From: Streptacidiphilus sp. ASG 303
Lineage (GTDB): Bacteria; Actinomycetota; Actinomycetes; Streptomycetales; Streptomycetaceae
Length of the DNA: 64,000 nt
Assembly: GCF_020991365.1 (NCBI RefSeq)
Contig: NZ_JAJLRA010000001.1
Coordinates: 176,142 to 240,141 of the forward strand
Direction of reading: 5' to 3'
Shown: positions 1 through 64,000 of the stretch, piece by piece
How the letters are laid out: every line of letters starts with the position of its first letter
Numbering within the stretch: the first letter of the stretch is position 1
Notes under the pieces: generated by a model
What the model was told of the DNA's origin: nothing
Seen by the model: only the letters and a program-made list of their open reading frames with translations
Databases searched by the model: none
Made by a program: the position numbers and the translations under genes

Positions 1-47
1 CGGGCACCGTCGCGGTCGCGGCCGTGGGGGCCCCCACCTTCGCCTGA
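1..47 (+). CDS. 3' end of an unidentified gene
   Basis: One frame reads in from the window edge and stops with TGA at 45-47; its last residues are hydrophobic and Ala/Val-rich (ending GAPTFA). A very strong hairpin follows 8 bases later, which supports a real gene end here. Too little is visible to name a product; the tail would suit a membrane or secreted protein. Confidence 0.4.
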   Translation, partial: GTVAVAAVGAPTFA

Positions 48-54
48 GCCCGCC

Positions 55-104
55 GTGCCGGTGCCCCCGGCGGCTCCGCGTGGAGCCGCCGGGGGCACCG
101 GCAC
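55..104. terminator. Bidirectional terminator hairpin
   Basis: Perfect inverted repeat with 23-base arms (55-77 and 82-104) and a 4-base GCGT loop. It lies between the stop of the left-edge gene and the stop of the convergent DedA gene at 122, so it probably ends transcription from both sides. There is no U tract, as is usual in very GC-rich actinobacteria. Confidence 0.85.
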
Positions 105-121
105 GTCGGACGGCGGTCCCC

Positions 122-808
122 TCAGTCGCGCGCGGGGGCGGCCACCGGCTCGGCGTCGGTGTCCGCGTCCGCGTCGTCCTGCGCCCGCCCGCTCCGCTCG
201 TGCTCGGCGTGGGCGCGGACCGCCCGGCGGCGCACCAGCAGGAACGAGCCGGCGCCGAGGCAGACGGCGAGGGCGAGCCCCAGCCAGGAGAACCGCTTGA
301 GCCAGTCCTCCGCCACCACGCCCAGGTAGTACACGGCGGCCGTGGTGCCGCCCGCCCAGACGACGCCGCCGAGCACGTTGGCGGTGAGGAACTTCCAGTA
401 CGGCATGCGCAGGGCGCCCGCCAGCGGGCCGGCGAAGATCCGCAGCAGGGCGACGAACCGGCCGAAGAAGACCGCCCACATGCCCCAGCGCTGGAAGGAC
501 CGCTCGGCGGTCGCCAGGTGGGCGGGGCCGAAGTGCTTCGGGAAGCGGCGGCCGAGCCGGTCGAAGAGCGGTTTGCCGCCCTTGCGGCCGATGGCGTACC
601 CGGCGGAGTCGCCCAGGACGGCGCCGAGGGTGGCGCAGACGCCCACCAGCAGCGGGTCGACCGTGCCGTGCGAGGCCAGGAGGGCCGCGGTGACCAGGGC
701 GATCTCGCCGGGCAGCGGAATGCCCAGGCTCTCCAGTCCGATGATCAGTCCGACCAGTGCGTAGACCGCCCCCGGCGGAACGCTCTCGATCCACGCGTCG
801 ATGTGCAA
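122..808 (-). CDS. DedA family integral membrane protein
   Basis: About 228 residues of the DedA/SNARE-associated family, polytopic membrane proteins linked to lipid scrambling and membrane homeostasis. Visible are the N-terminal hydrophobic helix with the IPLPGE motif typical of the family, the central GxxGYxIGRKGG stretch and the FGRFVALLRIFAGPLAG motif, followed by two C-terminal membrane helices and a charged acidic tail. The frame stays open further upstream, but I start at the TTG at 808 (LHIDAWIES), because a GGAGG site lies about 9 bases before it and the upstream residues are not hydrophobic. It stands alone between a terminator and a repeat-bearing gap. The substrate cannot be told from sequence. 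Confidence 0.85.
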   Translation of the reverse strand: MHIDAWIESVPPGAVYALVGLIIGLESLGIPLPGEIALVTAALLASHGTVDPLLVGVCATLGAVLGDSAGYAIGRKGGKPLFDRLGRRFPKHFGPAHLATAERSFQRWGMWAVFFGRFVALLRIFAGPLAGALRMPYWKFLTANVLGGVVWAGGTTAAVYYLGVVAEDWLKRFSWLGLALAVCLGAGSFLLVRRRAVRAHAEHERSGRAQDDADADTDAEPVAAPARD

Positions 809-823
809 CGCCGCTACCTCCGT

Positions 824-857
824 GGGCGGTGAAGTGCTGCGGGCGGTGAAGTGCTGC
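824..857. repeat. 17-bp direct repeat upstream of the DedA gene
   Basis: GGGCGGTGAAGTGCTGC occurs twice back to back (824-840, 841-857), directly before the ribosome site of the DedA gene. The rest of the 809-1190 gap is GC-rich, without a convincing gene or promoter; it also holds the 15-bp array at 1136-1210. Confidence 0.7.
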
Positions 858-1135
858 TGCCTGCCCGGGAAGCCTAACCCGGCGGGGCGGCGCCGGGCGG
901 CCCCGCACGTGCACCGCACCGCGCGCACGCCCCCGGGTGCGGGCGGGCGCCGACGCCCCGGGAGGCGGCGGGCCGGGGGCGGCGGGAGGGGGCGGCGGGA
1001 GGGCAGCCCCCCGTCCGGCCCCGCGGGGACGGCCGGCGGCCGGGTCCGCGGGGCCGGAGGAGGACCGTCCGGGCGCAGCCTGCATGTCCGGGGTCCGGGG
1101 TCCGGACTCCGGGGGCGCCGCCGCCCCGGACGGGC

Positions 1136-1210
1136 GTGCTCCGGGTCGGCGTGCTGCGGGTCGGTGTGCTGCGGGTCGGTGTGCTCGGGGTCAGCGTGCT
1201 CCGGGTCCGG
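1136..1210. repeat. 15-bp tandem repeat over the DUF1918 stop codon
   Basis: Five consecutive 15-base units of consensus GTGCTSSGGGTCGGY start at 1136, 1151, 1166, 1181 and 1196. The TGA stop of the DUF1918 gene (minus strand, 1191-1193) lies inside the array, so the last codons of that gene are part of the repeat. Confidence 0.85.
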
Positions 1211-1400
1211 GGTGGGTGGCCAGGTGCTCCACGACGCAGTCCGGGCCGGGGAAGATCAGCCGCTCGTGACCGTCGTCGAAGCGCACCAGGTACGGCGGGG
1301 AGCCGCCGGGCCCGCGGACCTCGACGACCCGGCCGATCCGGTCGTGGGCGCCCACCGTGCGGCCGTGGATGTGGACCATGTCCCCGATGGCGGCGTGCAT
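1191..1400 (-). CDS. DUF1918 domain protein
   Basis: A 69-residue protein matching the DUF1918 family of small actinobacterial proteins, which fold as an SH3-like barrel and have no established function. The core is visible: IGDMVHIHGRTVG, then RIGRVVEVRG, PYLVRFDDGHE and LIFPGPDCVVEH. The ATG at 1400 follows an AAGGAGG ribosome site at good spacing, and a promoter lies at 1438-1466. The C-terminus (THPGPGAR) runs into a 15-bp repeat array, so its exact end may vary between strains. It is transcribed divergently from the DUF5685 gene. Confidence 0.85.
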   Translation of the reverse strand: MHAAIGDMVHIHGRTVGAHDRIGRVVEVRGPGGSPPYLVRFDDGHERLIFPGPDCVVEHLATHPGPGAR

Positions 1401-1437
1401 GGCGATCCCTCCTTTCCCTGCGATGGCTCTCCCTTCG

Positions 1438-1466
1438 TTGGTATCAGGACCGGGCGGCCCTGTCAC
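1438..1466 (-). promoter_or_regulatory. Predicted sigma-70-type promoter of the DUF1918 gene
   Basis: On the minus strand GTGACA (-35, 1461-1466) and TACCAA (-10, 1438-1443) are 17 bases apart, about 38 bases upstream of the DUF1918 ATG. Nothing comparable was found for the divergent DUF5685 gene. Confidence 0.5.
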
Positions 1467-1635
1467 CCGCAGGAGCACGCGCTCCGCACGGCCCGGACCG
1501 CCCGGCGGCCCGGCCGCCGGCCGCCGCGTCCGCACCGGGGTCCCGCAGACCCGTACGGAGGCGCGTTCGAGGCCGCCCCTATGCTGGGGCGCGTCCACAG
1601 GGGGCCGCCGGGACGGGCGGGGAAGCGGGGGGAAC

Positions 1636-2886
1636 ATGTTCGGCATCATCCGGCCGTGCCGGCACCGGCTCTCGGAGCGGCTGCGGGCGTCGTGGACGGC
1701 GCACCTGTGCGGCCTGTGCCTGGCGCTGCGCGACGACCACGGCCAGCTCGCCCGGACCGCCACCAACTACGACGGGCTGATCGTCTCGGTCCTCGTGGAG
1801 GCCCAGGCGGAGCGCGACCCCTCCGCGGGGCGCCGCACCGCCGGTCCGTGCCCGCTGCGCGGCATGCGCACCGCCGAGGTGGCGCGCGGCGAGGGGGCCC
1901 GGCTCGCCGCGGCGGTCTCGCTGGCGCTGGCGGCGGTCAAGGTCCGCGACCACGTGGAGGACCGGGACGGCGCGTTCGCCCGCCGCCCGGTCGCGGCCGG
2001 GGCGCGGGCCGTCGCCGACCGGTGGGGCCGGCAGAGCGCCGGCGGCGCGGCCGTGGTCGGCTTCGACACGGGCGTGCTGCTGGACGCCGCCGCGCGGCAG
2101 GGGGAGCTGGAGCGGGCGGCGGGGCCGGGCACGCCGGTCCTGCGGGTCACCGAGCCGACGGAGACCGCGACGGCCGCGGCGTTCGCGCACACCGCCGTGC
2201 TGGCCGGGCGGCCGGGCAACGCGGCGCCGCTGGCCGAGGCGGGCCGCCTCTTCGGCCGGCTGGCCCACCTGCTGGACGCGGCGGAGGACCTCCGGGAGGA
2301 CGCCGAGCGCGGGGCGTGGAACCCGCTCGCCGCGACCGGCACCGCGCCGGAGGAGGCGGAGCGGCTGTGCCGGGACGCCGTGCACGGCATCCGGCTGGCC
2401 CTGCGGGACGCGGAGTTCACCGACGGGGCGCTGGTGCACCGGCTGCTGGCGCACGAGACCGGACGCGCGGTGGACCGCGTCCTCGGCGGCTCCGCACACG
2501 CCTGCGCGAGCGCCTCCCACGGTTCGCCGCAGGCGCCGGGGGCCGCGCACCTGCCGGCGCCGCCCCCGCCGCGGCGGCGCGGGCTGCTCGCGGGCTGCGC
2601 CATGGCCGCGTACCTGGCCTGCACCTGCCGGCTGTGCTGCAGCGAGGAGTACGAGGGCCCGTGGAGCCGGCAGAAGCGGCAGGGGTGCTGCCACGAGGCC
2701 GACTGCTGCGACTGCAGCGACTGCAGCAGCTGCGACTGCGGATCCGGCGGCTGCTGCGACTGCGGATCCGGCGGCTGCTGCGGGAGCGGCGACGGCTGCT
2801 GCGGCTGTGACGGCTGCGGGTGCGACAGCTGCGGGTGCGACGGCTGCTGCGACTGCGACTGCTGCGACTGCGGCTGCGACTGCTGA
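1636..2886 (+). CDS. DUF5685 family protein with Cys-rich tail
   Basis: A 416-residue protein of the DUF5685 family, known almost only from actinobacteria and of unknown function. The start MFGIIRPCRHRL is typical, as are HLCGLCLALRDDHG, the TNYDGL motif and the TEPTETATAAAFAHTAVLAG block. Cys residues in the N-terminal part (RPC, LCGLC, GPCPLRG) suggest metal binding. From about residue 329 the protein becomes a Cys/Gly/Asp tail with about 32 Cys in some 88 residues, after a short hydrophobic stretch (LLAGCAMAAYLA). Two 24-base units (2734-2757, 2758-2781) in the tail are exact tandem copies. The ATG follows a GGGG-rich site. No operon partner is evident; the deacetylase gene begins 101 bases downstream. 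Confidence 0.8.
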   Translation: MFGIIRPCRHRLSERLRASWTAHLCGLCLALRDDHGQLARTATNYDGLIVSVLVEAQAERDPSAGRRTAGPCPLRGMRTAEVARGEGARLAAAVSLALAAVKVRDHVEDRDGAFARRPVAAGARAVADRWGRQSAGGAAVVGFDTGVLLDAAARQGELERAAGPGTPVLRVTEPTETATAAAFAHTAVLAGRPGNAAPLAEAGRLFGRLAHLLDAAEDLREDAERGAWNPLAATGTAPEEAERLCRDAVHGIRLALRDAEFTDGALVHRLLAHETGRAVDRVLGGSAHACASASHGSPQAPGAAHLPAPPPPRRRGLLAGCAMAAYLACTCRLCCSEEYEGPWSRQKRQGCCHEADCCDCSDCSSCDCGSGGCCDCGSGGCCGSGDGCCGCDGCGCDSCGCDGCCDCDCCDCGCDC

Positions 2887-2987
2887 CAGGCCGCGACCAG
2901 CAGGACCCGCGGGCACCGGTCCCGCGGCCACCCGACCTCCGGCGGACCGGTGCAGGATGCCGCCGCCACCCGAGAGAGAGCCCCTCC

Positions 2988-3866
2988 ATGCCCTCCGCCA
3001 TACCCATGCCCGGTGCTGCTCCCGTGGCCAGGACGCCCGCGCCCGGGCCGTCCCGCACCGCGCCCGCCGCCCGCCGCCCCGGCCGGGCCCGCGCCCTGGC
3101 CGCGGGCGCCGCCCTGCTCGCGGCGGCGCTGCTGGGCGGCTGCGCCTCGTACGAGACCACCGCGCCGCGCGACGCCCGGGAGCAGGCCGCGGACCGGCCG
3201 CCGTCCGCCGGGAAGGGCGGCTCCGGGGACGCGGCCGGGCTCCCGCCGGGCGCCGTGGACTGCCGGAAGGCCAAGTGCATCGCGCTGACCTTCGACGCCG
3301 GGCCCGGCGAGGACACCCCCCGGCTGCTGGACGTCCTGAAGCGCGAGCACGTCCACGCCACGTTCTTCCTGCTGGGCGCGAACCACGTCATGAAGCACCC
3401 CGGCACGGTGCGCCGGATCGCGGCCGAGGGCCACGAGCTGGGCAACCACACCTGGTCGCACCGGATCCTCACCGGCATCGGGGAGGCGCAGGTCCGCGAG
3501 GAGCTCGCCCGCACGCAGGACGCCGTCGAGCGGATCACCGGCCGCAGGCCGGCCGTGATGCGGCCGCCGCAGGGGCGCACGGACGGGAAGGTCGCCCGGG
3601 TCAGCCGCGAGCTCGGACTCGCGCAGGTCCTGTGGAGCGTGAGCGCCAAGGACTACGCGACGGACGACCCGGCGGTGATCGAGAAGCGGGTGCTCGACCA
3701 GGCCGGACGCGACGGGGTCGTCCTGCTCCACGACATCTACCCGGGGACGGTGCCCGCCGTGCCGGGGATCCTCGCCGGGCTGAAGCAGCGCGGCTACACC
3801 GTCGTCACCTTCTCCCAGCTGCTGGCCCCCGCGGTGCCGGAGCCGGGCCGGGTCTACAAGCCCTGA
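2988..3866 (+). CDS. Lipoprotein polysaccharide deacetylase (NodB/CE4)
   Basis: A 292-residue CE4-type deacetylase predicted to remove acetyl groups from cell-wall or chitin-like polysaccharide outside the cell. A lipobox (LLGGC, Cys52) follows a hydrophobic helix, so it should be membrane-anchored. The NodB motifs appear in order: TFDAGP (Asp103), HTWSH, RPPQG, WSVSAKDY and LLHD. In motif 1 the second Asp of the usual TFDDGP, normally a metal ligand, is Ala104, and motif 3 has Gln where Tyr is usual. The family has known variants at these places, so activity is likely but unproven. I chose the ATG at 2988 after a GAGAGAG site; Met7 is an alternative giving a shorter signal. Confidence 0.85.
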   Translation: MPSAIPMPGAAPVARTPAPGPSRTAPAARRPGRARALAAGAALLAAALLGGCASYETTAPRDAREQAADRPPSAGKGGSGDAAGLPPGAVDCRKAKCIALTFDAGPGEDTPRLLDVLKREHVHATFFLLGANHVMKHPGTVRRIAAEGHELGNHTWSHRILTGIGEAQVREELARTQDAVERITGRRPAVMRPPQGRTDGKVARVSRELGLAQVLWSVSAKDYATDDPAVIEKRVLDQAGRDGVVLLHDIYPGTVPAVPGILAGLKQRGYTVVTFSQLLAPAVPEPGRVYKP

Positions 3867-3920
3867 GCCGCCGCGGACGCCGGGAGGGCCCGTGCGGAGC
3901 CGCACGGCGCCGGGGTGGTT

Positions 3921-4022
3921 CGGCACACCAGGTGTGACGGCACATCAGGTGCGACGGTCCACCAGGTGCGACGGCTCACCAGGCGTGGCGGTCCACCAGG
4001 TGCGACGGTCCACCAGGTGTGG
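3921..4022. repeat. Array of six 17-bp units, each with a palindrome
   Basis: Six contiguous 17-base units start at 3921, 3938, 3955, 3972, 3989 and 4006, consensus CGGYCCACCAGGTGYGR. A partial seventh unit contains the stop codon of the minus-strand gene ending at 4027. Each unit carries CACC-A-GGTG, a 9-base inverted repeat around one central base, degenerate in some units. It lies between two convergent genes. There are no spacers, so it is not CRISPR. Confidence 0.9.
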
Positions 4023-4026
4023 CGGC

Positions 4027-4449
4027 TCACCGGCTCCCGCCGGCCAGGCGGCGCAGCTCGGTGAGGATCTGCTCCTGCCCGCGGACCAGGGCGGCGAGGT
4101 GGCGGCTGTGGTCGGCCTGGCCGGCGGCCAGGCAGCCGACCGCCTGGACCAGGTTGTCCAGGCCGGGATCGGACGCGGCGGGGTGGGGCGGCTCGGCGGC
4201 CCGCGGCTCGGCGGCCCGCGGCTCGGCCGGGCACGCCCACGGGTCCGGCCCGGCCGTCCGCAGGGCGGTGCGGAGCGGGCCGTGGGCCCGGAGGTCGGCG
4301 CGGAGGTCGGCGGTGTCCCGGTCCGCCATGGCGGCGAGGGCGCGGGCGCAGGCCACCTCCTCGCGCAGGCGCTCGACCTCGGCCTCCAGGACGGCCAGGC
4401 GCCGCCCCAGGCCCTCCGTCACTCCTTCGCCGGTTCCGTCCACGGCCAC
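4027..4449 (-). CDS. Hypothetical coiled-coil protein
   Basis: About 140 residues with no family I recognise. The N-terminal half has a heptad pattern (LGRRLAVLEAEVERLREEVA) that should form a coiled coil. A Pro/Glu/Ala linker follows with a repeated AEPRA unit, and a second amphipathic helix (LVRGQEQILTELRRLAGG) ends the protein. No signal peptide or membrane helix is visible, so a cytoplasmic scaffold or regulator is possible. Three in-frame GTG codons (4452, 4449, 4443) follow a GGAGGAGG site; spacing favours 4449 or 4452. Codon use fits a real gene. The stop codon sits in the last partial copy of the 17-bp repeat array. Confidence 0.6.
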   Translation of the reverse strand: MAVDGTGEGVTEGLGRRLAVLEAEVERLREEVACARALAAMADRDTADLRADLRAHGPLRTALRTAGPDPWACPAEPRAAEPRAAEPPHPAASDPGLDNLVQAVGCLAAGQADHSRHLAALVRGQEQILTELRRLAGGSR

Positions 4450-4705
4450 CACGCCCTCCTCCGGTCCGATCGGGGACCCGGGCGGAGCGGGCCGCCGACC
4501 CTCCGGCGGCGGCCCGCCGTCCGTTCCCCGCTGAGGATTCGCCCCGGGGCCGCCGTCCGGATGCAGGGAGCGGCGAAGTCGGCGTCCTGCCGGCGCACCG
4601 GGGCGCCCGGGGGCCGGGGCGCCGGGCCCCTCGGCCGCCGCCCTGGCGTGCCCGCCGGACGGGGTGCGAGGATCACGCGACGTCACCGGACCGGAGGGGG
4701 CAGGC

Positions 4706-5155
4706 ATGCCGGGGGTCGAACTGCGCCGGGTCTTCCATGTGGGCGCGTCGCCCGAGCGGGTGTTCGCGCACCTGGCGGAGCCGGCGAACTACGTGGGCCT
4801 CTCGCCCCTGGTCGTCGCCGTGCGCGACGTCCGCCGCGAGGGCGGGACCGTGCACTGCACGGCGGTCGAGCGGTTCCGGGTCCTGGGGCCGCTGCGGTAC
4901 GACAACGCCATCCGGGTCACGCTGGAGGCCGACGGGACGGGCCTGCCCGACGCGGCCGGGATCGGGGGCGAGGTGCGCAGCCCGGGCGGGGTGCGGCTGT
5001 CCTACCGGTACACCGTCGTGCGGGACGGGGACGGCAGCGCCGTCACCGACGTGCTGCGGCTGCGGGCGCCCGTCGGGCTGCTGCGCTTCGCGGCCTCGCG
5101 GGCCCGCGCGGTCCAGGCCGCCCGGGCCCGGATCCTGGCCCGGCGGCTGGGCTGA
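4706..5155 (+). CDS. SRPBCC family protein (polyketide cyclase/START-like fold)
   Basis: A 149-residue protein with the pattern of the SRPBCC/Bet v1-like helix-grip fold: beta strand RRVFHVGASPERVFAHLAEP at the start, the WxGLSPLV-like segment YVGLSPLVVAVRDV, alternating strands, and a long C-terminal Arg/Ala helix (LRFAASRARAVQAARARI). Such proteins bind hydrophobic ligands; the ligand here is unknown. The ATG lies behind GGAGGGGG. It is divergent from the coiled-coil hypothetical and convergent with adhE, with two terminator hairpins in between. Confidence 0.75.
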   Translation: MPGVELRRVFHVGASPERVFAHLAEPANYVGLSPLVVAVRDVRREGGTVHCTAVERFRVLGPLRYDNAIRVTLEADGTGLPDAAGIGGEVRSPGGVRLSYRYTVVRDGDGSAVTDVLRLRAPVGLLRFAASRARAVQAARARILARRLG

Positions 5156-5194
5156 CGTCCGGACCGGCGGCGGTCCGGCCAGGCCGGCGGCGGG

Positions 5195-5262
5195 GCGCCG
5201 GGAGCGGGCCTCCCGGCGCGCCGCGCCCCGCCACCGGGTGCCGGAGGGCCGGTGGCGGGGCG
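5195..5262. terminator. Two terminator hairpins between convergent genes
   Basis: Hairpin one has perfect 10-base arms (5195-5204, 5210-5219) and a 5-base loop. Hairpin two has perfect 14-base arms (5224-5237, 5249-5262) and an 11-base loop. They separate the SRPBCC gene from adhE. Confidence 0.8.
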
Positions 5263-5286
5263 GTCCGGGGGGCGGCCGGCGGCGGG

Positions 5287-7914
5287 TCAGCCGCCGTAGT
5301 AGGCGGCGCGCATGAGCGCCTCCATCTCGTCGAGCATCGGCATCCGGGGGTTGGCCGGGGCGCACTGGTCGTCGAAGGCGTTGCGGGCCTGCCGGGGCAG
5401 GTCGGCGAGGAACGCCTGCTCGTCGACGCCCAGGGCCTGGAAGGACGGCTCGATGCCCACCGCCCCGCGCAGCCGCTCCACGGCGGCGGCGTAGGACTCG
5501 ACGCCCTCCTGCGGGGTGGCGGCGGGCAGGCCGAGGGTCCGGGCGATCTCCTGGAACCGCTCGGGGGCCCGGTAGTGCCCGTACGCGGGCCAGCCGGTCG
5601 GCTTGGACGGCACGGTGCCGTTGTGGCGGACCACGTGGGGCAGCAGCACCGCGTTGGTGCGGCCGTGCGCGAGGTGGAAGGTCGCGCCCAGGGTGTGGGA
5701 CATGGCGTGGACGATGCCCAGGAACGCGTTGCCGAAGGCCATCCCGGCGATGGTGCCGGCGTTGTGCATGTGCTCCCGGGCCCCGGCGCCGCCGGTCCGG
5801 TCGTGGACGGCCCGCTCCAGGTTGCCGAAGACCAGCCGGATCGCGTGCAGGGCGAGGCCGTCGGTGAAGTCGCTCGCGTACACCGAGACGTAGGCCTCGG
5901 TGGCGTGGGTGAGGGCGTCGAAGCCGCTGTCGGCGGCGAGCGCGGGCGGCAGGTCGGCGGTGAACAGGGGGTCGACGATGGCGACGCTCGGGGTGAGGGC
6001 GTAGTCGGCCAGCGGGTACTTCGTGCCGGTCGCACTGTCGGTGATCACCGCGAACGGGGTGACCTCGGCGCCCGTCCCCGAGGTGGTGGGGATGCAGACC
6101 AGCCGGGCGCGTCCGCCGGGGGCGGGGAAGCGGAACGCCCGCTTGCGGATGTCGGAGAACTTCTGCCGCATGTCGGAGAAGTCCACGTCGGGGTGCTCGT
6201 ACAGCAGCCACATCACCTTGGCCGCGTCCATGGGCGAGCCGCCGCCGAGCGCGATGACGGTGTCGGGGCGGAACTCCCGCATCAGGGCGGCGCCGTGCCG
6301 CACCGCGTCGATGCCCGGCTCCGGCTCCACGGAGTCGATCACCTGGACGACGACCGGCTCGCGGCGCCGGTCGAGGACCCGGCGCACCCGGTCGACGAGG
6401 CCGAGCCGGGTCATGGTGGCGTCGGTGACCACGGTGACGCGGTGGACGTCCGGCATGGAGGCCAGGTAGCGGACCGACTGCGGCTCGAAGTAGACCTTCG
6501 GCGGCACCTTGAACCACTGCAGGTTGCTCTGCCGGTTCGAGACGTGCTTGATGTTGAGCAGGTCGGCCGCCGAGACGTTGTCGGACACGGACGTCGACCC
6601 CCACGATCCGCAGCCGAGCGTCAGCGACGGCAGCAGGCTGTTGTAGACGCCGCCGATGGCGCCCTGCGACGACGGCGCGTTGACCAGGATCCGCACCGCC
6701 CTGATCCGCCGGCCGTACTCCTCGGCGAGCCCCGGGTCGTCCGCGTGGAGGACCGCGCTGTGGCCCTGGCCGTGGAAGTCCACCATGGCGGCGGCGAGGG
6801 CGATGCCCTCCTCGGTGGAGCCGGCCCGCAGGACGGCGAGGACCGGGCAGAGCTTCTCGCGGGTCAGGGGCTCGTCGGGGCCGACCCCGGCGACCTCGGC
6901 GAGGATGACGGAGGTGTCCGCGGGCACGGCGAAGCCGGCCTGCTCAGCGATCCACGCCGGGCTGCGGCCGACCGCCGCCGGGTTGACGCGGGGCTCGCCG
7001 TCCGCCGTGCGGCCGCCGCCGAAGAGGTACGCCTCCAGCAGCCGCTTCTCCTCCGCGGTGGCCAGGTGGGCGTGGAGGGCGCGGAAGTGCTCCAGGGCGT
7101 CGTCGTGGACCGCGGCGTCGAGGATCACGGCCTGCTCGGAGGCGCAGATCATGCCGTTGTCGAACGCCTTGGACAGGACGATGTCGTTGACCGCCCGCCG
7201 CAGTTCGGCGCTGCGGTGCACGTACGCGGGCACGTTGCCCGCGCCGACGCCGAGGGCGGGCTTGCCCGCCGAGTACGCGGCCTTGACCATCGCGTTGCCG
7301 CCGGTGGCGAGGACGAGGGCGGTGCCGGGGTGGCGCATCAGCAGGGTGGTGGCCTCGACGGAGGGGTCCTCGATCCACTGCACGCAGTCCTCCGGGGCGC
7401 CCGCGGCGACCGCGGCGTCCCGCACGGTGCGGGCGGCCTCGGCGCTGCACCGCTGGGCGGCGGGGTGGAAGGCGAAGACCACCGGGTTGCGGGTCTTGAG
7501 CGCGATCAGCGCCTTGAAGACCGTGGTGGAGGTGGGGTTGGTGACCGGGGTGACCGCGCAGACGACGCCCACCGGCTCGGCGATGCGCACCATGTCCCCG
7601 ACGTCGTCGCGGTCGATGACGCCGACCGTCCGCAGCGGGGCTATGGAGTGCACCACGTGCTCGCAGGCGAACATGTTCTTGGCGGCCTTGTCCTCCAGGA
7701 CGCCGCGGCCGGTCTCCTCCACCGCGAGGCGGGCGAGGTCGGTGTGGCGCTCCAGGGCGGCCACCGCGGCCTTCCTCACGATCCGGTCGACCTGCTCCTG
7801 GTCGAGCCGCTCGAAGTCGGCGAGGGCCTTGAGGCCGGCGGCGACGAGACGGTCGACGGCGATCGCCGCGTCCGAGGGCGGGGCCTCGGCCTGCGGGACG
7901 TCGTGGGCAGTCAT
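5287..7914 (-). CDS. adhE: Bifunctional acetaldehyde-CoA / alcohol dehydrogenase AdhE
   Basis: An 875-residue fusion, close to the 891 of the E. coli enzyme, that reduces acetyl-CoA to acetaldehyde and then ethanol with two NADH. The N-terminal aldehyde dehydrogenase half shows the catalytic Cys257 in GMICASEQ and the ATGGNAMVKAAYSAGKPA region. The C-terminal iron alcohol dehydrogenase half shows GGGSPMDAAK, the PTTSGTGAEVTPF motif, and Fe ligands in DALTHATE, HAMSHTLG and HGRTNAVLLPH. The ATG at 7914 follows GGAGGG. It lies 253 bases downstream of pflA on the same strand and would re-oxidise NADH while using acetyl-CoA made by PflB. No Rex-type operator was found upstream. A complete fermentative AdhE is unexpected in a streptomycete. 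Confidence 0.95.
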   Translation of the reverse strand: MTAHDVPQAEAPPSDAAIAVDRLVAAGLKALADFERLDQEQVDRIVRKAAVAALERHTDLARLAVEETGRGVLEDKAAKNMFACEHVVHSIAPLRTVGVIDRDDVGDMVRIAEPVGVVCAVTPVTNPTSTTVFKALIALKTRNPVVFAFHPAAQRCSAEAARTVRDAAVAAGAPEDCVQWIEDPSVEATTLLMRHPGTALVLATGGNAMVKAAYSAGKPALGVGAGNVPAYVHRSAELRRAVNDIVLSKAFDNGMICASEQAVILDAAVHDDALEHFRALHAHLATAEEKRLLEAYLFGGGRTADGEPRVNPAAVGRSPAWIAEQAGFAVPADTSVILAEVAGVGPDEPLTREKLCPVLAVLRAGSTEEGIALAAAMVDFHGQGHSAVLHADDPGLAEEYGRRIRAVRILVNAPSSQGAIGGVYNSLLPSLTLGCGSWGSTSVSDNVSAADLLNIKHVSNRQSNLQWFKVPPKVYFEPQSVRYLASMPDVHRVTVVTDATMTRLGLVDRVRRVLDRRREPVVVQVIDSVEPEPGIDAVRHGAALMREFRPDTVIALGGGSPMDAAKVMWLLYEHPDVDFSDMRQKFSDIRKRAFRFPAPGGRARLVCIPTTSGTGAEVTPFAVITDSATGTKYPLADYALTPSVAIVDPLFTADLPPALAADSGFDALTHATEAYVSVYASDFTDGLALHAIRLVFGNLERAVHDRTGGAGAREHMHNAGTIAGMAFGNAFLGIVHAMSHTLGATFHLAHGRTNAVLLPHVVRHNGTVPSKPTGWPAYGHYRAPERFQEIARTLGLPAATPQEGVESYAAAVERLRGAVGIEPSFQALGVDEQAFLADLPRQARNAFDDQCAPANPRMPMLDEMEALMRAAYYGG

Positions 7915-8092
7915 GGCGGAACCCTCCGTGGTGGGGATGCGTGCCGTGCGGGTGTGCGCGGCGGGCCGTGCCGGGCCGTGCGCGCCGCACGGGCGGGCGG
8001 GGCCAGCCGGGCGGGCGGCCCGGGGCGCCGCGACGGCCTCCGGCGCTCCCGCCCCACTGTGGCGCCCGGCGCCCGCCGCGGTCCGGTGCCGA

Positions 8093-8113
8093 AGGTCCCG
8101 CCCCGGGGGACCT
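8093..8113. promoter_or_regulatory. Inverted repeat between pflA and adhE
   Basis: AGGTCCC and GGGACCT form perfect 7-base arms around 7 bases. It may be a weak terminator for pflA or an operator for adhE. The GGGAC/GTCCC cores recall DevR/DosR-type oxygen-responsive boxes, but the half-sites face the other way and spacing differs, so this is only a suggestion. The rest of the 7915-8167 gap shows no clear promoter. Confidence 0.35.
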
Positions 8114-8167
8114 GCCGACCCGGCGCCGGCGGCTGTCCGTCCCGGCGCCGGTCGGCCCGACGGCCCC

Positions 8168-8983
8168 TCAGTACGCCTCGAGTCCGCGGGCGGTGAAGCG
8201 GTCGCGGACCCGGGCGACCAGCTCCGGGGCGGGCGCGGGGGTGTGCGCCAGCGGGAAGCGCAGCCCGAGCGCCCGGTACTTGGCCTCGCCCAGGCGGTGG
8301 AAGGGCAGCACGTCCACGCGGCGGACGCACTCCAGCCCGGCGGCGAAGTCCGCCAGGCCGTCGACGGCGTCGAGGTCGTCGGTCCAGCCCGGCACCAGGA
8401 CGTAGCGGATCCAGGTGGGCGTGCCGAGCCGGTCCAGCCGCCGCGCGAAGCGCAGGGTCGGGGCGAGCTCCCCGCCGGTCAGGCGCCGGTACACCGCCGC
8501 GTCGAAGGACTTGACGTCCAGCAGCACCAGGTCGGTGTCGGCGAGGAGCGCGTCCCCGGCCCGCTCCCCCAGGAACCCGGAGGTGTCCAGGGCGGTGTGC
8601 AGGCCGAGGCCCTTGCAGCGGCGCAGCACCTCGGCGGTGAACGCGGGCTGCAGCAGCGGTTCGCCGCCGCTGACGGTGACGCCGCCGCCGGCCGCCCGCA
8701 GGAAGGCGGCGCACGTCCCGACCTGCGCCAGCACCTCGTCGGCGGTGGCGGTGCGGCTGTCGCGCATGTGCCAGGTGTCGGGGTTGTGGCAGTACAGGCA
8801 GCGCAGCGGGCAGCCGCCGGTGAAGAGGACGAACCGGGTCCCGGGACCGTCCGCACCGGTGGAGAGGTCCCAGGAGTGCACCCGGCCCGTGACGGCAGCG
8901 CCGCGCCCGGGACCGCCGGCCGCCGGACGCCCGTCCGCAGGACCGCCGGTCGCCGGGTGCCCGGCCACGGGGCGCCCGGTCAC
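8168..8983 (-). CDS. pflA: Pyruvate formate-lyase-activating enzyme (radical SAM)
   Basis: A 271-residue radical SAM enzyme that abstracts a hydrogen from the glycine of PflB to make the glycyl radical. The cluster motif C-x3-C-x2-C is present ([13 protein letters not shown]), together with [20 protein letters not shown] at the family's usual N-terminus, the SGGEPLLQ motif and LLDVKSFD. Its GTG start (8983) overlaps the pflB stop by four bases, so the two are translationally coupled. The first 30 residues are an odd extension of five-residue units (such as [10 protein letters not shown]) encoded by a 15-bp tandem repeat; homologues normally begin near the VTGRVHSWD stretch, so an internal start is possible. 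Oxygen-sensitive by family knowledge. Confidence 0.93.
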
Positions 8984-8985
8984 AG
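8911..8985. repeat. 15-bp tandem repeat at the pflB-pflA junction
   Basis: Five degenerate 15-base units (8911, 8926, 8941, 8956, 8971) cover the stop codon of pflB and encode the extra N-terminal residues of PflA. Confidence 0.75.
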
Positions 8986-11238
8986 GGCGCCGTGGAAGGT
9001 GCGGCTGAGCACGTCGCGCTGCTGCTCCCTGGTCAGCCGCACGAAGTGGACGGCGTACCCGGAGACGCGGACGGTGAGGTCCGGGTACTTCTCCGGGTGC
9101 TCCATCGCGTCCTCCAGGGTCGCCCGGTCGAGGACGTTGACGTTGAGGTGGTAGCCGCCGGAGGCGGTGTAGGCGTCCAGCAGGCCCACGAGGTTCACGA
9201 CCCGCTCCTCGGGGGCGCGGCCCAGGCCCTCCGGCGTGACGGTGGAGGTCAGCGAGATGCCGTCACGCGCCTCGTCGTACGGGATCTTCGCGACGGAGAG
9301 GGCGGAGGCGGCCATGCCGTGGCGGTCGCGGCCGTTCATCGGGTTGGCGCCGGGCGCGAAGGGGGCGCCCGCCGGCCGCCCGTCGGGGGTGGCGCCGGTG
9401 TGGCGGCCGTAGACGACGTTGGAGGTGATCGTGAGCACCGACAGGGTGTGCTCCGCGCCCCGGTGGGCCGGCCGGCGGCGGATCTTCGCCATGAAGGAGC
9501 GCACCAGGTCCACCGCGATCGCGTCGGCCCGGTCGTCGTTGTTGCCGTACGCCGGGTAGTCGCCCTCGACCTCGTAGTCCACCGCGAGGCCGGAGGCGTC
9601 GCGGACCACCCGCACCCGGGCGTGCCGTACGGCGGAGAGGCTGTCGGCGGCCACCGACAGCCCGGCGACGCCGCAGGCCAGGGTGCGCCGGACGGGGTGG
9701 TCGTGGAGGGCCATCTCCAGCCGCTCGTAGGCGTACCTGTCGTGCATGGCGTGGATGACGTTGAGCGCGTCGACGTAGGTCTCCGCGAGCCAGTCGAGCA
9801 TCCGGTCGTACGCGGCGGCGAGCTCGTCGTAGGAGAGGTACGCGCCGGTCAGGGGCGGGAGCTCGGGGCCGACCTGCTCGCCGGTCATCTCGTCGCGGCC
9901 GCCGTTGACGGCGTACAGCAGGGCCTTGGCGAGGTTGACGCGGGCACCGAAGAACTGCATCTGGCGGCCCGTCTCCGTCGCGGAGACGCAGCAGGCGATG
10001 GAGGTGTCGTCGCCGGTGACCGGGCGGAGCAGCTCGTCCGACTCGTACTGGATGGAGCTGGTGTCGACCGAGACCTGTGCGCAGAACCGCTTGAACGGCT
10101 CGGGGAGCCGCGGCGACCACAGCACGGTGAGGTTGGGCTCGGGGGCGGGACCCAGGTTGTAGAGGGTCTGCAGGAAACGGAAGGAGGTGCGGGTGACCAG
10201 CGGCCGCCCGTCGGTGCCGACGCCGCCGATCGCCTCGGTGACCCAGGTGGGGTCGCCGGAGAACAGCTCGTCGTACTCGGGGGTGCGCAGGAAGCGGACG
10301 ATCCGCAGCTTGACCACGAAGTCGTCGACCAGCTCCTGGGCGCGCACCTCGTCGATGCGGCCCTCGGCGAGGTCGCGTTCGAGGTAGACGTCGAGGAAGG
10401 TGGAGGTGCGGCCGAGCGACATCGCGGCACCGTTCTGCTCCTTCACCGCCGCCAGGTAGCCGAAGTACAGCCACTGGAAGGCCTCCTGGGCGGTGGCGGC
10501 CGGCCCGGAGACGTCGAAGCCGTAGGAGGACGCCATCTCCTTGAGCTCGCCGAGGGCGCGCACCTGCTCGGACAGCTCCTCGCGGTCGCGGATCACGGCC
10601 TCGGTGGACGGCTCGCCGTCGAGGGCGGCCTTCTCGGCGCGCTTGGCCTCGACGAGGCGGTCGACGCCGTAGAGGGCGACCCGGCGGTAGTCGCCGATGA
10701 TGCGGCCGCGGCCGTAGGCGTCCGGAAGGCCGGTGATGACCCCGGCGCGGCGGGCGCGGAGCATGGCGGGCGTGTAGGCGTCGAAGACCGCGGCGTTGTG
10801 GGTCTTCCGGTACCTGGTGAAGACCTCCACGACCCTCGGGTCGGGCTCGTGGCCGTAGGCGCGCAGGCCGTTCTCGACCATCCGCAGGCCGCCGTTGGGC
10901 ATGATGGCGCGCTTCAGCGGCGCGTCGGTCTGCAGCCCGACGACCAGCTCGCGGTCGCGGTCGATCCAGCCGGGGCGGTGCGAGGTGATGGTGGAGGGGG
11001 TGGAGGCGTCCACGTCGAGCACGCCGCGGCGGCGCTCCTCGGGGAAGAGGGCGCTGACCTTCCCCCACACCGTGCGGGTCCGGTCGGTGGGGCCCTGGAG
11101 GAAGCCGGGACCGCCCGGGTAGGGGGTGTAGTTGGCCTGGACGAAGTCCCGCACGTCGACGCGCCCGCGCCAGCCGGAGCCGGTGAAGCCCCGCCAGGCG
11201 GTCCCCTCCGCCGTCGCCTGAGGTGCCGTCACTGTCAT
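8980..11238 (-). CDS. pflB: Formate C-acetyltransferase (pyruvate formate-lyase)
   Basis: A 752-residue glycyl-radical enzyme converting pyruvate and CoA to acetyl-CoA and formate without oxygen; E. coli PflB has 760 residues. Both active-site features are intact: adjacent Cys416-Cys417 in [12 protein letters not shown] and the radical site Gly727 in [10 protein letters not shown], 26 residues from the C-terminus. The frame extends upstream, but the ATG at 11238 has a GGAGG site and gives the expected N-terminus (WRGF...[14 protein letters not shown]). It is followed by pflA with overlap and then adhE, which makes a pyruvate-to-ethanol/formate module. No FocA-type formate channel or formate dehydrogenase lies in the window. 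The 269-base gap upstream shows only GC-rich short repeats (GGACGGGCCGGT-like). Confidence 0.96.
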
Positions 11239-11507
11239 CACTGCCTCCGCACGGTGGCCGGGAACGCCTGCACGGCCATCCTCGGCCCGCGGTCCGCGGC
11301 GGGACACGGCCCGCCGGGGCAGGAGTGCGGGGCCGTCCGGGCCGGCCGCCCGGGACGTTCGGGCCCCGGCGGCACGGCGGTGCGGCGGCGGACGGCGGGC
11401 GGTGCAGCAACAGCGGCGGCGGCGGCGGACGGGCCGGTAGGGCGACGGCGGACGGGCCGGTGCGGCGGCGGGCCGGTGCGGCGGCCCGGCCCGGGCCCGG
11501 GAGGCGC

Positions 11508-12122
11508 TCAGCCGCGCTGCCGGCCCCGCGCCTCGATCCGCTGCACCAGTTCGGCGGCCATCCCCTTGATGGTCTCCAGGCCCTCGCGTCCCCACGGGTG
11601 CGGGTCCTGGTCGACCACGCAGACCGTGCCGAGGACGACGCCGGTGCTGTCGATCAGCGGGGCTCCCAGGTAGGAGAGGACGTTGATGGCGTCGATGACC
11701 GGGTTCCCGGCGAAGCGCGGGAAGTCGCGGACGTCCTCCAGCACCAGGGCGCGGCGGCGCCGGACCACGTGCGGGCAGATGCCCATGTCGATGTTGCGCG
11801 GCATGATGCGGCCCGGCACCGGGTCGTCGAGCAGCGGCGCCCCCGTGTGCACGGTGGTGTCCTGCGCCTTGCTGTACAGGCCGGCGAAGTACTGGCGGTC
11901 CGCGTCCAGGAAGAGGTTGACGCCGGAGTAGCAGCCGCCGGTGCGGATCGCCAGCTCGCGGGCGAAGGCGTCGAGCTCCGGGTCGGGGCGGGCGTCGATG
12001 CCCAGCTCCCGCAGCCGCTCGGTGCGGGCGCGCACCTCCGGGTCCTCCGGGGGGAGGAGCAGGTGGCGCAGGGCGATCCCGGGCTCAGGCCCGGAGGAGG
12101 GGGTGCTCGGCATCGCTGCCAT
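11508..12122 (-). CDS. GAF domain protein of the conservon
   Basis: A 204-residue protein dominated by one GAF domain (about residues 45-195), with typical stretches [45 protein letters not shown] and [16 protein letters not shown] domains bind small ligands or haem; the ligand is not evident. The ATG at 12122 follows AAGGAG. The gene overlaps the end of the upstream GTPase gene by 38 bases and is the last of the five-gene cvn operon, where a downstream sensor-like or redox protein is usual. It probably relays or terminates the conservon signal. Confidence 0.85.
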
Positions 12123-12723
12123 CGGGACTCCTTGTCGTGATCAGGTACTGGACCAGGGAGAGCAGCACGCGGATGCCGGAGTTCTGGACGCGCGCGTCGC
12201 ACAGCACCACCGGCACCTCCGGCCGGAGGTCGAGCGCGGCGCGCACCTCGTCCGGCCCGTAGCGGTGCGCCCCGTCGAACTCGTTGACGGCCACCACGAA
12301 GCGGATGCCGCGGCGCTCGAAGAAGTCCACCGCGGCGAAGGAGTGGTCCAGCCTGCGGGTGTCGGCGAGCACCACGGCCCCGAGCGCCCCCTGCGAGAGC
12401 TCCTCCCACATGAACCAGAAGCGCTCCTGGCCGGGCGTGCCGAAGAGGTAGAGCACGTGGGCGGGGCCGAGGGTGAGGCGGCCGAAGTCCATGGCGACCG
12501 TGGTGGTGGCCTTGTCCTCCACCCCGTCCAGCCGGTCGGTGGCCGCGCTGACCGCCGTCAGCATCTCCTCGGTGCTCAGCGGCTCGATCTCGCTGACCGC
12601 GTTGACGAACGTCGTCTTGCCCACGCCGAACCCGCCGGCGACCAGCACCTTGACGCCCACCGGCAGGACGTCGCCGGGCGCCCGGCCGGGGCCGTCCGGG
12701 TCACAGTCGTCGGAGAAGGCCAT
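12085..12723 (-). CDS. cvnD: Conservon small GTPase (CvnD)
   Basis: A 212-residue Ras-like GTP-binding protein. The P-loop GGFGVGKTT is near residue 31, a switch region with TTTVAMDFGRL follows, then the G3-like LFGTPGQERFWFMW and the guanine-specificity region VAVNEFDGAH, where Asn-Glu-Phe-Asp stands in for NKxD as usual in CvnD. CvnD cycles at the membrane with CvnA-C much like a eukaryotic G-protein complex. It overlaps cvnC by 23 bases at its start and the GAF gene at its end, so translation is coupled. Confidence 0.9.
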   Translation of the reverse strand: MAFSDDCDPDGPGRAPGDVLPVGVKVLVAGGFGVGKTTFVNAVSEIEPLSTEEMLTAVSAATDRLDGVEDKATTTVAMDFGRLTLGPAHVLYLFGTPGQERFWFMWEELSQGALGAVVLADTRRLDHSFAAVDFFERRGIRFVVAVNEFDGAHRYGPDEVRAALDLRPEVPVVLCDARVQNSGIRVLLSLVQYLITTRSPDGSDAEHPLLRA

Positions 12724-13084
12724 CGAGCACCGCTTCCAGGAGGTGGGGGTCGGGGAGGACGTGGCGGCCCGGCGGCGCCGGGTCGAGGTCGCGGGAGACC
12801 AGGGCGCCGCCCTCGGCCAGGTCGGAGAGCAGGACCTTGACCACGGCCGCGGGCACCCGCATGCGGGCGGCCACCTCGGCGACGCTCACCGGCTGCTCGC
12901 ACAGCTCCAGCACCTGCGCGTGCTCGAGGCCGAAGGTGCCCTGCGCCGGCGCGCCGGTGGCCCGCACCATGGTCATCAGCGTGAAGTGGGACGTGGCCCT
13001 GGTCCGCCCGTCGCTGACGGTGTAGGGGCGGACGAGCCGGCCCGCCGCCTCGTCCAGCAGCGGGCCGTCCGTGACGTCCGGCAT
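12701..13084 (-). CDS. cvnC: Conservon DUF742 protein (CvnC)
   Basis: A 127-residue DUF742 protein: LVRPYTVSDGRTRATSHFTLMTMVRA near the start, then a winged-helix-like region (LEHAQVLELCEQPVSVAEVAARMRVPAAVVKVLLSDLAEGG). In conservons this subunit joins CvnA and CvnB in the membrane-associated complex. It lies seven bases after cvnB and overlaps cvnD. Confidence 0.9.
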   Translation of the reverse strand: MPDVTDGPLLDEAAGRLVRPYTVSDGRTRATSHFTLMTMVRATGAPAQGTFGLEHAQVLELCEQPVSVAEVAARMRVPAAVVKVLLSDLAEGGALVSRDLDPAPPGRHVLPDPHLLEAVLDGLLRRL

Positions 13085-13090
13085 CGCCGG

Positions 13091-13483
13091 CTACCCCACC
13101 GGCTGGCGGGGCGGGGTGGCCAGGTGCGGGCGCACGCTCTTGACCAGCATCGCCATCTCGTAGCCCAGCACCGCCGCGTCCGCCTCCCGGCCGGCCAGCA
13201 CCGCCAGCACCGCGCCGTGGCCGGCCGCGGAGACGAACAGCATCGAGGTGCTGAGCTCGGTCACGACCTGCCGCACGTCGCCGCCGTCGTCGAAGCGGCG
13301 GCCGGCGCTGCGCGCCAGCGAGTAGAGGCCGCCGGCCAGCGCGGCCAGGTGGTCCGCGGCGTCCTTGTCGAGCCCCTGCGCGGCCTTGACCAGGCCGTCC
13401 GAGGACAGCAGCAGGGCGCTGCGGGTGTGCGGCACCTTCTGCACGAGGCCCGCCAACAGCCAGGAAAGGTCTTCGCTCGCCAC
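13091..13483 (-). CDS. cvnB: Conservon roadblock/LC7 protein (CvnB)
   Basis: A 130-residue roadblock/LC7 domain protein (DLSWLLAGLVQKVPHTRSALLLSSDGL, then the GLYSLARSAGRRF helix and MLFVSAAGHGAVLAVLAG). Roadblock proteins regulate small GTPases, which fits the CvnD partner. It starts with GTG at 13483 behind an AGGAGGAG site. It is the second gene of the operon, 91 bases after cvnA. Confidence 0.9.
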   Translation of the reverse strand: MASEDLSWLLAGLVQKVPHTRSALLLSSDGLVKAAQGLDKDAADHLAALAGGLYSLARSAGRRFDDGGDVRQVVTELSTSMLFVSAAGHGAVLAVLAGREADAAVLGYEMAMLVKSVRPHLATPPRQPVG

Positions 13484-13574
13484 GATCGTGTACTCCTCCT
13501 CGACAACCGGAAACGGCTCGGTGGGCGGGGCGTCCCGACCCCGCCGGGCTCCTCCGCCCGGGCTCCCCCGCCGC

Positions 13575-15290
13575 TCAGGACTCCCCCGCGGGCCCGGACG
13601 CGCCGGCCTCCTCGGCCAGGCTGAAGCCGCTGCGGAAGGCGGCCATCAGGCCGGGGTCGTGCTCGACGTCCTCCGGGGCGGCGGAGGCGCGGGGCGGCTG
13701 CCGCCACGCGGCGTCGTCGTCGTCCTCCCGGCGGCGCCGGCGGGGCAGCGGGGGGCGGCCGTCCGCCGCGGGGGCGGGCCCGGGCCGGGGCTCGGTGGCG
13801 GCCCGGTGCCCGGGTGAGGACGCGGGCGCGGCGGCGTGCGCGGGTACCGGGGCGGCGTCCGGGTCCGGGGTCCGGCCGGGCCCGCGGGGGGCGGGTGCCT
13901 GCGCCGGGACGGCGGCGGGCGCGGACGCCGTCCGCGCGGCCGGCTCGGGCCGGTGCTCCGGCTCCCCGGCGGACCCGGCCCCGAGCAGGGCGGGCGGCAG
14001 GACCACCACGGCCTGCGTGCCGCCGTAGACGTTGCTCTGCAGCCGCACGGCGATGCCGTGCCGCCGGGCCAGGGCCGCGACCACGTACAGGCCGATCCGG
14101 CCGTCCTGGAGCAGGTCGCCCAGGGCGACCGTGTCCGGCGAGGACAGCAGGGCGTTCATCCGGCCGCGCTCGGCCGGGGACATGCCCAGGCCCCGGTCCT
14201 CGACCTCGATCGCCACGCCCGCGGTGACCGGCTCCACCCGCAGCTGCACGGCGGTGTGCGGCGGGGAGTACACCGTCGCGTTCTCCACCAGCTCCGCCAG
14301 CAGGTGGACGACGTCGACCACGGCGTGGCCGCCGACCGCGCCCTCGATCGGGGGGACGAGCTTGACCCGGGCGTACTGGTCGATCTCGGCCACGGCGGAG
14401 CGCAGCACGTCGGTGAGGCCGACCGGACGGGTCCACTGGCGGTGGGAGCCCGCGCCGCCGAGCACGGCCAGGTTCTCGGCGTACCGGCGGATGCGGGTGG
14501 AGAGGTGGTCGACCCGGAACAGGCCCTTGAGCAGGTCGGGGTCCTCGACCTCGTTCTCCAGGTCGTCCAGCAGCCCGATCTCGCGGTGCACCAGGGACTC
14601 CAGGCGGCGGGCGAGGTTGGCGAACACCTCGAACCGCTCCAGGCGGGCGCCGTGCTCCTCGCCGCCCGCGCGGGCGGCGGCCTCCAGGACGGCCGTCTCC
14701 GCCTCGCGCCGGGCCTCGGCGATCTCGTGGCCCAGCCGCGACAGGGCGTCCGGGCCTGGCCGCGGCGACGGCTCGCGGCGGGGGCGCACGGGGCGGCCGC
14801 CCTCCTCCAGGCCGCGGCGCAGCTCGGCGAGCCCGGCCCGGCCGTCGGCCACGGCCCGGACGAGGCCCTCCAGCGCGTCCAGGTCCCGGTCCAGCGCCGC
14901 CCGGTCCCGGTCCACGGCCTTCCGGTCGCGCTCCAGCACGGCGCGCTCGTGGTCCAGCGCGGTCCGCTCCTGGCCGGCCGACCGGGACAGCTGCGCCCAG
15001 CGCACCGAGACCGTGCGGGCCTCCGCGGAGGCCCGCATGCCGGCGACACCCGCGGCCACGGCGCCCAGGAGGGCCGCGCCGCCGAACACGGCGCCCTGCT
15101 CGGCGGAGTCCAGCCGGCCGCCGGCGGCCAGCGCGGTGGTGGCGGCGCCGGCGAGGGCCACCACCCCGGGCGGCAGCACGGACAGCAGCACCAGACGCCG
15201 CCTCAGGGACCTGGCGTCCGCCGCGGGCGGCACGGGGGCCGGGGCGGTCCAGGCCGGACGGCCGGCCGGCGGCATCGAAGGATCAGGCAT
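13575..15290 (-). CDS. cvnA: Conservon sensor histidine kinase-like protein (CvnA)
   Basis: A 571-residue sensor. Two membrane helices lie near the N-terminus (about 31-55 and 65-85). A long coiled coil rich in Asp/Arg heptads (DRDRAALDRDLDALEGLV) follows, then a HATPase domain (about 290-400) with N box LVENATVYSPPH and G boxes DRGLGM and DGRIGLYVV. The C-terminal 170 residues are a disordered Pro/Ala/Arg tail. A canonical phospho-acceptor H box is not obvious, as in other CvnA proteins. The ATG at 15290 heads the operon, with a promoter at 15339-15367. By family, CvnA holds CvnB-D at the membrane. Confidence 0.9.
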   Translation of the reverse strand: MPDPSMPPAGRPAWTAPAPVPPAADARSLRRRLVLLSVLPPGVVALAGAATTALAAGGRLDSAEQGAVFGGAALLGAVAAGVAGMRASAEARTVSVRWAQLSRSAGQERTALDHERAVLERDRKAVDRDRAALDRDLDALEGLVRAVADGRAGLAELRRGLEEGGRPVRPRREPSPRPGPDALSRLGHEIAEARREAETAVLEAAARAGGEEHGARLERFEVFANLARRLESLVHREIGLLDDLENEVEDPDLLKGLFRVDHLSTRIRRYAENLAVLGGAGSHRQWTRPVGLTDVLRSAVAEIDQYARVKLVPPIEGAVGGHAVVDVVHLLAELVENATVYSPPHTAVQLRVEPVTAGVAIEVEDRGLGMSPAERGRMNALLSSPDTVALGDLLQDGRIGLYVVAALARRHGIAVRLQSNVYGGTQAVVVLPPALLGAGSAGEPEHRPEPAARTASAPAAVPAQAPAPRGPGRTPDPDAAPVPAHAAAPASSPGHRAATEPRPGPAPAADGRPPLPRRRRREDDDDAAWRQPPRASAAPEDVEHDPGLMAAFRSGFSLAEEAGASGPAGES

Positions 15291-15338
15291 CGGGGTCCCT
15301 GGGGCGTGGCGGTGATCGATCCGTGAAGGTAGAGGCGC

Positions 15339-15367
15339 ACGTTACCCTCCGCCGCCCCGCGCGTCAG
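15339..15367 (-). promoter_or_regulatory. Predicted promoter of the cvn operon
   Basis: On the minus strand CTGACG (-35, 15362-15367) and TAACGT (-10, 15339-15344) are separated by 17 bases, about 49 bases upstream of the cvnA ATG. Confidence 0.45.
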
Positions 15368-16129
15368 CCCCCGCGGACAGGAGAGATCCAACCGTTGCCT
15401 CGGCGGTCGGGGGCGGGGTCACCGCGGCGTTCCGCGGCCTTCCGCGGCCTGCGGACGGCGGCCCGGGGGACGGGCCGGGGAGGGGTGAGCGGGGCGGCGG
15501 GCGGCGGACGACCGACGGCGGACGACCGGCAACCGGCGGCGGGGATCGCACGGCCGTGCCGCGCCGCGGGTCCGCCCGGCACCGTGCCCCGGCCCCCCGG
15601 TGCGGCCGGGGCAGGGGCGCGGCCGGGGCACAGGCGGTGCGCGGGCACGGGCGGCGGGGGGCCGGGGCGGCTCCCGGTGGGTCTCGCGCCTCCCGGCGGA
15701 GGAGCCCGGCGCGGTCCGGAGAGGGACGGAAACCGGCCTGGGAGGTGAGGTCCGTCACGGGGGCCGCGGGTCCTCCGACGGTCCGTAGTACCCGGTCGGA
15801 GGGCGGACCCGGCCCGCAGGCGCGGAAAGGGCATTCTCGGCAAATGAGACACGGGCGCCGGACGGAGGCCGTCCGCGCAGCTCAGGAGGGGTGACAGCAC
15901 CCGGGGCGGCGGGGGCACCGGACCCGCACCCGGTTCCGCGCCGTGTCAAGAGGAGGCGTACGCCTACGACGGCACGTCGTAACGGCGCTCTTTGCCGCTC
16001 TGTCCATACCCCCCACACGATGACGGAAACCTCCGGGGCGAAGAAACCTCGCCGCCCGTCGTGCGGCACTCCGCTCCGGAGGACGGATCGACGCAGACCG
16101 CCCCCGCCCCGAAGCACCAGGAGAAGTAC
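15368..16129. other. Long GC-rich gap between cvnA and the CHAP-like gene
   Basis: About 760 bases without a convincing gene. It holds short imperfect repeats (a CGGACGACCG-type pair near 15510-15540) and a 15-base hairpin ACGACG-GCA-CGTCGT at 15966-15980, about 150 bases before the CHAP-like gene. That may be part of a 5' leader. I looked for the conserved segments of the c-di-AMP (ydaO) riboswitch that precedes many secreted wall hydrolase genes in streptomycetes and did not find them. Confidence 0.4.
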
Positions 16130-16636
16130 ATGCCCTCGATGCTCACCCGCGCCGCCGCCGTCTCCGCCCTCTGCCTCGCCGGCGCCGCCATCCCGGTCAG
16201 CGCCTATGCCGCCCCCGCCCAGGGGACCGCCGCGACCAAGGCCGCCGCCGGCTCCTCCGGCATCGCCGACACCGCGCTCGCCCGCGTCGGCACCCACGGC
16301 GGCCAGTGCAAGCAGTTCGTGAACGACATGGTCCAGCGGGTGGCGGGCGCCGCCCTGGGCGGCGGCTACTACTCCGACTACGTGCGGGCCGGCGGCAAGC
16401 ACGTGGGCGCCGCGCAGGCACGCAAGGGCGACGTCATCCAGCTGAACGTCCCCGGCAGCCCCGACTCCTTCCGCAGCGGCATGCACACGGCGATCATCGT
16501 GGCCAAGGTCGGCAAGCACACCTTCAAGGTCGTCGACTCCAACTTCGTCAACCACGAGACCGTCGGCACCCATGTGTGGAACCCGTACACCCGCGCCGCC
16601 GCCAAGGGCCTCGAGGTCAACATCTGGCACTTCTGA
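16130..16636 (+). CDS. Secreted CHAP/NlpC-P60-like protein
   Basis: A 168-residue exported protein. A Sec signal peptide ends near AYAAPA (about residue 28). The mature part shows a papain-like arrangement: Cys in GQCKQFVND, GDVIQLNVP, His in GMHTAIIVAKVG, and the polar residue region FKVVDSNFVN, matching CHAP-type amidase/endopeptidase folds that cut peptidoglycan. The ATG at 16130 follows AGGAG. The protein is short for a wall hydrolase and has no LysM or other binding module. It is convergent with the DMT exporter gene. Confidence 0.75.
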   Translation: MPSMLTRAAAVSALCLAGAAIPVSAYAAPAQGTAATKAAAGSSGIADTALARVGTHGGQCKQFVNDMVQRVAGAALGGGYYSDYVRAGGKHVGAAQARKGDVIQLNVPGSPDSFRSGMHTAIIVAKVGKHTFKVVDSNFVNHETVGTHVWNPYTRAAAKGLEVNIWHF

Positions 16637-16717
16637 CCGTCCCGCCCGCACCGGGGCGCGACAGCGCGGGACGCCGCAGGGCGGACGCCCGGACCAGGGC
16701 GGCGGCACGCCCGCGGC

Positions 16718-17668
16718 TCAGCGGGCGGGAACCCGCGCCGCACCGGACCCCTCCCCGGCCGCGCCCGACGGCCGCCCCCCGCGGGACCCGCGGCGGGACA
16801 CCGCCACACCCGCCAGGCAGAGCACGCCGCCGGCCAGCGTCAGCGGACCCGGCACCTCACCGAGCAGCAGCCACGACATCAGCACCACCAGGGCCGGCAC
16901 CGCGTAGGTGGTGGCGCCCATCCGGCCCGCAGTGGTGCGGGCCAGGGCGAACGCCCAGGTGGTGAAGGCCAGGGCGGTCGGGAAGACCCCCAGATAGACC
17001 ATGTTCAGCGTCGCGGACAGCGGCGCGCGGGCCGCCTCCGACACGAGGACGCCCGCGAAGGGCAGGCAGGCCGCGGTCCCCACGAGGCAGCCGAGGACGG
17101 TCACCTGCAGCGCCCCCGCGTACCGGAGCGCCGGCTTCTGCGCGACGACCCCGCCTGCGTACGCCGCCGCGGCGAGCAGGCAGAGCAGCACGCCGAGCAC
17201 GGAGGAGCGCCCCCCGCCCGACATCGAGGCGCCCACGACCACCGCGCCGGTGAAGGAGACCGCCATCCCGGCCAGCAGCCGGCGCGGCAGCCCCTCGCCG
17301 AGGAACCGGGCGCCGAGCAGCGCGATGAGGATCGGCCCGATGTTGACGACCATGGCCGCCGTGCCCGCGTCGACCTCCCGTTCGCCCCAGTTGAGGACGA
17401 CCATGTAGGCGCCGAACCACAGCACCCCCGAGCAGAGGATCCCGGGCCAGGCGCGGCGGTCGGGCAGCCCCGTGCGGCGCACCAGGGCGAACGCCCCCAG
17501 CACCAGGGACCCGGTGAGGAGCCGCCCCAGCGCCAGGGCGCCCGGCGAGTAGGCCGCGCCCGCGCTGCGGATGGAGACGAAGGCCGAGGCCCAGAGGACG
17601 ACGGTCACGGCGGCCGCCGCCAGGGCGGGCCACGCCCTGCGGCCGCCGGTGTGCGGGGGTTCTGTCAT
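16718..17668 (-). CDS. EamA/DMT family transporter
   Basis: A 316-residue membrane protein with ten predicted helices in two EamA repeats (about residues 12-145 and 155-290), typical of drug/metabolite exporters such as RhtA-type amino acid or metabolite efflux pumps. Characteristic stretches are LWASAFVSIRSAG at the start and AFTTWAFALARTTAGR in the second repeat. The start at 17668 has no ribosome site, and a -10 element ends seven bases before it, which suggests a leaderless mRNA. The substrate cannot be inferred. Confidence 0.85.
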   Translation of the reverse strand: MTEPPHTGGRRAWPALAAAAVTVVLWASAFVSIRSAGAAYSPGALALGRLLTGSLVLGAFALVRRTGLPDRRAWPGILCSGVLWFGAYMVVLNWGEREVDAGTAAMVVNIGPILIALLGARFLGEGLPRRLLAGMAVSFTGAVVVGASMSGGGRSSVLGVLLCLLAAAAYAGGVVAQKPALRYAGALQVTVLGCLVGTAACLPFAGVLVSEAARAPLSATLNMVYLGVFPTALAFTTWAFALARTTAGRMGATTYAVPALVVLMSWLLLGEVPGPLTLAGGVLCLAGVAVSRRGSRGGRPSGAAGEGSGAARVPAR

Positions 17669-17675
17669 GCGGCAG

Positions 17676-17705
17676 ACGTTAGGACGCGGACGTTTCGGGG
17701 TTCAA
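17676..17705 (-). promoter_or_regulatory. Predicted promoter giving a leaderless DMT mRNA
   Basis: TTGAAC (-35, 17700-17705), an 18-base spacer and TAACGT (-10, 17676-17681) lie so close to the ATG at 17668 that transcription should begin at or next to the A of the start codon. This agrees with the missing ribosome site. Confidence 0.6.
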
Positions 17706-17988
17706 CGGCATATCGCGCCTCCCGTCCCGGGCCGGGTGTCCGGGGCGCCGGCCGAGACGGGTCCGCGGCACGCCCGCCGCCGGGCGGGCGGGTCCGGCGG
17801 GTCCGGCCGGGCGGGCGGGTCCGCCCCGGGAGCACCCCCGCGGAGCCGCCGGGGCGCGGCCTCCGCACGTCCGCCGCCCCCGCGGGAAGCGCACGGCCGC
17901 GCACATGCGCCCGCCGCCGCAGGGTAGGTGCGGCGGGCCGGACCGTTCCGGCGATATGACGAACCGTCACCGGACCGAGGAGAGCGCG

Positions 17989-18177
17989 ATGCCCCTGACC
18001 TTCCGCAAGTCCTTCACGATCCTGCCCGGCGTACGGCTCAACGTGAACCGCAAGTCGCTCTCGCTGACCCTGGGCCGCAACGGCGCCCACCGCACCTGGT
18101 CGACCACCGGGCGCACGACGACCTCCGCCGACCTGCCCGGCCCCTTCGGCTACCGCCGGACCACCCGCCGCGGCTGA
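17989..18177 (+). CDS. DUF4236 small protein
   Basis: A 62-residue basic protein of the DUF4236 family: [29 protein letters not shown], then a Ser/Thr turn region ([20 protein letters not shown]). The family is common in bacteria and of unknown function. I chose the ATG at 17989 because GAGGAGAG precedes it and the conserved domain starts there. A very strong terminator follows. Confidence 0.8.
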
Positions 18178-18189
18178 CCGGCCCACGCC

Positions 18190-18240
18190 GCGCCCCGGCC
18201 GTGGCGGACCCCGGTCCGGGTTCCGCCACGGCCGGGGCGC
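18190..18240. terminator. Terminator after the DUF4236 gene
   Basis: Arms of about 22 bases (starting GCGCCCCGGCCGTGG, ending at 18240) pair with a single G-T wobble around a short loop. It begins 13 bases after the stop codon. Confidence 0.85.
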
Positions 18241-18422
18241 ATCACGGTGCGGCGGGGACGGGCACCCTGCCGGGACGCGTCGCGCCCGGCGCGGACCGGG
18301 GCGCACGCGGGGGCGGCGCCGGCGCCGGCCGGGTCCGGCAGGGCCTCCGCGCCCCGGGAATGGATCTCCGGCAGGGCGGGTTGGCCGAGGGAGGACAACG
18401 ACGTCACGAGAGGACACGGCAC

Positions 18423-19301
18423 GTGAGCAACGACACGACCGGCACCGCGCGTCCGGCCGCCGCGAGCGGCTCCTTCCGGATCGGTGGCGACCTGCCGGTC
18501 ACCCGTCTCGGCTACGGCGCCATGCAGCTCACCGGCCAGGGCGTGTGGGGCGAGCCCCGCGACCGCGCCGAGGCCGTCCGGGTGCTGCGCCGCGCCGTGG
18601 AGCTCGGCGTGGACTTCATCGACACCGCCGACTCCTACGGCCCGTTCGTCAGCGAGCAGATCATCCGCGAGGCCCTCCACCCGTACGCGGACGGTCTGGT
18701 GATCGCCACCAAGGGCGGCTTCACCCGCTCCGGTCCGGGCGTCTGGGAGCCGGTGGGCCGGCCCGAGTACCTGCGCCAGCAGGTCGAGCTGAGCCTGCGC
18801 CACCTGGGCCTGGAGCGCATCGACCTCTACCAGCTCCACCGCATCGACCCGCAGGTCCCGCTCGCCGACCAGCTCGGCGCCCTGGCCGAGCTGCGGGAGG
18901 CCGGCAAGATCCGCCACATCGGCCTGTCCGAGGTGACGGTGGCCCAGATCGAGGAGGCCCGCACGGTCACGGAGATCGCCTCCGTGCAGAACCTGTACAA
19001 CCTCGTCGAGCGCAAGTCCGAGGACGTGCTGGAGTACGCCGAGCGTGAGGGCCTGGCCTTCATCCCGTGGTTCCCCATCGCCACCGGCGAGCTGGCCCGG
19101 CCCGGCGGCCCGCTCGACGCGGCGGCCCGGGAGCACGGCGCGACCCCGGCCCAGCTCGCCCTGGCGTGGCTGCTGCGCCGCTCCCCCGCGGTGCTGCCGA
19201 TCCCGGGCACCTCCTCCGTGGCGCACGTGGAGGAGAACATCGCGGCGGCCGGCATCGAGCTGACGGACGCGGAGTACGAGGCCCTCACCGACGCGGTCTG
19301 A
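18423..19301 (+). CDS. Aldo/keto reductase
   Basis: A 292-residue NADPH-dependent oxidoreductase of the AKR superfamily with a TIM barrel. The catalytic tetrad is visible: Asp and Tyr in [10 protein letters not shown], Lys in VIATKGGF and His in YQLHRID. The cofactor-binding C-terminal motif [17 protein letters not shown] is present. It resembles the oxidoreductase/pyridoxal reductase-like group, but the substrate is open. The GTG at 18423 follows GAGAGGA. It is a single gene, closed by the terminator at 19321-19361. Confidence 0.9.
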
Positions 19302-19320
19302 CGGGCCGGTCCGGGGGTGT

Positions 19321-19361
19321 CCGCAGGCGGGGCCCGCGCACGGCGCGGGCCCCGCCTGCGG
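19321..19361. terminator. Terminator between convergent genes
   Basis: Perfect 19-base arms (19321-19339 and 19343-19361) with a 3-base loop, between the aldo/keto reductase and the convergent response regulator. Confidence 0.9.
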
Positions 19362-19394
19362 CGTGCCGCGTGCCGCGTGCGCGGTCCCGCGGCG

Positions 19395-19844
19395 TCAGTC
19401 CCGGGGGAGCTTGGCGGCGACGTCGAGGTAGAAGGCGTCGATGCTGCGGACCGCGCGGGTGAAGTCGTCGAGGTTGACCGGCTTGGTGACGTAGGCGTTG
19501 GCGCGCTCCCGGTAGGCGCCGGAGACGTCGTCGGGCGCGGCGGAGGTGGTGAGCACGACCACCGGGATGGCCCGCAGGCCGTCGTCGTCCTTCAGCACCG
19601 ACAGGAACTCGCGGCCGTTCATGCGGGGCATGTTGAGGTCCAGCACGATGAGGTCGGGCCGGGGCCTGGCCGGGTCGCGCAGGTATTCGAGCGCCTCGAC
19701 GCCGTCCTGGACCTGGGCGAGGCTGCGGGCCGCCCCCCGGTCCAGGAGGGCGTCCTCGATGAGCAGCGCGTCGGCGGGGTCGTCCTCGACGAGCAGGACG
19801 TCGTAGGGCAGGACGTCGCGGAAGGAGGTGAGGGCGGCCGTCAT
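19395..19844 (-). CDS. Single-domain response regulator (Rcp-like)
   Basis: A 149-residue receiver with no output domain. The acidic pocket is in LLVEDDPADA, the phospho-acceptor Asp in LIVLDLNMP, Thr in VVLTTSA and Lys in YVTKPVN. Such proteins, as with cyanobacterial Rcp1, shuttle phosphate rather than bind DNA. Its ATG overlaps the stop of the HTH gene by four bases. The divergent histidine kinase gene is its likely partner. Confidence 0.9.
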   Translation of the reverse strand: MTAALTSFRDVLPYDVLLVEDDPADALLIEDALLDRGAARSLAQVQDGVEALEYLRDPARPRPDLIVLDLNMPRMNGREFLSVLKDDDGLRAIPVVVLTTSAAPDDVSGAYRERANAYVTKPVNLDDFTRAVRSIDAFYLDVAAKLPRD

Positions 19845-20227
19845 CGTGGGCTCCGGGAGGTGCGTGGGGCGGGGCGGTGGGGCGGTGCGGCGACGAGGCC
19901 GGGCCAGCGGCGCCGGGCCCCCTGCCGGCTGATGTCGCAGGCCTGTCCGAGCTGGGGGTAGCCGGCGCCGGCCTCGGCGGCCTCGCGGGCCGCCCGGTCG
20001 ACGAGGCGGTCGGCCGCCCGCTGGAGGTGGACCAGCAGGTGGAGGCGGGCCAGGGCCTCGGCCGGTCCGGTGTCGCCGGTGCACACCTGCCCGTCCCCGC
20101 CGCCCGGCACACCGACCGGGTGGAAGGCCCGGCGGGCCAGACGCTGGAGCAGGTCGTCGAGCGCGCCCTCCAGGAGGGCGGCGATCTCCTCCTCGGTGAG
20201 GCGCAGGGGGAAGGGGGTGCCGGGCAT
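19841..20227 (-). CDS. Small HTH-like DNA-binding protein
   Basis: A 128-residue protein, first in an operon with the response regulator. An acidic N-terminal helix (LRLTEEEIAALLEGALDDLL) precedes a middle helical region, and a helix-turn-helix-like segment lies near the C-terminus (YPQLGQACDISRQGARRRWPG), a pattern common in small streptomycete regulators. I start at the ATG at 20227 because a promoter with its -10 six bases away would give a leaderless message. A perfect palindrome overlaps that promoter, so autoregulation is likely but not shown. Confidence 0.7.
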   Translation of the reverse strand: MPGTPFPLRLTEEEIAALLEGALDDLLQRLARRAFHPVGVPGGGDGQVCTGDTGPAEALARLHLLVHLQRAADRLVDRAAREAAEAGAGYPQLGQACDISRQGARRRWPGLVAAPPHRPAPRTSRSPR

Positions 20228-20233
20228 GGGGAC

Positions 20234-20276
20234 AGAGTAGACAGACCGCCCCCGGCCCGACAACAGGTGTTGTCGG
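20234..20276 (-). promoter_or_regulatory. Leaderless promoter overlapped by a perfect palindrome
   Basis: The minus-strand -35 TTGTCG (20258-20263) and -10 TACTCT (20234-20239), 18 bases apart, drive the HTH/response-regulator operon. The -35 lies inside a 20-base palindrome (20257-20276) with arms CCGACAACA and TGTTGTCGG around GG. It sits in the intergenic region with the divergent kinase gene, so one bound protein could control both sides. Confidence 0.6.
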
Positions 20277-20379
20277 CTGCCTGTACTGTGTCCCTGCCCC
20301 GGCGAGGACGGCGGGGGTGCGTCGTCCGTGCGCAGGCCCAGGCCCGTCGGCGGCGGGACGGCGGCGCGGGAGGTGGCGG

Positions 20380-21972
20380 GTGGCGGTCGAGACCGCGGGG
20401 GCGCGGTCCGGTGCGGAGGAGGCGGCGCCCGGCGGCGGCGCGGGCCGCCTGCCCGCGTGGACCACCCGGCAGTGGCTGCGGGCCGGCGTGGCCGCGGCGC
20501 TGGCGGTGCTGGCCCTGCTCGGGACGCTCGGCGCGTGGACGCTGGCGCGCATGACCACGGCCATCGGGCAGCTGGCGGACACCGGGTCCCCCGCGCTGGT
20601 CGCCTCGGTGCGCCTGGAGACGGCGCTGGTCGACCAGGAGACCGGCATCCGGGGCTACGGGCTGTCCGGGCGGCGGGAGTTCCTCCAGCCGTACACCCGG
20701 GGCCTGGCCGAGGAGGAGGCGGCCGCCGCGCGCCTGCGCTCCCTGGCGGGCGGGGACGCCCGGGCCCGCGCGGACCTGGACGCGGTGCTGTCCCGGGCCG
20801 GGCGGTGGCAGGAGGGGTTCGCCCGGCCGGTCGCCTCCGCCCCCGCCGGCGCGCCGGTGGCCCTGGCCTCCGAGCGCGCGGAGGCCGGCCGGGCCGCGTT
20901 CGACGCCGTGCGCCGGGCCTCCGCCGACCTGCAGCGGCACCTCCGGGACGAGCAGGCCCGGGCGAGGGCGGACCTGGACCACGCCCTGGCCGTGCGCGAC
21001 TGGACCTTCTCCGCGATAGCGGCGGTCGTCCTCCTGCTGGCGGTCCTGGCGTTCGAGGGGCTGCGCCGGGGGGTCACCGGCCCGCTGGAGCGCGTGTCGG
21101 CGGACGCCCGGCAGGTGGCGGAGGGCCGCTTCGACCGGCCCATCACCCCCACCGGCCCCGCCGACCTGCGGCTGCTCGCGGCGGACGTGGAGGCGATGCG
21201 GCGCCGCCTGGCCGACGAGCTCTCCTCCGCCGAGGAGGCGGGGCGCGCCCTGGACGCGCAGGCCGCCGAGCTGCGGAGGTCCAACACCGAACTGGAGCAG
21301 TTCGCCTACGTGGCCTCCCACGACCTGCAGGAGCCGCTGCGGAAGGTCGCCAGCTTCTGCCAGCTCCTGCAGCGCCGCTACGGCGGGCGGCTGGACGAGC
21401 GCGCGGACCAGTACATCGGCTTCGCCGTCGACGGCGCCAACCGCATGCAGACCCTGATCAGCGAGCTGCTGGCCTTCTCCCGGGTGGGCCGCGTCCACCA
21501 GGAGCGCGCCGCCGTCGACCTCGGCGCCGTCCTCGCGGCGGCGCTCGACGACCTGGGCGTGGCCCTGGAGGAGTCGGGCGCCGAGGTCGGGGCGGAGGCG
21601 CTGCCCGTGGTCACCGGGGACGCGACCCAGCTGGGCATGCTCTGGCAGAACCTGCTGTCGAACGCCGTCAAGTTCCGCAGCCCGGAGCGGCCGCCGCGCA
21701 TCCGCGTCGGCGTGGAGCGGGACGGCGGGATGTGGCGCTTCTCGGTCACCGACAACGGCATCGGGATCGAGCCCGAGTACGCCGAGAAGGTCTTCGTCAT
21801 CTTCCAGCGCCTGCACACCAGGGACGCGTATCCCGGCACCGGCATCGGCCTCGCGCTGTGCCGGAAGGTCGTCGAGTTCCACGGCGGCACCATCGGCGTC
21901 GACACCGCCCACGCCCCGGGCACCCGCGTCGTCTTCACCCTGCCCGCGGACGGCCCGCCGGACCCGGGGTGA
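20380..21972 (+). CDS. Sensor histidine kinase (CHASE3-HAMP-HisKA-HATPase)
   Basis: A 530-residue membrane kinase. One helix at about 30-50 and another at about 210-230 flank an extracellular CHASE3-like region (VRLETALVDQETGIRGYGLSG). HAMP follows (about 232-285), then a HisKA domain with His in YVASHDLQEPLRKV, and HATPase with N box NLLSNAVKF, G1 DNGIGI and G2 GTGIGLAL. The HDLQEPLR box is typical of phytochrome-like kinases that work with Rcp-type single-domain regulators, and one lies divergently next door. The GTG at 20380 follows GGGAGG; the frame is open a little further upstream. The stimulus is unknown. Confidence 0.9.
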   Translation: MAVETAGARSGAEEAAPGGGAGRLPAWTTRQWLRAGVAAALAVLALLGTLGAWTLARMTTAIGQLADTGSPALVASVRLETALVDQETGIRGYGLSGRREFLQPYTRGLAEEEAAAARLRSLAGGDARARADLDAVLSRAGRWQEGFARPVASAPAGAPVALASERAEAGRAAFDAVRRASADLQRHLRDEQARARADLDHALAVRDWTFSAIAAVVLLLAVLAFEGLRRGVTGPLERVSADARQVAEGRFDRPITPTGPADLRLLAADVEAMRRRLADELSSAEEAGRALDAQAAELRRSNTELEQFAYVASHDLQEPLRKVASFCQLLQRRYGGRLDERADQYIGFAVDGANRMQTLISELLAFSRVGRVHQERAAVDLGAVLAAALDDLGVALEESGAEVGAEALPVVTGDATQLGMLWQNLLSNAVKFRSPERPPRIRVGVERDGGMWRFSVTDNGIGIEPEYAEKVFVIFQRLHTRDAYPGTGIGLALCRKVVEFHGGTIGVDTAHAPGTRVVFTLPADGPPDPG

Positions 21973-22147
21973 CCGGCCGCCCGCGGTCCCCGGCGGGCGC
22001 CGGGGCGCCGGGGCGCCTCCGGCGTGCCGCGGCACCGGCGCGGGCGTAACGTCCGGGTATGGGCGATGCACGGCGCGCGCGGGTACGGGGCTCCCCCGTG
22101 CCCGGGTGCCCACGCGCACGGGCCACGGCGGGCCGGGGGTGGGGGCG

Positions 22148-24271
22148 GTGACCGGGGCGGCCGGCCCGGACGGCGAGGAGTCCTGGCCGCTGGACGCGGC
22201 GCTGCTCGGGGCGCTCCGCGAGACGGGCGCCGCCGCCGCCTGGCTCTACCTGCTCTCGGCCGACCGGCGGGTGCTGGTGCTGGCGGTGCTGTGCGGCCTG
22301 CCGCCGGAGTTCATCGCCCCCTGGACGAGGATCGGGACGACCGCGCCGCTGCCCGTGGCCGAGGCGGTCCGCGACCAGCGCCTGGTGTGGGTGGGCGGCC
22401 AGGAGGACCTGGTCCGCTGCTACCCGCGCACCGCCCTCGTCCTGCCGTACGCGTTCTCGCTGGCCGCCGCCCCCGTCACCGGCGCGCGGCGGTGGGGGGC
22501 GGTGCTCCTCGTGTGGCCCGGCGAGCGTCCGGCGGCGGAGAGCGACCGCGAGCGCTCGGCCGTCGGCCGCACCTGCGCGCGGCTGGCGGCGCTGCTGGAC
22601 GAGCGGGCCGCGGCGGACGCCCCCCTGGAGCCCCCCGCCGAGCCGCGCGTGCTGCCGGCGGCGGCCGGACGGGGCGTGCGGCAGCCGCGGGAGACGGCGG
22701 CCGCGTTCGCCGAACGCCTGCCCGGGGGCTCCTGCGCCCTGGACCTCGAGGGCCGGATCACCTTCGTCACCCTCGGCGCCGCCCGCCTGCTCGGCCGTCC
22801 CGCCGAGGACCTGCTGGGGGAGCTGCCCTGGCGGGCGCTGCCCTGGCTGGACGACCCGCTGTACGAGGACCGCTACCGCTCCGCGGTCATCAGCCGCCGG
22901 CCCGCCTCCTTCACGGCCTGCCGGCCCCCGGACCGCTGGCTGCGCTTCCGGCTGTACCCCGACGCCGGCGGCATCAGCGTGCGCGTCACCTCCGCCGGTA
23001 CCGGCCCCCGGCCCGCGGAGCCCGTCCCCGAGCCCGCACCCGGCGGCGGGCACGCCGGGGCGGGCCGGCTGTACCGGCTCATGCACCTGGCGGCCGCACT
23101 GACAGAGGCCACCGGGGTCGAGGACGTGGTGGACCTGGTCGCCGACCAGATCATGCCCGCCTTCGGCGCGCAGTCGCTGACCATGGCCACCGTCGAGGGG
23201 GACCGGCTGCGGACCGTGGGAAGGCGCGGCTACCCGGCCGGGACGGCCGACCACCTCGGCGGGCTGTCCCTGCGGGACACCTCCGACCCGGCGGTGCGCT
23301 CCCTGCGCAGCGGGACGCCCGTCTTCTTCGCCTCGCCCGAGGAGCTGGAGCGCGTCCACCCCGCGGTGCGCCGGGGCAGCGACAGGCAGGCGTGGGCGTT
23401 CCTGCCGCTGGTCGCCTCCGGCCGCCCGGTCGGCTGCTGCGTCCTCGCCTACGACCGCCCCCGGCCCTTCGGCGTCGACGAGCGCGCCGTGCTCGCCTCC
23501 CTCGCCGGCCTCCTCGGACAGGCCCTGGAGCGAGCCCGCCTGTACGACGCCAAGAACCGGCTCGCCTGCGGCCTGCAGCGGGGGCTGCTGCCCCGCGCCC
23601 TGCCCTCCCTGCCCGGACTGGAGGTGGCGGCGCGCTACCTGCCCGCCACCCGCGGCATGGACATCGGCGGCGACTTCTACGACCTGATCCGGCTCGACGC
23701 CACGACCGCGGCCGCCGTCATCGGCGACGTCCAGGGGCACAACGTGGCCGCCGCCGCCCTCATGGGCCAGGTCCGCACCGCGGTCCACGCGTACGCGATG
23801 GCCGGCGCGCCGCCGGACGAGGTCCTCGCCCGCACCAACCGGCTGCTGACCGACCTCGACCAGGGCCTGTTCACCAGCTGCCTCTACGCCCGGATCGACC
23901 TCGCCCGCCACCGCGCCTGCCTGGCGAACGCGGGCCACCCGCCGCCGCTGCTGTGCGGTGCGGGCGGGCCGGCCGGCCCGATCGACGTCCCGCCCGGGCT
24001 GCTGCTGGGCATCGACCCCGGCGCGGACTACCCCCTCACCGAGGTGCCGATGCCGCCCGGCAGCCTGCTGGCGCTGTACACCGACGGCCTGGTCGAGGAG
24101 CCGGGCACCGACCTCGACCGGGCGACGGCGGACCTCGCCCTGCACCTGGACACGGTGTGCGGCCGGGACCTGGAGGCGCTGGCCGACGACCTGCTCGACC
24201 ACGCCCTCCCGGGCGGGCGGCGCACGGACGACACCGCCCTCCTGCTGCTGCGGGCCGCGGGCCGGGAGTGA
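22148..24271 (+). CDS. SpoIIE-type PP2C phosphatase with GAF and PAS domains
   Basis: About 707 residues in order: an N-terminal GAF-like region (about 10-150), a PAS-like domain (ALDLEGRITFVTLGAARLLGR, about 185-290), a second GAF domain (about 320-465) and a C-terminal SpoIIE phosphatase domain (about 480-705). The metal-binding motifs are seen in DIGGDFYDL, GDVQGHN and RTDDTALLLL. Such proteins dephosphorylate anti-anti-sigma factors or respond to signals through GAF/PAS. The start is uncertain: GTG at 22148 has a GGTGGGGG-type site, with GTG at 22139 or 22106 also possible. It lies 175 bases after the kinase gene on the same strand. The stop lies in a 63-bp duplication. Confidence 0.88.
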   Translation: MTGAAGPDGEESWPLDAALLGALRETGAAAAWLYLLSADRRVLVLAVLCGLPPEFIAPWTRIGTTAPLPVAEAVRDQRLVWVGGQEDLVRCYPRTALVLPYAFSLAAAPVTGARRWGAVLLVWPGERPAAESDRERSAVGRTCARLAALLDERAAADAPLEPPAEPRVLPAAAGRGVRQPRETAAAFAERLPGGSCALDLEGRITFVTLGAARLLGRPAEDLLGELPWRALPWLDDPLYEDRYRSAVISRRPASFTACRPPDRWLRFRLYPDAGGISVRVTSAGTGPRPAEPVPEPAPGGGHAGAGRLYRLMHLAAALTEATGVEDVVDLVADQIMPAFGAQSLTMATVEGDRLRTVGRRGYPAGTADHLGGLSLRDTSDPAVRSLRSGTPVFFASPEELERVHPAVRRGSDRQAWAFLPLVASGRPVGCCVLAYDRPRPFGVDERAVLASLAGLLGQALERARLYDAKNRLACGLQRGLLPRALPSLPGLEVAARYLPATRGMDIGGDFYDLIRLDATTAAAVIGDVQGHNVAAAALMGQVRTAVHAYAMAGAPPDEVLARTNRLLTDLDQGLFTSCLYARIDLARHRACLANAGHPPPLLCGAGGPAGPIDVPPGLLLGIDPGADYPLTEVPMPPGSLLALYTDGLVEEPGTDLDRATADLALHLDTVCGRDLEALADDLLDHALPGGRRTDDTALLLLRAAGRE

Positions 24272-24386
24272 CCCCGGCCCGGGCCCCGGGCCAGGCGCCG
24301 GCCCCGGGCGCGTCGGGGGCCGGGCCGGGAGTGACCCCGGCCCGGGCCCCGGGCCAGGCGCCGGCCCCGGGCGCGTCGGGGGCCGG
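24261..24386. repeat. 63-bp tandem duplication over the SpoIIE stop codon
   Basis: Two head-to-tail copies (24261-24323 and 24324-24386) differ at most at the outer end. The first contains the TGA of the phosphatase gene, the second an identical TGA in the same frame. The event duplicated the gene's extreme 3' end. Confidence 0.9.
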
Positions 24387-24466
24387 GGCGGGAGGCGGCG
24401 GCCCCGCGGGTGCGGACGACGCGCCCGACCCGGCGGTCGGCGGGCCCGCCGTGCGCGGGGCGCGGG

Positions 24467-25609
24467 TCAGGCGGCCGACCCCGGCGGGTCCTGCGGATCG
24501 CGGCGGCCGGGGCGGCCGGAGGAGCCGGCGCTCCCGGGGGCGTCGGGCGCGTCGGGGCTCCCGGGGCCGCCGGGCTCGTCGGGCGGCACGGACCGGTCGT
24601 GCGGGTGGGGCCGGTCGTGCGGGCCGCCCTCGGGCGGGCGCTGGCGGAAGTCCACCTCGACGTCCTCGAAGCCCTTGTGCGTCTCGGTGGCCGCGTAGGA
24701 CGCGTACGCCCGCCGGTCCCCCCAGGTCAGGTGGACACGGTCGGTGAAGGGCGTGAGGAGGTTGCGGGGCCACAGGTGCCGGATGCGCACCACGCCCGCC
24801 TCCGCGCACAGCACGAAGACCAGGGCGGCCAGGTACAGCCAGGCGATCAGGCCGAGCACGATGCCGAAGAGGCCGTAGGTGGCGCTCGTGCCCTGGAGGA
24901 CGTGGCCGACGTAGTAGGTGCCGACGGTCTGCAGGGCCTGCCAGGCGAGTGCGGCGGCCACCGCCTCCCGCTTCAGCCGGCGCAGCGGGACGTACCGGGC
25001 CGTGAGGGACTTGAGGACCAGCAGCACCAGCAGGGTGTTGAGGGCGACGGAGCAGGCGGTCGCGAGCACGCGCAGGCCCGTCCCCGCCGCGGCGCCGTAG
25101 GCGTGGGCGCTGGTGGTGAAGGAGGCCAGGAGGGTGGTCAGCACCAGGCCCGCGCCGAGGATGAGCAGCAGCAGGAGGCTGCGCAGCCGGGAGGTGAGCG
25201 GGTTGGGCCGGGCGTACCGGGGGACCGCCCAGATCCGGTTGAGGGCGTTCTGCACCGCCTGGGCGACGCCGAGGCTGCCGTAGAGGCTGCCCGCCAGGCC
25301 GATGACCAGCGCCGGGACGCTGCCGTGCAGGGAGTGGATGTTGCTGCCGAGCTGGTCCCCGATCACGGGGAACTGGCTGAGCGCGGAGTGCAGCACCCGC
25401 TCCTGGAGGGCGGGGTCGTCACGGAGCACGAAGCCCAGGACGCTCACCAGCAGGAGCAGCAGCGGGAACAGCGACAGCAGCCCGTAGTAGGCGATGAGGG
25501 CGGCGAGGTAGGTGCCCTGGTCGTCGGCGAACTTGTACACCACCGCGAGCGGCACGGCCGCCCAGGCGTGCCGCCGCTGGAAGCGGTCGAGCCGGGCCGC
25601 CGCGCGCAT
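24467..25609 (-). CDS. YihY/virulence factor BrkB family membrane protein
   Basis: A 380-residue protein with six to seven membrane helices between about residues 20 and 290 and a long polar, Pro/Asp/Gly-rich C-terminal tail. Family hallmarks are LAALIAYYGLLSLFPLLLL, GSLYGSLGVAQAVQNALNRIW, YVPLRRLKREAVAAALAWQ and YGLFGIVLGLIAWLYLAALVFVLCAE. The function is unsettled; older annotation as RNase BN is wrong. The ATG at 25609 follows GAGGAGGA. It is convergent with the phosphatase gene. Confidence 0.88.
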   Translation of the reverse strand: MRAAARLDRFQRRHAWAAVPLAVVYKFADDQGTYLAALIAYYGLLSLFPLLLLLVSVLGFVLRDDPALQERVLHSALSQFPVIGDQLGSNIHSLHGSVPALVIGLAGSLYGSLGVAQAVQNALNRIWAVPRYARPNPLTSRLRSLLLLLILGAGLVLTTLLASFTTSAHAYGAAAGTGLRVLATACSVALNTLLVLLVLKSLTARYVPLRRLKREAVAAALAWQALQTVGTYYVGHVLQGTSATYGLFGIVLGLIAWLYLAALVFVLCAEAGVVRIRHLWPRNLLTPFTDRVHLTWGDRRAYASYAATETHKGFEDVEVDFRQRPPEGGPHDRPHPHDRSVPPDEPGGPGSPDAPDAPGSAGSSGRPGRRDPQDPPGSAA

Positions 25610-25651
25610 CCGTCCTCCTCGCCGTCCGGACACCGTCCCCGTACGCCCTCT

Positions 25652-25693
25652 CCTGCCCCCGCCGCCCCCGGTCATGGGGGCGGCGGGGGCAGG
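25652..25693. terminator. Terminator after the GH64 gene
   Basis: Perfect 18-base arms (25652-25669, 25676-25693) around a 6-base loop, downstream of GH64 and upstream of the BrkB gene. It closes the glucan-utilisation genes on this side. Confidence 0.9.
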
Positions 25694-25782
25694 TCCGGCG
25701 CACGGGCTGCCGGCGGTGTCCGCGGGGACGGCCCGGCGGGCGGCGCGCCGCCGGGCCGCGGTGCGGGCGCCGGGCCGCGGGC

Positions 25783-27690
25783 TCAGCCGAAGGGGACGGT
25801 GAGGACGGAGCCGGCGTCCACCCGGAGGGTGGAGGGCCCGCTGCCGATCGCGTTCCAGACCTCCACCCGGACCGTGCCCCCGTCGAGGTTCCCGAGGGTC
25901 CCCGAGGCGGAGAGGAGGCCGCTGCGGGAGCCGGTGTACTCCTCCCAGCCGGGGACGGGGTCGGTGGCGAAGTAGCGGTAGGTCTCGACCCGGTCGAAGG
26001 TGCCGTCGCCCGTCAGGTCGTACGACACCCTGGCCTGCGGGGCGAGGGCCACGGTCGTGCCCGCGTCGACCCCGAGGCGGGATTCGGTCGCGGATCCCGG
26101 TCTGAAGGTGCCCCGGACGTTGCGCACCTCGTACACGAGCGGGTGGTACGGGGTGCCGTCGTGGTTGGCGCCGTCGGCGGACGGGACGGTGTCGGCCGAC
26201 GCGGAGGCGGCCTCGGTGGCGGCCAGCTGCCCGCCGGAGCGCAGGTAGAGGGTGCCGCCGGTGACCGGGACGGGGGTCGGGGAGGTGGCGGTCGGGGTCG
26301 GGGTCGGCGAGGAGGTGGCCGTCGGGGAGGAGGTCGGGGTGGGCGACGCCGTCGGGGTCGGCGACGAGGTCGGGGTGGGGGAAGCGGTCGGGGTCGGCGA
26401 CGAGGTGGAGGTCGGCGACGCGCTGTCGGTGGGCGTGGGTGCGGGGCCGTCCGCGAGCGGGTCGAGGGTCATGGACGCCGCCTGCGGGTCGCCGTCGTGC
26501 ACCAGTGACTCGTGGGCGCCCACGTCGTCGAAGGCGAAGGCGTAGGCCCTGCCGTCCGCCATCCGTGCGTGGACCTCGCGCGCGTAGACGTTGGTCACCG
26601 GGTCGGCGTAGAAGCCCGCCGCCGAGGTGTCCGGCTGGTCGGGGTTCGTCAGGAGCGTGGTCCGGTTGAAGCCGGCGCAGAGCGTGCGCGCGATGGGCCC
26701 GCGCACCAGGTCGTTGGGGGCGTCGAGCCGCTTGTAGCAGCCGAGGACGCTGTCGGAGTCGGGCTTCTGGAACGAGGTGACGACCGCGCCGGAGCCGTCG
26801 GTGAAGTCCATGTGGTCGCCGGAGACCCTCCCGCGGTAGACCAGGTCGGGCCGGTCAGCGAAAGGGGTCACCGTCAGCGTGGCGGTGGAGTACCTGCTCC
26901 AGACCCGGTCGATGTAGTCGTCCAGCACGGTGGGCGCCAGGGTGCCGGCCTCGATGGCGTGGCCGGGCGCGAGGGCCCGCAGGACCGTCCCGTCGGCGCG
27001 GGTCTGGATCGTGCCGCCCCAGCCGGGCTGCGCCCTGAGCGCGTCGAAGAAGCCCTGGTAGCCGCCGGGCACGAGGTGGCCGGTGGTGGCGGTGGTGCCG
27101 TCGGCGCGCCGCACCCCGACCGCGTAGGGGGCGGAGAACATGTCGACCTGCGTGCTGTTGATCCAGAGCCCGCCGTCGTTGAGCGTGTACTCGGACCAGT
27201 TGAAGAGGATGTCCCGGTTGGGGTCGGTGGGGTTCTGCACCGCGGGCTGCACCAGTCCGCCGGTGGTGAGCCGGAAGTCGAGCTTGCGGCCGTAGGAGAA
27301 GTAGATCCGGCCGGAGAACTTCGGGATGCGGATGGTGGCCGACGCGCCGTCGGCCGGGCCGGGGATGGAGGCGTCGGGGGCCGGCGAGGGCGGGATGGTG
27401 CCGCCCGGCCACGGGTGGAAGACGCCGTCGGCGTCGGCCCAGCCCTGCCGCCCGGTCGAGAGCTCGGTGCCCAGGTCGTAGAGGTAGACCGGCTGGTCGA
27501 GGCCGGAGTGGTTGGTCAGCGTCAGCGGGATCGTGTCGGGCACCGCCGCGCGGGCGGCGGGCGCCGGGGCGGCGAGGGCGAGGCCGCCGGCCAGGAGCGC
27601 CGCGGCGGCGGTCGGGGCCAGGGCCCGGCGCAGCGTCTCCCGGAGGGGTCTGCGGGCGGGTGCCCTGGGGGGTGTCCGTCTCACGGTCAT
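25783..27690 (-). CDS. Secreted GH64 endo-beta-1,3-glucanase
   Basis: A 635-residue enzyme. A long basic signal peptide ends near PAARA (about residue 48). The catalytic domain (about 50-405) shows thaumatin-like GH64 features: IPLTLTNHSGLDQPVYLYDLG, GRIYFSYG, LFNWSEYTLN, DMFSAPYAVGV and CYKRLDAPN. GH64 enzymes release laminaripentaose from beta-1,3-glucan. A PTPTSSP-type linker (about 420-475) leads to a C-terminal module of about 150 residues whose core (VSYDLTGDGTFDRVETYRYFATDPVPGWEEYT) also occurs twice in the GH81 protein nearby. It is probably a glucan-binding domain. The ATG follows GAGGAGGA. It lies 184 bases past GH1, with a terminator between. Confidence 0.9.
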   Translation of the reverse strand: MTVRRTPPRAPARRPLRETLRRALAPTAAAALLAGGLALAAPAPAARAAVPDTIPLTLTNHSGLDQPVYLYDLGTELSTGRQGWADADGVFHPWPGGTIPPSPAPDASIPGPADGASATIRIPKFSGRIYFSYGRKLDFRLTTGGLVQPAVQNPTDPNRDILFNWSEYTLNDGGLWINSTQVDMFSAPYAVGVRRADGTTATTGHLVPGGYQGFFDALRAQPGWGGTIQTRADGTVLRALAPGHAIEAGTLAPTVLDDYIDRVWSRYSTATLTVTPFADRPDLVYRGRVSGDHMDFTDGSGAVVTSFQKPDSDSVLGCYKRLDAPNDLVRGPIARTLCAGFNRTTLLTNPDQPDTSAAGFYADPVTNVYAREVHARMADGRAYAFAFDDVGAHESLVHDGDPQAASMTLDPLADGPAPTPTDSASPTSTSSPTPTASPTPTSSPTPTASPTPTSSPTATSSPTPTPTATSPTPVPVTGGTLYLRSGGQLAATEAASASADTVPSADGANHDGTPYHPLVYEVRNVRGTFRPGSATESRLGVDAGTTVALAPQARVSYDLTGDGTFDRVETYRYFATDPVPGWEEYTGSRSGLLSASGTLGNLDGGTVRVEVWNAIGSGPSTLRVDAGSVLTVPFG

Positions 27691-27818
27691 GCGTGTCCTC
27701 CTCGGCAGGGTGGGGTGCGTCGGGGCGTGCGGTGAGCGGTGAGCGGTGCGACCGGCGTGGACGGCGCCGCGCCTCCGGGCCGGGACGCGTCTCCGGAGGT
27801 GCGGCGGCCGGTCGGCGG

Positions 27819-27857
27819 GCGCCGGCGCGGCCGCGGGCGGTGCGGCCGCGCCGGCGC
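27819..27857. terminator. Terminator after the GH1 gene
   Basis: Perfect 16-base arms (27819-27834, 27842-27857) with a 7-base loop, 18 bases past the GH1 stop. It may lower read-through into GH64, which therefore may need its own promoter; none was clear. Confidence 0.8.
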
Positions 27858-27874
27858 GCGGGGCGGAGGGCGGC

Positions 27875-29323
27875 TCAGTCCTCCGGCAGGACGCCCGAGC
27901 GGATGACCTCCGCGTACCAGCGGGCGCTGTCCTTGGGGGTGCGGCGCTGGCTGGCGAAGTCGACGTGGACGATGCCGAAGCGCTTGCCGTAGCCGTACGC
28001 CCACTCGAAGTTGTCCAGCAGCGACCAGAGGAAGTACCCGCGGACGTCGGCGCCGTCGGCCGCCGCCCGCGCCACCGCGGCCAGGTGGGCGTGGAGGTAG
28101 GCGACGCGCTCCGGGTCGTGGACCTCCCCCGAGGGGTCGGTGTAGTCGTCGTAGGCGGCGCCGTTCTCGGTGACGACGAGCGGCGTGCCGGGCAGCTCGT
28201 CGCGCAGGCGGGTCAGGATCTCGTACAGGCCGTCGGCGTCGACCGGCCAGTCCATGGCGGTGCGGGTGCCGGGGGCGGGGAGGAAGCGGACGCCCTCGGA
28301 GGCGGGCCAGGGGGTGAGCTCGCCGGCGTGGTTGTCCCCGCGCGGCCCGGTCCGCCGGACCGCGTCGCCGTCCTCCGCCGCGGCGACGAGGGTCGGCGTG
28401 TAGTAGTTGATGCCGAGCGCGTCGAGCGGGCGGCTGATCTCGGCGAGGTCGCCGTCGCGGACGAGGGCGTCCCAGTCGAGCAGGTGGGCGGTGTCGGCCA
28501 GGACGTCCTCGGGGTACCGGCCGTGGAAGACCGGGTCGAGGAAGATCCGGTTGGCGAGGCCGTCGATGCGGCGGGCGGCGTCGAGGTCGGCCGGGGTGGT
28601 GCCCGCGGCGCGCACGGCGGCGAGGTTGAGGACGAGGGAGACCTGGGCGGCGGCGGGCAGTTCGGCGCGGAGCGCGGCGGTGCCGAGGCCGTGGGCGAGC
28701 ATCAGGTGGTGGTGGGCGCGCAGGGCGTCGCCGTGGTCGGTGCGGCCGGGGGCGTGGACGCCGTTGCCGTAACCGAGGAAGGCCGAGCACCAGGGCTCGT
28801 TGAGGGTGGTCCACATGCCGACGCGGTCGCCGAGGCGGCGGGCGGCGGCGGCCGCGTACTCGGCGAAGCGCTCGGCGGTGGCGCGCTCGGTCCAGCCCCC
28901 CGCGTCCTCCAGCTCCTGGGGGAGGTCCCAGTGATAGAGGGTGGCGACGGGGGTGATGTCCTTCTCCAGGAGGGCGTCCACCAGGCGGTCGTAGAAGGCG
29001 AGGCCCTCCGGGTTGACCGGGCCGCTGCCGCCGGGGACGACGCGCGGCCAGGCGAGGGAGAAGCGGTACGCGGAGAGGCCGAGGTCGGCCATGAGGGCGA
29101 CGTCGTCGCGGAAGCGGTGGTAGTGGTCGGCGGCGATGTCGCCGGTGTCGCCGTTGCGGACCTTTCCGGGGGTGCGGCTGAAGGTGTCCCAGATGGAGGG
29201 GGTGCGGCCGCCCTCGGCGGCGGCGCCCTCGATCTGGTAGGCGGCGGTGGCGGTGCCCCAGAGGAAGCCGGGCGGGAAGACGGGTGCCGACGGGGCGGGG
29301 GACGGGAGGGTGTCGAGGGTCAT
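27875..29323 (-). CDS. GH1 beta-glucosidase
   Basis: A 482-residue cytoplasmic glycosidase with no signal peptide. The acid/base Glu is in TLNEPW and the nucleophile Glu in VTENGA, with the N-terminal signature [15 protein letters not shown] and the C-terminal [13 protein letters not shown]. It should hydrolyse imported beta-glucosides, here most likely laminari-oligosaccharides, to glucose. It follows the sugar permeases on the same strand and probably belongs to their transcript. The ATG at 29323 follows AGGAAG. Confidence 0.93.
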
Positions 29324-29413
29324 GGGACTTCCTGGGAGGTGGGGAGGGGTCGGCCCTGGGCGGCGTCGGGCCCTGGCGGTGTCGGACGGCTGCGGTGCCG
29401 GGCGCCGGCGGTG

Positions 29414-29461
29414 CCGGCCCTTGACGGCGCCGGCCCTTGACGGCGTCAGCCCTTGACGGCG
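29414..29461. repeat. 16-bp triplication over the permease stop codon
   Basis: Three units of CCGGCCCTTGACGGCG type (29414, 29430, 29446); the last is the end of the permease gene with its stop codon (29446-29448). The other two are extra copies of that gene end. Confidence 0.85.
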
Positions 29462-30378
29462 CCCTGCATGATGCCGCCGACGATCTGACGGCCCAGCAGG
29501 CCGAAGACCACCAGGACGGGCAGGGTGCCGAGGAGGGTGCCGGCGAGCACGACCGACTGGTCGGGGACGTAGCCCTGGCCGAGCGACTTGAGGGCGACCT
29601 GCACGGTGGGGTTCTGCGAGTTGAGGGCGACGATGGGCCAGAAGAAGTCGTTCCAGGTGGCCATGAAGGTGAGCATGCCGAGGACGGCCATGCCGGGCCG
29701 GGCCACCGGGAGCACGATGGAGCGGAAGATCCGCGCGTGGGACGCGCCGTCCACGCGGCCGGCCTCGATCAGCTCGTCGGGCAGCGCCTGGGAGAGGAAC
29801 TGCCGCATGAAGAAGACGCCGAAGGCGGAGACGAGCGTGGGCAGGATGACGGCGGGCAGCTTGCCCTGCATGTCGAGCCTGGCGATGATCATGAAGAGCG
29901 GGATCACGCCCAGCTGCGGGGGGATCATCATCGTGCCGACGGTGAGGGCCAGCAGCGCGCCGCGCCCGCGGAACCGCAGCTTGGCGAAGGCGAAGCCCGC
30001 CAGGGTGGAGCAGAGCACCGTGCCGGTGGTGACGGTGGTGGAGACGATCAGCGAGTTGAGCAGCGCCTTGCCGATGGCGGCCTGCTGCAGCGCCTCGCCG
30101 ATGTTGTGGAAGAGGTTGCCGCCGGGGGTGAGGGCGGGCGGGACGGCGCTGAGCTCGGCGTTGCTGCGGCTGGCCGCCACCACCGTCCAGTAGAACGGGA
30201 AGACGAACATCAGCGTGGCGACGCCGAGCACGGCGTAGGCGAGGGGGCCGCCGTCCATGCGCCGGCCGGCCGCCCCCCGGCGGCGGGACTTCGGCGGCGC
30301 CGTCACGGCGGGGGCGGGCCGGGGGGCGAGGGCGGTGCCGCTCCCCCGGGTCTGCGGCTGTGCGGTGTCGGTACCCAT
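29446..30378 (-). CDS. Sugar ABC permease, CUT1 (MalG-like)
   Basis: A 310-residue inner-membrane permease with six helices after a polar N-terminus. The EAA-like loop for the ATPase is seen as [27 protein letters not shown]. It pairs with the preceding permease to import beta-glucan oligosaccharides; the stop of that gene and this start share a base (TGATG). No ATPase gene is present, so a shared MsiK-type ATPase encoded elsewhere is expected, as is usual in streptomycetes. Confidence 0.92.
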
Positions 30379-31376
30379 CACCCCTCCGTCCGGCTGCGCC
30401 GCCGCGCGATCGCGGCGTTGACGGCGACCAGGACCACGATCAGCAGGAACATCACCCAGGCGATCGCGGCGGCGCGGCCGAGGTGGAAGAAGCCCCAGCC
30501 CTGCTCGTACATGTAGAGGCCGAGGGTCTGGTACTGATGGGAGACGCCGCCGGCGGCACTGCCCTCGTAGAGCAGCGGCTCGCCGAAGAGCTGGGTGGCG
30601 CCGATGGTGGAGACCACCACCGTGAAGAGGATGGTGGGGCGCAGGCCCGGCACGGTGACGTGCAGGAACTGCTGCCAGCGGGAGGCGCCGTCCATGGCGG
30701 CGGACTCGTAGAGCTCGCCGGGGATGGACTGCATGCCCGCCAGGTAGATCAGCGCGTTGTAGCCGGTCCAGCGCCAGGTGACGACGGTGGAGACGCCGAT
30801 CTGGGACGCGACGGTGTTCGCCTGCCAGTCGACCGGGGAGATCCCGACCGTGCCGAGCAGCCAGTTGATCAGGCCGTAGTCGCGGCCGAAGAGCTGGGCG
30901 AAGACGAGCGTGGCGGCGGCCACCGAGGTCGCGTACGGCATCAGCATGGCGACGCGGAAGAAGGTGCGGCCGCGCAGGCGGTAGTTGAGCAGGTGGGCGA
31001 GGCCGAGGGCCATCAGCAGCTGCGGGACGGTGGAGAGCACGCCGATGGTGAAGGTGTTGCGCAGGGCGTTCCAGAAGAACGGGTCCTCGATCAGCCGCGT
31101 GTAGTTGCGCAGGCCGAGCCACTCCATCCGGTCGGAGGTCTGCAGCTCGACGCGGTGCAGCGAGACGTAGGCGGTGTAGAGGAGGGGGAAGAGCCCGAAC
31201 GCGGCGAAGAAGGCGAAGAAGGGGGCGACGAACGCGTACGGTGCGGCCTTCTGGTCCCAGCGGAAGAGGGGGGCCCGCAGGCCGGCGGCGGGCCGGGGGC
31301 GGGCGGGGGCCGGCGCCGGGGAGGGCGGCGGGGCCGGGTCGGGGCCCCGGTTCGGGGCGGAGGTGGAGAGAGCCAT
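30378..31376 (-). CDS. Sugar ABC permease, CUT1 (MalF-like)
   Basis: A 332-residue membrane protein with six main helices after a Pro/Ala-rich N-terminal tail. The coupling loop is [26 protein letters not shown]. It is the second gene after the binding protein and is translationally coupled to the next permease. The ATG follows GAAGGA. Confidence 0.92.
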
Positions 31377-31476
31377 GGGGGTCCTTCGCTCGGGTGGCGC
31401 CGCCCGCCCCTGTCAGGAGGGCGGGCGGCGCCGGTCGTCGAGGCGGTGCCGGCCGGACCGGCGACCTGCTGCCTGG

Positions 31477-32793
31477 TCAGCCGCCGGTGGCGTTGCGGAC
31501 GTTGTCCATGGCGTGCTTCCACGCGGCGTCCGGGGCGGTCTTGGTGCGCTCGACCTCGCCGAGGGCGTCGGTGAACGCCTTGGTGACCACCTGGTCGTCC
31601 GCGCCGAGGACCTGGGCCGGCATCGCGGCGGCGGCCTCACTGAAGATCTGGCCGATCGGCGCGTCGCTGAAGTACGGGTCCTTGACGTCCTTGATGGCGG
31701 CCTGGGCGGCCTTGTTGGACGGGAAGGAGCCGAGCTTCTTGAAGAGGGTGACCTGCTGCTCCTCGGCGGTCAGCCACTTGATGAGGTCCGCGGCCTCCTT
31801 GGCGTGCTTGGAGGTCCGCGGGATCGCCAGGTAGGAGCCGCCCCAGTTGCCGGTCTTGCCGGGGCCGGGGGCGACGTCCCACTTGCCCTTGCCCGCGTCG
31901 CCCGCCTGGCCCTTGATGTAGCCGCCCATCCAGGCCGGGCAGCTGAGGGTGGCGAACTTGCCGGTGGAGAACGCCTTGTTCCACTCGGGGGTCCACTCGG
32001 GCAGCTCGGCGCTGAGGCCGTCCTTGACGAGGGAGACGGAGGTGTTCCAGGCGGCCTTCACGGCCGGGCTGGTCTCGTAGACGGGCTTGCCCTGCTCGTC
32101 GAAGTACCGGACCCGCTGCTGCCCGACCTCGGCGGCGAAGACGCTCGCGGCGCTGTCGGTCCAGGTGTTGCCGGCCTTGGCCTTGGCGGCGTACTGCTTG
32201 CCGAGCGCGAGGTAGCCGTCCCAGGTGGACCACTTCTGCGCGAGCTGGTCGCGGTCGGTGGGCAGGCCGGCCTGCTTGAACAGGTCGGCGCGGAAGCACA
32301 TCGCCTCGGGGCCGATGTCGGTGCCCAGGCCCAGCAGCTTCCCGTCGGGGGTGGTGGCGGCGGAGCCCTTCCACGGGACCAGCTCGTCGCTCGCGGGGCC
32401 GAGGCCGAGGCTCTTGAGGTCGGTGAACTTGTCGGCCTGCTTCTGGACGACGCTCGCGATCCGGCCGACCTCGATGCCCTGGACGTCGGCGAGGCCGCCG
32501 CCGCCGGCCAGCTTGGTCTGGAGGGCCTGCCAGTACTGGGCCTCGTCCTGGGTGTCGGTCTGCTTGATCTCGATGTTCGGGTGCAGCTTCTGGTACTCGG
32601 CGTAGAGGCCGGCCTCCTTGAAGCCGAAGGTGCCGAACAGGTCGACGTTGAGGGTGACCTTGCCGTCCTTGGCGGTGTCGCCGCCTGCGGACTTGGTGGA
32701 GGTCGAGGAGCTGCAGCCGGCCGCGAGGGCGAGGACGAGGACGGCGGATCCGAGCGTGACCGCTCTGGTGCGTGCGGCTCCGGCGGTGGCCAT
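31477..32793 (-). CDS. Sugar-binding lipoprotein of the glucan importer (CebE-like)
   Basis: A 438-residue family 1 solute-binding protein. A lipobox LAAGC (Cys27) anchors it to the outer face of the membrane. The body has typical stretches such as VTLNVDLFGTFGF, LPEWTPEWNKAFSTGKFA and SYLAIPRTSKHAKEAADLIKWL. It resembles the cellobiose/xylobiose binders of streptomycetes, but the neighbouring beta-1,3-glucanases point to laminari-oligosaccharides. I prefer the ATG at 32793 (MATAGAARTRAV) because GAAGGAGG lies just before it; an upstream ATG at 32814 has no such site. A promoter and LacI boxes lie upstream. Confidence 0.92.
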   Translation of the reverse strand: MATAGAARTRAVTLGSAVLVLALAAGCSSSTSTKSAGGDTAKDGKVTLNVDLFGTFGFKEAGLYAEYQKLHPNIEIKQTDTQDEAQYWQALQTKLAGGGGLADVQGIEVGRIASVVQKQADKFTDLKSLGLGPASDELVPWKGSAATTPDGKLLGLGTDIGPEAMCFRADLFKQAGLPTDRDQLAQKWSTWDGYLALGKQYAAKAKAGNTWTDSAASVFAAEVGQQRVRYFDEQGKPVYETSPAVKAAWNTSVSLVKDGLSAELPEWTPEWNKAFSTGKFATLSCPAWMGGYIKGQAGDAGKGKWDVAPGPGKTGNWGGSYLAIPRTSKHAKEAADLIKWLTAEEQQVTLFKKLGSFPSNKAAQAAIKDVKDPYFSDAPIGQIFSEAAAAMPAQVLGADDQVVTKAFTDALGEVERTKTAPDAAWKHAMDNVRNATGG

Positions 32794-32850
32794 GGAGGCC
32801 TCCTTCGTGTTCATGCGGACGAGGGGTCGTGAGGGGGGTGGCCCAGAGAG

Positions 32851-32866
32851 TTGAGAGCGCTCTCAA
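32851..32866. promoter_or_regulatory. LacI-type operator, box 1
   Basis: Perfect 16-base palindrome TTGAGAGCGCTCTCAA, about 10-25 bases downstream of the predicted transcription start of the importer operon. It resembles CebR-type boxes (TGGGAGCGCTCCCA). Confidence 0.85.
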
Positions 32867-32881
32867 AACCTGACGAGGAGG

Positions 32882-32910
32882 AGATTGCCCGGCCCTCCCC
32901 CGCGCGTCAA
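32882..32910 (-). promoter_or_regulatory. Predicted promoter of the glucan importer operon
   Basis: TTGACG (-35, 32905-32910), 17 bases, CAATCT (-10, 32882-32887), some 90 bases upstream of the binding-protein start. Confidence 0.65.
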
Positions 32911-33037
32911 GACGTTGCGCGGGATTGCGATCGGTTCGAGAGCGACGACCCCTCAGAAACCATGGATAGGTTGCATTTCGGGCACAAATCCGACGGCTGA
33001 GGCGATATGCGGAGGCGGGGTGGGCGCGACGAAACCA

Positions 33038-33051
33038 TGAGAGCGCTCCCA
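33038..33051. promoter_or_regulatory. LacI-type operator, box 2
   Basis: TGAGAGCGCTCCCA, one mismatch from a perfect palindrome, 245 bases upstream of the binding-protein start and about 180 bases from box 1, so looping between the two is conceivable. The rest of the 32794-33246 gap shows nothing else. Confidence 0.75.
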
Positions 33052-33246
33052 AATTCTGCTCACCACCGGCTGCGGCACCGGGCGCGGCACCGGGTCCGGA
33101 GCGGCCTGCGGCCTCCCACGGCTGCGCCGGGCGCGTCGAACGCGTCGGGACACCGTCCCGGGCCCCTCCGGATCCGGGAGGGCCCGCAGGGGCCGGCGCG
33201 GGCGCAGGCGGGGGATGCGTCGGCGGGGTGCGTCGGCGGGGGCCGC

Positions 33247-34314
33247 TCAGGCCGAGTCGCGGACCACCAGCTCGGTCTGCATGACGACCGAGGAGAGCGC
33301 GCCGGCGATCCGCGGCGCCCCCTGGTCCGAGGGGAGCCGGGGCAGCAGCAGCCGCGCCATCAGGCGCCCCATGCCCTCGACGTCCTGCCGCACGGTGGTC
33401 AGCGGCGGGTCCGTCCAGGCCGCGACCGACTCCAGGTCGTCGAACCCGACCACCGCCACGTCCTCCGGCACCCGGCGGCCGGCCGCCCGCAGCACGTGCA
33501 GGGCCGCGGCGGCCATCACGTCGGAGGCGGCGAAGACGCCGTCCAGGTCGGGGCACCGCTCCAGGAGCGCCGCCATGGCCCGGCGGCCGCCCTCGGGGGT
33601 GAAGTCGCCCTCGGCGACGAGTGCCGGGTCGGCGCCCGGCAGCAGGTCCCGGTAGCCGTCCAGGCGGTCCGTGGAGGACGTCTGGTCGAGGGGGCCCGTG
33701 ATGGTGGCGATCCGCCGGCAGCCGCGGTCCAGGAGGCGCTGGACGGCCAGCTGGGCGCCGCCGCGGTTGTCGGTGTCGACGTACAGGACCGAGCGGTCGG
33801 CCTCCGCGCCCGCCCAGCCGGGCCGGCCGCCGAAGACGGTGGGCAGGCCCGCGCGGCGCGCCATCGCCGGGAGCGGGTCGTCCACGTGAAGCGAGAAGAG
33901 GAGGAGGCCGTCCACGTGGCCGCCGGACAGGTAGCGCCCGACCCGGTCGTAGTCGCTGCTGTCGTCGACGAGCAGCAGGACGAGCTGGGAGTCGGCGGCG
34001 GCCAGCTCCTTGCTGATCCCCCGCAGGTGCTGGGCGAAGAACGGGTCGGAGAAGACGCGGCTCTCGGGTTCGGCTATCACGACGGCGACGGCGCCGTTGC
34101 GGCGCGTCACGAGGGTGCGGGCGGCCTGGTTGGGGACGTAGCCGAGCTCGCGGACGGCCTGCTCGACCTTGTCGCGCAGCGCCGCCCGGACCCCGGCACC
34201 GCCGTTGACCACTCGCGAGACGGTCGCCCGGGAGACGCCCGCGAACTCGGCGACCTCCTCCAGGGTCGGCCTGGTCGGCTTGGGCTGCACCTGGCGTACT
34301 GGCGCGTCGGTCAC
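33247..34314 (-). CDS. LacI family repressor of the glucan locus
   Basis: A 355-residue regulator. The N-terminal LacI helix-turn-helix is clear (TLEEVAEFAGVSRATVSRVVNG) with the hinge helix LGYVPNQAARTLVTRR, followed by the periplasmic-binding-like sugar sensor domain (SDPFFAQHLRGI, FAASDVMAAAALHVLRAAGRRVPEDVAVVGFDD). It starts with GTG at 34314 after AAGGAG. It lies upstream of the importer operon and downstream of GH81, all on one strand. A matching operator precedes the gene itself, so it is probably autoregulated; the inducer is likely a beta-1,3-gluco-oligosaccharide. Confidence 0.93.
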   Translation of the reverse strand: MTDAPVRQVQPKPTRPTLEEVAEFAGVSRATVSRVVNGGAGVRAALRDKVEQAVRELGYVPNQAARTLVTRRNGAVAVVIAEPESRVFSDPFFAQHLRGISKELAAADSQLVLLLVDDSSDYDRVGRYLSGGHVDGLLLFSLHVDDPLPAMARRAGLPTVFGGRPGWAGAEADRSVLYVDTDNRGGAQLAVQRLLDRGCRRIATITGPLDQTSSTDRLDGYRDLLPGADPALVAEGDFTPEGGRRAMAALLERCPDLDGVFAASDVMAAAALHVLRAAGRRVPEDVAVVGFDDLESVAAWTDPPLTTVRQDVEGMGRLMARLLLPRLPSDQGAPRIAGALSSVVMQTELVVRDSA

Positions 34315-34409
34315 CTGCTGCTCCTTGCCGGTCCTCTCCCCGCGGCGCCTGGTGCTCCACGCGTCCGGCCGGGGCTTCGGGATGAGCGTACCCTGCGGCA
34401 GGCGGTTTC

Positions 34410-34421
34410 GAGAGCGCTCTC
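34410..34421. promoter_or_regulatory. LacI-type operator, box 3 (repressor gene)
   Basis: Perfect palindrome GAGAGCGCTCTC 96 bases upstream of the repressor start. It overlaps the -35 position of a possible promoter whose -10 is TACGCT (34385-34390). The rest of the 34315-34624 gap is featureless GC-rich sequence. Confidence 0.8.
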
Positions 34422-34624
34422 ACACGCTGGTTCGCAGGCGTCCGGAAGGGTCCCGCCACGCCGTTCCCGCGCTCCCCGGACGCGCTCCCCGGCTGCCCTC
34501 CCCGGCCGTGCTCACCGCCGTGCTCCCCGGCCGGGCGCCGGGCCGGGGGACGGCGCGGGCCGCGGCCTTCCCGCCCCCGCCGTCGCGCGGGGGCCTCAGG
34601 TGTGGGGGTCCCGGGTGCGGGGCC

Positions 34625-37600
34625 TCAGTTGTAGGGGAGGGTGACGACCGAGCGGTCGCCGGTGCCGAGGGTGGTCGACGCGTTGCCCAGGGCGTTCCAC
34701 ACCTCGACCTTGACCGTGCCGTTCGCCAGGTCGCACATCGTGCCGCTGGAGGAGGCGAGGCCGGCGGCCTGGGTGTAGTGCTCCCAGCCCGCGACCGGGT
34801 CCGTGGCGAAGTAGCGGTACGTCTCCGTCCGGTCCCAGCTGCCGTCACCGGTGCAGTCGTAGGAGACCTTCACCTGGACGGCGTTGCCGACCGCCGTCCC
34901 GGCGTCCACGGCCAGGTCGAAGGCGGTCGCCCCGCCCTTGTAGGCCATGGTCAGCCCGGTCGAGGTGTACGTCTGCGCGCCGGTCGGCGTGCCGTCGTGG
35001 TTGGCGCCCCCGGCGGAGGCGATCGTCGTGCTGCCCGCCGGGCCGGCGAGGCCCTGCACGCTCCCGTCGGTCTGCGGGTACAGCAGCGGCGAGGAGGTGC
35101 CGCCGGTCGGGGTCCCGGTCGCCGTGGGCGAGGAGGTCGGGGTGGCCGTCCCCGCGGTGTAGGGCAGGTTCACCACGGAGGTGTCGCCGGTGCCCAGGGT
35201 CGTGGCGGCGTTGCCCAGCGCGTTCCAGACCTCGACCCGCACCGTGCCGTTGCTCAGGTCGCACATCGTGCCGTTCGCCGAGGCGAGGCCGGCGGCCTGG
35301 GTGTAGTGCTCCCAGCCCGCGACCGGGTCCGTGGCGAAGTAGTGGTACGTCTCGCTCCAGTCCCAGCTGCCGTCACCGGTGCAGTCGTAGGAGACCCGCA
35401 CCTGCGGGGCGTTGCCGACCGCCGTCCCGGCGTCCACCGCCAGGTCGAACGTGGTCTTCCCGCCGTTGTACGGCATGGTCAGCCCGGTCGAGGTGTAGGT
35501 CACCGGGTTCGAGGGCGTGCCGTCGTGGGTGGCGCCGCCGGCCGAGGCCACCGTGACGCTGCCCGCCGTGCCCTTGGTGCCCTGCACGCTGCCGTCGGTC
35601 TGCAGGTACATCACCGGGGAGCCGGAGCCCGGCGGGGGCGTGGGGATGGTCTCGCTCGGGCTGGGGGACGCGGTGTCCGTCGCCGTGTCGCTCGGCGAGG
35701 GGGACGCGGTGTCCGAGGGGCTCGGGGAGGCGGTGTCCGTCGCCGTGTCGCTGGGGGACGGCGAGGGGGACCCGGTGGGGGGGATACCGCCGGACGCGGT
35801 GCCGCCGGTCCAGTTCACGGCGCCGGAGGCCTTGGTCCGCCCGGCGGGCACGTCGAGCACGGTGCCGTCGGAGAAGTGGACCGTCAGGGGCGCGGCGGTG
35901 ATGTTGGCGGCCACGTAGGTGCGCTTGCCGGCCTTCTCGAAGACCGAGCTCAGCGGGTGGTCGCCGGTGACGGTGGTGTCCACGTGGCCGAGCGCGGCCA
36001 GGTTGCGGACCCAGTGGAAGGTGTGGGCGCGGCTCTCGCCCTCCTCGGGGGTGTAGCCGGCGTCGGCGCGCAGGGCGGTGAGCGCCTTGTCGCCGTCGCC
36101 GAGGGCGAGGAACTCGTACCAGATGTCCGCCCAGATCGTCGGCTTGGTGTGGCCGCTCTGGGTGAGCATGTCGTTGTAGTCGGCCAGCACGTAGGCCGGG
36201 TCGTAGCCGAGGTACAGGTGGCCGCCGGTGACGGGCAGCAGGTTGATGCCCTGGATCTGCTCGGGGGCGCTGGAGAACCAGGTGGAGTAGGCCCCGCCGT
36301 CGCCCCAGACCATGCCCACCTCGCGGTGGCCGAAGTTCGCCGGGTAGTTCTGGTCCGCGGAGTCGAACCAGTAGTCCTGGATGGCCGCGGCCTGCGTGGT
36401 GTACATGTAGATGCCCGCGTCGCGGACGGCGGTGTTGCCGGTGGCCTCGCCCCACTGGATGAGGGCGTTGTCGAAGTTCATGCCCTCCGACGAGGACTCC
36501 TGGTTGTTGCCGGCGGCGAAGGAGCCGTGGCCGGACGCCCAGTCGTGGCCGTCGTAGATGTCGAAGTCGCGCAGGTACGGGAACCGCGTGTCGGTGCGGT
36601 CGTAGTTGTCGGCGTCGCGGATGAGCAGGTCGACCATGCCGCCGTACTGGGAGTCCGAGGCCCAGGCCGGGTCGAACTTGGCGAGGGTGGCCGCCGCCGC
36701 GACGAAGTAGCCGTAGTGGAAGTGGTGGTCGTTGAGCTCCTGGTCGGACCCGTAGGAGGCCGGGTAGCCGATGAGGGTGCCCCAGTTCTTGTCGTAGGCG
36801 AAGAGGTGGGCGGTCTTGCCGGCGGAGGCCGTGAACCAGTCGGTGAGCTTGGACTTGACCACCGCCAGGGCGGCGTCGCGCACGCCGGCGTTGCCGGTCT
36901 GGTCGGCGATCTCGGCGAGCCGCGCGGCGCGGCCGAGGCCCTTGCCGGTCCAGTAGGTGTCGTCGCTGACCTGCTTGGCCGGGTCGCCCTTCTCGGCGTT
37001 CAGGTGGTTCTGGAGCGTCGTGGCGTCGGCGCCGGAGGCGTCCGCGACGGCGGGCACCTCCGGGAGCACGCCGTGGTAGACCATCGACGTGGTGAAGGAC
37101 GTGACCCCGGTGAGGATCTTGAGGGCGCCGCGGGCGGAGACGTAGGTCTGCGGCAGCGGGGTGCCCGCCGCCAGGTACCGCCACTGGTGCGGGAGCAGGG
37201 AGACGACCGTGCCGGTGGCGCTGCCCTCGCGGGCGGCGGTGGTGTAGGCGTAGGTGGTCGTCACCTTGCTGGTCGCCTCGTCGTAGCGGTACGAGACCTT
37301 GGTGCCCGTGACGTGGTTGTGGGCGTACCTGGCGTAGGACGCCGCCAGGGCGGCGCGGTCGCTCGCGCTGGTGGAGGAGGTGGTGGGCAGGACGGCGACG
37401 GAGAAGTAGTCCTTGCCGGCCAGGGACGAGGAGAGGGCGGCGCCGGAGGCCGTCCAGGTGGCGCCGGTCGGGGCGTAGGCGGCGTAGTCGTGGCCGTTGA
37501 CGGTGTAGCCCACCCAGGAGCCGGTGTTGGACCAGACCGTCAGGCTCGACCCGGAGGCGGCGGTGATCTGCGCGTTGCCGCCCGTGGCGCGGAAGTAGGC

Positions 37601-38242
37601 GAAGGGCAGGCCCTCACCGATGGTGGCGCGCAGGGTGTGCGTGCCGTCGGTGAGCAGCGGGCTGACGGTCCAGTCGGTCCAGTCGTCGACCTTGACCTCG
37701 GGCGCGTTCAGCCCCGCGACGCCGGCGGTGAAGTCCTCGGCGTAGGGGAAGTGGTACTCCCCCACGCCCGTGGAGCTGCCGCTGATGGCGGGGGTGGTGG
37801 TGTACGAGAAGCCGAGGCCGGAGACGCCGGCGCGGAAGCCGAGCGGGTGGGCGAAGAGCGGCTCGCCGTAGGCGCAGTTGGTGCGCTTCCACAGGATGGA
37901 GGACCACCAGTCGTTGGTGGGCACGGCTCCGGCCGGCGCGTTGGCGGTGGCCCACTGGCGGGGGTTGCCCGTGATCTGGCCGCAGCCGGACGGCAGGGGG
38001 CCGGGGGCCGTGGTGGCGTAGCTGCCCGCGCCGACGGTGGCGGCGTAGGCCGGGTGCGTGGTGAGCAGGGACAGCAGGCCCAGGAGCAGGGAGAGCACCG
38101 CTCCGGCGGCGGCCGTCCGGCGCCGTGCGCCCCGGCGGGGCGGGGTGGTGCCGGAGCGGACGGGGCGGGCCGCGACGGCGCGGACGGGTCCGGCGGGGTG
38201 CGTGGCGCGGCGCGCCGGGGGGCGGTCGGGGTGGGGTCTCAT
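34625..38242 (-). CDS. Secreted GH81 endo-beta-1,3-glucanase with two binding modules
   Basis: A 1205-residue enzyme. A long, arginine-rich signal peptide ends near HPAYAA (about residue 68). The GH81 catalytic part (about 70-790) shows VPTNDWWSSILW, ELNDHHFHYGYFVAAAATLAKFDP and the catalytic-region motif GNNQESSSEGMNFDNALIQWGEATGN. A Ser/Pro/Asp/Thr linker (PSPSDTATDTASPSPS) follows. Then come two nearly identical modules of about 150 residues with 528-bp DNA spacing; each has VSYDCTGDGSWD, YFATDPVAGWEHYTQAAGLA and VRVEVWNALGN or VKVEVWNALGN. The same module ends GH64. It degrades insoluble beta-1,3-glucan. The ATG at 38242 follows GCGGAG; promoter and operator lie upstream. Confidence 0.93.
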   Translation of the reverse strand: MRPHPDRPPARRATHPAGPVRAVAARPVRSGTTPPRRGARRRTAAAGAVLSLLLGLLSLLTTHPAYAATVGAGSYATTAPGPLPSGCGQITGNPRQWATANAPAGAVPTNDWWSSILWKRTNCAYGEPLFAHPLGFRAGVSGLGFSYTTTPAISGSSTGVGEYHFPYAEDFTAGVAGLNAPEVKVDDWTDWTVSPLLTDGTHTLRATIGEGLPFAYFRATGGNAQITAASGSSLTVWSNTGSWVGYTVNGHDYAAYAPTGATWTASGAALSSSLAGKDYFSVAVLPTTSSTSASDRAALAASYARYAHNHVTGTKVSYRYDEATSKVTTTYAYTTAAREGSATGTVVSLLPHQWRYLAAGTPLPQTYVSARGALKILTGVTSFTTSMVYHGVLPEVPAVADASGADATTLQNHLNAEKGDPAKQVSDDTYWTGKGLGRAARLAEIADQTGNAGVRDAALAVVKSKLTDWFTASAGKTAHLFAYDKNWGTLIGYPASYGSDQELNDHHFHYGYFVAAAATLAKFDPAWASDSQYGGMVDLLIRDADNYDRTDTRFPYLRDFDIYDGHDWASGHGSFAAGNNQESSSEGMNFDNALIQWGEATGNTAVRDAGIYMYTTQAAAIQDYWFDSADQNYPANFGHREVGMVWGDGGAYSTWFSSAPEQIQGINLLPVTGGHLYLGYDPAYVLADYNDMLTQSGHTKPTIWADIWYEFLALGDGDKALTALRADAGYTPEEGESRAHTFHWVRNLAALGHVDTTVTGDHPLSSVFEKAGKRTYVAANITAAPLTVHFSDGTVLDVPAGRTKASGAVNWTGGTASGGIPPTGSPSPSPSDTATDTASPSPSDTASPSPSDTATDTASPSPSETIPTPPPGSGSPVMYLQTDGSVQGTKGTAGSVTVASAGGATHDGTPSNPVTYTSTGLTMPYNGGKTTFDLAVDAGTAVGNAPQVRVSYDCTGDGSWDWSETYHYFATDPVAGWEHYTQAAGLASANGTMCDLSNGTVRVEVWNALGNAATTLGTGDTSVVNLPYTAGTATPTSSPTATGTPTGGTSSPLLYPQTDGSVQGLAGPAGSTTIASAGGANHDGTPTGAQTYTSTGLTMAYKGGATAFDLAVDAGTAVGNAVQVKVSYDCTGDGSWDRTETYRYFATDPVAGWEHYTQAAGLASSSGTMCDLANGTVKVEVWNALGNASTTLGTGDRSVVTLPYN
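34640..35640. repeat. Internal duplication encoding two C-terminal modules of GH81
   Basis: Two copies, offset by 528 bases (for example GGGTGTAGTG at 34771 and 35299), encode the paired modules. Long stretches are identical in DNA, which suggests a recent duplication or ongoing gene conversion. Boundaries are approximate. Confidence 0.8.
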
Positions 38243-38404
38243 CGTGGTCTCCGCGTGAGGAGTCGTCGCCGTGCACGGGTGCGGCGGCACGGCGGGTTCG
38301 GAGTACGGAACGGCACTGCACGGGGGCACAGGTCGCCGGTCCGGCCGGCCTGGGACGGGGGCCTGACCCGGAGGGCACCTCGCCCCAGGGGTGCGGAACA
38401 AGGG

Positions 38405-38419
38405 TTGAGAGCGCTCTCA
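38405..38419. promoter_or_regulatory. LacI-type operator, box 4 (GH81)
   Basis: TTGAGAGCGCTCTCA lies just downstream of the GH81 -10 element, covering the expected transcription start region. Confidence 0.85.
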
Positions 38420-38427
38420 GGAACGAG

Positions 38428-38456
38428 AGGCTACGATCACCCTGACGTTGCGTCAA
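38428..38456 (-). promoter_or_regulatory. Predicted promoter of GH81
   Basis: TTGACG (-35, 38451-38456), 17 bases, TAGCCT (-10, 38428-38433). The mRNA would start near 38421, giving a leader of about 180 bases that begins in operator box 4. Confidence 0.7.
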
Positions 38457-38617
38457 TGAAATGAGCACGTAACAGATTGGTTGCGACGGACGCCGCTGGT
38501 CGACGCCCCACAGTCGCGCAAACCACCCGGAATCGCGGCCCCTCCGGTCGGCCGCGGGGGCGGGGAGGGGCGTCCCGGCGGCCGCGCACTCTCTCGACTT
38601 CTTGATGCCGGAACGAT

Positions 38618-38635
38618 CCTGAGAGCGTTTTCAGG
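38618..38635. promoter_or_regulatory. LacI-type operator, box 5 (GH16)
   Basis: CCTGAGAGCGTTTTCAGG, a slightly degenerate member of the box family, 109 bases upstream of the GH16 start. A TTGATG hexamer (38602-38607) lies nearby, but a full promoter is not certain. The 38243-38743 divergent region holds boxes 4 and 5 and otherwise no gene. Confidence 0.7.
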
Positions 38636-38743
38636 CAACAGGTATTGACGCCATGCCGGTGCAACACGACAGTGACCCCCACGGATGCCGAGCCCCCACC
38701 ACCGCATCCCGCCCCCACCCCACCCGTGCCCTGGAGATCCACC

Positions 38744-39658
38744 GTGCGTGCACCTGTCCTGTTCATGACTTCACTGCTCACCGCAGCCGCGGTGCTGACG
38801 GGATCCGCCCCGGGGCATCCGCCACCGTCCCCCGGCGCCCTCCGGCTGCACGGAGACCTGGAGCGACGACTTCAGCGGCGCCGCCGGGTCCGCGCCCTCG
38901 TCCGCCGACTGGATCGTCGACACGGGCACCTCCTACCCCGGCGGGGCGGCCAACTGGGGCACCGGCGAGGTCGAGTCCTGCACCGCCGACCCCGCCAACC
39001 TGCAGCAGGACGGCAGCGGCAACCTCAGGATCACCCCGATCCGCGACAGCCGCGGCCGCTGGACCTCCGGCCGCATCGAGACCCGCCGCACCGACTTCCA
39101 GGCCGCCCCGGGCGGCAAGGCGCTCATCCAGCCCGCATCCGGATGCACGCCGTCACGGGCTCCGCCGCCGCCGGCCACTGGCCGGCCTTCTGGACGCTCG
39201 GCGACGCGTACCGGGGCAACCAACAGAACTGGCCGGGCATCGGCGAGTTCGACGTGATGGAGAACGTCAACGGCGTCAACTCGGTCTGGGGCACCCTGCA
39301 CTGCGGCACCGACCCGGGCGGCCCCTGCAACGAGACCAGCGGACTCGGCGCCAGCACCCCCTGCCCCGCCACCGCCTGCCAGGGCGCCTTCCACACCTAC
39401 GGCTTCGAGTGGGACCGCAGCACGACCCCGGAGGCGCTGCGCTGGTACGTCGACGGCACGCTCCACCACAGCGTGACGTCGGACCGGATGGACGCGACCA
39501 CCTGGGCGAACGCCACCCACCACGGCCACTTCCTCCTGCTGAACGTGGCCATGGGCGGCGCCTTCCCCAACGCCTTCTCCAACCAGCCCACCCCGACCCG
39601 CTCGACCGCCTCCGGGGTGCCGATGCTCGTCGACTACGTGGCCGTCTTCAACTCCTGA
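38744..39658 (+). pseudogene. GH16 beta-glucanase with two compensating frameshifts
   Basis: A secreted GH16 (laminarinase-type) gene whose reading frame breaks twice. The signal peptide (RAPVLFMTSLLTAAAVLTGSA) starts at the GTG at 38744 after GGAG. Just after it, around 38808-38834, the coding frame moves; the true next part (SGCTETWSDDFSG, then LRITPIRDSRGRWTSGRIETRRTDF) reads in another frame until a C-run at 39132-39134. The original frame then resumes with RIRMHAVTGS, WPAFWTLG and the catalytic EFDVMENVNG (ExDxxE). The net shift is zero, so the frame stays open but about 100 codons read as nonsense. This is either a decayed gene or a pair of sequencing errors in homopolymers. Confidence 0.8.
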
Positions 39659-39662
39659 CGCC

Positions 39663-39703
39663 ACCGGTGCCCGGAGCCGGACCGGCCGGCTCCGGGCACC
39701 GGT
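39663..39703. terminator. Terminator after the GH16 gene
   Basis: Perfect 18-base arms (39663-39680, 39686-39703) with a 5-base loop, five bases past the stop codon, facing the convergent metallopeptidase gene. Confidence 0.9.
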
Positions 39704-39791
39704 CCCGTCCCGCGGCGCGCCCCGCCCCGGCCGTCCCCCGCCCACAGGGGGGCGGGGGACGACCGGGGCGGAGGCAGGCGGCGCGGACCGG

Positions 39792-40871
39792 TCAGACGCC
39801 GGGGATGCCGCGGGCCGCGAACGCCCGGCGGACCGCGTCGGCGGCCCCGGCGCCGTACATGCGCCGGGCGGTGTCGACGGTGGTGGCGGCCGCGGCGGCG
39901 AAGTCGGTGTCCGGGGCGAAGCCGAACTGCGCGTCCACGATGATCCGGTCGGCGGTGCGGGCGCCCAGGGCGTTGCGGATGTCGTACAGGGCCCGGGACC
40001 AGATCTCGCCGTCGGCGTGCACCTCGCCGACCTTGTCGGCGTAGGTCCTGTCCGTGTCGATGCGGCGCAGGCAGTGGGGGGTCGCGGAGGTGTAGGAGGT
40101 GGAGTCCCAGTCGGCGACGCAGGCGTCCGGGGTGCGGCGCGGCCAGCCGTACCGGGCGTCGGCGGCCAGGCCGACCTCGACGGCGAGGTAGTCGCCGAAG
40201 GCCTCGCCGATGGCGCCGGCCTCCTCGGAGGCGCCGAAGCCCGGCACCTGGGCGGCGTGCACGGCGTGGCCGTACTCGTGCACGACCACCTCGGCGTCCT
40301 CGGCGTCGTCGACGCCGCCCTTGCCGTAGCGGATCTCGGCCTTGCGGTCGGTGAAGAAGGAGTTGTCGGCGCCCCACTGGTCGATGCGCACGGGCTGCGC
40401 GCGGTCGTTGGCGCCGGGCAGCTCGCTGCCGAAGCCGAGGCCCTGCAGGTACTCCTGGGCCTCGTTGACCCAGAAGTACGCCATGACCTGCTCGAACTGG
40501 TCGGCGCTGCGGGTGTAGCGGAAGTCGCCGGTGGCGGAGGACGCCAGGGCTCCGGTGCTGGAGCTGACGGTGGCCCAGCGGCCGGTGAGGGTGCCGCTGC
40601 CGTCCAGGTTGCGCAGCGGGACGGTGGCGTAGGCGTCGGCGGGGACGGCCGTGTCGGCGTCCTTGGCGTCGGTGAGCGCCTCGTCGCCGGAGGACTGGAC
40701 GGGGTTGACCATGAACACCCGGCCGACGGCGGGGGCGGCCGTCCCGGAGGGGGCGGGCCGGGCGGCGGCGGGGGATGCGGGCAGCGCGGCGAGCGAGGCC
40801 GCGGCGGCGGTCACGGCGGCGAGTGCGGCCAGGCGGGAGCGGGTCTGCGGGCCGGGGGCGGGGCGGCGCAA
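39792..40871 (-). CDS. Secreted M36/M4-like zinc metallopeptidase
   Basis: A 359-residue gluzincin. The signal peptide ends near SPAAARP (about residue 37). The zinc motif HEYGH and the downstream Glu in GEAFGDYLAVE, separated by about 20 residues, match the fungalysin (M36) pattern better than thermolysin. It lacks the long FTP/PepSY propeptide usual in this clan and is shorter than typical family members, so maturation may differ. It starts with TTG at 40871 behind GGAGG. No operon partner. Confidence 0.82.
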   Translation of the reverse strand: MRRPAPGPQTRSRLAALAAVTAAAASLAALPASPAAARPAPSGTAAPAVGRVFMVNPVQSSGDEALTDAKDADTAVPADAYATVPLRNLDGSGTLTGRWATVSSSTGALASSATGDFRYTRSADQFEQVMAYFWVNEAQEYLQGLGFGSELPGANDRAQPVRIDQWGADNSFFTDRKAEIRYGKGGVDDAEDAEVVVHEYGHAVHAAQVPGFGASEEAGAIGEAFGDYLAVEVGLAADARYGWPRRTPDACVADWDSTSYTSATPHCLRRIDTDRTYADKVGEVHADGEIWSRALYDIRNALGARTADRIIVDAQFGFAPDTDFAAAAATTVDTARRMYGAGAADAVRRAFAARGIPGV

Positions 40872-41052
40872 GGGGTCCTCCAGGGCGTGCCGGGTCGGCG
40901 GACGCGCGGGGCGGCGGTGGTTCGCCGCACCGCGGCGGAGCTTGGTCCGGCAGCATGCCCTGTCGGCGGGCGGATGACCAGCCCCCGCGGCGCGCCGCCC
41001 GCGCGGGCTGACGGGCGGGCCCGGGCGGACGGCGGGACGGGCCGGAAGGCAG

Positions 41053-41091
41053 CCGCCCCGCCCCGGGAGGGCCGGGAGCGGGGCGGGGCGG
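41053..41091. terminator. Terminator after the DUF2637 gene
   Basis: Perfect 12-base arms (41053-41064, 41080-41091), loop of 15 bases, between the DUF2637 stop and the peptidase start. Confidence 0.7.
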
Positions 41092-41125
41092 GGTGCGGAC
41101 GGGGAGCGCGGACCGGCGTCCGGGC

Positions 41126-42475
41126 TCAGAGGGCGAGGGCGGACTCGACGGCGCGGCGCCGGTGGAAGTCGGGGAGCATCGACTCCAGGACCTCGGCGGG
41201 GACCCGCTCACCGTTGCGGGGGATGCCGACGCGGGCCAGGTGGTCGGAGAGCTCGGCCGCGGTGAGGATCTCGCCGTACTCGTCCGCGTGGCGTCGCCAG
41301 GCCTCGTAGTAGCGGAACTCGGGCAGGTAGCGGCGGAGGTTGCCGGGGCTGACGGGGTTGCCGTGGCGGCCCATGACGTTGTGCTCGGCGAGCCAGGCCG
41401 AGAGCTGGTCGCCGCTGGGCTCCTCGCCGTGACGGGCGATGTAGCGGCGCCACGCCGCGTAGTACCGGTCGGGCGCCGTGGTCTGCCCGGCGGCGCCGCT
41501 GTCCTCGGCGCGGGGGTCGTCCGACGGCGCGTCCGGGGAGCCGTGCGACGGGACGTCCTGCGGCCGGTCCCAGGGCTGCACGGAGGGGTCGTGCGCGGAG
41601 GCGTCGTGCGCGGAGGGGTCGTACGCCGCCTGGTCGTGCGCGGTGGGGGCGGGCAGCCACAGCGGCCGGCCGGCCGCCGCGCCGGGGTCCGTGCCGGGAG
41701 CGCCGGCCTGCGGCCGGCGGGAGGGCGCGGACGGCAGCGCCTCGCCGCCGTGGCGCAGGCCGTGGACCGCCGGGGGCAGGACCGCGGGGTCGATGCCGGC
41801 CGCCGCCAGGCCCGCGCCGGCGGTCTCGGCGAGGGGGACGCCGTAGCGGGCGAGCCGCAGCGGCAGCAGCGTCTGCACGGGCGCCTTGCGGCGCCAGTCG
41901 GGGCCGAACTGCGCGCTGAGGTGGGCCTGGTAGATCAGCTTGGAGCGTTCGTGGCCGATCGCGGTGTCGTAGGAGCGCAGCTCCCAGAGCTTCATGATCC
42001 GCCACAGCTTCGCCGTGGAGTACGGCGCGAGGAGCCACCGCACGAAGCGGACCGAGTCCATGTGGCGGTCGGCGGTGAGGTCGGCGATGCGGCCCACCGC
42101 GTGCCGCGCCGCCTCGACGATGACGACGAACAGCAGGGGCGCGATGGCGTGCATCCCCACGCCCACCGGGTCGGGCCAGGCGGTGGAGGCGTTGAAGACG
42201 ACGGTGGCGGCGGTGAGCGCCCAGGCGGACTGGCGCAGCAGCGGGAAGGGGATGCGCAGCCACGTCAGCAGGAGGTCGAGCGCGAGCAGGACGATGATGC
42301 CGGCGTCCACGCCGACGGGGATGACGTTGGAGAAGGCCCCGAAGCCCTTGTGGTACGCCAGGTTGCGGACCGCTCCGTAGGAGCCGGCGAAGCCGATGCC
42401 CGCGATGAGCACCGCGCCGGCCAGGACGATGCCGGCCAGGACGCGGTGGGCGCGGGTGATGCGCGGGTGAGCCAC
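41126..42475 (-). CDS. DUF2637 (SpdB-like) membrane protein
   Basis: A 449-residue protein. Four membrane helices lie between about residues 10 and 125 (VLAGIVLAGAVLIAGIGFAGSYGAVRNLA, NVIPVGVDAGIIVLLALDLLLTW), typical of DUF2637, related to plasmid spread proteins but common on streptomycete chromosomes. The cytoplasmic part has a His/Asp/Ala-rich low-complexity stretch (AYDPSAHDASAHDPS). At the C-terminus two related segments of about 50 residues (YYAAWRRYIARHGEEPSGDQLSAWLAEH; YYEAWRRHADEYGEILTAAELSDHLA) resemble paired helical DNA-binding repeats. The GTG at 42475 has only a weak ribosome site. It may belong to a transfer or replication-linked regulator family. Confidence 0.85.
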   Translation of the reverse strand: MAHPRITRAHRVLAGIVLAGAVLIAGIGFAGSYGAVRNLAYHKGFGAFSNVIPVGVDAGIIVLLALDLLLTWLRIPFPLLRQSAWALTAATVVFNASTAWPDPVGVGMHAIAPLLFVVIVEAARHAVGRIADLTADRHMDSVRFVRWLLAPYSTAKLWRIMKLWELRSYDTAIGHERSKLIYQAHLSAQFGPDWRRKAPVQTLLPLRLARYGVPLAETAGAGLAAAGIDPAVLPPAVHGLRHGGEALPSAPSRRPQAGAPGTDPGAAAGRPLWLPAPTAHDQAAYDPSAHDASAHDPSVQPWDRPQDVPSHGSPDAPSDDPRAEDSGAAGQTTAPDRYYAAWRRYIARHGEEPSGDQLSAWLAEHNVMGRHGNPVSPGNLRRYLPEFRYYEAWRRHADEYGEILTAAELSDHLARVGIPRNGERVPAEVLESMLPDFHRRRAVESALAL

Positions 42476-42719
42476 AGCTGTTCGTTCCCTGCTTCGGGGT
42501 CTGCTGACGGCTCAGCTTTGCACACCCAATTGTCCAACAGTGAGAACCTTCTGACGTTTGGTGACGTGAAAGAGTGATGGGATGCGCTTTGTCGACTCCC
42601 GATGCCTGCCGTCGGCCCCCCTCCGGCGCGGCCCGGCGGCGGCGCGCACGGAGGCGCAGGCCGGGCGGAGGCGGAGGCCGGGCGGACGCGGGCCGGGGGC
42701 GCGGGGCCGGGCGCCCCGA

Positions 42720-42764
42720 AGGCGGGGCGCCCGGAGGCGGGGTACCCGGAGGCGGGGTGCCCGG
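42720..42764. repeat. 15-bp tandem repeat upstream of the amino-sugar kinase
   Basis: Three units of AGGCGGGGYRCCCGG (42720, 42735, 42750) in the 42476-42928 gap, about 55 bases upstream of the kinase promoter. Nothing else was recognised in the gap apart from that promoter. Confidence 0.8.
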
Positions 42765-42819
42765 ACCACACCGGCCCTTCCGTGGGATATTTACGATCTC
42801 CTTCGATTTCTGTTGCTTC

Positions 42820-42849
42820 TTGACATCGGGAGTCCGCGCTTCCGATACT
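42820..42849 (+). promoter_or_regulatory. Predicted promoter of the amino-sugar kinase gene
   Basis: TTGACA (-35, 42820-42825), 18 bases, GATACT (-10, 42844-42849), about 80 bases upstream of the ATG. No DasR-type (dre) site was seen. Confidence 0.65.
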
Positions 42850-42928
42850 CGCTGGACCGCGGACCCGGCCGTTCCGGCCGCCGCGCGGCCGCGATCCGGC
42901 CGACCCGCCCCGGGAGGAGAGCGCGCCC

Positions 42929-43948
42929 ATGAAGGCCCTGCTGGCCGTGGACCTCGGCAAGACCGGCTGCCGCGCCGCGCTGTGGACCGGCCCCGCCGAC
43001 GCGCCCGCCGCGGTCCACGAGGCCGCGGGCGCCCCGGGGCTCGCCCAGGCGGGCGGGGTGGCCGCCGCCGAGGCCGCGGTGCTCGCGGCCGCCGCCCCGC
43101 TGCTCGCCGCAGCCGACGGCGGGGACGGGGGCGGGAGCGACGGGAGGTCCGGGAGCGGCGGCGGACCGCTCGCCGCGGTGTGCGTGGGCGCCGCGGGCGC
43201 GGCCGCCGCACCCGACGCGGCCCGGGAGCTGGCGGAGCGCCTGCTGGCGGCGCTCCCCGTCGCGGAGGCCGCGGTCGCAAGCGACGCGGTCACCGCCCAC
43301 GCCGGGGCCCTCGGCGGCGGCCCCGGGGTGGTGCTCGCCGCCGGGACGGGGGTGGTCGCCGTGGCGGTCGGCGCCGACGGGACGCTCGCCCTGGTGGACG
43401 GCTGGGGCCCCTGGCTGGGCGACGAGGGCGGCGGGGCGTGGATCGGGCTCGCCGCCCTGCGCGCGGCCCTGCGGGCGCACGACGGACGGGGGCCGGACAC
43501 CGCCCTGCGCGAGGCCGCGGCAGACCGGTTCGGACCGCTCCCGGGCCTGCCCGCGGTCCTCGGCCGGGAGGCCAACCCGGCGCGCACCGCCGCGTCGTTC
43601 GCACCGGCGGTCGCCCGCGCGGCCGCCGACGGGGACCCGGTCGCCGACGGCATCCTGCGGGAGGCGGCCGAGGCCCTGGCCGGGGCGGTGGCGGCCGCCG
43701 CACGGCGGTCCGGCGGGGCGGGCCCCGTGCCCGTCGCGCTCACCGGCGGCCTCCTGCGCCTCGGGGCACCGCTGACGGAGCCGCTCGGCGCACTGCTCGA
43801 CCGCTGCGACCCGCCGCTGCGCCTGCGGGAGGCGCTCGGCGACCCGCTGGCCGGGGCCCGGGTGCTCGCGGCGGCCCGGGACACCCCCCACGAGGCGTCC
43901 GTCGTCCGGCTGCGGCGCCCCGCCGGGCCCGCACGGCCGGACGCCTGA
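42929..43948 (+). CDS. BadF-type amino-sugar kinase (GlcNAc and possibly MurNAc)
   Basis: A 339-residue ASKHA-fold kinase of the BadF/BadG/BcrA/BcrD family. The phosphate-1 loop VDLGKTGCRAALW, GVVLAAGTGVVAVAVG and GPWLGDEGGGAWIG are clear, with LTGGLL near the end. Family members phosphorylate N-acetylglucosamine, and the clostridial MurK acts on both GlcNAc and MurNAc. Because MurQ in this window needs MurNAc-6-phosphate, a MurK-like role is attractive (inference). The ATG follows GGGAGGAG. AnmK lies 177 bases downstream on the same strand. Its stop codon starts a 20-base repeat. Confidence 0.85.
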   Translation: MKALLAVDLGKTGCRAALWTGPADAPAAVHEAAGAPGLAQAGGVAAAEAAVLAAAAPLLAAADGGDGGGSDGRSGSGGGPLAAVCVGAAGAAAAPDAARELAERLLAALPVAEAAVASDAVTAHAGALGGGPGVVLAAGTGVVAVAVGADGTLALVDGWGPWLGDEGGGAWIGLAALRAALRAHDGRGPDTALREAAADRFGPLPGLPAVLGREANPARTAASFAPAVARAAADGDPVADGILREAAEALAGAVAAAARRSGGAGPVPVALTGGLLRLGAPLTEPLGALLDRCDPPLRLREALGDPLAGARVLAAARDTPHEASVVRLRRPAGPARPDA

Positions 43949-43998
43949 CCCGTACCGACGGACGCCCGTCCGCACCGTCGGACGCCGGGCCCGTGCCG
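43938..43998. repeat. 20-bp degenerate triplication over the kinase stop codon
   Basis: Units beginning CGGACGCC at 43938, 43959 and 43979 share 12 or more positions; the first includes the TGA at 43946-43948. Confidence 0.6.
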
Positions 43999-44125
43999 CG
44001 GTGCCCTGCTCCCGCCCCTGCGCCGCAACCGTCCGGACCCCTGCCGTCGGGCCCGCCGCCCCTCCCCCGGCCGTCCGGCCCGCTCCCCCCTCCCCCGTCC
44101 GCACCCCCAGGCCAGGAGGCCCCCC

Positions 44126-45307
44126 GTGCGCGTGATCGGCCTGATGTCGGGCACCTCCCACGATGCGATCGAGGCGGCCGCCGCCGACCTCCGCCTGGAG
44201 GGCGACGCGCTGGTGATGCGCCCGGTCGGCGCGCTCGGCACCCCGTACCCGCCGGACCTCCGGGCGCGGATCGCCGCCGCGCTCCCCCCGGCCGCCACCA
44301 GCGTCGAGGACGTGTGCCGCCTGGACACCGGCATCGGCCGGGCCTTCGCGGACGCGGCGGTCCGCGCGCTGGAGGAGCTGTGCGGCGGCGCCGCCGACCT
44401 GGTGGTCTCGCACGGCCAGACCGTCCACCACTGGGTCGAGAACGGCCGGGTCCACGGCACCCTGCAGCTCGGCCGGCCCGCGTGGATCGCCGAGGCCACC
44501 GGGCTGCCCGTGGTGTCCGACCTGCGCAGCGCCGACGTGGCCGCGGGCGGCCAGGGCGCGCCGCTGGTCGGCGCGGTCGACGCGCTGCTGCTGCGGGGGC
44601 GTCCGGGCACGCCCGCCGCGCTCAACCTGGGCGGCATCGCCAACGTCACCGTGGTGCCGCAGGGCGCGGACCCCGTCGCCTTCGACACCGGACCCGCGAA
44701 CGCCCTGGTGGACGCGGCCGTGCGGCACTTCAGCGGCGGTGCGGCGGAGTACGACGAGGACGGCCGGGGGGCCGCCGCCGGGCGGGTGCACCCGGGTCTG
44801 CTGCACCGGCTGCTCCAGGATCCGTACTACCGCAGGCCCGCGCCCAAGAGCACCGGCAAGGAGCACTTCCACCTGCCGTACCTGCTGGACGCGCTGGCCG
44901 CCGAACCGGTCGGCCGCCCGGAGGACGTGCTGGCGACGCTCACCCGCCTCACCGCCGTGACGGCGGCGGAGGCCTGCCGCGCCCGCGGCGTCACCGAGCT
45001 GGTGGTCTCCGGCGGCGGCGTCCGAAACCCCGTGATGCTGCGGATGCTCGGCGAGGAGCTGCCGGGCGTGCCGTTGCGGCCGAGCGACGGGCTGGGGGTG
45101 CCGGCGGCGGCGAAGGAGGCGCTGGCCTTCGCGGTGCTGGGGTTCCTGACGGTGCACGGGCTGCCCGGCGCGCTGCCGTCGTGCACGGGGGCGCGGCGCG
45201 CCGCGGTCCTCGGCAGCATCACCCCGGGGCGCGGGCCCCTGCGCCTGCCGGAGCCTGCCGCCGCGCCGCCGCGGCTGCTGCGGGTCGAGGCGGCCCCGTC
45301 GGACTGA
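44126..45307 (+). CDS. anmK: Anhydro-N-acetylmuramic acid kinase
   Basis: A 393-residue enzyme that opens 1,6-anhydro-MurNAc and phosphorylates it to MurNAc-6-phosphate, the substrate of MurQ. The N-terminal MSGTSHDAIEAA matches the family MSGTSxDGxD motif with Ala for Gly. The catalytic Asp lies in RSADVAAGGQGAPLVGAVD, and nucleotide-binding LNLGGIANVTVVP and VVSGGGVRNP are present. Length is near the family norm (about 370-390). The GTG at 44126 follows CAGGAGG. It makes the kinase pair of the recycling pathway together with the preceding gene. Confidence 0.95.
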   Translation: MRVIGLMSGTSHDAIEAAAADLRLEGDALVMRPVGALGTPYPPDLRARIAAALPPAATSVEDVCRLDTGIGRAFADAAVRALEELCGGAADLVVSHGQTVHHWVENGRVHGTLQLGRPAWIAEATGLPVVSDLRSADVAAGGQGAPLVGAVDALLLRGRPGTPAALNLGGIANVTVVPQGADPVAFDTGPANALVDAAVRHFSGGAAEYDEDGRGAAAGRVHPGLLHRLLQDPYYRRPAPKSTGKEHFHLPYLLDALAAEPVGRPEDVLATLTRLTAVTAAEACRARGVTELVVSGGGVRNPVMLRMLGEELPGVPLRPSDGLGVPAAAKEALAFAVLGFLTVHGLPGALPSCTGARRAAVLGSITPGRGPLRLPEPAAAPPRLLRVEAAPSD

Positions 45308-45627
45308 CGGTACGCCACCGGACGCCCGACAAGGCCCGGCGGCCCGGCCCGGACCGGGTAGTGCTCGTCCGCGCGGCCGGCGGCACCGGGGCGGTGGCGG
45401 CGGTCGGGCGCGGCGGCGGCCTCCCCGAGGACGTCCGGGGGCAGCGGGGCCGACGCCGTGCGGCGCCACCGGACCGGGACCTGAAGGACTCCTGACGCGG
45501 CTGGGCGGGGCGCCGGTCCGGAGGGACGGGTCGTCCGGGATCACGTGGTGGGGAAAGGGCTGGGCAGGCCGATGACCGGGCTGGTAGCTTTCACGCGACC
45601 GAGACGCCGGCCGAGGAGGTGGGACCC

Positions 45628-45681
45628 GTGAACGCTGTATCGATGTGGGTGCTCCCTCTCCCGTCGCGGTCGGGCGGCTGA
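45628..45681 (+). CDS. Possible 17-residue leader peptide
   Basis: GTG at 45628 has a strong GAGGAGG site at ideal spacing and reads a short peptide (NAVSMWVLPLPSRSGG after the start) to TGA at 45679. A possible promoter (TAGCTT at 45587-45592) lies just upstream, and the hydrolase gene begins 57 bases later. It may be a regulatory upstream ORF. The remainder of the 45308-45737 gap, after anmK, contains no other gene-like feature. Confidence 0.35.
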   Translation: MNAVSMWVLPLPSRSGG

Positions 45682-45737
45682 CGCAGGTGCCGCCGGGAGC
45701 GCCTCGACACCAAGGCACTCCCGAAAGGCACCATCCC

Positions 45738-46505
45738 ATGCACTCTCTGCAGGTCACGTCCGAGTCGTCGTCGAACGGCATGGTCGAGCGCGACTTCACC
45801 GTGGGCGGCGTCCCCGGTGTCCTCTGGTCGCCGGCCTCCGACCCGGCCGGCCGCGCGCCCCTGGTCCTGATGGCCCACGGCGGCGGCACCCACAGGAAGC
45901 ACCCGTCGATGTCCGGCCGCGCGCGGCTCCTGGTGGCCGGTTGCGGCTTCCACGTCGCCGTCCTCGACGCGCCCGGCCACGGCGACCGGCCGCGCACCGC
46001 GCACGACGAGGCGGAGGTCGCCGCCCTGTTCGCGGCACGGGCGGCCGGCGAGCCGGAGGGCCCGATCGTCGTGCGCTACAACGACCACCTGGCGGAACTG
46101 GCGGTGCCCGAGTACCGGGCGATGCTGGACGCCCTCCAGGAGCTCCCGGAGATCGGCCCCGACGGGCCGGTCGGCTTCTGGGGCATCAACATGGGCACCG
46201 CGATCGGCATCCCGTTCGTGGCGGTCGAGCCCCGGATCACCGCTGCGGTCTTCGGCCAGCACTGGCCCGACGCCCTCGCCGAGAAGGCGAAGCAGATCAC
46301 CGTCCCGGTCGAGTTCGACCTGCAGTGGGACGACGAGCACATCCCGCGCGAGGCGGGCCTCGCGCTGTTCGACGCCTTCGCCTCGAAGGAGAAGTCCCTG
46401 CACGTGAACTCGGGCAGGCACAAGGAGCTGCCCCGGTTCGAGGCCGACAGCGCCGCCCGGTTCCTCGCCCGGCACCTCGGCCGGACGGTCACCGCGCAGG
46501 CCTGA
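45738..46505 (+). CDS. Alpha/beta hydrolase with an unusual nucleophile elbow
   Basis: A 255-residue alpha/beta-hydrolase. Visible are PLVLMAHGGGTHRKHP (oxyanion region), LDAPGHGDR, the elbow GFWGINMGTAIG, an acidic residue in LQWDDEHIP and His in NSGRHKELP. The elbow, normally GxSxG, is G149-I-N151-M-G153, so the nucleophilic Ser is Asn. Unless another residue serves, the protein may lack hydrolase activity or act otherwise. The ATG at 45738 follows GAAAGG. It stands alone, with a terminator after it and a possible leader peptide before. Confidence 0.8.
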   Translation: MHSLQVTSESSSNGMVERDFTVGGVPGVLWSPASDPAGRAPLVLMAHGGGTHRKHPSMSGRARLLVAGCGFHVAVLDAPGHGDRPRTAHDEAEVAALFAARAAGEPEGPIVVRYNDHLAELAVPEYRAMLDALQELPEIGPDGPVGFWGINMGTAIGIPFVAVEPRITAAVFGQHWPDALAEKAKQITVPVEFDLQWDDEHIPREAGLALFDAFASKEKSLHVNSGRHKELPRFEADSAARFLARHLGRTVTAQA

Positions 46506-46515
46506 CGCGGGCAAT

Positions 46516-46547
46516 CGCGGCGCCCGGCCGACGGGCCGGACGCCGCG
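46516..46547. terminator. Terminator after the alpha/beta hydrolase
   Basis: 14-base arms with one mismatch around a 4-base loop, 11 bases past the stop. The rest of the 46506-46809 gap holds only the promoter at 46741-46769. Confidence 0.75.
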
Positions 46548-46740
46548 ACCGCGGCCCCGGGTCGGGACCGCGCATCCGGCCGGACGGGCTGCCCGCTGCG
46601 GTGGGGTCCGTCCGGCGGCAGGTGCCGGGCGGCGGCAGGTGCCGGTCCGGCGCGTGGTGCCGGAGGCGCCGTCCGGTCCTGGGGGCGGGGTGGGCAGGCG
46701 CCGGCCCGGTGGCGCGAGGCGCCGACCGCGGAATTTCCTG

Positions 46741-46769
46741 TTGAACCGTCAGATAGGACATGACAGGAT
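46741..46769 (+). promoter_or_regulatory. Predicted promoter of the small secreted protein
   Basis: TTGAAC (-35, 46741-46746), 17 bases, CAGGAT (-10, 46764-46769), 41 bases upstream of the ATG, in a local AT-richer stretch. Confidence 0.65.
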
Positions 46770-46809
46770 CACGCCCGACCTTGATCACCTAGGTGCGGAA
46801 AGGACCCGG

Positions 46810-47262
46810 ATGACCAGGACGAGGAACCGGATGGCCACCCTGCTGGCGGCGACCGCCGTGGCGGTCGGCGCCTCCTTCGGCTCCGGCGCGGGCAGCGCCT
46901 CGGCGGCGCCCCGGCTCACCACGACCACGAGCACATACCAGAACGGCGACTCGGTGGTCATCTACCTCTACGCCGACGGCGACTACGCCGGATACGTGAA
47001 CTGGAACGCCGACCCGACGGGCGACGCCCCCGGGGACGCGCTGCGGGCGCACGACGGCGGGGCCGACGGCTGGGGCGTCAAGGGCACCGTCATGGACGCC
47101 TGGACCTACCGGGTGGCCTCGACGCAGGGGCACTCCTCCCCCTACACGACCCCGTGGCAGACCGGCGACCTCACCGAGGGGACCCGGCTGCTGCTCGACG
47201 CCTGCCTGGTGAAGGGCACCGAGAAGGTCTGCACCGGCTACGACACCTACGTCTACGCGTAG
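46810..47262 (+). CDS. Small secreted protein of unknown function
   Basis: A 150-residue protein with a clear signal peptide (MATLLAATAVAVGASF core, cut after SASAA, about residue 33). The mature part is about 117 residues, rich in Tyr, Asp and Gly, with likely beta strands (DSVVIYLYADGDYAGYVNWNADP; VMDAWTYRVAS) and two Cys in ACLVKGTEKVC, which may form a disulphide. No domain recognised; it resembles small beta-sandwich exoproteins. The ATG follows AAAGGA, and a good promoter lies upstream. Confidence 0.7.
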   Translation: MTRTRNRMATLLAATAVAVGASFGSGAGSASAAPRLTTTTSTYQNGDSVVIYLYADGDYAGYVNWNADPTGDAPGDALRAHDGGADGWGVKGTVMDAWTYRVASTQGHSSPYTTPWQTGDLTEGTRLLLDACLVKGTEKVCTGYDTYVYA

Positions 47263-47284
47263 TCACGTCCGGTCCCCGGACGGG

Positions 47285-47320
47285 GGCGGGCGGCGGGGGC
47301 AGTGACCCCCGGCGCCCGCC
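47285..47320. terminator. Terminator after the small secreted protein
   Basis: Outer 7-base and inner 5-base paired arms (GGCGGGC...GCCCGCC; GGGGG...CCCCC) with a few mismatches between, 22 bases past the stop. Confidence 0.55.
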
Positions 47321-47448
47321 GACCGGCACCGGTGCCGCTGGCGGACCGTCCTCCCGCTCCCGGACCGCTCCGGCAGGTCCCGCCACGGGACGCCGGTCCA
47401 CTGCCGGAACGTGATCCCGTCGACCACCCTGCGGTGCTCTCGCTCCAC
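47317..47448 (-). pseudogene. Fragment of an IS5-family transposase
   Basis: About 44 codons on the minus strand resemble the N-terminal DUF4096 region of IS5-type transposases (HRRVVDGITFRQWTGVPWRDLPER, then RTVRQRHRCRSAG). No start, catalytic part or inverted repeats remain. Upstream bases up to 47612 may hold more, shifted out of frame. It is the only mobile-element trace in the window; the rest of 47263-47658 is featureless. Confidence 0.55.
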
Positions 47449-47658
47449 CGCCCGCCCCGCCGGCCGCCCTCGGGCAGGTGCGGCTCCGGCCGGGCCCGCT
47501 CGCCCCTCTCCGGATCACCCCGCCCTGCGGCAGGCACGACGAGCGGGCCGGGCATGGCATGGCAGGGGTGACCAGGTCCGGCGGGCCCGGGCGCGCCGCA
47601 GCCGCCGCCCACGGGTGGGCGGCGGCCGGCGGCAGGGTGCAGGGTGTGCGGGGGTTGG

Positions 47659-49281
47659 TCAGCAGGCCGGGCGCAGGGCGCAGCGGTCCGGGTCGGCGCC
47701 CGGACCGCGGGTCTTCGCGGGGTGCGGGGCGGGCAGGGTCCGCGGCGGCGCGGCGGCGGACCGCGCCGCGGCGGCCGGGCCGCCGGCGAGGCGGACGGCG
47801 ATGGCGTCCTGGAGCGGGCGCGGGCTGGAGCCGAGGTAGCCGTCGAAGTCGGCGACGAGGATCAGCCTGCGGCCGTCGGGGCCGGTGACGTACCCGGCCA
47901 GGGCGGTGACCCCGGTCATGGAGCCCGTCTTGGCGTGGAGGTTCCCGGCGGCTGCGGTCCCCCGCATGCGGTTGGTGAGGGTGCCGCCCTCGGGCTCGGG
48001 CACGCCGGCGACCGGCAGCGCGTCGTACCAGGTGGCGAACCAGGGCTCGGAGCGCACCGCGCGCAGGAGCACTGCGGTCTGGCGGGCCGTCACCTGGTCG
48101 TAGCGGGTGAGTCCGGAGCCGTCGGCCTGGCGGATCTGGGAGGTGTCCACGCCCTTGCCGCGCACGTAGTCGGAGACGGCCTTCAGTCCGGCCGACCAGC
48201 TGCCCTCACCGGAGACCTGGAGGCCGGTCTCCTTGACCAGGTGCTCGGCGATGCCGTTGTTGCTCTCCTTGAGGAAGGGCTTCAGCAGTTCGCCGAGGGG
48301 GGCGGAGTCGTGGTGGGCGAGGACGCGGGCGCCGGCGGGGGCCGCCTGCTCGGCGGTGCCGTGCAGGACGCGGACGCCGTGGCGGGCGAGGGCGGCGCGG
48401 AAGACGGCGGCGGTGTAGCCGGTCGGGTCGTCGACGGTGACGAGGTTGGTGTCGGGGCCGTTGTCGGCGGCGAGGGAGCCGGAGAGGACCACCTCGTTGC
48501 CGCCCTCGCGGCGCAGGACGGAGGCGGAGTAGCCGCTGCCGGGCGCGCCGGTGGTGACCTGGCCCGTGAGGTGGATCGGCGCCTCGGCGGGGGTGACGGT
48601 GACGGTGGCGGGGTCGCCGGCCCGTGCGGCGGGGGTGAGGGTGACGACGGCGGTGTCCATGGCGTCGTCGTCGGTGGGCGAGAGGGTGAGGGCGGATATC
48701 TGGGGGGCGTAGTCGTAGGAGAGGTCGTCCCAGGACCAGCCGGAGCCGAGGCGTTCGGCGTCGTACCGGGTGTCGTCGGCGGTGAGGCGGCCGGTGACGG
48801 TCCGCACGCCGGAGGCGGCGACCCGGGCGGCGAGGGCGTCGAGGTCGGCGGGCTGCAGGCTGAAGTCGCCGCCGCCGCGCAGCACCAGGTCGCCGTCGAG
48901 GACCGCGCCGTGGCGGGCGCCGGCGGCGAGCACGTCGGTGCCGAAGCGGCGGTCGGTGCCGAGGTGGTGGAGGGCGGCGGCGGAGGTGAAGGTCTTGAGG
49001 GTGGAGGCGGGGAGCAGGTGCTCGTCGGCCTGGTGCTCGTAGAGGACCTGGCCGGTGTCGGCGTCCTCGACGACCACGCCGGCACGGGCGCCGGCGGCGC
49101 GCGGGTCGGCGAGGATGCGGTCGAGGTCGGCGCGGAGCGTCGGGTCGCCGTCCTGGGCGGCGGTCTGGGCGGCGGCCCTCGGCGCCGCGGCGGGCGCGCC
49201 CGCGTGGGCGGTGCCGAGGGCGCCGAGGGTGAGCGCCGCCGTCACGGCGGGGACGAGCAGGCGGTACCTGGTCCGGGGCAA
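47659..49281 (-). CDS. dacB: D-alanyl-D-alanine carboxypeptidase/endopeptidase (PBP4, class C)
   Basis: A 540-residue exported penicillin-binding protein of the S13 family. The signal peptide ends near TAHAG (about residue 27). The three catalytic motifs are present: Ser93 and Lys96 in PASTLKTF, the SxN motif in KESNNGIAEH, and HAKTGSM. A long insert between motif 1 and motif 2, as in PBP4/Actinomadura R39, is seen. It trims D-Ala and cuts cross-links outside the membrane. I start at TTG 49281 (LPRTRYRLL) with AGGAG before it; upstream residues are low-complexity. The C-terminus has a short Ala/Pro tail. Its place beside the recycling genes may be functional. Confidence 0.9.
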   Translation of the reverse strand: MPRTRYRLLVPAVTAALTLGALGTAHAGAPAAAPRAAAQTAAQDGDPTLRADLDRILADPRAAGARAGVVVEDADTGQVLYEHQADEHLLPASTLKTFTSAAALHHLGTDRRFGTDVLAAGARHGAVLDGDLVLRGGGDFSLQPADLDALAARVAASGVRTVTGRLTADDTRYDAERLGSGWSWDDLSYDYAPQISALTLSPTDDDAMDTAVVTLTPAARAGDPATVTVTPAEAPIHLTGQVTTGAPGSGYSASVLRREGGNEVVLSGSLAADNGPDTNLVTVDDPTGYTAAVFRAALARHGVRVLHGTAEQAAPAGARVLAHHDSAPLGELLKPFLKESNNGIAEHLVKETGLQVSGEGSWSAGLKAVSDYVRGKGVDTSQIRQADGSGLTRYDQVTARQTAVLLRAVRSEPWFATWYDALPVAGVPEPEGGTLTNRMRGTAAAGNLHAKTGSMTGVTALAGYVTGPDGRRLILVADFDGYLGSSPRPLQDAIAVRLAGGPAAAARSAAAPPRTLPAPHPAKTRGPGADPDRCALRPAC

Positions 49282-49331
49282 GGCTTCTCCTGGGCGTGTG
49301 CGGCGGGGAGGGAGCGGGGCCGTGCTGCGGT

Positions 49332-49413
49332 GCGGGCGGTGCCGGTGGTGCATTGGTGCGGCGGTGCGGGGCGGTGCAGGCGGTGCCGGTGGTGCGGGCG
49401 GTGCCGGTGGTGC
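49332..49413. repeat. GC-rich direct repeats between dacB and the ABC operon
   Basis: GGCGGTGCCGGTGGTGC occurs three times (about 49336, 49379, 49397), the last two 18 bases apart, between the dacB start and the ABC ATPase stop. Confidence 0.65.
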
Positions 49414-49475
49414 GGGCGGTGCGGCGGGGTCCGCCGTCCCGGGGCGCGCGCTCGGGCTCCGGGACGGCGGACCGG

Positions 49476-50543
49476 TCAGACGGCGGCCTCGACGGCGACG
49501 ACGTGCCGGGCCTCGGGGTGCAGGCAGGCGTGGCGGTGGTCCCCGGCGTCGCCGGCACCGGCGGCACCGTCCGCGCCGCCCGGGTCGTCCGCGCCGCCCG
49601 CGCCGTCCCCGAGCCGGACGAGGGCGGGCCGCTCCGCGGTGCACGCGTCGGTGGCGAAGGGGCAGCGGGGCGCGAAGAGGCAGCCGGGGGTGTCGGTGCG
49701 CTCGTCGAGGGAGGCCAGCGGGACCAGCCGGTCCGGGCCGGGCTCCTCGATGCCCCGCAGCACGGGGATCGCGGAGAGCAGGCACTGCGTGTAGGGGTGG
49801 ACGGGCGCCTGGATGACCCGGTCGGTGGGGCCTCGCTCGATGACCTGGCCGCGGTAGATGACGTGCAGTTCGCCGCCCTCGCCGACGTACCGGGCGGTGG
49901 CGACGTCGTGGGTGATGAAGAGCAGCGAGATGCCGAGGCGTTCGCGCAGGTCGCGCAGGAGGGAGAGGATGCCGAGCCGCATGGAGACGTCGATCATCGA
50001 GACGGCCTCGTCGGCGATGAGCACCTCGGGGTCGACGGTGAGGGCGCGGGCGATGACGACGCGCTGGCGCTGGCCCCCGGAGAGCTGGTGCGGGTACTTG
50101 CCGAGGACCCCGTCAGGCTGGAGGCCGACCAGCTCCAGCAGCTCGGCGGCGCGGTCCTCCTGCTCGCGCCGGGAGGCGCCGGTCTCCTTGGCACGCATCC
50201 GCAGCGGGTCGCCGAGGATCTGGCCGACGGTCCGGGTGGGGTTGAGCGCGGAGTACGGGTCCTGGTGGACCATCTGGATGCGGCGGAAGTACGGGGCGCG
50301 GCGGCGCGGGGAGAGGCCGGACAGCTCGGTGCCGTCGACGACCAGCTCGCCGCCGTCGAAGGTCTCCAGGCCGGTGAGGATCTTGCCGAGGGTGGTCTTG
50401 CCGCAGCCGGACTCGCCGATGAAGGAGACCGCGCCGCCCTTGGGGAGGGTGAAGTCGACGCCTCGCAGGGCGTGGACGGTGCGCGGGCCGGTGAAGGCGC
50501 CGTGGGTGCGGTAGGTGCGGGTGATGTTCCTGGCCTCGATCAC
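49476..50543 (-). CDS. Opp-type ABC importer, ATPase subunit (OppF-like)
   Basis: A 355-residue ATPase: Walker A GESGCGKTT, Q-loop VHQDPYSALNP, signature LSGGQRQR, Walker B VLIADEAVSMID, switch His FITHD, and the Opp-specific C-terminal Cys cluster (TDTPGCLFAPRCPF...C...C). The D-loop reads EAVSMIDVSMRLGIL rather than the usual EPTSALDVSVQ; this form is, to my knowledge, seen in Opp-family importers for oligosaccharides. The GTG start overlaps the preceding ATPase gene by four bases. Last gene of the five-gene operon beginning at 55447. Confidence 0.92.
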   Translation of the reverse strand: MIEARNITRTYRTHGAFTGPRTVHALRGVDFTLPKGGAVSFIGESGCGKTTLGKILTGLETFDGGELVVDGTELSGLSPRRRAPYFRRIQMVHQDPYSALNPTRTVGQILGDPLRMRAKETGASRREQEDRAAELLELVGLQPDGVLGKYPHQLSGGQRQRVVIARALTVDPEVLIADEAVSMIDVSMRLGILSLLRDLRERLGISLLFITHDVATARYVGEGGELHVIYRGQVIERGPTDRVIQAPVHPYTQCLLSAIPVLRGIEEPGPDRLVPLASLDERTDTPGCLFAPRCPFATDACTAERPALVRLGDGAGGADDPGGADGAAGAGDAGDHRHACLHPEARHVVAVEAAV

Positions 50544-51559
50544 GGCCGGTCTCCTGTCGGGTCGGCGTGGCACGCCCGGTACCGGCCGGGGGTCCACTCC
50601 ACCAGGGCGGGGTCCTCCTCCTCGCACACGGCGGAGGCGAGCGGGCAGCGGTCGCGGAAGACGCAGCCCGTCGTGGCGAGGGTGGTGAGGTCCGGGGGCC
50701 TGCCGGGCAGCGCGCGGGCCCGGGTGGTGTCGCCGACGATGCGCGCGGTGGCGCCGATGAGGGCGCGGGTGTACGGGTGGGAGGGGCGCTGGAGGACCTC
50801 CAGGGCGGGGCCGTGCTCGACGATCCGCCCGCCGTACATGACGGCGAGCCGGTCGGCGACCTCGGAGACGACGCCCATGTCGTGGGTGACGATGAGCGTG
50901 GCGAGGTTGTTCTCGCGGTGGACGGCGCGGACGATGTCGAGGACCGCGGCCTGGGAGATCATGTCGAGCGCGGTGGTGGGCTCGTCGAGGATGAGCACCC
51001 GGGCGTTGAGGACGAGCGCGAGGACGATGCCGACGCGCTGGCGCATGCCGCCGGAGAGCTCGTGCTGGTAGGAGTCGAGGACGCGGTCGGCGTCCAGCCC
51101 CATGCGCTCGGCGAGCTCCCGGGCCCGGCGGACCAGGCCCTGGAGGTCCTCGACCTCGTGGGAGCGGCCGAGGTCGAGGAGCTGCTTGCCGACGGTCTTC
51201 AGCGGGTTGAGGGAGTTCTGCGAGGCCTGGAAGACGTAGCCGAGGGCGCCGCCGCGGACCCGGCGCAGGCGCTTGCCCTCCAGCTTGGTCACGTCGCCGA
51301 CGCCGGCGACCTCGACGCTGCCGGAGGCGATGCGGCCGGGCGCGGGCACGGCGTTGAGCAGGGAGAGGGCGAGGGTGGACTTGCCGGAGCCGGACTCCCC
51401 CACCAGGCCGGTGATCTCGCCGGCGCGCAGCTCGATGCCGGCGCGGGAGACGGCGGGAAGCTCGCCGCGGTCGGTGCGGTAGACCACGGTGAGGTCGCGG
51501 ACGCTGACCTCGGCGCTGCGGTCCTCGGTGGCCGCGGGGGTCTGCAGGGTCTCCGTCAT
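50540..51559 (-). CDS. Opp-type ABC importer, ATPase subunit (OppD-like)
   Basis: A 339-residue ATPase: Walker A GESGSGKST, signature LSGGMRQR, Walker B VLILDEPTTALD, switch His in VTHDMG, and the terminal Cys-rich oligopeptide-family extension (TTGCVFRDRCPLASAVC). It overlaps the permease gene before it and the ATPase gene after it by four bases each, so all are coupled. Confidence 0.93.
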   Translation of the reverse strand: MTETLQTPAATEDRSAEVSVRDLTVVYRTDRGELPAVSRAGIELRAGEITGLVGESGSGKSTLALSLLNAVPAPGRIASGSVEVAGVGDVTKLEGKRLRRVRGGALGYVFQASQNSLNPLKTVGKQLLDLGRSHEVEDLQGLVRRARELAERMGLDADRVLDSYQHELSGGMRQRVGIVLALVLNARVLILDEPTTALDMISQAAVLDIVRAVHRENNLATLIVTHDMGVVSEVADRLAVMYGGRIVEHGPALEVLQRPSHPYTRALIGATARIVGDTTRARALPGRPPDLTTLATTGCVFRDRCPLASAVCEEEDPALVEWTPGRYRACHADPTGDRP

Positions 51560-52473
51560 GACCGCTCCCTCAGTCGCGGGTTGAACAGCTCGTCGATCGC
51601 GTCGAGGAAGAGCACGATCCCCAGGGTGATGAGCAGGATGCACACCAGCGGCGCCAGCAGGTAGGTGAGGGCCTCGGGGCTGTTCATGACGCCGCCGGAG
51701 AAGACCGCCTGGTTGAGCATCACGCCCCAGTTGCTGCTGGAGAAGGGCACCACGCCGAGGAAGAACAGGGCGACCTCGGCGCCGATGAACTGGATGACCG
51801 CCAGCAGCAGGTTCATCGCCACGAAGGGGGCGATGTTGGGCAGCAGCTCGCGGACGATGACGTGCCGGGTGGGCAGGCCCAGGCCGCGGGCGGCCTCCAG
51901 GAAGCCGCGTTCGCGCAGCGACAGGGTCTGCGAGCGCACGGCGCGGGCGACGCCGCCCCAGCCGGTGACGCCGAGGACCAGGCCCATCTGGAGGGGCTGG
52001 CCGAAGCTCCACAGGGTGGAGAGGACGATCAGCAGGGGCAGGCCGGGGATGGTGAGCACGAAGTCGGTGGCGCGCATGAGCGCCGAGTCGGCGAGTCCGC
52101 GGTGGTAGCCGGCGACCAGGCCGACGGTGGTGCCGATGACGACGGTGGCGAGGGCGGCCACGGCGGCGGTGAGCAGCACGTACCGGGCGCCGACCACCAG
52201 CTCCTGGAGGACGTCGGAGCCGGCGAAGTCGGTGCCGAGCCAGTGCTGGGCGCTGGGCGGGGCGTAGATGGCCTCGGGGTCGACGGCGAGGTCGCCGGGG
52301 TACAGGTAGGGGCCGAAGACCCCCATCAGGGCGAAGAACACCAGGATGGCGAGGCCGACGATGCGGCCCGGCTTGCGGACCAGGACGCGCAGGGCGGAGG
52401 CCCAGGGGGCGCGGCGGCCGGTGCGGGGCCGCGCCGGCACGGCGGCGGCGGGTGTCGTGGCGGTCACGGTCAT
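51556..52473 (-). CDS. Opp-type ABC importer, permease (OppC-like)
   Basis: A 305-residue membrane protein with six helices. The coupling motif is RERGFLEAARGLGLPTRHVIVRELLPN, and the N-terminal OppC-type segment HWLGTDFAGSDVLQELVVGAR is clear. It is four-base coupled with both neighbours. Confidence 0.93.
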   Translation of the reverse strand: MTVTATTPAAAVPARPRTGRRAPWASALRVLVRKPGRIVGLAILVFFALMGVFGPYLYPGDLAVDPEAIYAPPSAQHWLGTDFAGSDVLQELVVGARYVLLTAAVAALATVVIGTTVGLVAGYHRGLADSALMRATDFVLTIPGLPLLIVLSTLWSFGQPLQMGLVLGVTGWGGVARAVRSQTLSLRERGFLEAARGLGLPTRHVIVRELLPNIAPFVAMNLLLAVIQFIGAEVALFFLGVVPFSSSNWGVMLNQAVFSGGVMNSPEALTYLLAPLVCILLITLGIVLFLDAIDELFNPRLRERS

Positions 52474-53462
52474 CGCCTCACACGGGGGTCGATCACGGAG
52501 TACAGCGTCTCGGCGAGGATGTTGGCGAGGACGATGGCGACGGTGATGAGCAGGAAGGCGCCGCCCATCAGCGGGTAGTCGCGGCTGCCGATGCTCTGCA
52601 GCAGCAGGCTCCCCAGCCCGGGGTAGTCGAAGATGTGCTCGATGATGACCGAGCCGCCGAACATGAAGCCGAACGACAGGGCCAGCACCGTGAAGAGCGG
52701 CAGCACGGCGTTGCGGCCGATGTAGCGCATGCGGGTGGCCGGGGTGATGCCGCGCAGCTCCGCGGCGAGGATGAAGTCGTCGCCGAGGGCGGAGACCACG
52801 CTCGACTTCATCGACAGCAGCCAGCCGCCGTAGCTGAGCAGCGCGTAGGTGGCCACGGGCAGCACGGCGTGGGTGGCGACGGACCCGATGTACGCGGCGT
52901 TGAGGCCCGGGGTGAGGGTGACGTCGCTGGTGTCGCCGAACGGCAGCAGGCCCCAGAGCGTGTGGAAGAGGAACGCCAGCAGCAGGGCGAGCACGAACGA
53001 CGGGACGCCGGCCATGAGCGACCCGGAGAGCGACAGCAGGCCGCCCCAGCGGGAGCTGCGCCGCACGGCGGCGACGACGCCCGCGGTGACCCCGACCAGG
53101 AAGCTGACGAGCAGGCCGGTGAGGACCGGCAGGATCGTCCAGGGGGCGGCGGAGGCGATCACGTGCGAGACGGGGACGCCGCTGTAGGAGATGGAGACGC
53201 CCAGGTTGCCCCGGAGCAGCTGCCCCATGTAGCTCGTGTACTGCTGGAACAGCGACTCGTGGGAGGTGAACCCGTAGATGACCGCGACCTTGGCGCGGGC
53301 CTGCTCGGGGGCCATGCCCTGCATGACGAACTGCTCGTAGGCGGCGTCGCCCGGGTTGCCGGGGAGGGCGTGGATCAGGAAGAAGGTGAAGGTGGCGACG
53401 ACGGCGGTCATCACGAGGCCGGCGGCGAGCCTCACCGAGAGTCTGCGGAGGAAGCCCTTCAT
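52470..53462 (-). CDS. Opp-type ABC importer, permease (OppB-like)
   Basis: A 330-residue permease with six helices. The N-terminal FFLIHALPGNPGD and the coupling segment ELRGITPATRMRYIGRNAVLPLF are typical of OppB. The ATG follows GGGAGAG. It lies 158 bases after the binding-protein gene, with a small hairpin in the gap that could reduce permease expression relative to the binding protein. Confidence 0.93.
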   Translation of the reverse strand: MKGFLRRLSVRLAAGLVMTAVVATFTFFLIHALPGNPGDAAYEQFVMQGMAPEQARAKVAVIYGFTSHESLFQQYTSYMGQLLRGNLGVSISYSGVPVSHVIASAAPWTILPVLTGLLVSFLVGVTAGVVAAVRRSSRWGGLLSLSGSLMAGVPSFVLALLLAFLFHTLWGLLPFGDTSDVTLTPGLNAAYIGSVATHAVLPVATYALLSYGGWLLSMKSSVVSALGDDFILAAELRGITPATRMRYIGRNAVLPLFTVLALSFGFMFGGSVIIEHIFDYPGLGSLLLQSIGSRDYPLMGGAFLLITVAIVLANILAETLYSVIDPRVRR

Positions 53463-53581
53463 GTGCTCTCCCTGGGGCGGTCCATGCGCTACTCCTCGTC
53501 CGGGGTGCGGTGCTGGGCGGGGGGCGGTGGGGGGCGGTGCGTGCGGGGCGGGGCGGGGTGGGGGGGCCCCCGGGGCGGGCC

Positions 53582-53599
53582 CCGCACCGGGCGGTGCGG
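53582..53599 (-). terminator. Small hairpin after the binding-protein gene
   Basis: Perfect 7-base arms CCGCACC/GGTGCGG with a 4-base loop, 22 bases past the stop. It may act as an attenuator or mRNA end that keeps the binding protein in excess. Confidence 0.5.
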
Positions 53600-53620
53600 C
53601 GGCGGCGCGGGCCGCCCCTG

Positions 53621-55447
53621 CTACTTGGCGGACTGCACGTATCCCTGCATCATCCAGACGCCGGGCGGGTTCGCCAGCAGCGCGTTGTCGCCCTGCTGCG
53701 GGAACTTCGCGAACCGCTTGCCGCTGACGAACTGTACGTTGGTGTAATCCCAGATCTGGATCACCGGCAGCTGCTGGTTGGTCGCGGCGGCGAGCTGCTG
53801 GACGATCGGCTTCTGCGCGTCGGGCTCCAGGGTGCTCAGCTTCGCGGTGAGGGCGCCCGGGTCGACGGTGGCGCCGTCCACGGTGAAGGAGGTGGCGGTG
53901 TTCTGCCAGTTCCCCGAGCCCTTGCCGGTGCTGTGGGTGACCTTGGTGCCGACCGCGGTGTAGCCGTCGTCGGCGCCGTACAGGCGCTGGAAGGCGGCGT
54001 CGGTCTGCGGGCCGAGCGCGGTCAGCCAGAAGCCGACGGCGTACTTGCCCTCGGCGATCTCCTTCTTGTACGTGCTGAAGTCGGCGGTGAGCGCCGGCTT
54101 CGTGGGGATGCCGAAGGAGGACAGCTCGTTGGCGATGACGGTGGCCGCGGAGATCCAGTCACTGAAGCCGTTGACGGTCTGCAGCGTGATGGTCCAGGGC
54201 TTGCCGTCGGGCAGGAGCCACTTGCCGTCGCCGCCCTTCCTGAAGCCGGCGCCCTTGAGCAGCTGCTCGGCCTTGGCGGGGTCGTGCGCGTAGGGGTCGA
54301 GCTTCCCCTGCTGGTCGGGGGTGAGCCACTTCTCGACCATCGGCTGGATGAGGCCGGTGGTGGTCTTCGACGCGGTGCCGCCGACGGGCTCGGCGACCTT
54401 CGTCACGGCCTCGCGGTCGATGACGTGGGCCAGCGCCTGGCGGACGGCGAGCTTGTCGTACGGGGCGACGCTCTGGTTGAAGGCGATGGCGGCGTCGACG
54501 TAGCTGACCGAGTCGACCCGCTTGTTGCCCGCCTTGAGGATGCGGTTGAGCACGTTGGTCGGCATGGAGGTGTAGGGCGCGGCGTCGAGCTCGCCGTTGG
54601 TGAGGTAGCCCCAGATCTGCTCGTTGCCGGTGTAGTGGCGGATGACGACCTGCTTGGGGGCGATCTTGTCCGCGGCGTAGAAGTGGGGGTTGCGGTCGAG
54701 GACCGCGGAGCCGGGGTTGACCCGGGTGATGACGAAGGGGCCGGCCGAGACGTCCTTGGCCGGGGCGAAGGCGGAGACCTTCTGGCCCACGGCGTTGAGC
54801 TTGTCGACGGCGGCCTGGGCCGCCTTCGCGGCCCCCTTGTCGGGGTTCTGGCTGGCGTGGACGGTGTCCCACACGTCGGCCGGCAGCAGCGGGCCGTAGA
54901 CGCTCCTCGGCACGATCTTCTGGGTCAGCACCAGGCGCGGGAAGTGGATGTTGTGGGCCCCGGCGACCTGCTCCAGGCGGACGGTGTGCGGTCCGACGGC
55001 CTTGACGTCGGCGACGTCCAGGCCCTGGGTGAGCACGCCGGCGCCGACGGTGGCGCTGCCCTGGGTGAGGGCGATGGCCATCGAGGTCTTCACGTCCTCG
55101 GGGGTGACGGGGGTGCCGTCGGACCACTTGGCGCCCGGCTGCAGCTCCACGGTGAGGCCGGTGTCGTCGGCGGTCCAGCTCTTGGCGAGGCCGGGGAAGA
55201 AGTCGTTGGGGTCGGCCGGGTTCTTCTTGCTGAAGCCCAGCTGCATCTGGTCGTAGCCGAGGAAGCTGTTGCCGGAGGCGTTGAAGGGGTTCATCGGCGC
55301 GCCGGCCGTGATGGGGTTGTTGCCGTCGATCGTCGTGAAGACCTGGCCCGCCGCCGAGCTGCCGCCCGCAGGGGTGGAGCACGCACCGGCGCCGCAGAGG
55401 AGGAGCGCGGCGCCGAGGGGGAGCGCCGCACGTCTGACGAGTTTCAT
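53621..55447 (-). CDS. Family 5 solute-binding lipoprotein of the Opp-type importer
   Basis: A 608-residue substrate-binding protein. The lipobox at Cys23 (CGAGAC) anchors it. Family 5 hallmarks are FFPGLAKSWTADDTGLTVELQPGAKWSDGTPVTPEDV, the central LRQALAHVIDRE-like stretch (AVRQALAHVIDREAVTKV) and the C-terminal IQIWDYTN. The early MNPFNASGNSFLGYDQMQLGF resembles binders of oligosaccharides in the Opp family. Because it is divergent from murQ and shares its control region, a role in taking up muropeptides or amino-sugar oligomers is inferred. The ATG at 55447 heads the operon. Confidence 0.9.
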   Translation of the reverse strand: MKLVRRAALPLGAALLLCGAGACSTPAGGSSAAGQVFTTIDGNNPITAGAPMNPFNASGNSFLGYDQMQLGFSKKNPADPNDFFPGLAKSWTADDTGLTVELQPGAKWSDGTPVTPEDVKTSMAIALTQGSATVGAGVLTQGLDVADVKAVGPHTVRLEQVAGAHNIHFPRLVLTQKIVPRSVYGPLLPADVWDTVHASQNPDKGAAKAAQAAVDKLNAVGQKVSAFAPAKDVSAGPFVITRVNPGSAVLDRNPHFYAADKIAPKQVVIRHYTGNEQIWGYLTNGELDAAPYTSMPTNVLNRILKAGNKRVDSVSYVDAAIAFNQSVAPYDKLAVRQALAHVIDREAVTKVAEPVGGTASKTTTGLIQPMVEKWLTPDQQGKLDPYAHDPAKAEQLLKGAGFRKGGDGKWLLPDGKPWTITLQTVNGFSDWISAATVIANELSSFGIPTKPALTADFSTYKKEIAEGKYAVGFWLTALGPQTDAAFQRLYGADDGYTAVGTKVTHSTGKGSGNWQNTATSFTVDGATVDPGALTAKLSTLEPDAQKPIVQQLAAATNQQLPVIQIWDYTNVQFVSGKRFAKFPQQGDNALLANPPGVWMMQGYVQSAK

Positions 55448-55497
55448 GGGAGTGGGACTCCGATCGACCGTGGTGGGGGCTGTGCTGCAGTGTGCCG

Positions 55498-55527
55498 ACC
55501 GTAGGAGCACGGGCGACCCCTAGTCAA
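55498..55527 (-). promoter_or_regulatory. Predicted promoter of the Opp-type importer operon
   Basis: TTGACT (-35, 55522-55527), 18 bases, TACGGT (-10, 55498-55503), about 50 bases upstream of the ATG. The -35 touches the operator-like element at 55530-55559. Confidence 0.65.
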
Positions 55528-55529
55528 TG

Positions 55530-55559
55530 AGTTACACGGAAGTCTTCCTTTTCGTAACT
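55530..55559. promoter_or_regulatory. Putative MurR/RpiR operator between importer and murQ
   Basis: Nested symmetry: outer arms AGTTAC/GTAACT and a perfect inner inverted repeat GGAAG-T-CTTCC (55538-55548). A half-site ACTTCC recurs at 55643-55648, nearer murQ. GGAA...TTCC palindromes are typical of RpiR-family sites, but binding is not shown. Confidence 0.5.
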
Positions 55560-55687
55560 TGACGACCTGAACGGCGCTCCTCCGCCCTGCTGGGCCGGAG
55601 GTTGGAAAGCCACCTGCCGATCGGCGGGGATGTTGCAAAATGACTTCCGGCGCAGCACGATGGCAGCGACCGAGAGGACACCCCCTG

Positions 55688-56599
55688 ATGAGTACGAGTC
55701 GTTCCGTCCGTGTCACGGCGCCCACCGAGCGGCGCAACCCCCGCACCCTCCGCATCGACCAGGTCACCCCGCTGGAGGCGCTGCGCCTGCTCAACGCCGA
55801 GGACGCGACCGTCCCGGGGGCCGTGGCCGCCGTACTCCCCCTCCTCGCCCGGGTCGTCGAGGTCACCGCGGAGCGGCTGCGGGCCGGGGGGCGGCTGCAC
55901 TACTTCGGCGCCGGCACCTCGGGCCGGACGGCGGTGATGGACGCCGCCGAGCTCATCCCGACCTTCTCGCTGCCCCCGGGCGTCGTCGTCGCCCACCACG
56001 CGGGCGGACCGCAGGCCCTGGTCCAGCCGGTCGAGGGCACCGAGGACGACGACGCCCTGGGCGCCGCGGACGCCGCCGGGGTGACCGCGGCCGACGTCGC
56101 CGTGGGCATCGCCGCCAGCGGCCGCACCCCGTACGTGGCGGGGGCCCTGACCGCGGCCCGCGCCGCCGGGGCCTTCACCGTGCTGGTCAGCTCCAACCCC
56201 GAGGCGCCGCTGGCGCACCTGGCCGACGTCCACCTCGGCGTCGACACCGGGCCCGAGGCCATCGCCGGCTCCACCCGCCTCAAGGCCGCCACCGCGCAGA
56301 AGCTGGTCCTCAACGGCCTGTCCACCGCGGTCATGGTCGCGCTCGGCCGCACGTACTCCAACCTGATGGTCGACGTCGCCGCGAGCAACGAGAAGCTGCG
56401 CGGGCGGCTGGTCACCATCCTCATGGCGGCGACCGACCTGGAGGAGGGGCCCTGCGCGGCGGCGCTGGCCGCCTCCGACGGCGAGCTGAAGACGGCCCTG
56501 GTGTGCCTGCTGGCGGACTGCCCGCCCGAGGAGGGCCGGCAGCGGCTGGCCGCCTCCGGCGGGCGCGTCGGCGTCGCCGTGGCGGGGCAGCCCGCGTGA
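55688..56599 (+). CDS. murQ: N-acetylmuramic acid 6-phosphate etherase
   Basis: A 303-residue SIS-domain enzyme that removes lactate from MurNAc-6-phosphate, giving GlcNAc-6-phosphate. Key motifs are LHYFGAGTSGRTAVMDAAELIPTF with the catalytic Glu and the second Glu in VEGTEDDDALG, then GIAASGRTPYV and the C-terminal ASNEKLRGRLVTIL. It is divergent from the importer operon and convergent with murR. The ATG at 55688 follows GAGAGGA. It uses the products of AnmK and of the BadF-type kinase encoded about 12 kb upstream. Confidence 0.96.
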   Translation: MSTSRSVRVTAPTERRNPRTLRIDQVTPLEALRLLNAEDATVPGAVAAVLPLLARVVEVTAERLRAGGRLHYFGAGTSGRTAVMDAAELIPTFSLPPGVVVAHHAGGPQALVQPVEGTEDDDALGAADAAGVTAADVAVGIAASGRTPYVAGALTAARAAGAFTVLVSSNPEAPLAHLADVHLGVDTGPEAIAGSTRLKAATAQKLVLNGLSTAVMVALGRTYSNLMVDVAASNEKLRGRLVTILMAATDLEEGPCAAALAASDGELKTALVCLLADCPPEEGRQRLAASGGRVGVAVAGQPA

Positions 56600-56619
56600 G
56601 CGGTCGGGCGGGGTGGCCG

Positions 56620-56643
56620 CCCGCCGCCCGCCCGGGCGGCGGG
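56620..56643. terminator. Terminator between murQ and murR
   Basis: Perfect 11-base arms (56620-56630, 56633-56643) with a 2-base loop between the convergent stops. Confidence 0.75.
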
Positions 56644-56671
56644 TAACGGCCCCGCGCGGGCGGGGCGCGCC

Positions 56672-57631
56672 TCACAGCCCCCGGCTGCGCACCGCCGTGT
56701 AGGTGCGCTCCAGCGCCTTGAGGGTGCGGGCGTGGCTGCGCTGGGCGACGCCGACGAAGAGGCAGTCGACGACGGTGAGGGCGGCGATGCGGCTGGCCAT
56801 CGCCCCGGAGCGGAAGGTGGTCTCCCGCACGGCGGTGGTCAGGACGTGGTCGGCGACCTCGGTGATGCCCGACCGGGGGAAGTTGGTGATGGCCACGGTG
56901 GTCGCGCCGTTGCTGCGGGCCTCGGCCAGCGCCTCGATCGTGGCCGTGGTGTCGCCGGTGTGGGAGACGCCCACCGCGACGTCGCCGCCGCGCAGCAGGG
57001 CGGCCGAGGTGAGGGCGATGTGCGGGTCGACCCAGGCGTTGACGCGGCGTCCGATGCGGTGCAGCTTCTGCTGGAGGTCGAGGGCGACCAGGCCGCTGGC
57101 GCCGACACCGTACAGGTCGATGACGTCGGCGGCGACGAGCGCGTCGACGGCCCGCTTGAGGACGTGCAGGTCCAGCTGGCCGACGGTGTCCTCGACGGCG
57201 CGGGCGTCGGCGAAGCCGAGCTTGGCGACGACGTCGGCGAGCGAGTCGCGGGGGCCGATGTCGGCGCCGACCGTGCTCCAGCCGGCCGTGCTGTCCTCGA
57301 CGCTGGCGGCGGAGGCCAGGCCGATCCGCAGGTCCGGGTAGCCCTTGAGGCCGATGGCCCGGCAGAAGCGGACGACGGTCGTCTCGGAGGTGCGGCACTC
57401 GGCGGCGAGCTCGCTGATGGTCTTGGCCGCCACGCTCGCGGGGTCGGCGATCGCGGCCTCGCCGACCCGGCGCTCGGCGGGCGGGAGGGAGGGCAGCAGG
57501 GCCCGGATGTGGACGAGCACCGTCTGCGGCGGGCCGGTCGGGCCCTCCGGGGCGGCGGACGGCGCACGCGTCCCGGCGCTCCTGCGCGGCGCCGGCCTGC
57601 GCTTCGGCCGGGGCCCATCGACTGCAGTCAT
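56672..57631 (-). CDS. murR: RpiR/MurR family transcriptional regulator
   Basis: A 319-residue regulator. An N-terminal basic tail precedes the RpiR helix-turn-helix (VAAKTISELAAECRTSETTVVRFCRAIGLKGYPDLRI) and a C-terminal SIS domain (YGVGASGLVALDLQQKLHRIG, GVSHTGDTTATIEALAEARSNGATTVAITN) that binds phosphosugars. In Gram-negatives MurR senses MurNAc-6-phosphate; here the same effector is likely from the murQ neighbour. The conserved SHTGDT sugar-binding loop is intact. The ATG at 57631 is followed upstream by GTGGAAATCC-like sequence that could be its own control site. Confidence 0.92.
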   Translation of the reverse strand: MTAVDGPRPKRRPAPRRSAGTRAPSAAPEGPTGPPQTVLVHIRALLPSLPPAERRVGEAAIADPASVAAKTISELAAECRTSETTVVRFCRAIGLKGYPDLRIGLASAASVEDSTAGWSTVGADIGPRDSLADVVAKLGFADARAVEDTVGQLDLHVLKRAVDALVAADVIDLYGVGASGLVALDLQQKLHRIGRRVNAWVDPHIALTSAALLRGGDVAVGVSHTGDTTATIEALAEARSNGATTVAITNFPRSGITEVADHVLTTAVRETTFRSGAMASRIAALTVVDCLFVGVAQRSHARTLKALERTYTAVRSRGL

Positions 57632-57805
57632 GTGGAAATCCTACGGAGAAGGGGGATGGATGGTATGCCGAACGCCGCGGCGGCGCCACAGGCCGTCCGG
57701 GCGGTCGGGGCGGCCGGCGGCGGACCGGTCCTGACGCACGCCCACGGAGGGTTCCGCGGGCCCGAGGGGGGCCGAGGAGCCGGCGGGGTCCGCGGCCCGG
57801 GGCGG

Positions 57806-57880
57806 CCCGCGGACCGGGTGCCCGCGGACCGGGTGCCCGCGGGCCGGGTGCGCACGGACCGGGTGCTCACGGGCGGGCCC
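57806..57880. repeat. 15-bp tandem repeat over the serine hydrolase stop codon
   Basis: Four good units of CCCGCGGACCGGGTG (57806, 57821, 57836, 57851) and a fifth degraded unit that contains the stop codon (57867-57869). Confidence 0.85.
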
Positions 57881-59189
57881 TGACGGACGGGCCCGGGGCG
57901 GAGGTGTCCTCGGCCGGGGTGCCCTCGGCGAGGGCGGCTCCGGCCAGGGCGTCGGAGACCGCGCGGCGCAGCGCGACGACGGTGGACGCCTCCCTGCCGA
58001 GGTGCACGGCGTTGGTGAGCAGGACCGCCCACAGGCCGCTCACCGGGTCGAGGGCCAGGGCGGTCCCGGTGAAGCCGGTGTGCCCGGCGCCGGTGGCGGG
58101 CCAGTGCGCCGCCATGTGGTCCCAGCGGTCGCCGCGCAGCGTCCACCCGAGGCCGCGGCGGCCGTCGAGGCCGGCGGTCTGGCAGCGCAGCGCCTCGGCC
58201 CGCACCGCCCGCGACAGCACCGGGCCGTCGGGGTCCAGCCAGCAGCGCCGCAGGTAGCGGGCCAGGTCGGGGGCGGTGCCGAAGAGGCCCGCGTGGCCGC
58301 AGACGCCGCCGAGCGACTCGGCGTTCTCGTCGTGGACGACGCCCGCCTTCGGCACGCCGTCGGCACCGGGCTCGGTGGCGGCGGTCCGCGGGAGCCACGG
58401 GGCGGGGGGCAGGTAGCGGGTGGAGTCCATCCCGAGGGGGTCGAGGACGAGCTCGGCGACGGCGCGGTCCAGCGGGGCGCCCGCAGCGGTGCGGACGACC
58501 TCCCCGAGGGCGAGGAAGCCGAGGTCGGAGTAGGCGACCGCGGTGCCGGGCGCGGTGGCGAGCGGTTCGGCCAGCGCGGCGGCGAGGCGGTCGGCGGGCG
58601 CGCCCGGGAGTTCGTGCAGGGGGCGGTGCGGGGGCAGCCCGGAGGAGTGGGCGAGGAGGTGGCGGACGGTGACGCGGTCCTTGCCGGGTCCGGTGAAGCC
58701 GGGCAGGTGGCGCCGCACCGGGTCGTCGAGGCCGACGGCGCCCTCGTCGACCAGGCGCAGCACGGCGGGGAGGGTGGCGGTGACCTTGGTGAGGGAGGCG
58801 AGGTCGTAGACCGTGTCGGGGGTGACGGGGGCGGACGGACCGTGGACGGCGGTGCGGCCGAAGGCGCGGACGACCGGTTCGCCGTCGGCTCCGGAGCCGA
58901 CGGCCAGGACGGCGCCGGGCAGGCGGCCGGAGGAGACGGCGGCCTCCACCAGGGCGGCCGCGGCGGCGGCACCGCGGGCGAGGCGGCCGTCGGCGGGTGC
59001 ACCGGGGGCGACGGGGCCGGGCGCGCCGCCTGCGGGAGGCCCGTCGGCAGGACGCCCCGGGGCGGGCCGGTCGGAGGCGGGCCCGCCGGGGGCAGGCCGG
59101 TCGGGGGCAGGCCGGTCGGAGGCGGGCCGGTCGGAGGCAGGCCGGTCGTGGGCGGGGCGGTCGTGGGCGAGGTGGTCGGCTGGGGGCAC
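57867..59189 (-). CDS. Beta-lactamase-fold serine hydrolase (AmiE/YbbE-like)
   Basis: A 440-residue class C beta-lactamase-type hydrolase. Catalytic Ser and Lys lie in DLASLTKVTA, Tyr in VAYSDLGFLALGE, and the third motif in GAGHTGFTGT. In Bacillus the homologous YbbE/AmiE beside murQR is an N-acetylmuramyl-L-Ala amidase, the likely role here. The first 65 residues are a DRPA/SDRPAP repeat of low complexity from 15-bp DNA repeats (about 59055-59165), with no signal peptide, so the enzyme should be cytoplasmic, unlike the Bacillus protein. The GTG at 59189 follows GAAGGG; a shorter start after the repeats is possible. Divergent from the GNAT gene. Confidence 0.85.
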   Translation of the reverse strand: MPPADHLAHDRPAHDRPASDRPASDRPAPDRPAPGGPASDRPAPGRPADGPPAGGAPGPVAPGAPADGRLARGAAAAAALVEAAVSSGRLPGAVLAVGSGADGEPVVRAFGRTAVHGPSAPVTPDTVYDLASLTKVTATLPAVLRLVDEGAVGLDDPVRRHLPGFTGPGKDRVTVRHLLAHSSGLPPHRPLHELPGAPADRLAAALAEPLATAPGTAVAYSDLGFLALGEVVRTAAGAPLDRAVAELVLDPLGMDSTRYLPPAPWLPRTAATEPGADGVPKAGVVHDENAESLGGVCGHAGLFGTAPDLARYLRRCWLDPDGPVLSRAVRAEALRCQTAGLDGRRGLGWTLRGDRWDHMAAHWPATGAGHTGFTGTALALDPVSGLWAVLLTNAVHLGREASTVVALRRAVSDALAGAALAEGTPAEDTSAPGPSVRARP

Positions 59190-59305
59190 GTCGCACCCTT
59201 CGGGGGGACGGGTCCCGGCCTGCCGGAATCGTCCGCCGACGGGTCGGGACCCGGACGGCCGGACTCTGGCAGGCCCGGACGATCGTTGGTAAGTTTCCAC
59301 CGCTC

Positions 59306-59316
59306 GAAAGTTTTCC
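59306..59316. promoter_or_regulatory. Second putative MurR-type site
   Basis: GAAAGTTTTCC (minus strand GGAAAACTTTC) matches the inner site at 55538-55548 (GGAAGACTTCC on the minus strand) at 9 of 11 positions. It lies in the divergent region of the serine hydrolase and GNAT genes; a looser copy GGTAAGTTTCC is at 59288-59298. Confidence 0.4.
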
Positions 59317-59348
59317 CATGTTAGCAAGCAACGAATGGGGCCGACAGC

Positions 59349-60296
59349 ATGCCGGACGACGGACAGCCCTCCCTGCGCACCGCCCGCCGCGGCGACCTCC
59401 CCCTGCTGCACGGGATCGCGGCCGAGGCGCTCCGGTACGACGCCGACGCCGCCGACGTCCTGGACCTGCTCTGGCAGGGGACCGCCGACCGACCCGACCT
59501 GCGGATCGTCGCCGAGGTCGACGGCCGGGTCGCCGGCTTCGCCCTGGGCTCGCTCGGCCCCGGGCCCGCCCCCGCCCCGGACGGCACCGCCCCGCCCCGG
59601 GTGGGCCACACCAATCTGCTGGCCGTGGCGGCGGACCACCGCGGCCGCGGCCACGGCCGGGCCCTGCTCGCCGGGATCGAGGAGCGGCTGACCGCCGCCG
59701 GCGCCGGGCGCCTGGTGATCCGCGGCAGCGCCCCCCACTACGCCTGGCCGGGCATCGACATCCGCTACACCCCGGCGGTCTGCCTGGCCGAGTCCGCCGG
59801 GTACGAGCGCACCGCCGACGCCTTCAACATGTCCACCGACCTGGGCGCCGCCGACCTGGAGACCGGGGCCGACGAGCGCCGGCTGGCCGCGGCCGGGGTC
59901 CGGGTGCGCCGCCTGGAGGCCGGGGACGAGCCGCGGTTCAGCGCCTGGATGCGCTCCTGGGGCGGCACCTGGCAGGCCGAGGCGGCCACCGCGCTCACCT
60001 ACGACCCGCCGCGCTGCCACGTGGCGGTGCAGGGCGAGGGCCCGGAGGAGGAGTTCGTCGGCTTCGCCTGCCACGGCGTCAACCGGCGCACCTGGTTCGG
60101 GCCGATGGGGACGGCGGAGTCCCAGCGCGGTCGCGGTGTGGGCGCGGTGCTGCTGCGGCGCTGCCTGCGCGACCAGCGCGACGCGGGGCTCACCGGGGCC
60201 GAGATCGGCTGGACCGGCCCGGTCGGCTTCTACGCCCGCACCGTCGGCTCCCGCCTGGACCGCGTCTTCCGCACCTACGCCAAGGAGCCCGCGTGA
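59349..60296 (+). CDS. Double-GNAT N-acetyltransferase
   Basis: A 315-residue protein with two GNAT folds. The first (about 10-155) has LLAVAADHRGRGHGRALLAG, the acetyl-CoA loop RGRGHG. The second (about 165-310) has GTAESQRGRGVGAVLLRRCL with RGRGVG. Tandem GNATs often act on small amines, amino sugars or amino acids. Its gene starts a run with namZ, a PLP enzyme and nagZ and overlaps namZ by four bases (GTGA), so it is part of the recycling operon; acetylating glucosamine or released amino acids is possible but unproven. The ATG at 59349 has only a weak ribosome site. Confidence 0.85.
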   Translation: MPDDGQPSLRTARRGDLPLLHGIAAEALRYDADAADVLDLLWQGTADRPDLRIVAEVDGRVAGFALGSLGPGPAPAPDGTAPPRVGHTNLLAVAADHRGRGHGRALLAGIEERLTAAGAGRLVIRGSAPHYAWPGIDIRYTPAVCLAESAGYERTADAFNMSTDLGAADLETGADERRLAAAGVRVRRLEAGDEPRFSAWMRSWGGTWQAEAATALTYDPPRCHVAVQGEGPEEEFVGFACHGVNRRTWFGPMGTAESQRGRGVGAVLLRRCLRDQRDAGLTGAEIGWTGPVGFYARTVGSRLDRVFRTYAKEPA

Positions 60297-61468
60297 CCGG
60301 GGCGGGCGCACCCGGGCCCCGGCCGCGCGTCACGACGGGCCTGGAGGCCCTGGCGGAGGACGGCTTCCGGCTGCTGGAGGGACGCCGGGTGGGCCTGCTC
60401 ACCCACCCGGCGGCGGTCCTGCCGGACCTGCGCCACGGCCTGGACGCGCTGCTGGGGGCGGGCGTGGAGGTCGCCGCCGTGTTCGGCACCGAGCACGGCT
60501 TCCGCGGCACCGCCCAGGCCGGCGCCTCCGAGGACGACCGGACCGACCCGGCGACGGGACTGCGGGTGTACGACACCTACGAGCGGGGCGTGCCGGAGCT
60601 GGCCGCGATGCTCGCCGAGTCCGGGGCGGAGGTCCTGGTCGTCGACCTCCAGCACACCGGCGCCCGCTTCTACACCTACGAGTCGGCCCTCCACGACGCC
60701 CTCGCGGCCGCGGCGCTCGCCGGGGTGGCCGTGGTGGTGCCGGACCGGCCGAACCCGGTGGGCGGCCTGGCGGTGGCCGGGCCGGTCCTGGACCCCGCGC
60801 ACGCGTCCTTCGTGGGGCGCGCGGCGGTGCCGGTGCGGCACGGCATGACGATGGGCGAACTGGCGGGGCTCTTCTGCGCCCTGCTGGACGTCCCGCCCGC
60901 CGAGGTCGTCCCGATGCGCGGCTGGCGGCGGGCCGACCTCTTCCCCGCCACCGGCCTGCCGTGGGTGCCGCCCTCCCCCAACATGCCGACGCCCGCCACC
61001 GCCCTGGCCTACCCGGGTACCTGCCTGCTGGAGGGCACGGAGCTCTCCCTGGGGCGCGGCACCACGACCCCGTTCGAACTGTGCGGCGCGCCCTGGATCG
61101 ACGGCCGCCTGGCGCGGCGGATGAACGGGCGGGGGCTGCCGGGCGTCCGGTTCCGGGAGGCGTACTTCACCCCCGCCTCCGACACCCTGGCCGGCGAGCG
61201 GCTGTGCGGCGTCCAGCTGCACGTCACCGACCCGGCGGTCTTCGAGCCGGTCCGCACCGGGCTGGAGCTGCTCACCGCCGTCCGCGACCTGTGGCCGGAC
61301 CGGCTCGTCCTGCGGCCGCGCATGCTGGACCTGCTGTCCGGGAGCGGCCGGCTGCGCCTCGCCCTGGAGGCCGGGGCCTCCGCGGAGGAGGCCGCCGCCT
61401 CCTGGCAGCCGGAGCTGGAGGCCTTCGCCGCCGTCCGCGCCCGGCACCTGCTCTACCCCGCGGAGTGA
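60293..61468 (+). CDS. namZ: Exo-beta-N-acetylmuramidase NamZ (DUF1343, GH171)
   Basis: A 391-residue DUF1343 protein; Bacillus YbbC/NamZ of this family cleaves terminal MurNAc from the non-reducing end of peptidoglycan fragments. Hallmarks are GLLTHPAAVLPDLRHGLDALL, AVFGTEHGFRGTAQAG, LVVDLQHTGARFYTY, VPDRPNPVGG, PSPNMPTPATALAYPGTCLLEGTELSLGRGT and PFELCGAPW. No signal peptide: the GTG at 60293 is followed by a polar Gly/Pro stretch and then the domain, so it should be cytoplasmic. Together with NagZ it would split MurNAc-GlcNAc chains fully. Confidence 0.93.
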   Translation: MTGAGAPGPRPRVTTGLEALAEDGFRLLEGRRVGLLTHPAAVLPDLRHGLDALLGAGVEVAAVFGTEHGFRGTAQAGASEDDRTDPATGLRVYDTYERGVPELAAMLAESGAEVLVVDLQHTGARFYTYESALHDALAAAALAGVAVVVPDRPNPVGGLAVAGPVLDPAHASFVGRAAVPVRHGMTMGELAGLFCALLDVPPAEVVPMRGWRRADLFPATGLPWVPPSPNMPTPATALAYPGTCLLEGTELSLGRGTTTPFELCGAPWIDGRLARRMNGRGLPGVRFREAYFTPASDTLAGERLCGVQLHVTDPAVFEPVRTGLELLTAVRDLWPDRLVLRPRMLDLLSGSGRLRLALEAGASAEEAAASWQPELEAFAAVRARHLLYPAE

Positions 61469-61573
61469 CCCGCACCCCGCATCCTGGACCCGTACCGGTA
61501 CACCCCGCAGGACAGGCACACCCCGCACCCCGCACCGCGCCCCCGCCCCGCCACCGCACAGACCAGGAGCAGC

Positions 61574-63061
61574 ATGGACGGCACCTCCCGGCGCACCCCC
61601 GGCCACCCGGACGCCCCCGGCCGGCCGCAGGCCCCGGACCGCCCGCAGGCCCCCGGCCGCCCGCACGCCGCGGACCGCCCGCACGCCCCCGGCACACCGG
61701 CGGGCCCCGGCCGCGCGGCGCGGCGCGACCTGGCGGTCCGCGCCGCCGTCCGGGCCGGGCTGCTGGACCCGGACGACTCCCCGCTGGCCGCCTTCCTCGA
61801 CCTCGACGGCATCGCGGCGAGCGCCGCGGCGCTGCACGCCGCGTGGCCGGCGTCCGTGTCCGTGCGGCACGCCTTCGCGGCCAAGGCCAACAGCCTCGTC
61901 CCCGTCCTGCGCCTGATGCGCCGTCACGGCCTGGGCTGCGAGGTCGCCAGTCCGGGCGAACTGGCCCAGGCGCTGGCCGCCGGGTTCACGCCCGAGGAGC
62001 TGGTGCTGGACTCCCCCGCCAAGACCCGGCCGGAGCTGACGGCCGCGCTGGCGGCGGGCGTCGCCGTCAACATCGACAACTTCCAGGAGCTGGAGCGGGT
62101 CGACGCGGTGATGGCCGGTCCCGGCAGCCGCTCCCGGATCGGGCTGCGGATCAACCCGCAGGTCGGCCTGGGCTCGATCGCGGCGATGTCGACGGCGGGC
62201 AGCGAGTCGAAGTTCGGCTTCGCGCTGGACGACCCGGGCAACCGCGAGCGGATCGTCCGGGCGTTCCTGGAGCGGCCCTGGCTGCGCTGGCTGCACGTCC
62301 ACGTCGGCTCGCAGGGCTGCCCGCCGGAGCTGGCCGCCGCCGGGGTGGCCGCCGTCGTCGGCCTGGCCGAGGAGGTCGACCGGCGGTGCGGGGCCGACCG
62401 GGTCGAGGGCATCGACATCGGCGGCGGCCTGCCGGTGGACTTCACGGGCGACCGCGACGACCCGACCTTCGCCGACCAGGTGGCGGCGCTGCGCGCCGGC
62501 GCCCCCGGGCTCTTCGGCGGCCGGTACCGGGTGGTCACCGAGCCGGGCCGCTCGCTGCTGGCCAAGAACGGCTTCATGGCCTCCCGCGTGGAGTACACGA
62601 AGAGCGCGGGCGGCCGGGCCGTCGCCCTCACCCACGCGGGCGTGCAGGTCGCCGCCCGCACCGTCTTCCTGCCCGACTCCTGGCCGCTGCGGGTGCTGGC
62701 GTACGACGCCGACGGCGTCCCGCTGAAGGGCGGCGGTGCCGGCGGTGGCGTCGGTGGCGGCGGCCGGGAGACGGTGGCGCAGGACGTCGCCGGCCCGTGC
62801 TGCTTCGCGGGCGACCTGGTGGCCCGCGCCCGCGACCTGCCGCTGCTGGAACCCGGAGACCTGGTGGTGCTGCCCGACACCGGCGCCTACTACTTCTCCA
62901 CCCCGTTCCACTACAACAGCCTGCCCTCTCCCGCCGTCCACGGCTTCGAGGTGGACGACGGCGGCGAGGTCCGCTTCACCCTGCTGCACCGTCAGGAGAC
63001 CGTCGCCGACGTGGTCGCCCGCACCCTCGGCGAGGACGGGCCCCGCAACGGGCCCTCCTGA
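61574..63061 (+). CDS. Fold-III PLP enzyme (DAP/ornithine decarboxylase or racemase-like)
   Basis: A 495-residue PLP enzyme of the alanine-racemase/LysA fold. The PLP Lys lies in HAFAAKANSLVPVLRLM; HVHVGSQGC, GIDIGGGLPVDF and EPGRSLLAKNG are conserved. In the C-terminal domain the LysA motif CESGD is changed to CCFAGD, losing the substrate-binding Glu, so plain diaminopimelate decarboxylation is doubtful. A Pro/Arg/His repeat of about 45 residues (PQAPDRPQAPGRPHAADRPH) precedes the domain, encoded by 15-bp-like repeats. In this operon it may act on an amino acid freed from the stem peptide (inference). The ATG at 61574 follows CAGGAGC. Confidence 0.75.
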   Translation: MDGTSRRTPGHPDAPGRPQAPDRPQAPGRPHAADRPHAPGTPAGPGRAARRDLAVRAAVRAGLLDPDDSPLAAFLDLDGIAASAAALHAAWPASVSVRHAFAAKANSLVPVLRLMRRHGLGCEVASPGELAQALAAGFTPEELVLDSPAKTRPELTAALAAGVAVNIDNFQELERVDAVMAGPGSRSRIGLRINPQVGLGSIAAMSTAGSESKFGFALDDPGNRERIVRAFLERPWLRWLHVHVGSQGCPPELAAAGVAAVVGLAEEVDRRCGADRVEGIDIGGGLPVDFTGDRDDPTFADQVAALRAGAPGLFGGRYRVVTEPGRSLLAKNGFMASRVEYTKSAGGRAVALTHAGVQVAARTVFLPDSWPLRVLAYDADGVPLKGGGAGGGVGGGGRETVAQDVAGPCCFAGDLVARARDLPLLEPGDLVVLPDTGAYYFSTPFHYNSLPSPAVHGFEVDDGGEVRFTLLHRQETVADVVARTLGEDGPRNGPS

Positions 63062-63108
63062 CGAACCGCCAGCCCCAGCCCGGCCACCCGACCACGCAAG
63101 GACCGCCC

Positions 63109-64000
63109 ATGCCCGACCGCGCCTCCGACCCCGGCCTGCTCCGGCTGGCCGACGCCGTCCTCCAGCCCGGCTTCACCGGCACCACCGCCCCGGACTGGGT
63201 GCGCCGCCGGATCGCCGGCGGCCTCGGCTCCGTCCTGCTCTTCGCCCGCAACACCACCGGCCCGGCGCAGACCGCCGCCCTCACCGCCCAGCTGCGGGCC
63301 GAGAACCCCGACGTGATCGTCGCGGTGGACGAGGAGGGCGGCGACGTCACCCGGCTGGAGGCGGCCACCGGCTCCTCCTACCCCGGCAACCTGGCGCTGG
63401 GCACGATCGACGACGAGGAGCTGACCCGGGCCGTCGCCCGCTCGGTCGGCCGCGACCTGGCCGCCGCCGGGATCACCCTCGACTACGCCCCTGACGCCGA
63501 CGTCAACAGCAACCCCCGCAACCCGGTCATCGGGGTGCGCTCCTTCGGCGGCGACACCGCCCTGGTCGCCCGGCACACCGCCGCCTGGGTGCGGGGGCTG
63601 CACGAGGGCGGCGCGGCGGCCTGCGCCAAGCACTTCCCCGGCCACGGCGACACCTCCGTCGACTCCCACCACGGCCTGCCCGTCGTCGACGCGGGGTGGG
63701 AGGAGCTGGCCGAGGTCGCGCTGCCGCCGTTCCGGGCCGCGGTCGACGCCGGGGCGCGGGCGGTGATGACCGCGCACCTGCTGCTGCCCGCCCTCGACCC
63801 GGACCACCCGGCGACGGCCAGCCGGCGCGTCCTCACCGGGCTGCTCCGCGAGGAGCTGGGCTTCGACGGGCTGGTGGTGACCGACGCCGTGGAGATGGCC
63901 GCGGTCGCCGACCGGTACGGGGTGTCCGGCGCCGCGGTCCGCGCCCTGGCCGCCGGGGCGGACCTCGTCTGCGTGGGCAACCGGGGCGGGGACCGGGTCA
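63109..64000 (+). CDS. nagZ: Beta-N-acetylglucosaminidase NagZ (GH3), cut by window end
   Basis: The first 297 codons are present, open to the window edge. This GH3 enzyme splits GlcNAc from GlcNAc-MurNAc fragments. The signature KHFPGHGDTSVDSHHGLP is complete, with the catalytic His of the mobile loop. The nucleophile Asp is in LVVTDAVEMAAV. The N-terminus (LLRLADAVLQPGFTGTTAPDWVRRR) has no signal peptide, unlike the secreted, larger Bacillus NagZ; it seems cytoplasmic. The ATG follows AAGGA and lies 47 bases after the PLP enzyme gene. Confidence 0.94.
   Translation, partial: MPDRASDPGLLRLADAVLQPGFTGTTAPDWVRRRIAGGLGSVLLFARNTTGPAQTAALTAQLRAENPDVIVAVDEEGGDVTRLEAATGSSYPGNLALGTIDDEELTRAVARSVGRDLAAAGITLDYAPDADVNSNPRNPVIGVRSFGGDTALVARHTAAWVRGLHEGGAAACAKHFPGHGDTSVDSHHGLPVVDAGWEELAEVALPPFRAAVDAGARAVMTAHLLLPALDPDHPATASRRVLTGLLREELGFDGLVVTDAVEMAAVADRYGVSGAAVRALAAGADLVCVGNRGGDRV

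Follow-up and report, generated by a model that had tools for sequence, protein, structure and literature searches.

The locus described here raises the question of what a set of genes for an oxygen-sensitive fermentation does in a streptomycete, a soil actinobacterium, and what controls it. How streptomycetes survive oxygen loss is only partly understood. Within a 64-kb window, by which we mean the whole stretch of DNA that was analysed, lie genes for pyruvate formate-lyase (PFL), its radical-SAM activase and a bifunctional acetaldehyde/alcohol dehydrogenase (AdhE). We propose that pflB-pflA and adhE form a low-oxygen module turning pyruvate into formate and ethanol, controlled by the response regulator OsdR. 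We give this reading a probability of roughly 0.7; enzyme activity, OsdR binding, induction and a use in survival we infer from sequence.

The original prediction had placed pflB-pflA-adhE at 5287-11238, and profile searches confirm this. From the ORF coordinates in the window, the genes follow in that order of transcription on the minus strand. All three proteins exceed their NCBIfam equivalog cut-offs, PflB with 1107.5 bits against TIGR01255 (cut-off 994.2), PflA with 289.2 bits against TIGR02493 (231.75) and AdhE with 1295.8 bits against NF010378 (951). Pfam assignments are consistent with these calls, AdhE being a fusion of Aldedh and Fe-ADH domains. The catalytic residues, also predicted to be intact, are indeed in place in PflB, PflA and both AdhE active sites. 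PflB keeps Cys416-Cys417 as well as Gly727, the latter inside RVSGY, and residues 58-65 of PflA form a radical-SAM CxxxCxxC motif (CPLRCLYC). In AdhE, Cys257 lies within DNGMICASEQ, which aligns to DNGVICASEQ of the AdhE structure 6tqh. Residues Asp666, His670, His736 and His750 have the same spacing as the Fe ligands of E. coli AdhE, which we take to be numbered 653, 657, 723 and 737. The alignment to E. coli PFL (1h16) covers PflB nearly end to end, and PflA and AdhE align over nearly their full lengths to the PFL-activating enzyme 8fo0 and to 6tqh. The set therefore resembles E. coli PFL, its activase and E. coli-type AdhE in near end-to-end homology and in the same catalytic residues. These comparisons support intact enzymes as named, with predicted catalysis.

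As listed, pflA begins 4 bp inside the end of pflB, and the two genes are therefore probably co-transcribed. Since the TIGR02493 match begins at PflA residue 34, the true pflA start may be an internal GTG about 30 codons in. A gap of 253 bp separates pflA from adhE, which may have its own promoter (Table 1).

Table 1. Genes and candidate regulatory boxes of the pfl-adhE locus (positions in the window).
Feature	Position	Strand	Evidence or remark
pflB, pyruvate formate-lyase (752 aa)	8980..11238	-	TIGR01255; CC416-417 + G727; 1h16 match over residues 12-749
pflA, radical-SAM PFL activase	8168..8983	-	TIGR02493; CPLRCLYC; 8fo0 match
adhE, bifunctional acetaldehyde/alcohol dehydrogenase (875 aa)	5287..7914	-	NF010378; 6tqh match over residues 21-874
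Conservon-like genes (histidine-kinase-like ATPase, Roadblock, DUF742, ATP/GTP-binding protein) and GAF protein	11508..15290	-	directly upstream of pflB
OsdR/DevR-type box 1, upstream of pflB	11351..11366		score 11.6, best single site in window
OsdR/DevR-type box 2, upstream of pflB	11329..11344		score 10.3, 22 bp from box 1
OsdR-type box, upstream of adhE	8144..8159		score 9.7; overlaps weaker tandem pair
Weaker tandem pair before adhE	8129-8144 + 8152-8167		sum 11.9
Weaker OsdR-type box, upstream of adhE	8085..8100		score 8.2

The evidence for OsdR control comes from boxes in the promoter regions of both pflB and adhE. They were scored with a matrix built from the 26 sites (25 distinct) of Table 1 in PMC5069765. 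A 16-bp box of this kind (section 7 of that paper) is what the locus has in common with the OsdKR regulon of S. coelicolor and S. lividans and with the DevR/DosR regulon of M. tuberculosis. Box 1 lies 128 bp before pflB and forms with box 2 the best tandem pair of the 64-kb window (21.9, for pairs 20-25 bp apart); the next independent pair is the one before adhE. Among the 37 intergenic stretches of the window, as defined by a crude GC3 gene call, the region upstream of pflB ranks first and that upstream of adhE second, both for single boxes (11.6 and 9.7, next 8.4) and for tandem pairs (21.9 and 11.9, next 8.1). Compared with Markov-1 sequences, the best sites have P values of 0.0075 in the pflB region and 0.0385 in the adhE region; coding sequence elsewhere in the window scores up to 11.0 on the same matrix. 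Boxes 1 and 2 are imperfect next to the published sites, which score 11.1-18.1 on a matrix that was built from them, and the sites in the window fall below the published average.

Boxes also precede pflB in relatives. We applied a pair test to 28 regions, namely the window and 27 loci chosen as close relatives (at least 78% identity) among 80 named loci, which are themselves the best 80 of 578 confirmed stretches; more distant loci such as L057 and L110 were left aside, and the relatives are not independent of one another. A significant pair (P<=0.05 against Markov-1 sequences) was found upstream of pflB in 26 of the 28 regions, L033 and L053 failing the test; a spacing of 21-24 bp was likewise seen in 26 of 28. 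Both boxes score at least 4 in only half of the regions (14/28), and elsewhere the score comes mainly from one of the two. A MAFFT alignment of the upstream regions, made independently of the matrix, revealed two conserved blocks that agree with the box and are roughly 22 bp apart. A single-box comparison with further 400-bp segments of these loci, which can be box-rich, gave a weaker result, with boxes standing out (at or below 5%) in only 18 of 38 relatives. Upstream of adhE, a site of at least 8.8 is present in 10 of the 11 regions scanned, these being drawn from the 16 loci with an adhE match.

The genome also encodes the regulator and its likely sensors, as expected from the OsdKR and DevR systems. 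The response regulator OsdR is encoded on contig C22 and shares 70% identity with the regulator found near pfl in S. ruber (L037), the next of the 11 matches reaching 40%. At this locus (L178), OsdR is accompanied by a phosphoketolase (84-86%), a USP-like gene (34-43%) and two kinases that are encoded on opposite strands. In each kinase the first GAF domain matches the DevS GAF structures 2y8h and 2w3d as well as 2vzw, presumably DosT, including the motif HPPMRTFLGVP. The histidine of this kind of motif is, we assume, the one that binds haem in DevS, and haem binding is predicted for both kinases. Having two DevS-like kinases beside OsdR (L178 12409-16243) is reminiscent of DevS and DosT in M. 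tuberculosis. An OsdR box with a score of 18.1 lies at L178 11468 and appears to precede the regulator receiver domain. The pfl genes are on contig C111 and so do not lie beside osdR. Such adjacency is common but not required, since PMC5069765 tabulates targets far from osdR.

Published work on the regulon bears on this reading in several ways. In PMC6302529, a table of S. lividans genes that rise with osdR includes a putative PFL (SLIV_36865/SCO0206), and lists an N-terminal activase fragment called a putative pseudogene. Compared with S. lividans, pflB and pflA here both look intact, and osdR is found on a different contig. The OsdR target table in section 7 of PMC5069765 does not contain PFL. 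A literature search that mostly covered papers outside subscription gave PMC6302529 as the one paper on OsdR and PFL in Streptomyces, and none that describes OsdR boxes in front of pfl or adhE.

The gene neighbourhoods of relatives provide a further view. In the 80 named loci (best 80 of 578), a pflA match follows pflB in 78; in the two others (L063 and L088) the sequence breaks off no more than about 210 bp beyond pflB. The flanks, at most 10 kb long and often cut short by the end of a contig, contain an adhE match in 16 of these 80 loci, partial in L038 and L046. The S. ruber neighbourhood (L037; 10 of 13 called genes scanned) contains phosphoketolase, CBS-BON, PPDK, USP, amino-acid kinase and zinc alcohol dehydrogenase genes, together with a two-GAF histidine kinase and a LuxR-type response regulator. 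That of S. abikoensis (L034; 10 of 16 called genes scanned) contains phosphoketolase, USP, two CBS-BON genes and a HAD hydrolase, as well as a globin/FAD-binding protein, arginine deiminase, ornithine carbamoyltransferase and an amino-acid kinase. Both resemble the OsdKR region SCO0167-SCO0219 of S. coelicolor, as given in PMC5069765. Whereas some relatives have these genes embedded in an osd-type island, in the present genome they are located away from it, yet the boxes are kept.

PFL had been thought unusual for such bacteria, and in this respect the prediction did not hold. In a sample of 394 Streptomycetaceae genomes that includes this one, PflB has a match in 143 and exceeds the cut-off in 132; the remaining 11 matches are partial or weak, those in G004 and G160 lying in adjoining pieces. 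AdhE exceeds its cut-off in 97 of the family genomes. Both proteins occur in 94, PflB alone in 38 and AdhE alone in 3, a co-occurrence with a Fisher p of 4e-55 when the 394 genomes are counted as independent despite their kinship. Across a phylum sample of 396 genomes, PflB has a match in 69 and exceeds the cut-off in 30. Within the genus, this genome alone among three has PflB. Wide conservation, which would make the locus ordinary, is thus seen at the family level but not at the genus level, and the fermentation module is patchy yet ordinary within Streptomycetaceae. In-frame stops counted in the AdhE of relatives proved, in the four loci read (L152, L159, L161 and L164), to be the ordinary stop codon that follows the matched C-terminal end.

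PFL converts pyruvate and CoA to formate and acetyl-CoA; for each acetyl-CoA reduced to ethanol AdhE consumes two NADH, and acetate kinase yields ATP. Another contig carries a gene of the acetate/propionate kinase family, and an FNT-type formate channel was not found in the 99.5% complete draft genome. The label of a full mixed-acid block, originally given to the locus, is overstated, as the block comprises three genes only. The lack of a detected FNT channel and the upstream boxes like those of actinobacterial dormancy regulators both distinguish the system from that of E. coli. Contig C156 encodes a 462-aa segment (L184) that matches the actinobacterial formate dehydrogenase model NF041513 with 893.6 bits, against a cut-off of 1400 that applies to the whole model. 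With such a segment present, formate may be oxidised beyond mere excretion. PFL could then serve mainly as a formate source for formate-dehydrogenase respiration or one-carbon metabolism, with ethanol a minor product, an arrangement that would suit the undetected channel and the 38 of 132 PflB genomes that have no AdhE above cut-off. We regard this as rather unlikely, considering that adhE adjoins pfl here and has OsdR-like boxes of its own.

A less likely alternative is that the enzymes are as named but controlled by Rex, by an Fnr/Crp-like factor or by the adjacent conservon instead of OsdR. Rex governs anaerobic genes in Staphylococcus aureus through a site resembling that of S. coelicolor Rex (PMC2883068). 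Against such control, seven Rex- and Fnr-like palindrome patterns gave a single partial match in the window, at 15745 and thus outside the pfl-adhE region, and the two of them that were also searched in five relatives, over the 500 bp preceding pflB, gave none. Rex or Fnr control was set aside, as none of the patterns tried matched near the genes. The conservon-like genes are suggestive by their position directly upstream of pflB. Conversely, none of the 80 named loci (best 80 of 578; flanks up to 10 kb) gave a conservon match close to pfl, and the conservon GTPase-like protein reaches at best 60% and 65% identity in the two genus mates, which is the level of paralogues within this genome. With no clear orthologue in these two genomes and none near pfl in the 80 loci, the conservon was rejected as a dedicated regulator, and we judge these genes to be neighbours and not part of the fermentation system. 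A comparison with related genomes had been proposed for this region; the two genus mates have neither pfl nor a clear orthologue of the GTPase-like protein, which indicates that the region varies within the genus.

The ancestry of PflB was traced through its relatives and two trees. Its closest named relatives (best 80 of 578) are mostly from Streptomyces, at 78-84% identity, and also from Wenjunlia and Actinacidiphila; PflB of Nonomuraea, Actinomadura and Spirillospora shares 78-79%. In a 39-row tree, the kind of check that the prediction had suggested, the PflB of the window falls in clade A of the Streptomycetaceae (SH-aLRT 100); its allies are Nonomuraea, Actinomadura/Spirillospora and Actinoplanes, the wider set having an SH-aLRT of 96. 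A second Streptomycetaceae clade B (SH-aLRT 86) is placed elsewhere among Actinomycetota. A 122-row tree agrees with these placements, and a topology joining clades A and B is not rejected (p-AU 0.102). A PFL search of a plasmid collection was used for tree outgroups only. With PflB in a clade of Streptomycetaceae that is itself surrounded by filamentous actinomycetes, a recent foreign transfer is unlikely. The idea that any transfer was old or came from a high-GC donor is supported by this placement and by the GC3 of the three genes (0.95-0.99), which is similar in neighbouring genes. A recent horizontal gain of the cassette from a facultative anaerobe, which patchy presence might suggest (one of three genomes in the genus, 132 of 394 in the family), is very improbable and was set aside on both trees, given that base composition matches the surroundings, the upstream boxes are common to relatives, and partial PflB copies in some genomes and the putative activase pseudogene of S. 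lividans (PMC6302529) are compatible with loss. A gain within the family may nevertheless have occurred.

Streptomycetaceae have two separate PflB lineages (L003-L032 and L033-L056), and a few genomes, for example G047 and G093, have two full-length copies. Clade B, to which L003-L032 belong, has named members with 69-74% identity to PflB of the window (best 80 of 578). It resembles the present locus in that adhE is close to pflB in several genomes, such as G107, G110, G168 and G170, but in these four adhE precedes pflB. Two pfl relatives (79-80% identity) are on records labelled as plasmids, a 5.7-Mb linear Embleya replicon (L188) and an 11.85-Mb Nonomuraea record (L187) whose size suggests a chromosome. 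In small-genome Actinomycetota, PFL is split in all 21 loci seen (L116-L118 and L120-L137): the core gene stops and a glycyl-radical domain of about 83 aa forms a separate downstream ORF. Unlike these, the streptomycete PFL of L119 is fused. By eye, an ORF with an activase-like CPMRCAYC follows the split PFL of L123. The PDB chains 38la and 38lb match the PFL core only and look like the split type, which therefore seems to be already under study.

For the OsdR-controlled module, we envisage the following sequence of events. On low oxygen (or NO), the DevS/DosT-like GAF kinases would signal to OsdR, which would switch the genes on via the two boxes before pflB and those before adhE. PflA would place the glycyl radical on Gly727 of PflB, which could then cleave pyruvate to formate and acetyl-CoA. 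AdhE would reduce part of the acetyl-CoA to ethanol and so recycle NADH, while the acetate-kinase-family enzyme encoded elsewhere in the genome would turn the remainder into ATP. The module would be used for survival rather than growth. A low-oxygen role had been suggested originally and gains support from the dormancy-regulator boxes upstream, though the role is one that we infer.

The enzyme set is ordinary and widespread, and what the present analysis adds is its likely place in a dormancy regulon. With slightly less confidence than for the module itself, we consider that PFL and AdhE probably belong, as conserved members, to the OsdR/DevR dormancy regulon in filamentous actinomycetes, with boxes kept even away from the osd island. 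Such a link is consistent with the putative pyruvate formate-lyase that rises with osdR in S. lividans (PMC6302529). It would give hypoxic mycelium a definite pathway for energy and redox balance. If true, supposedly strict aerobes hold fermentation in reserve for mycelium starved of oxygen.
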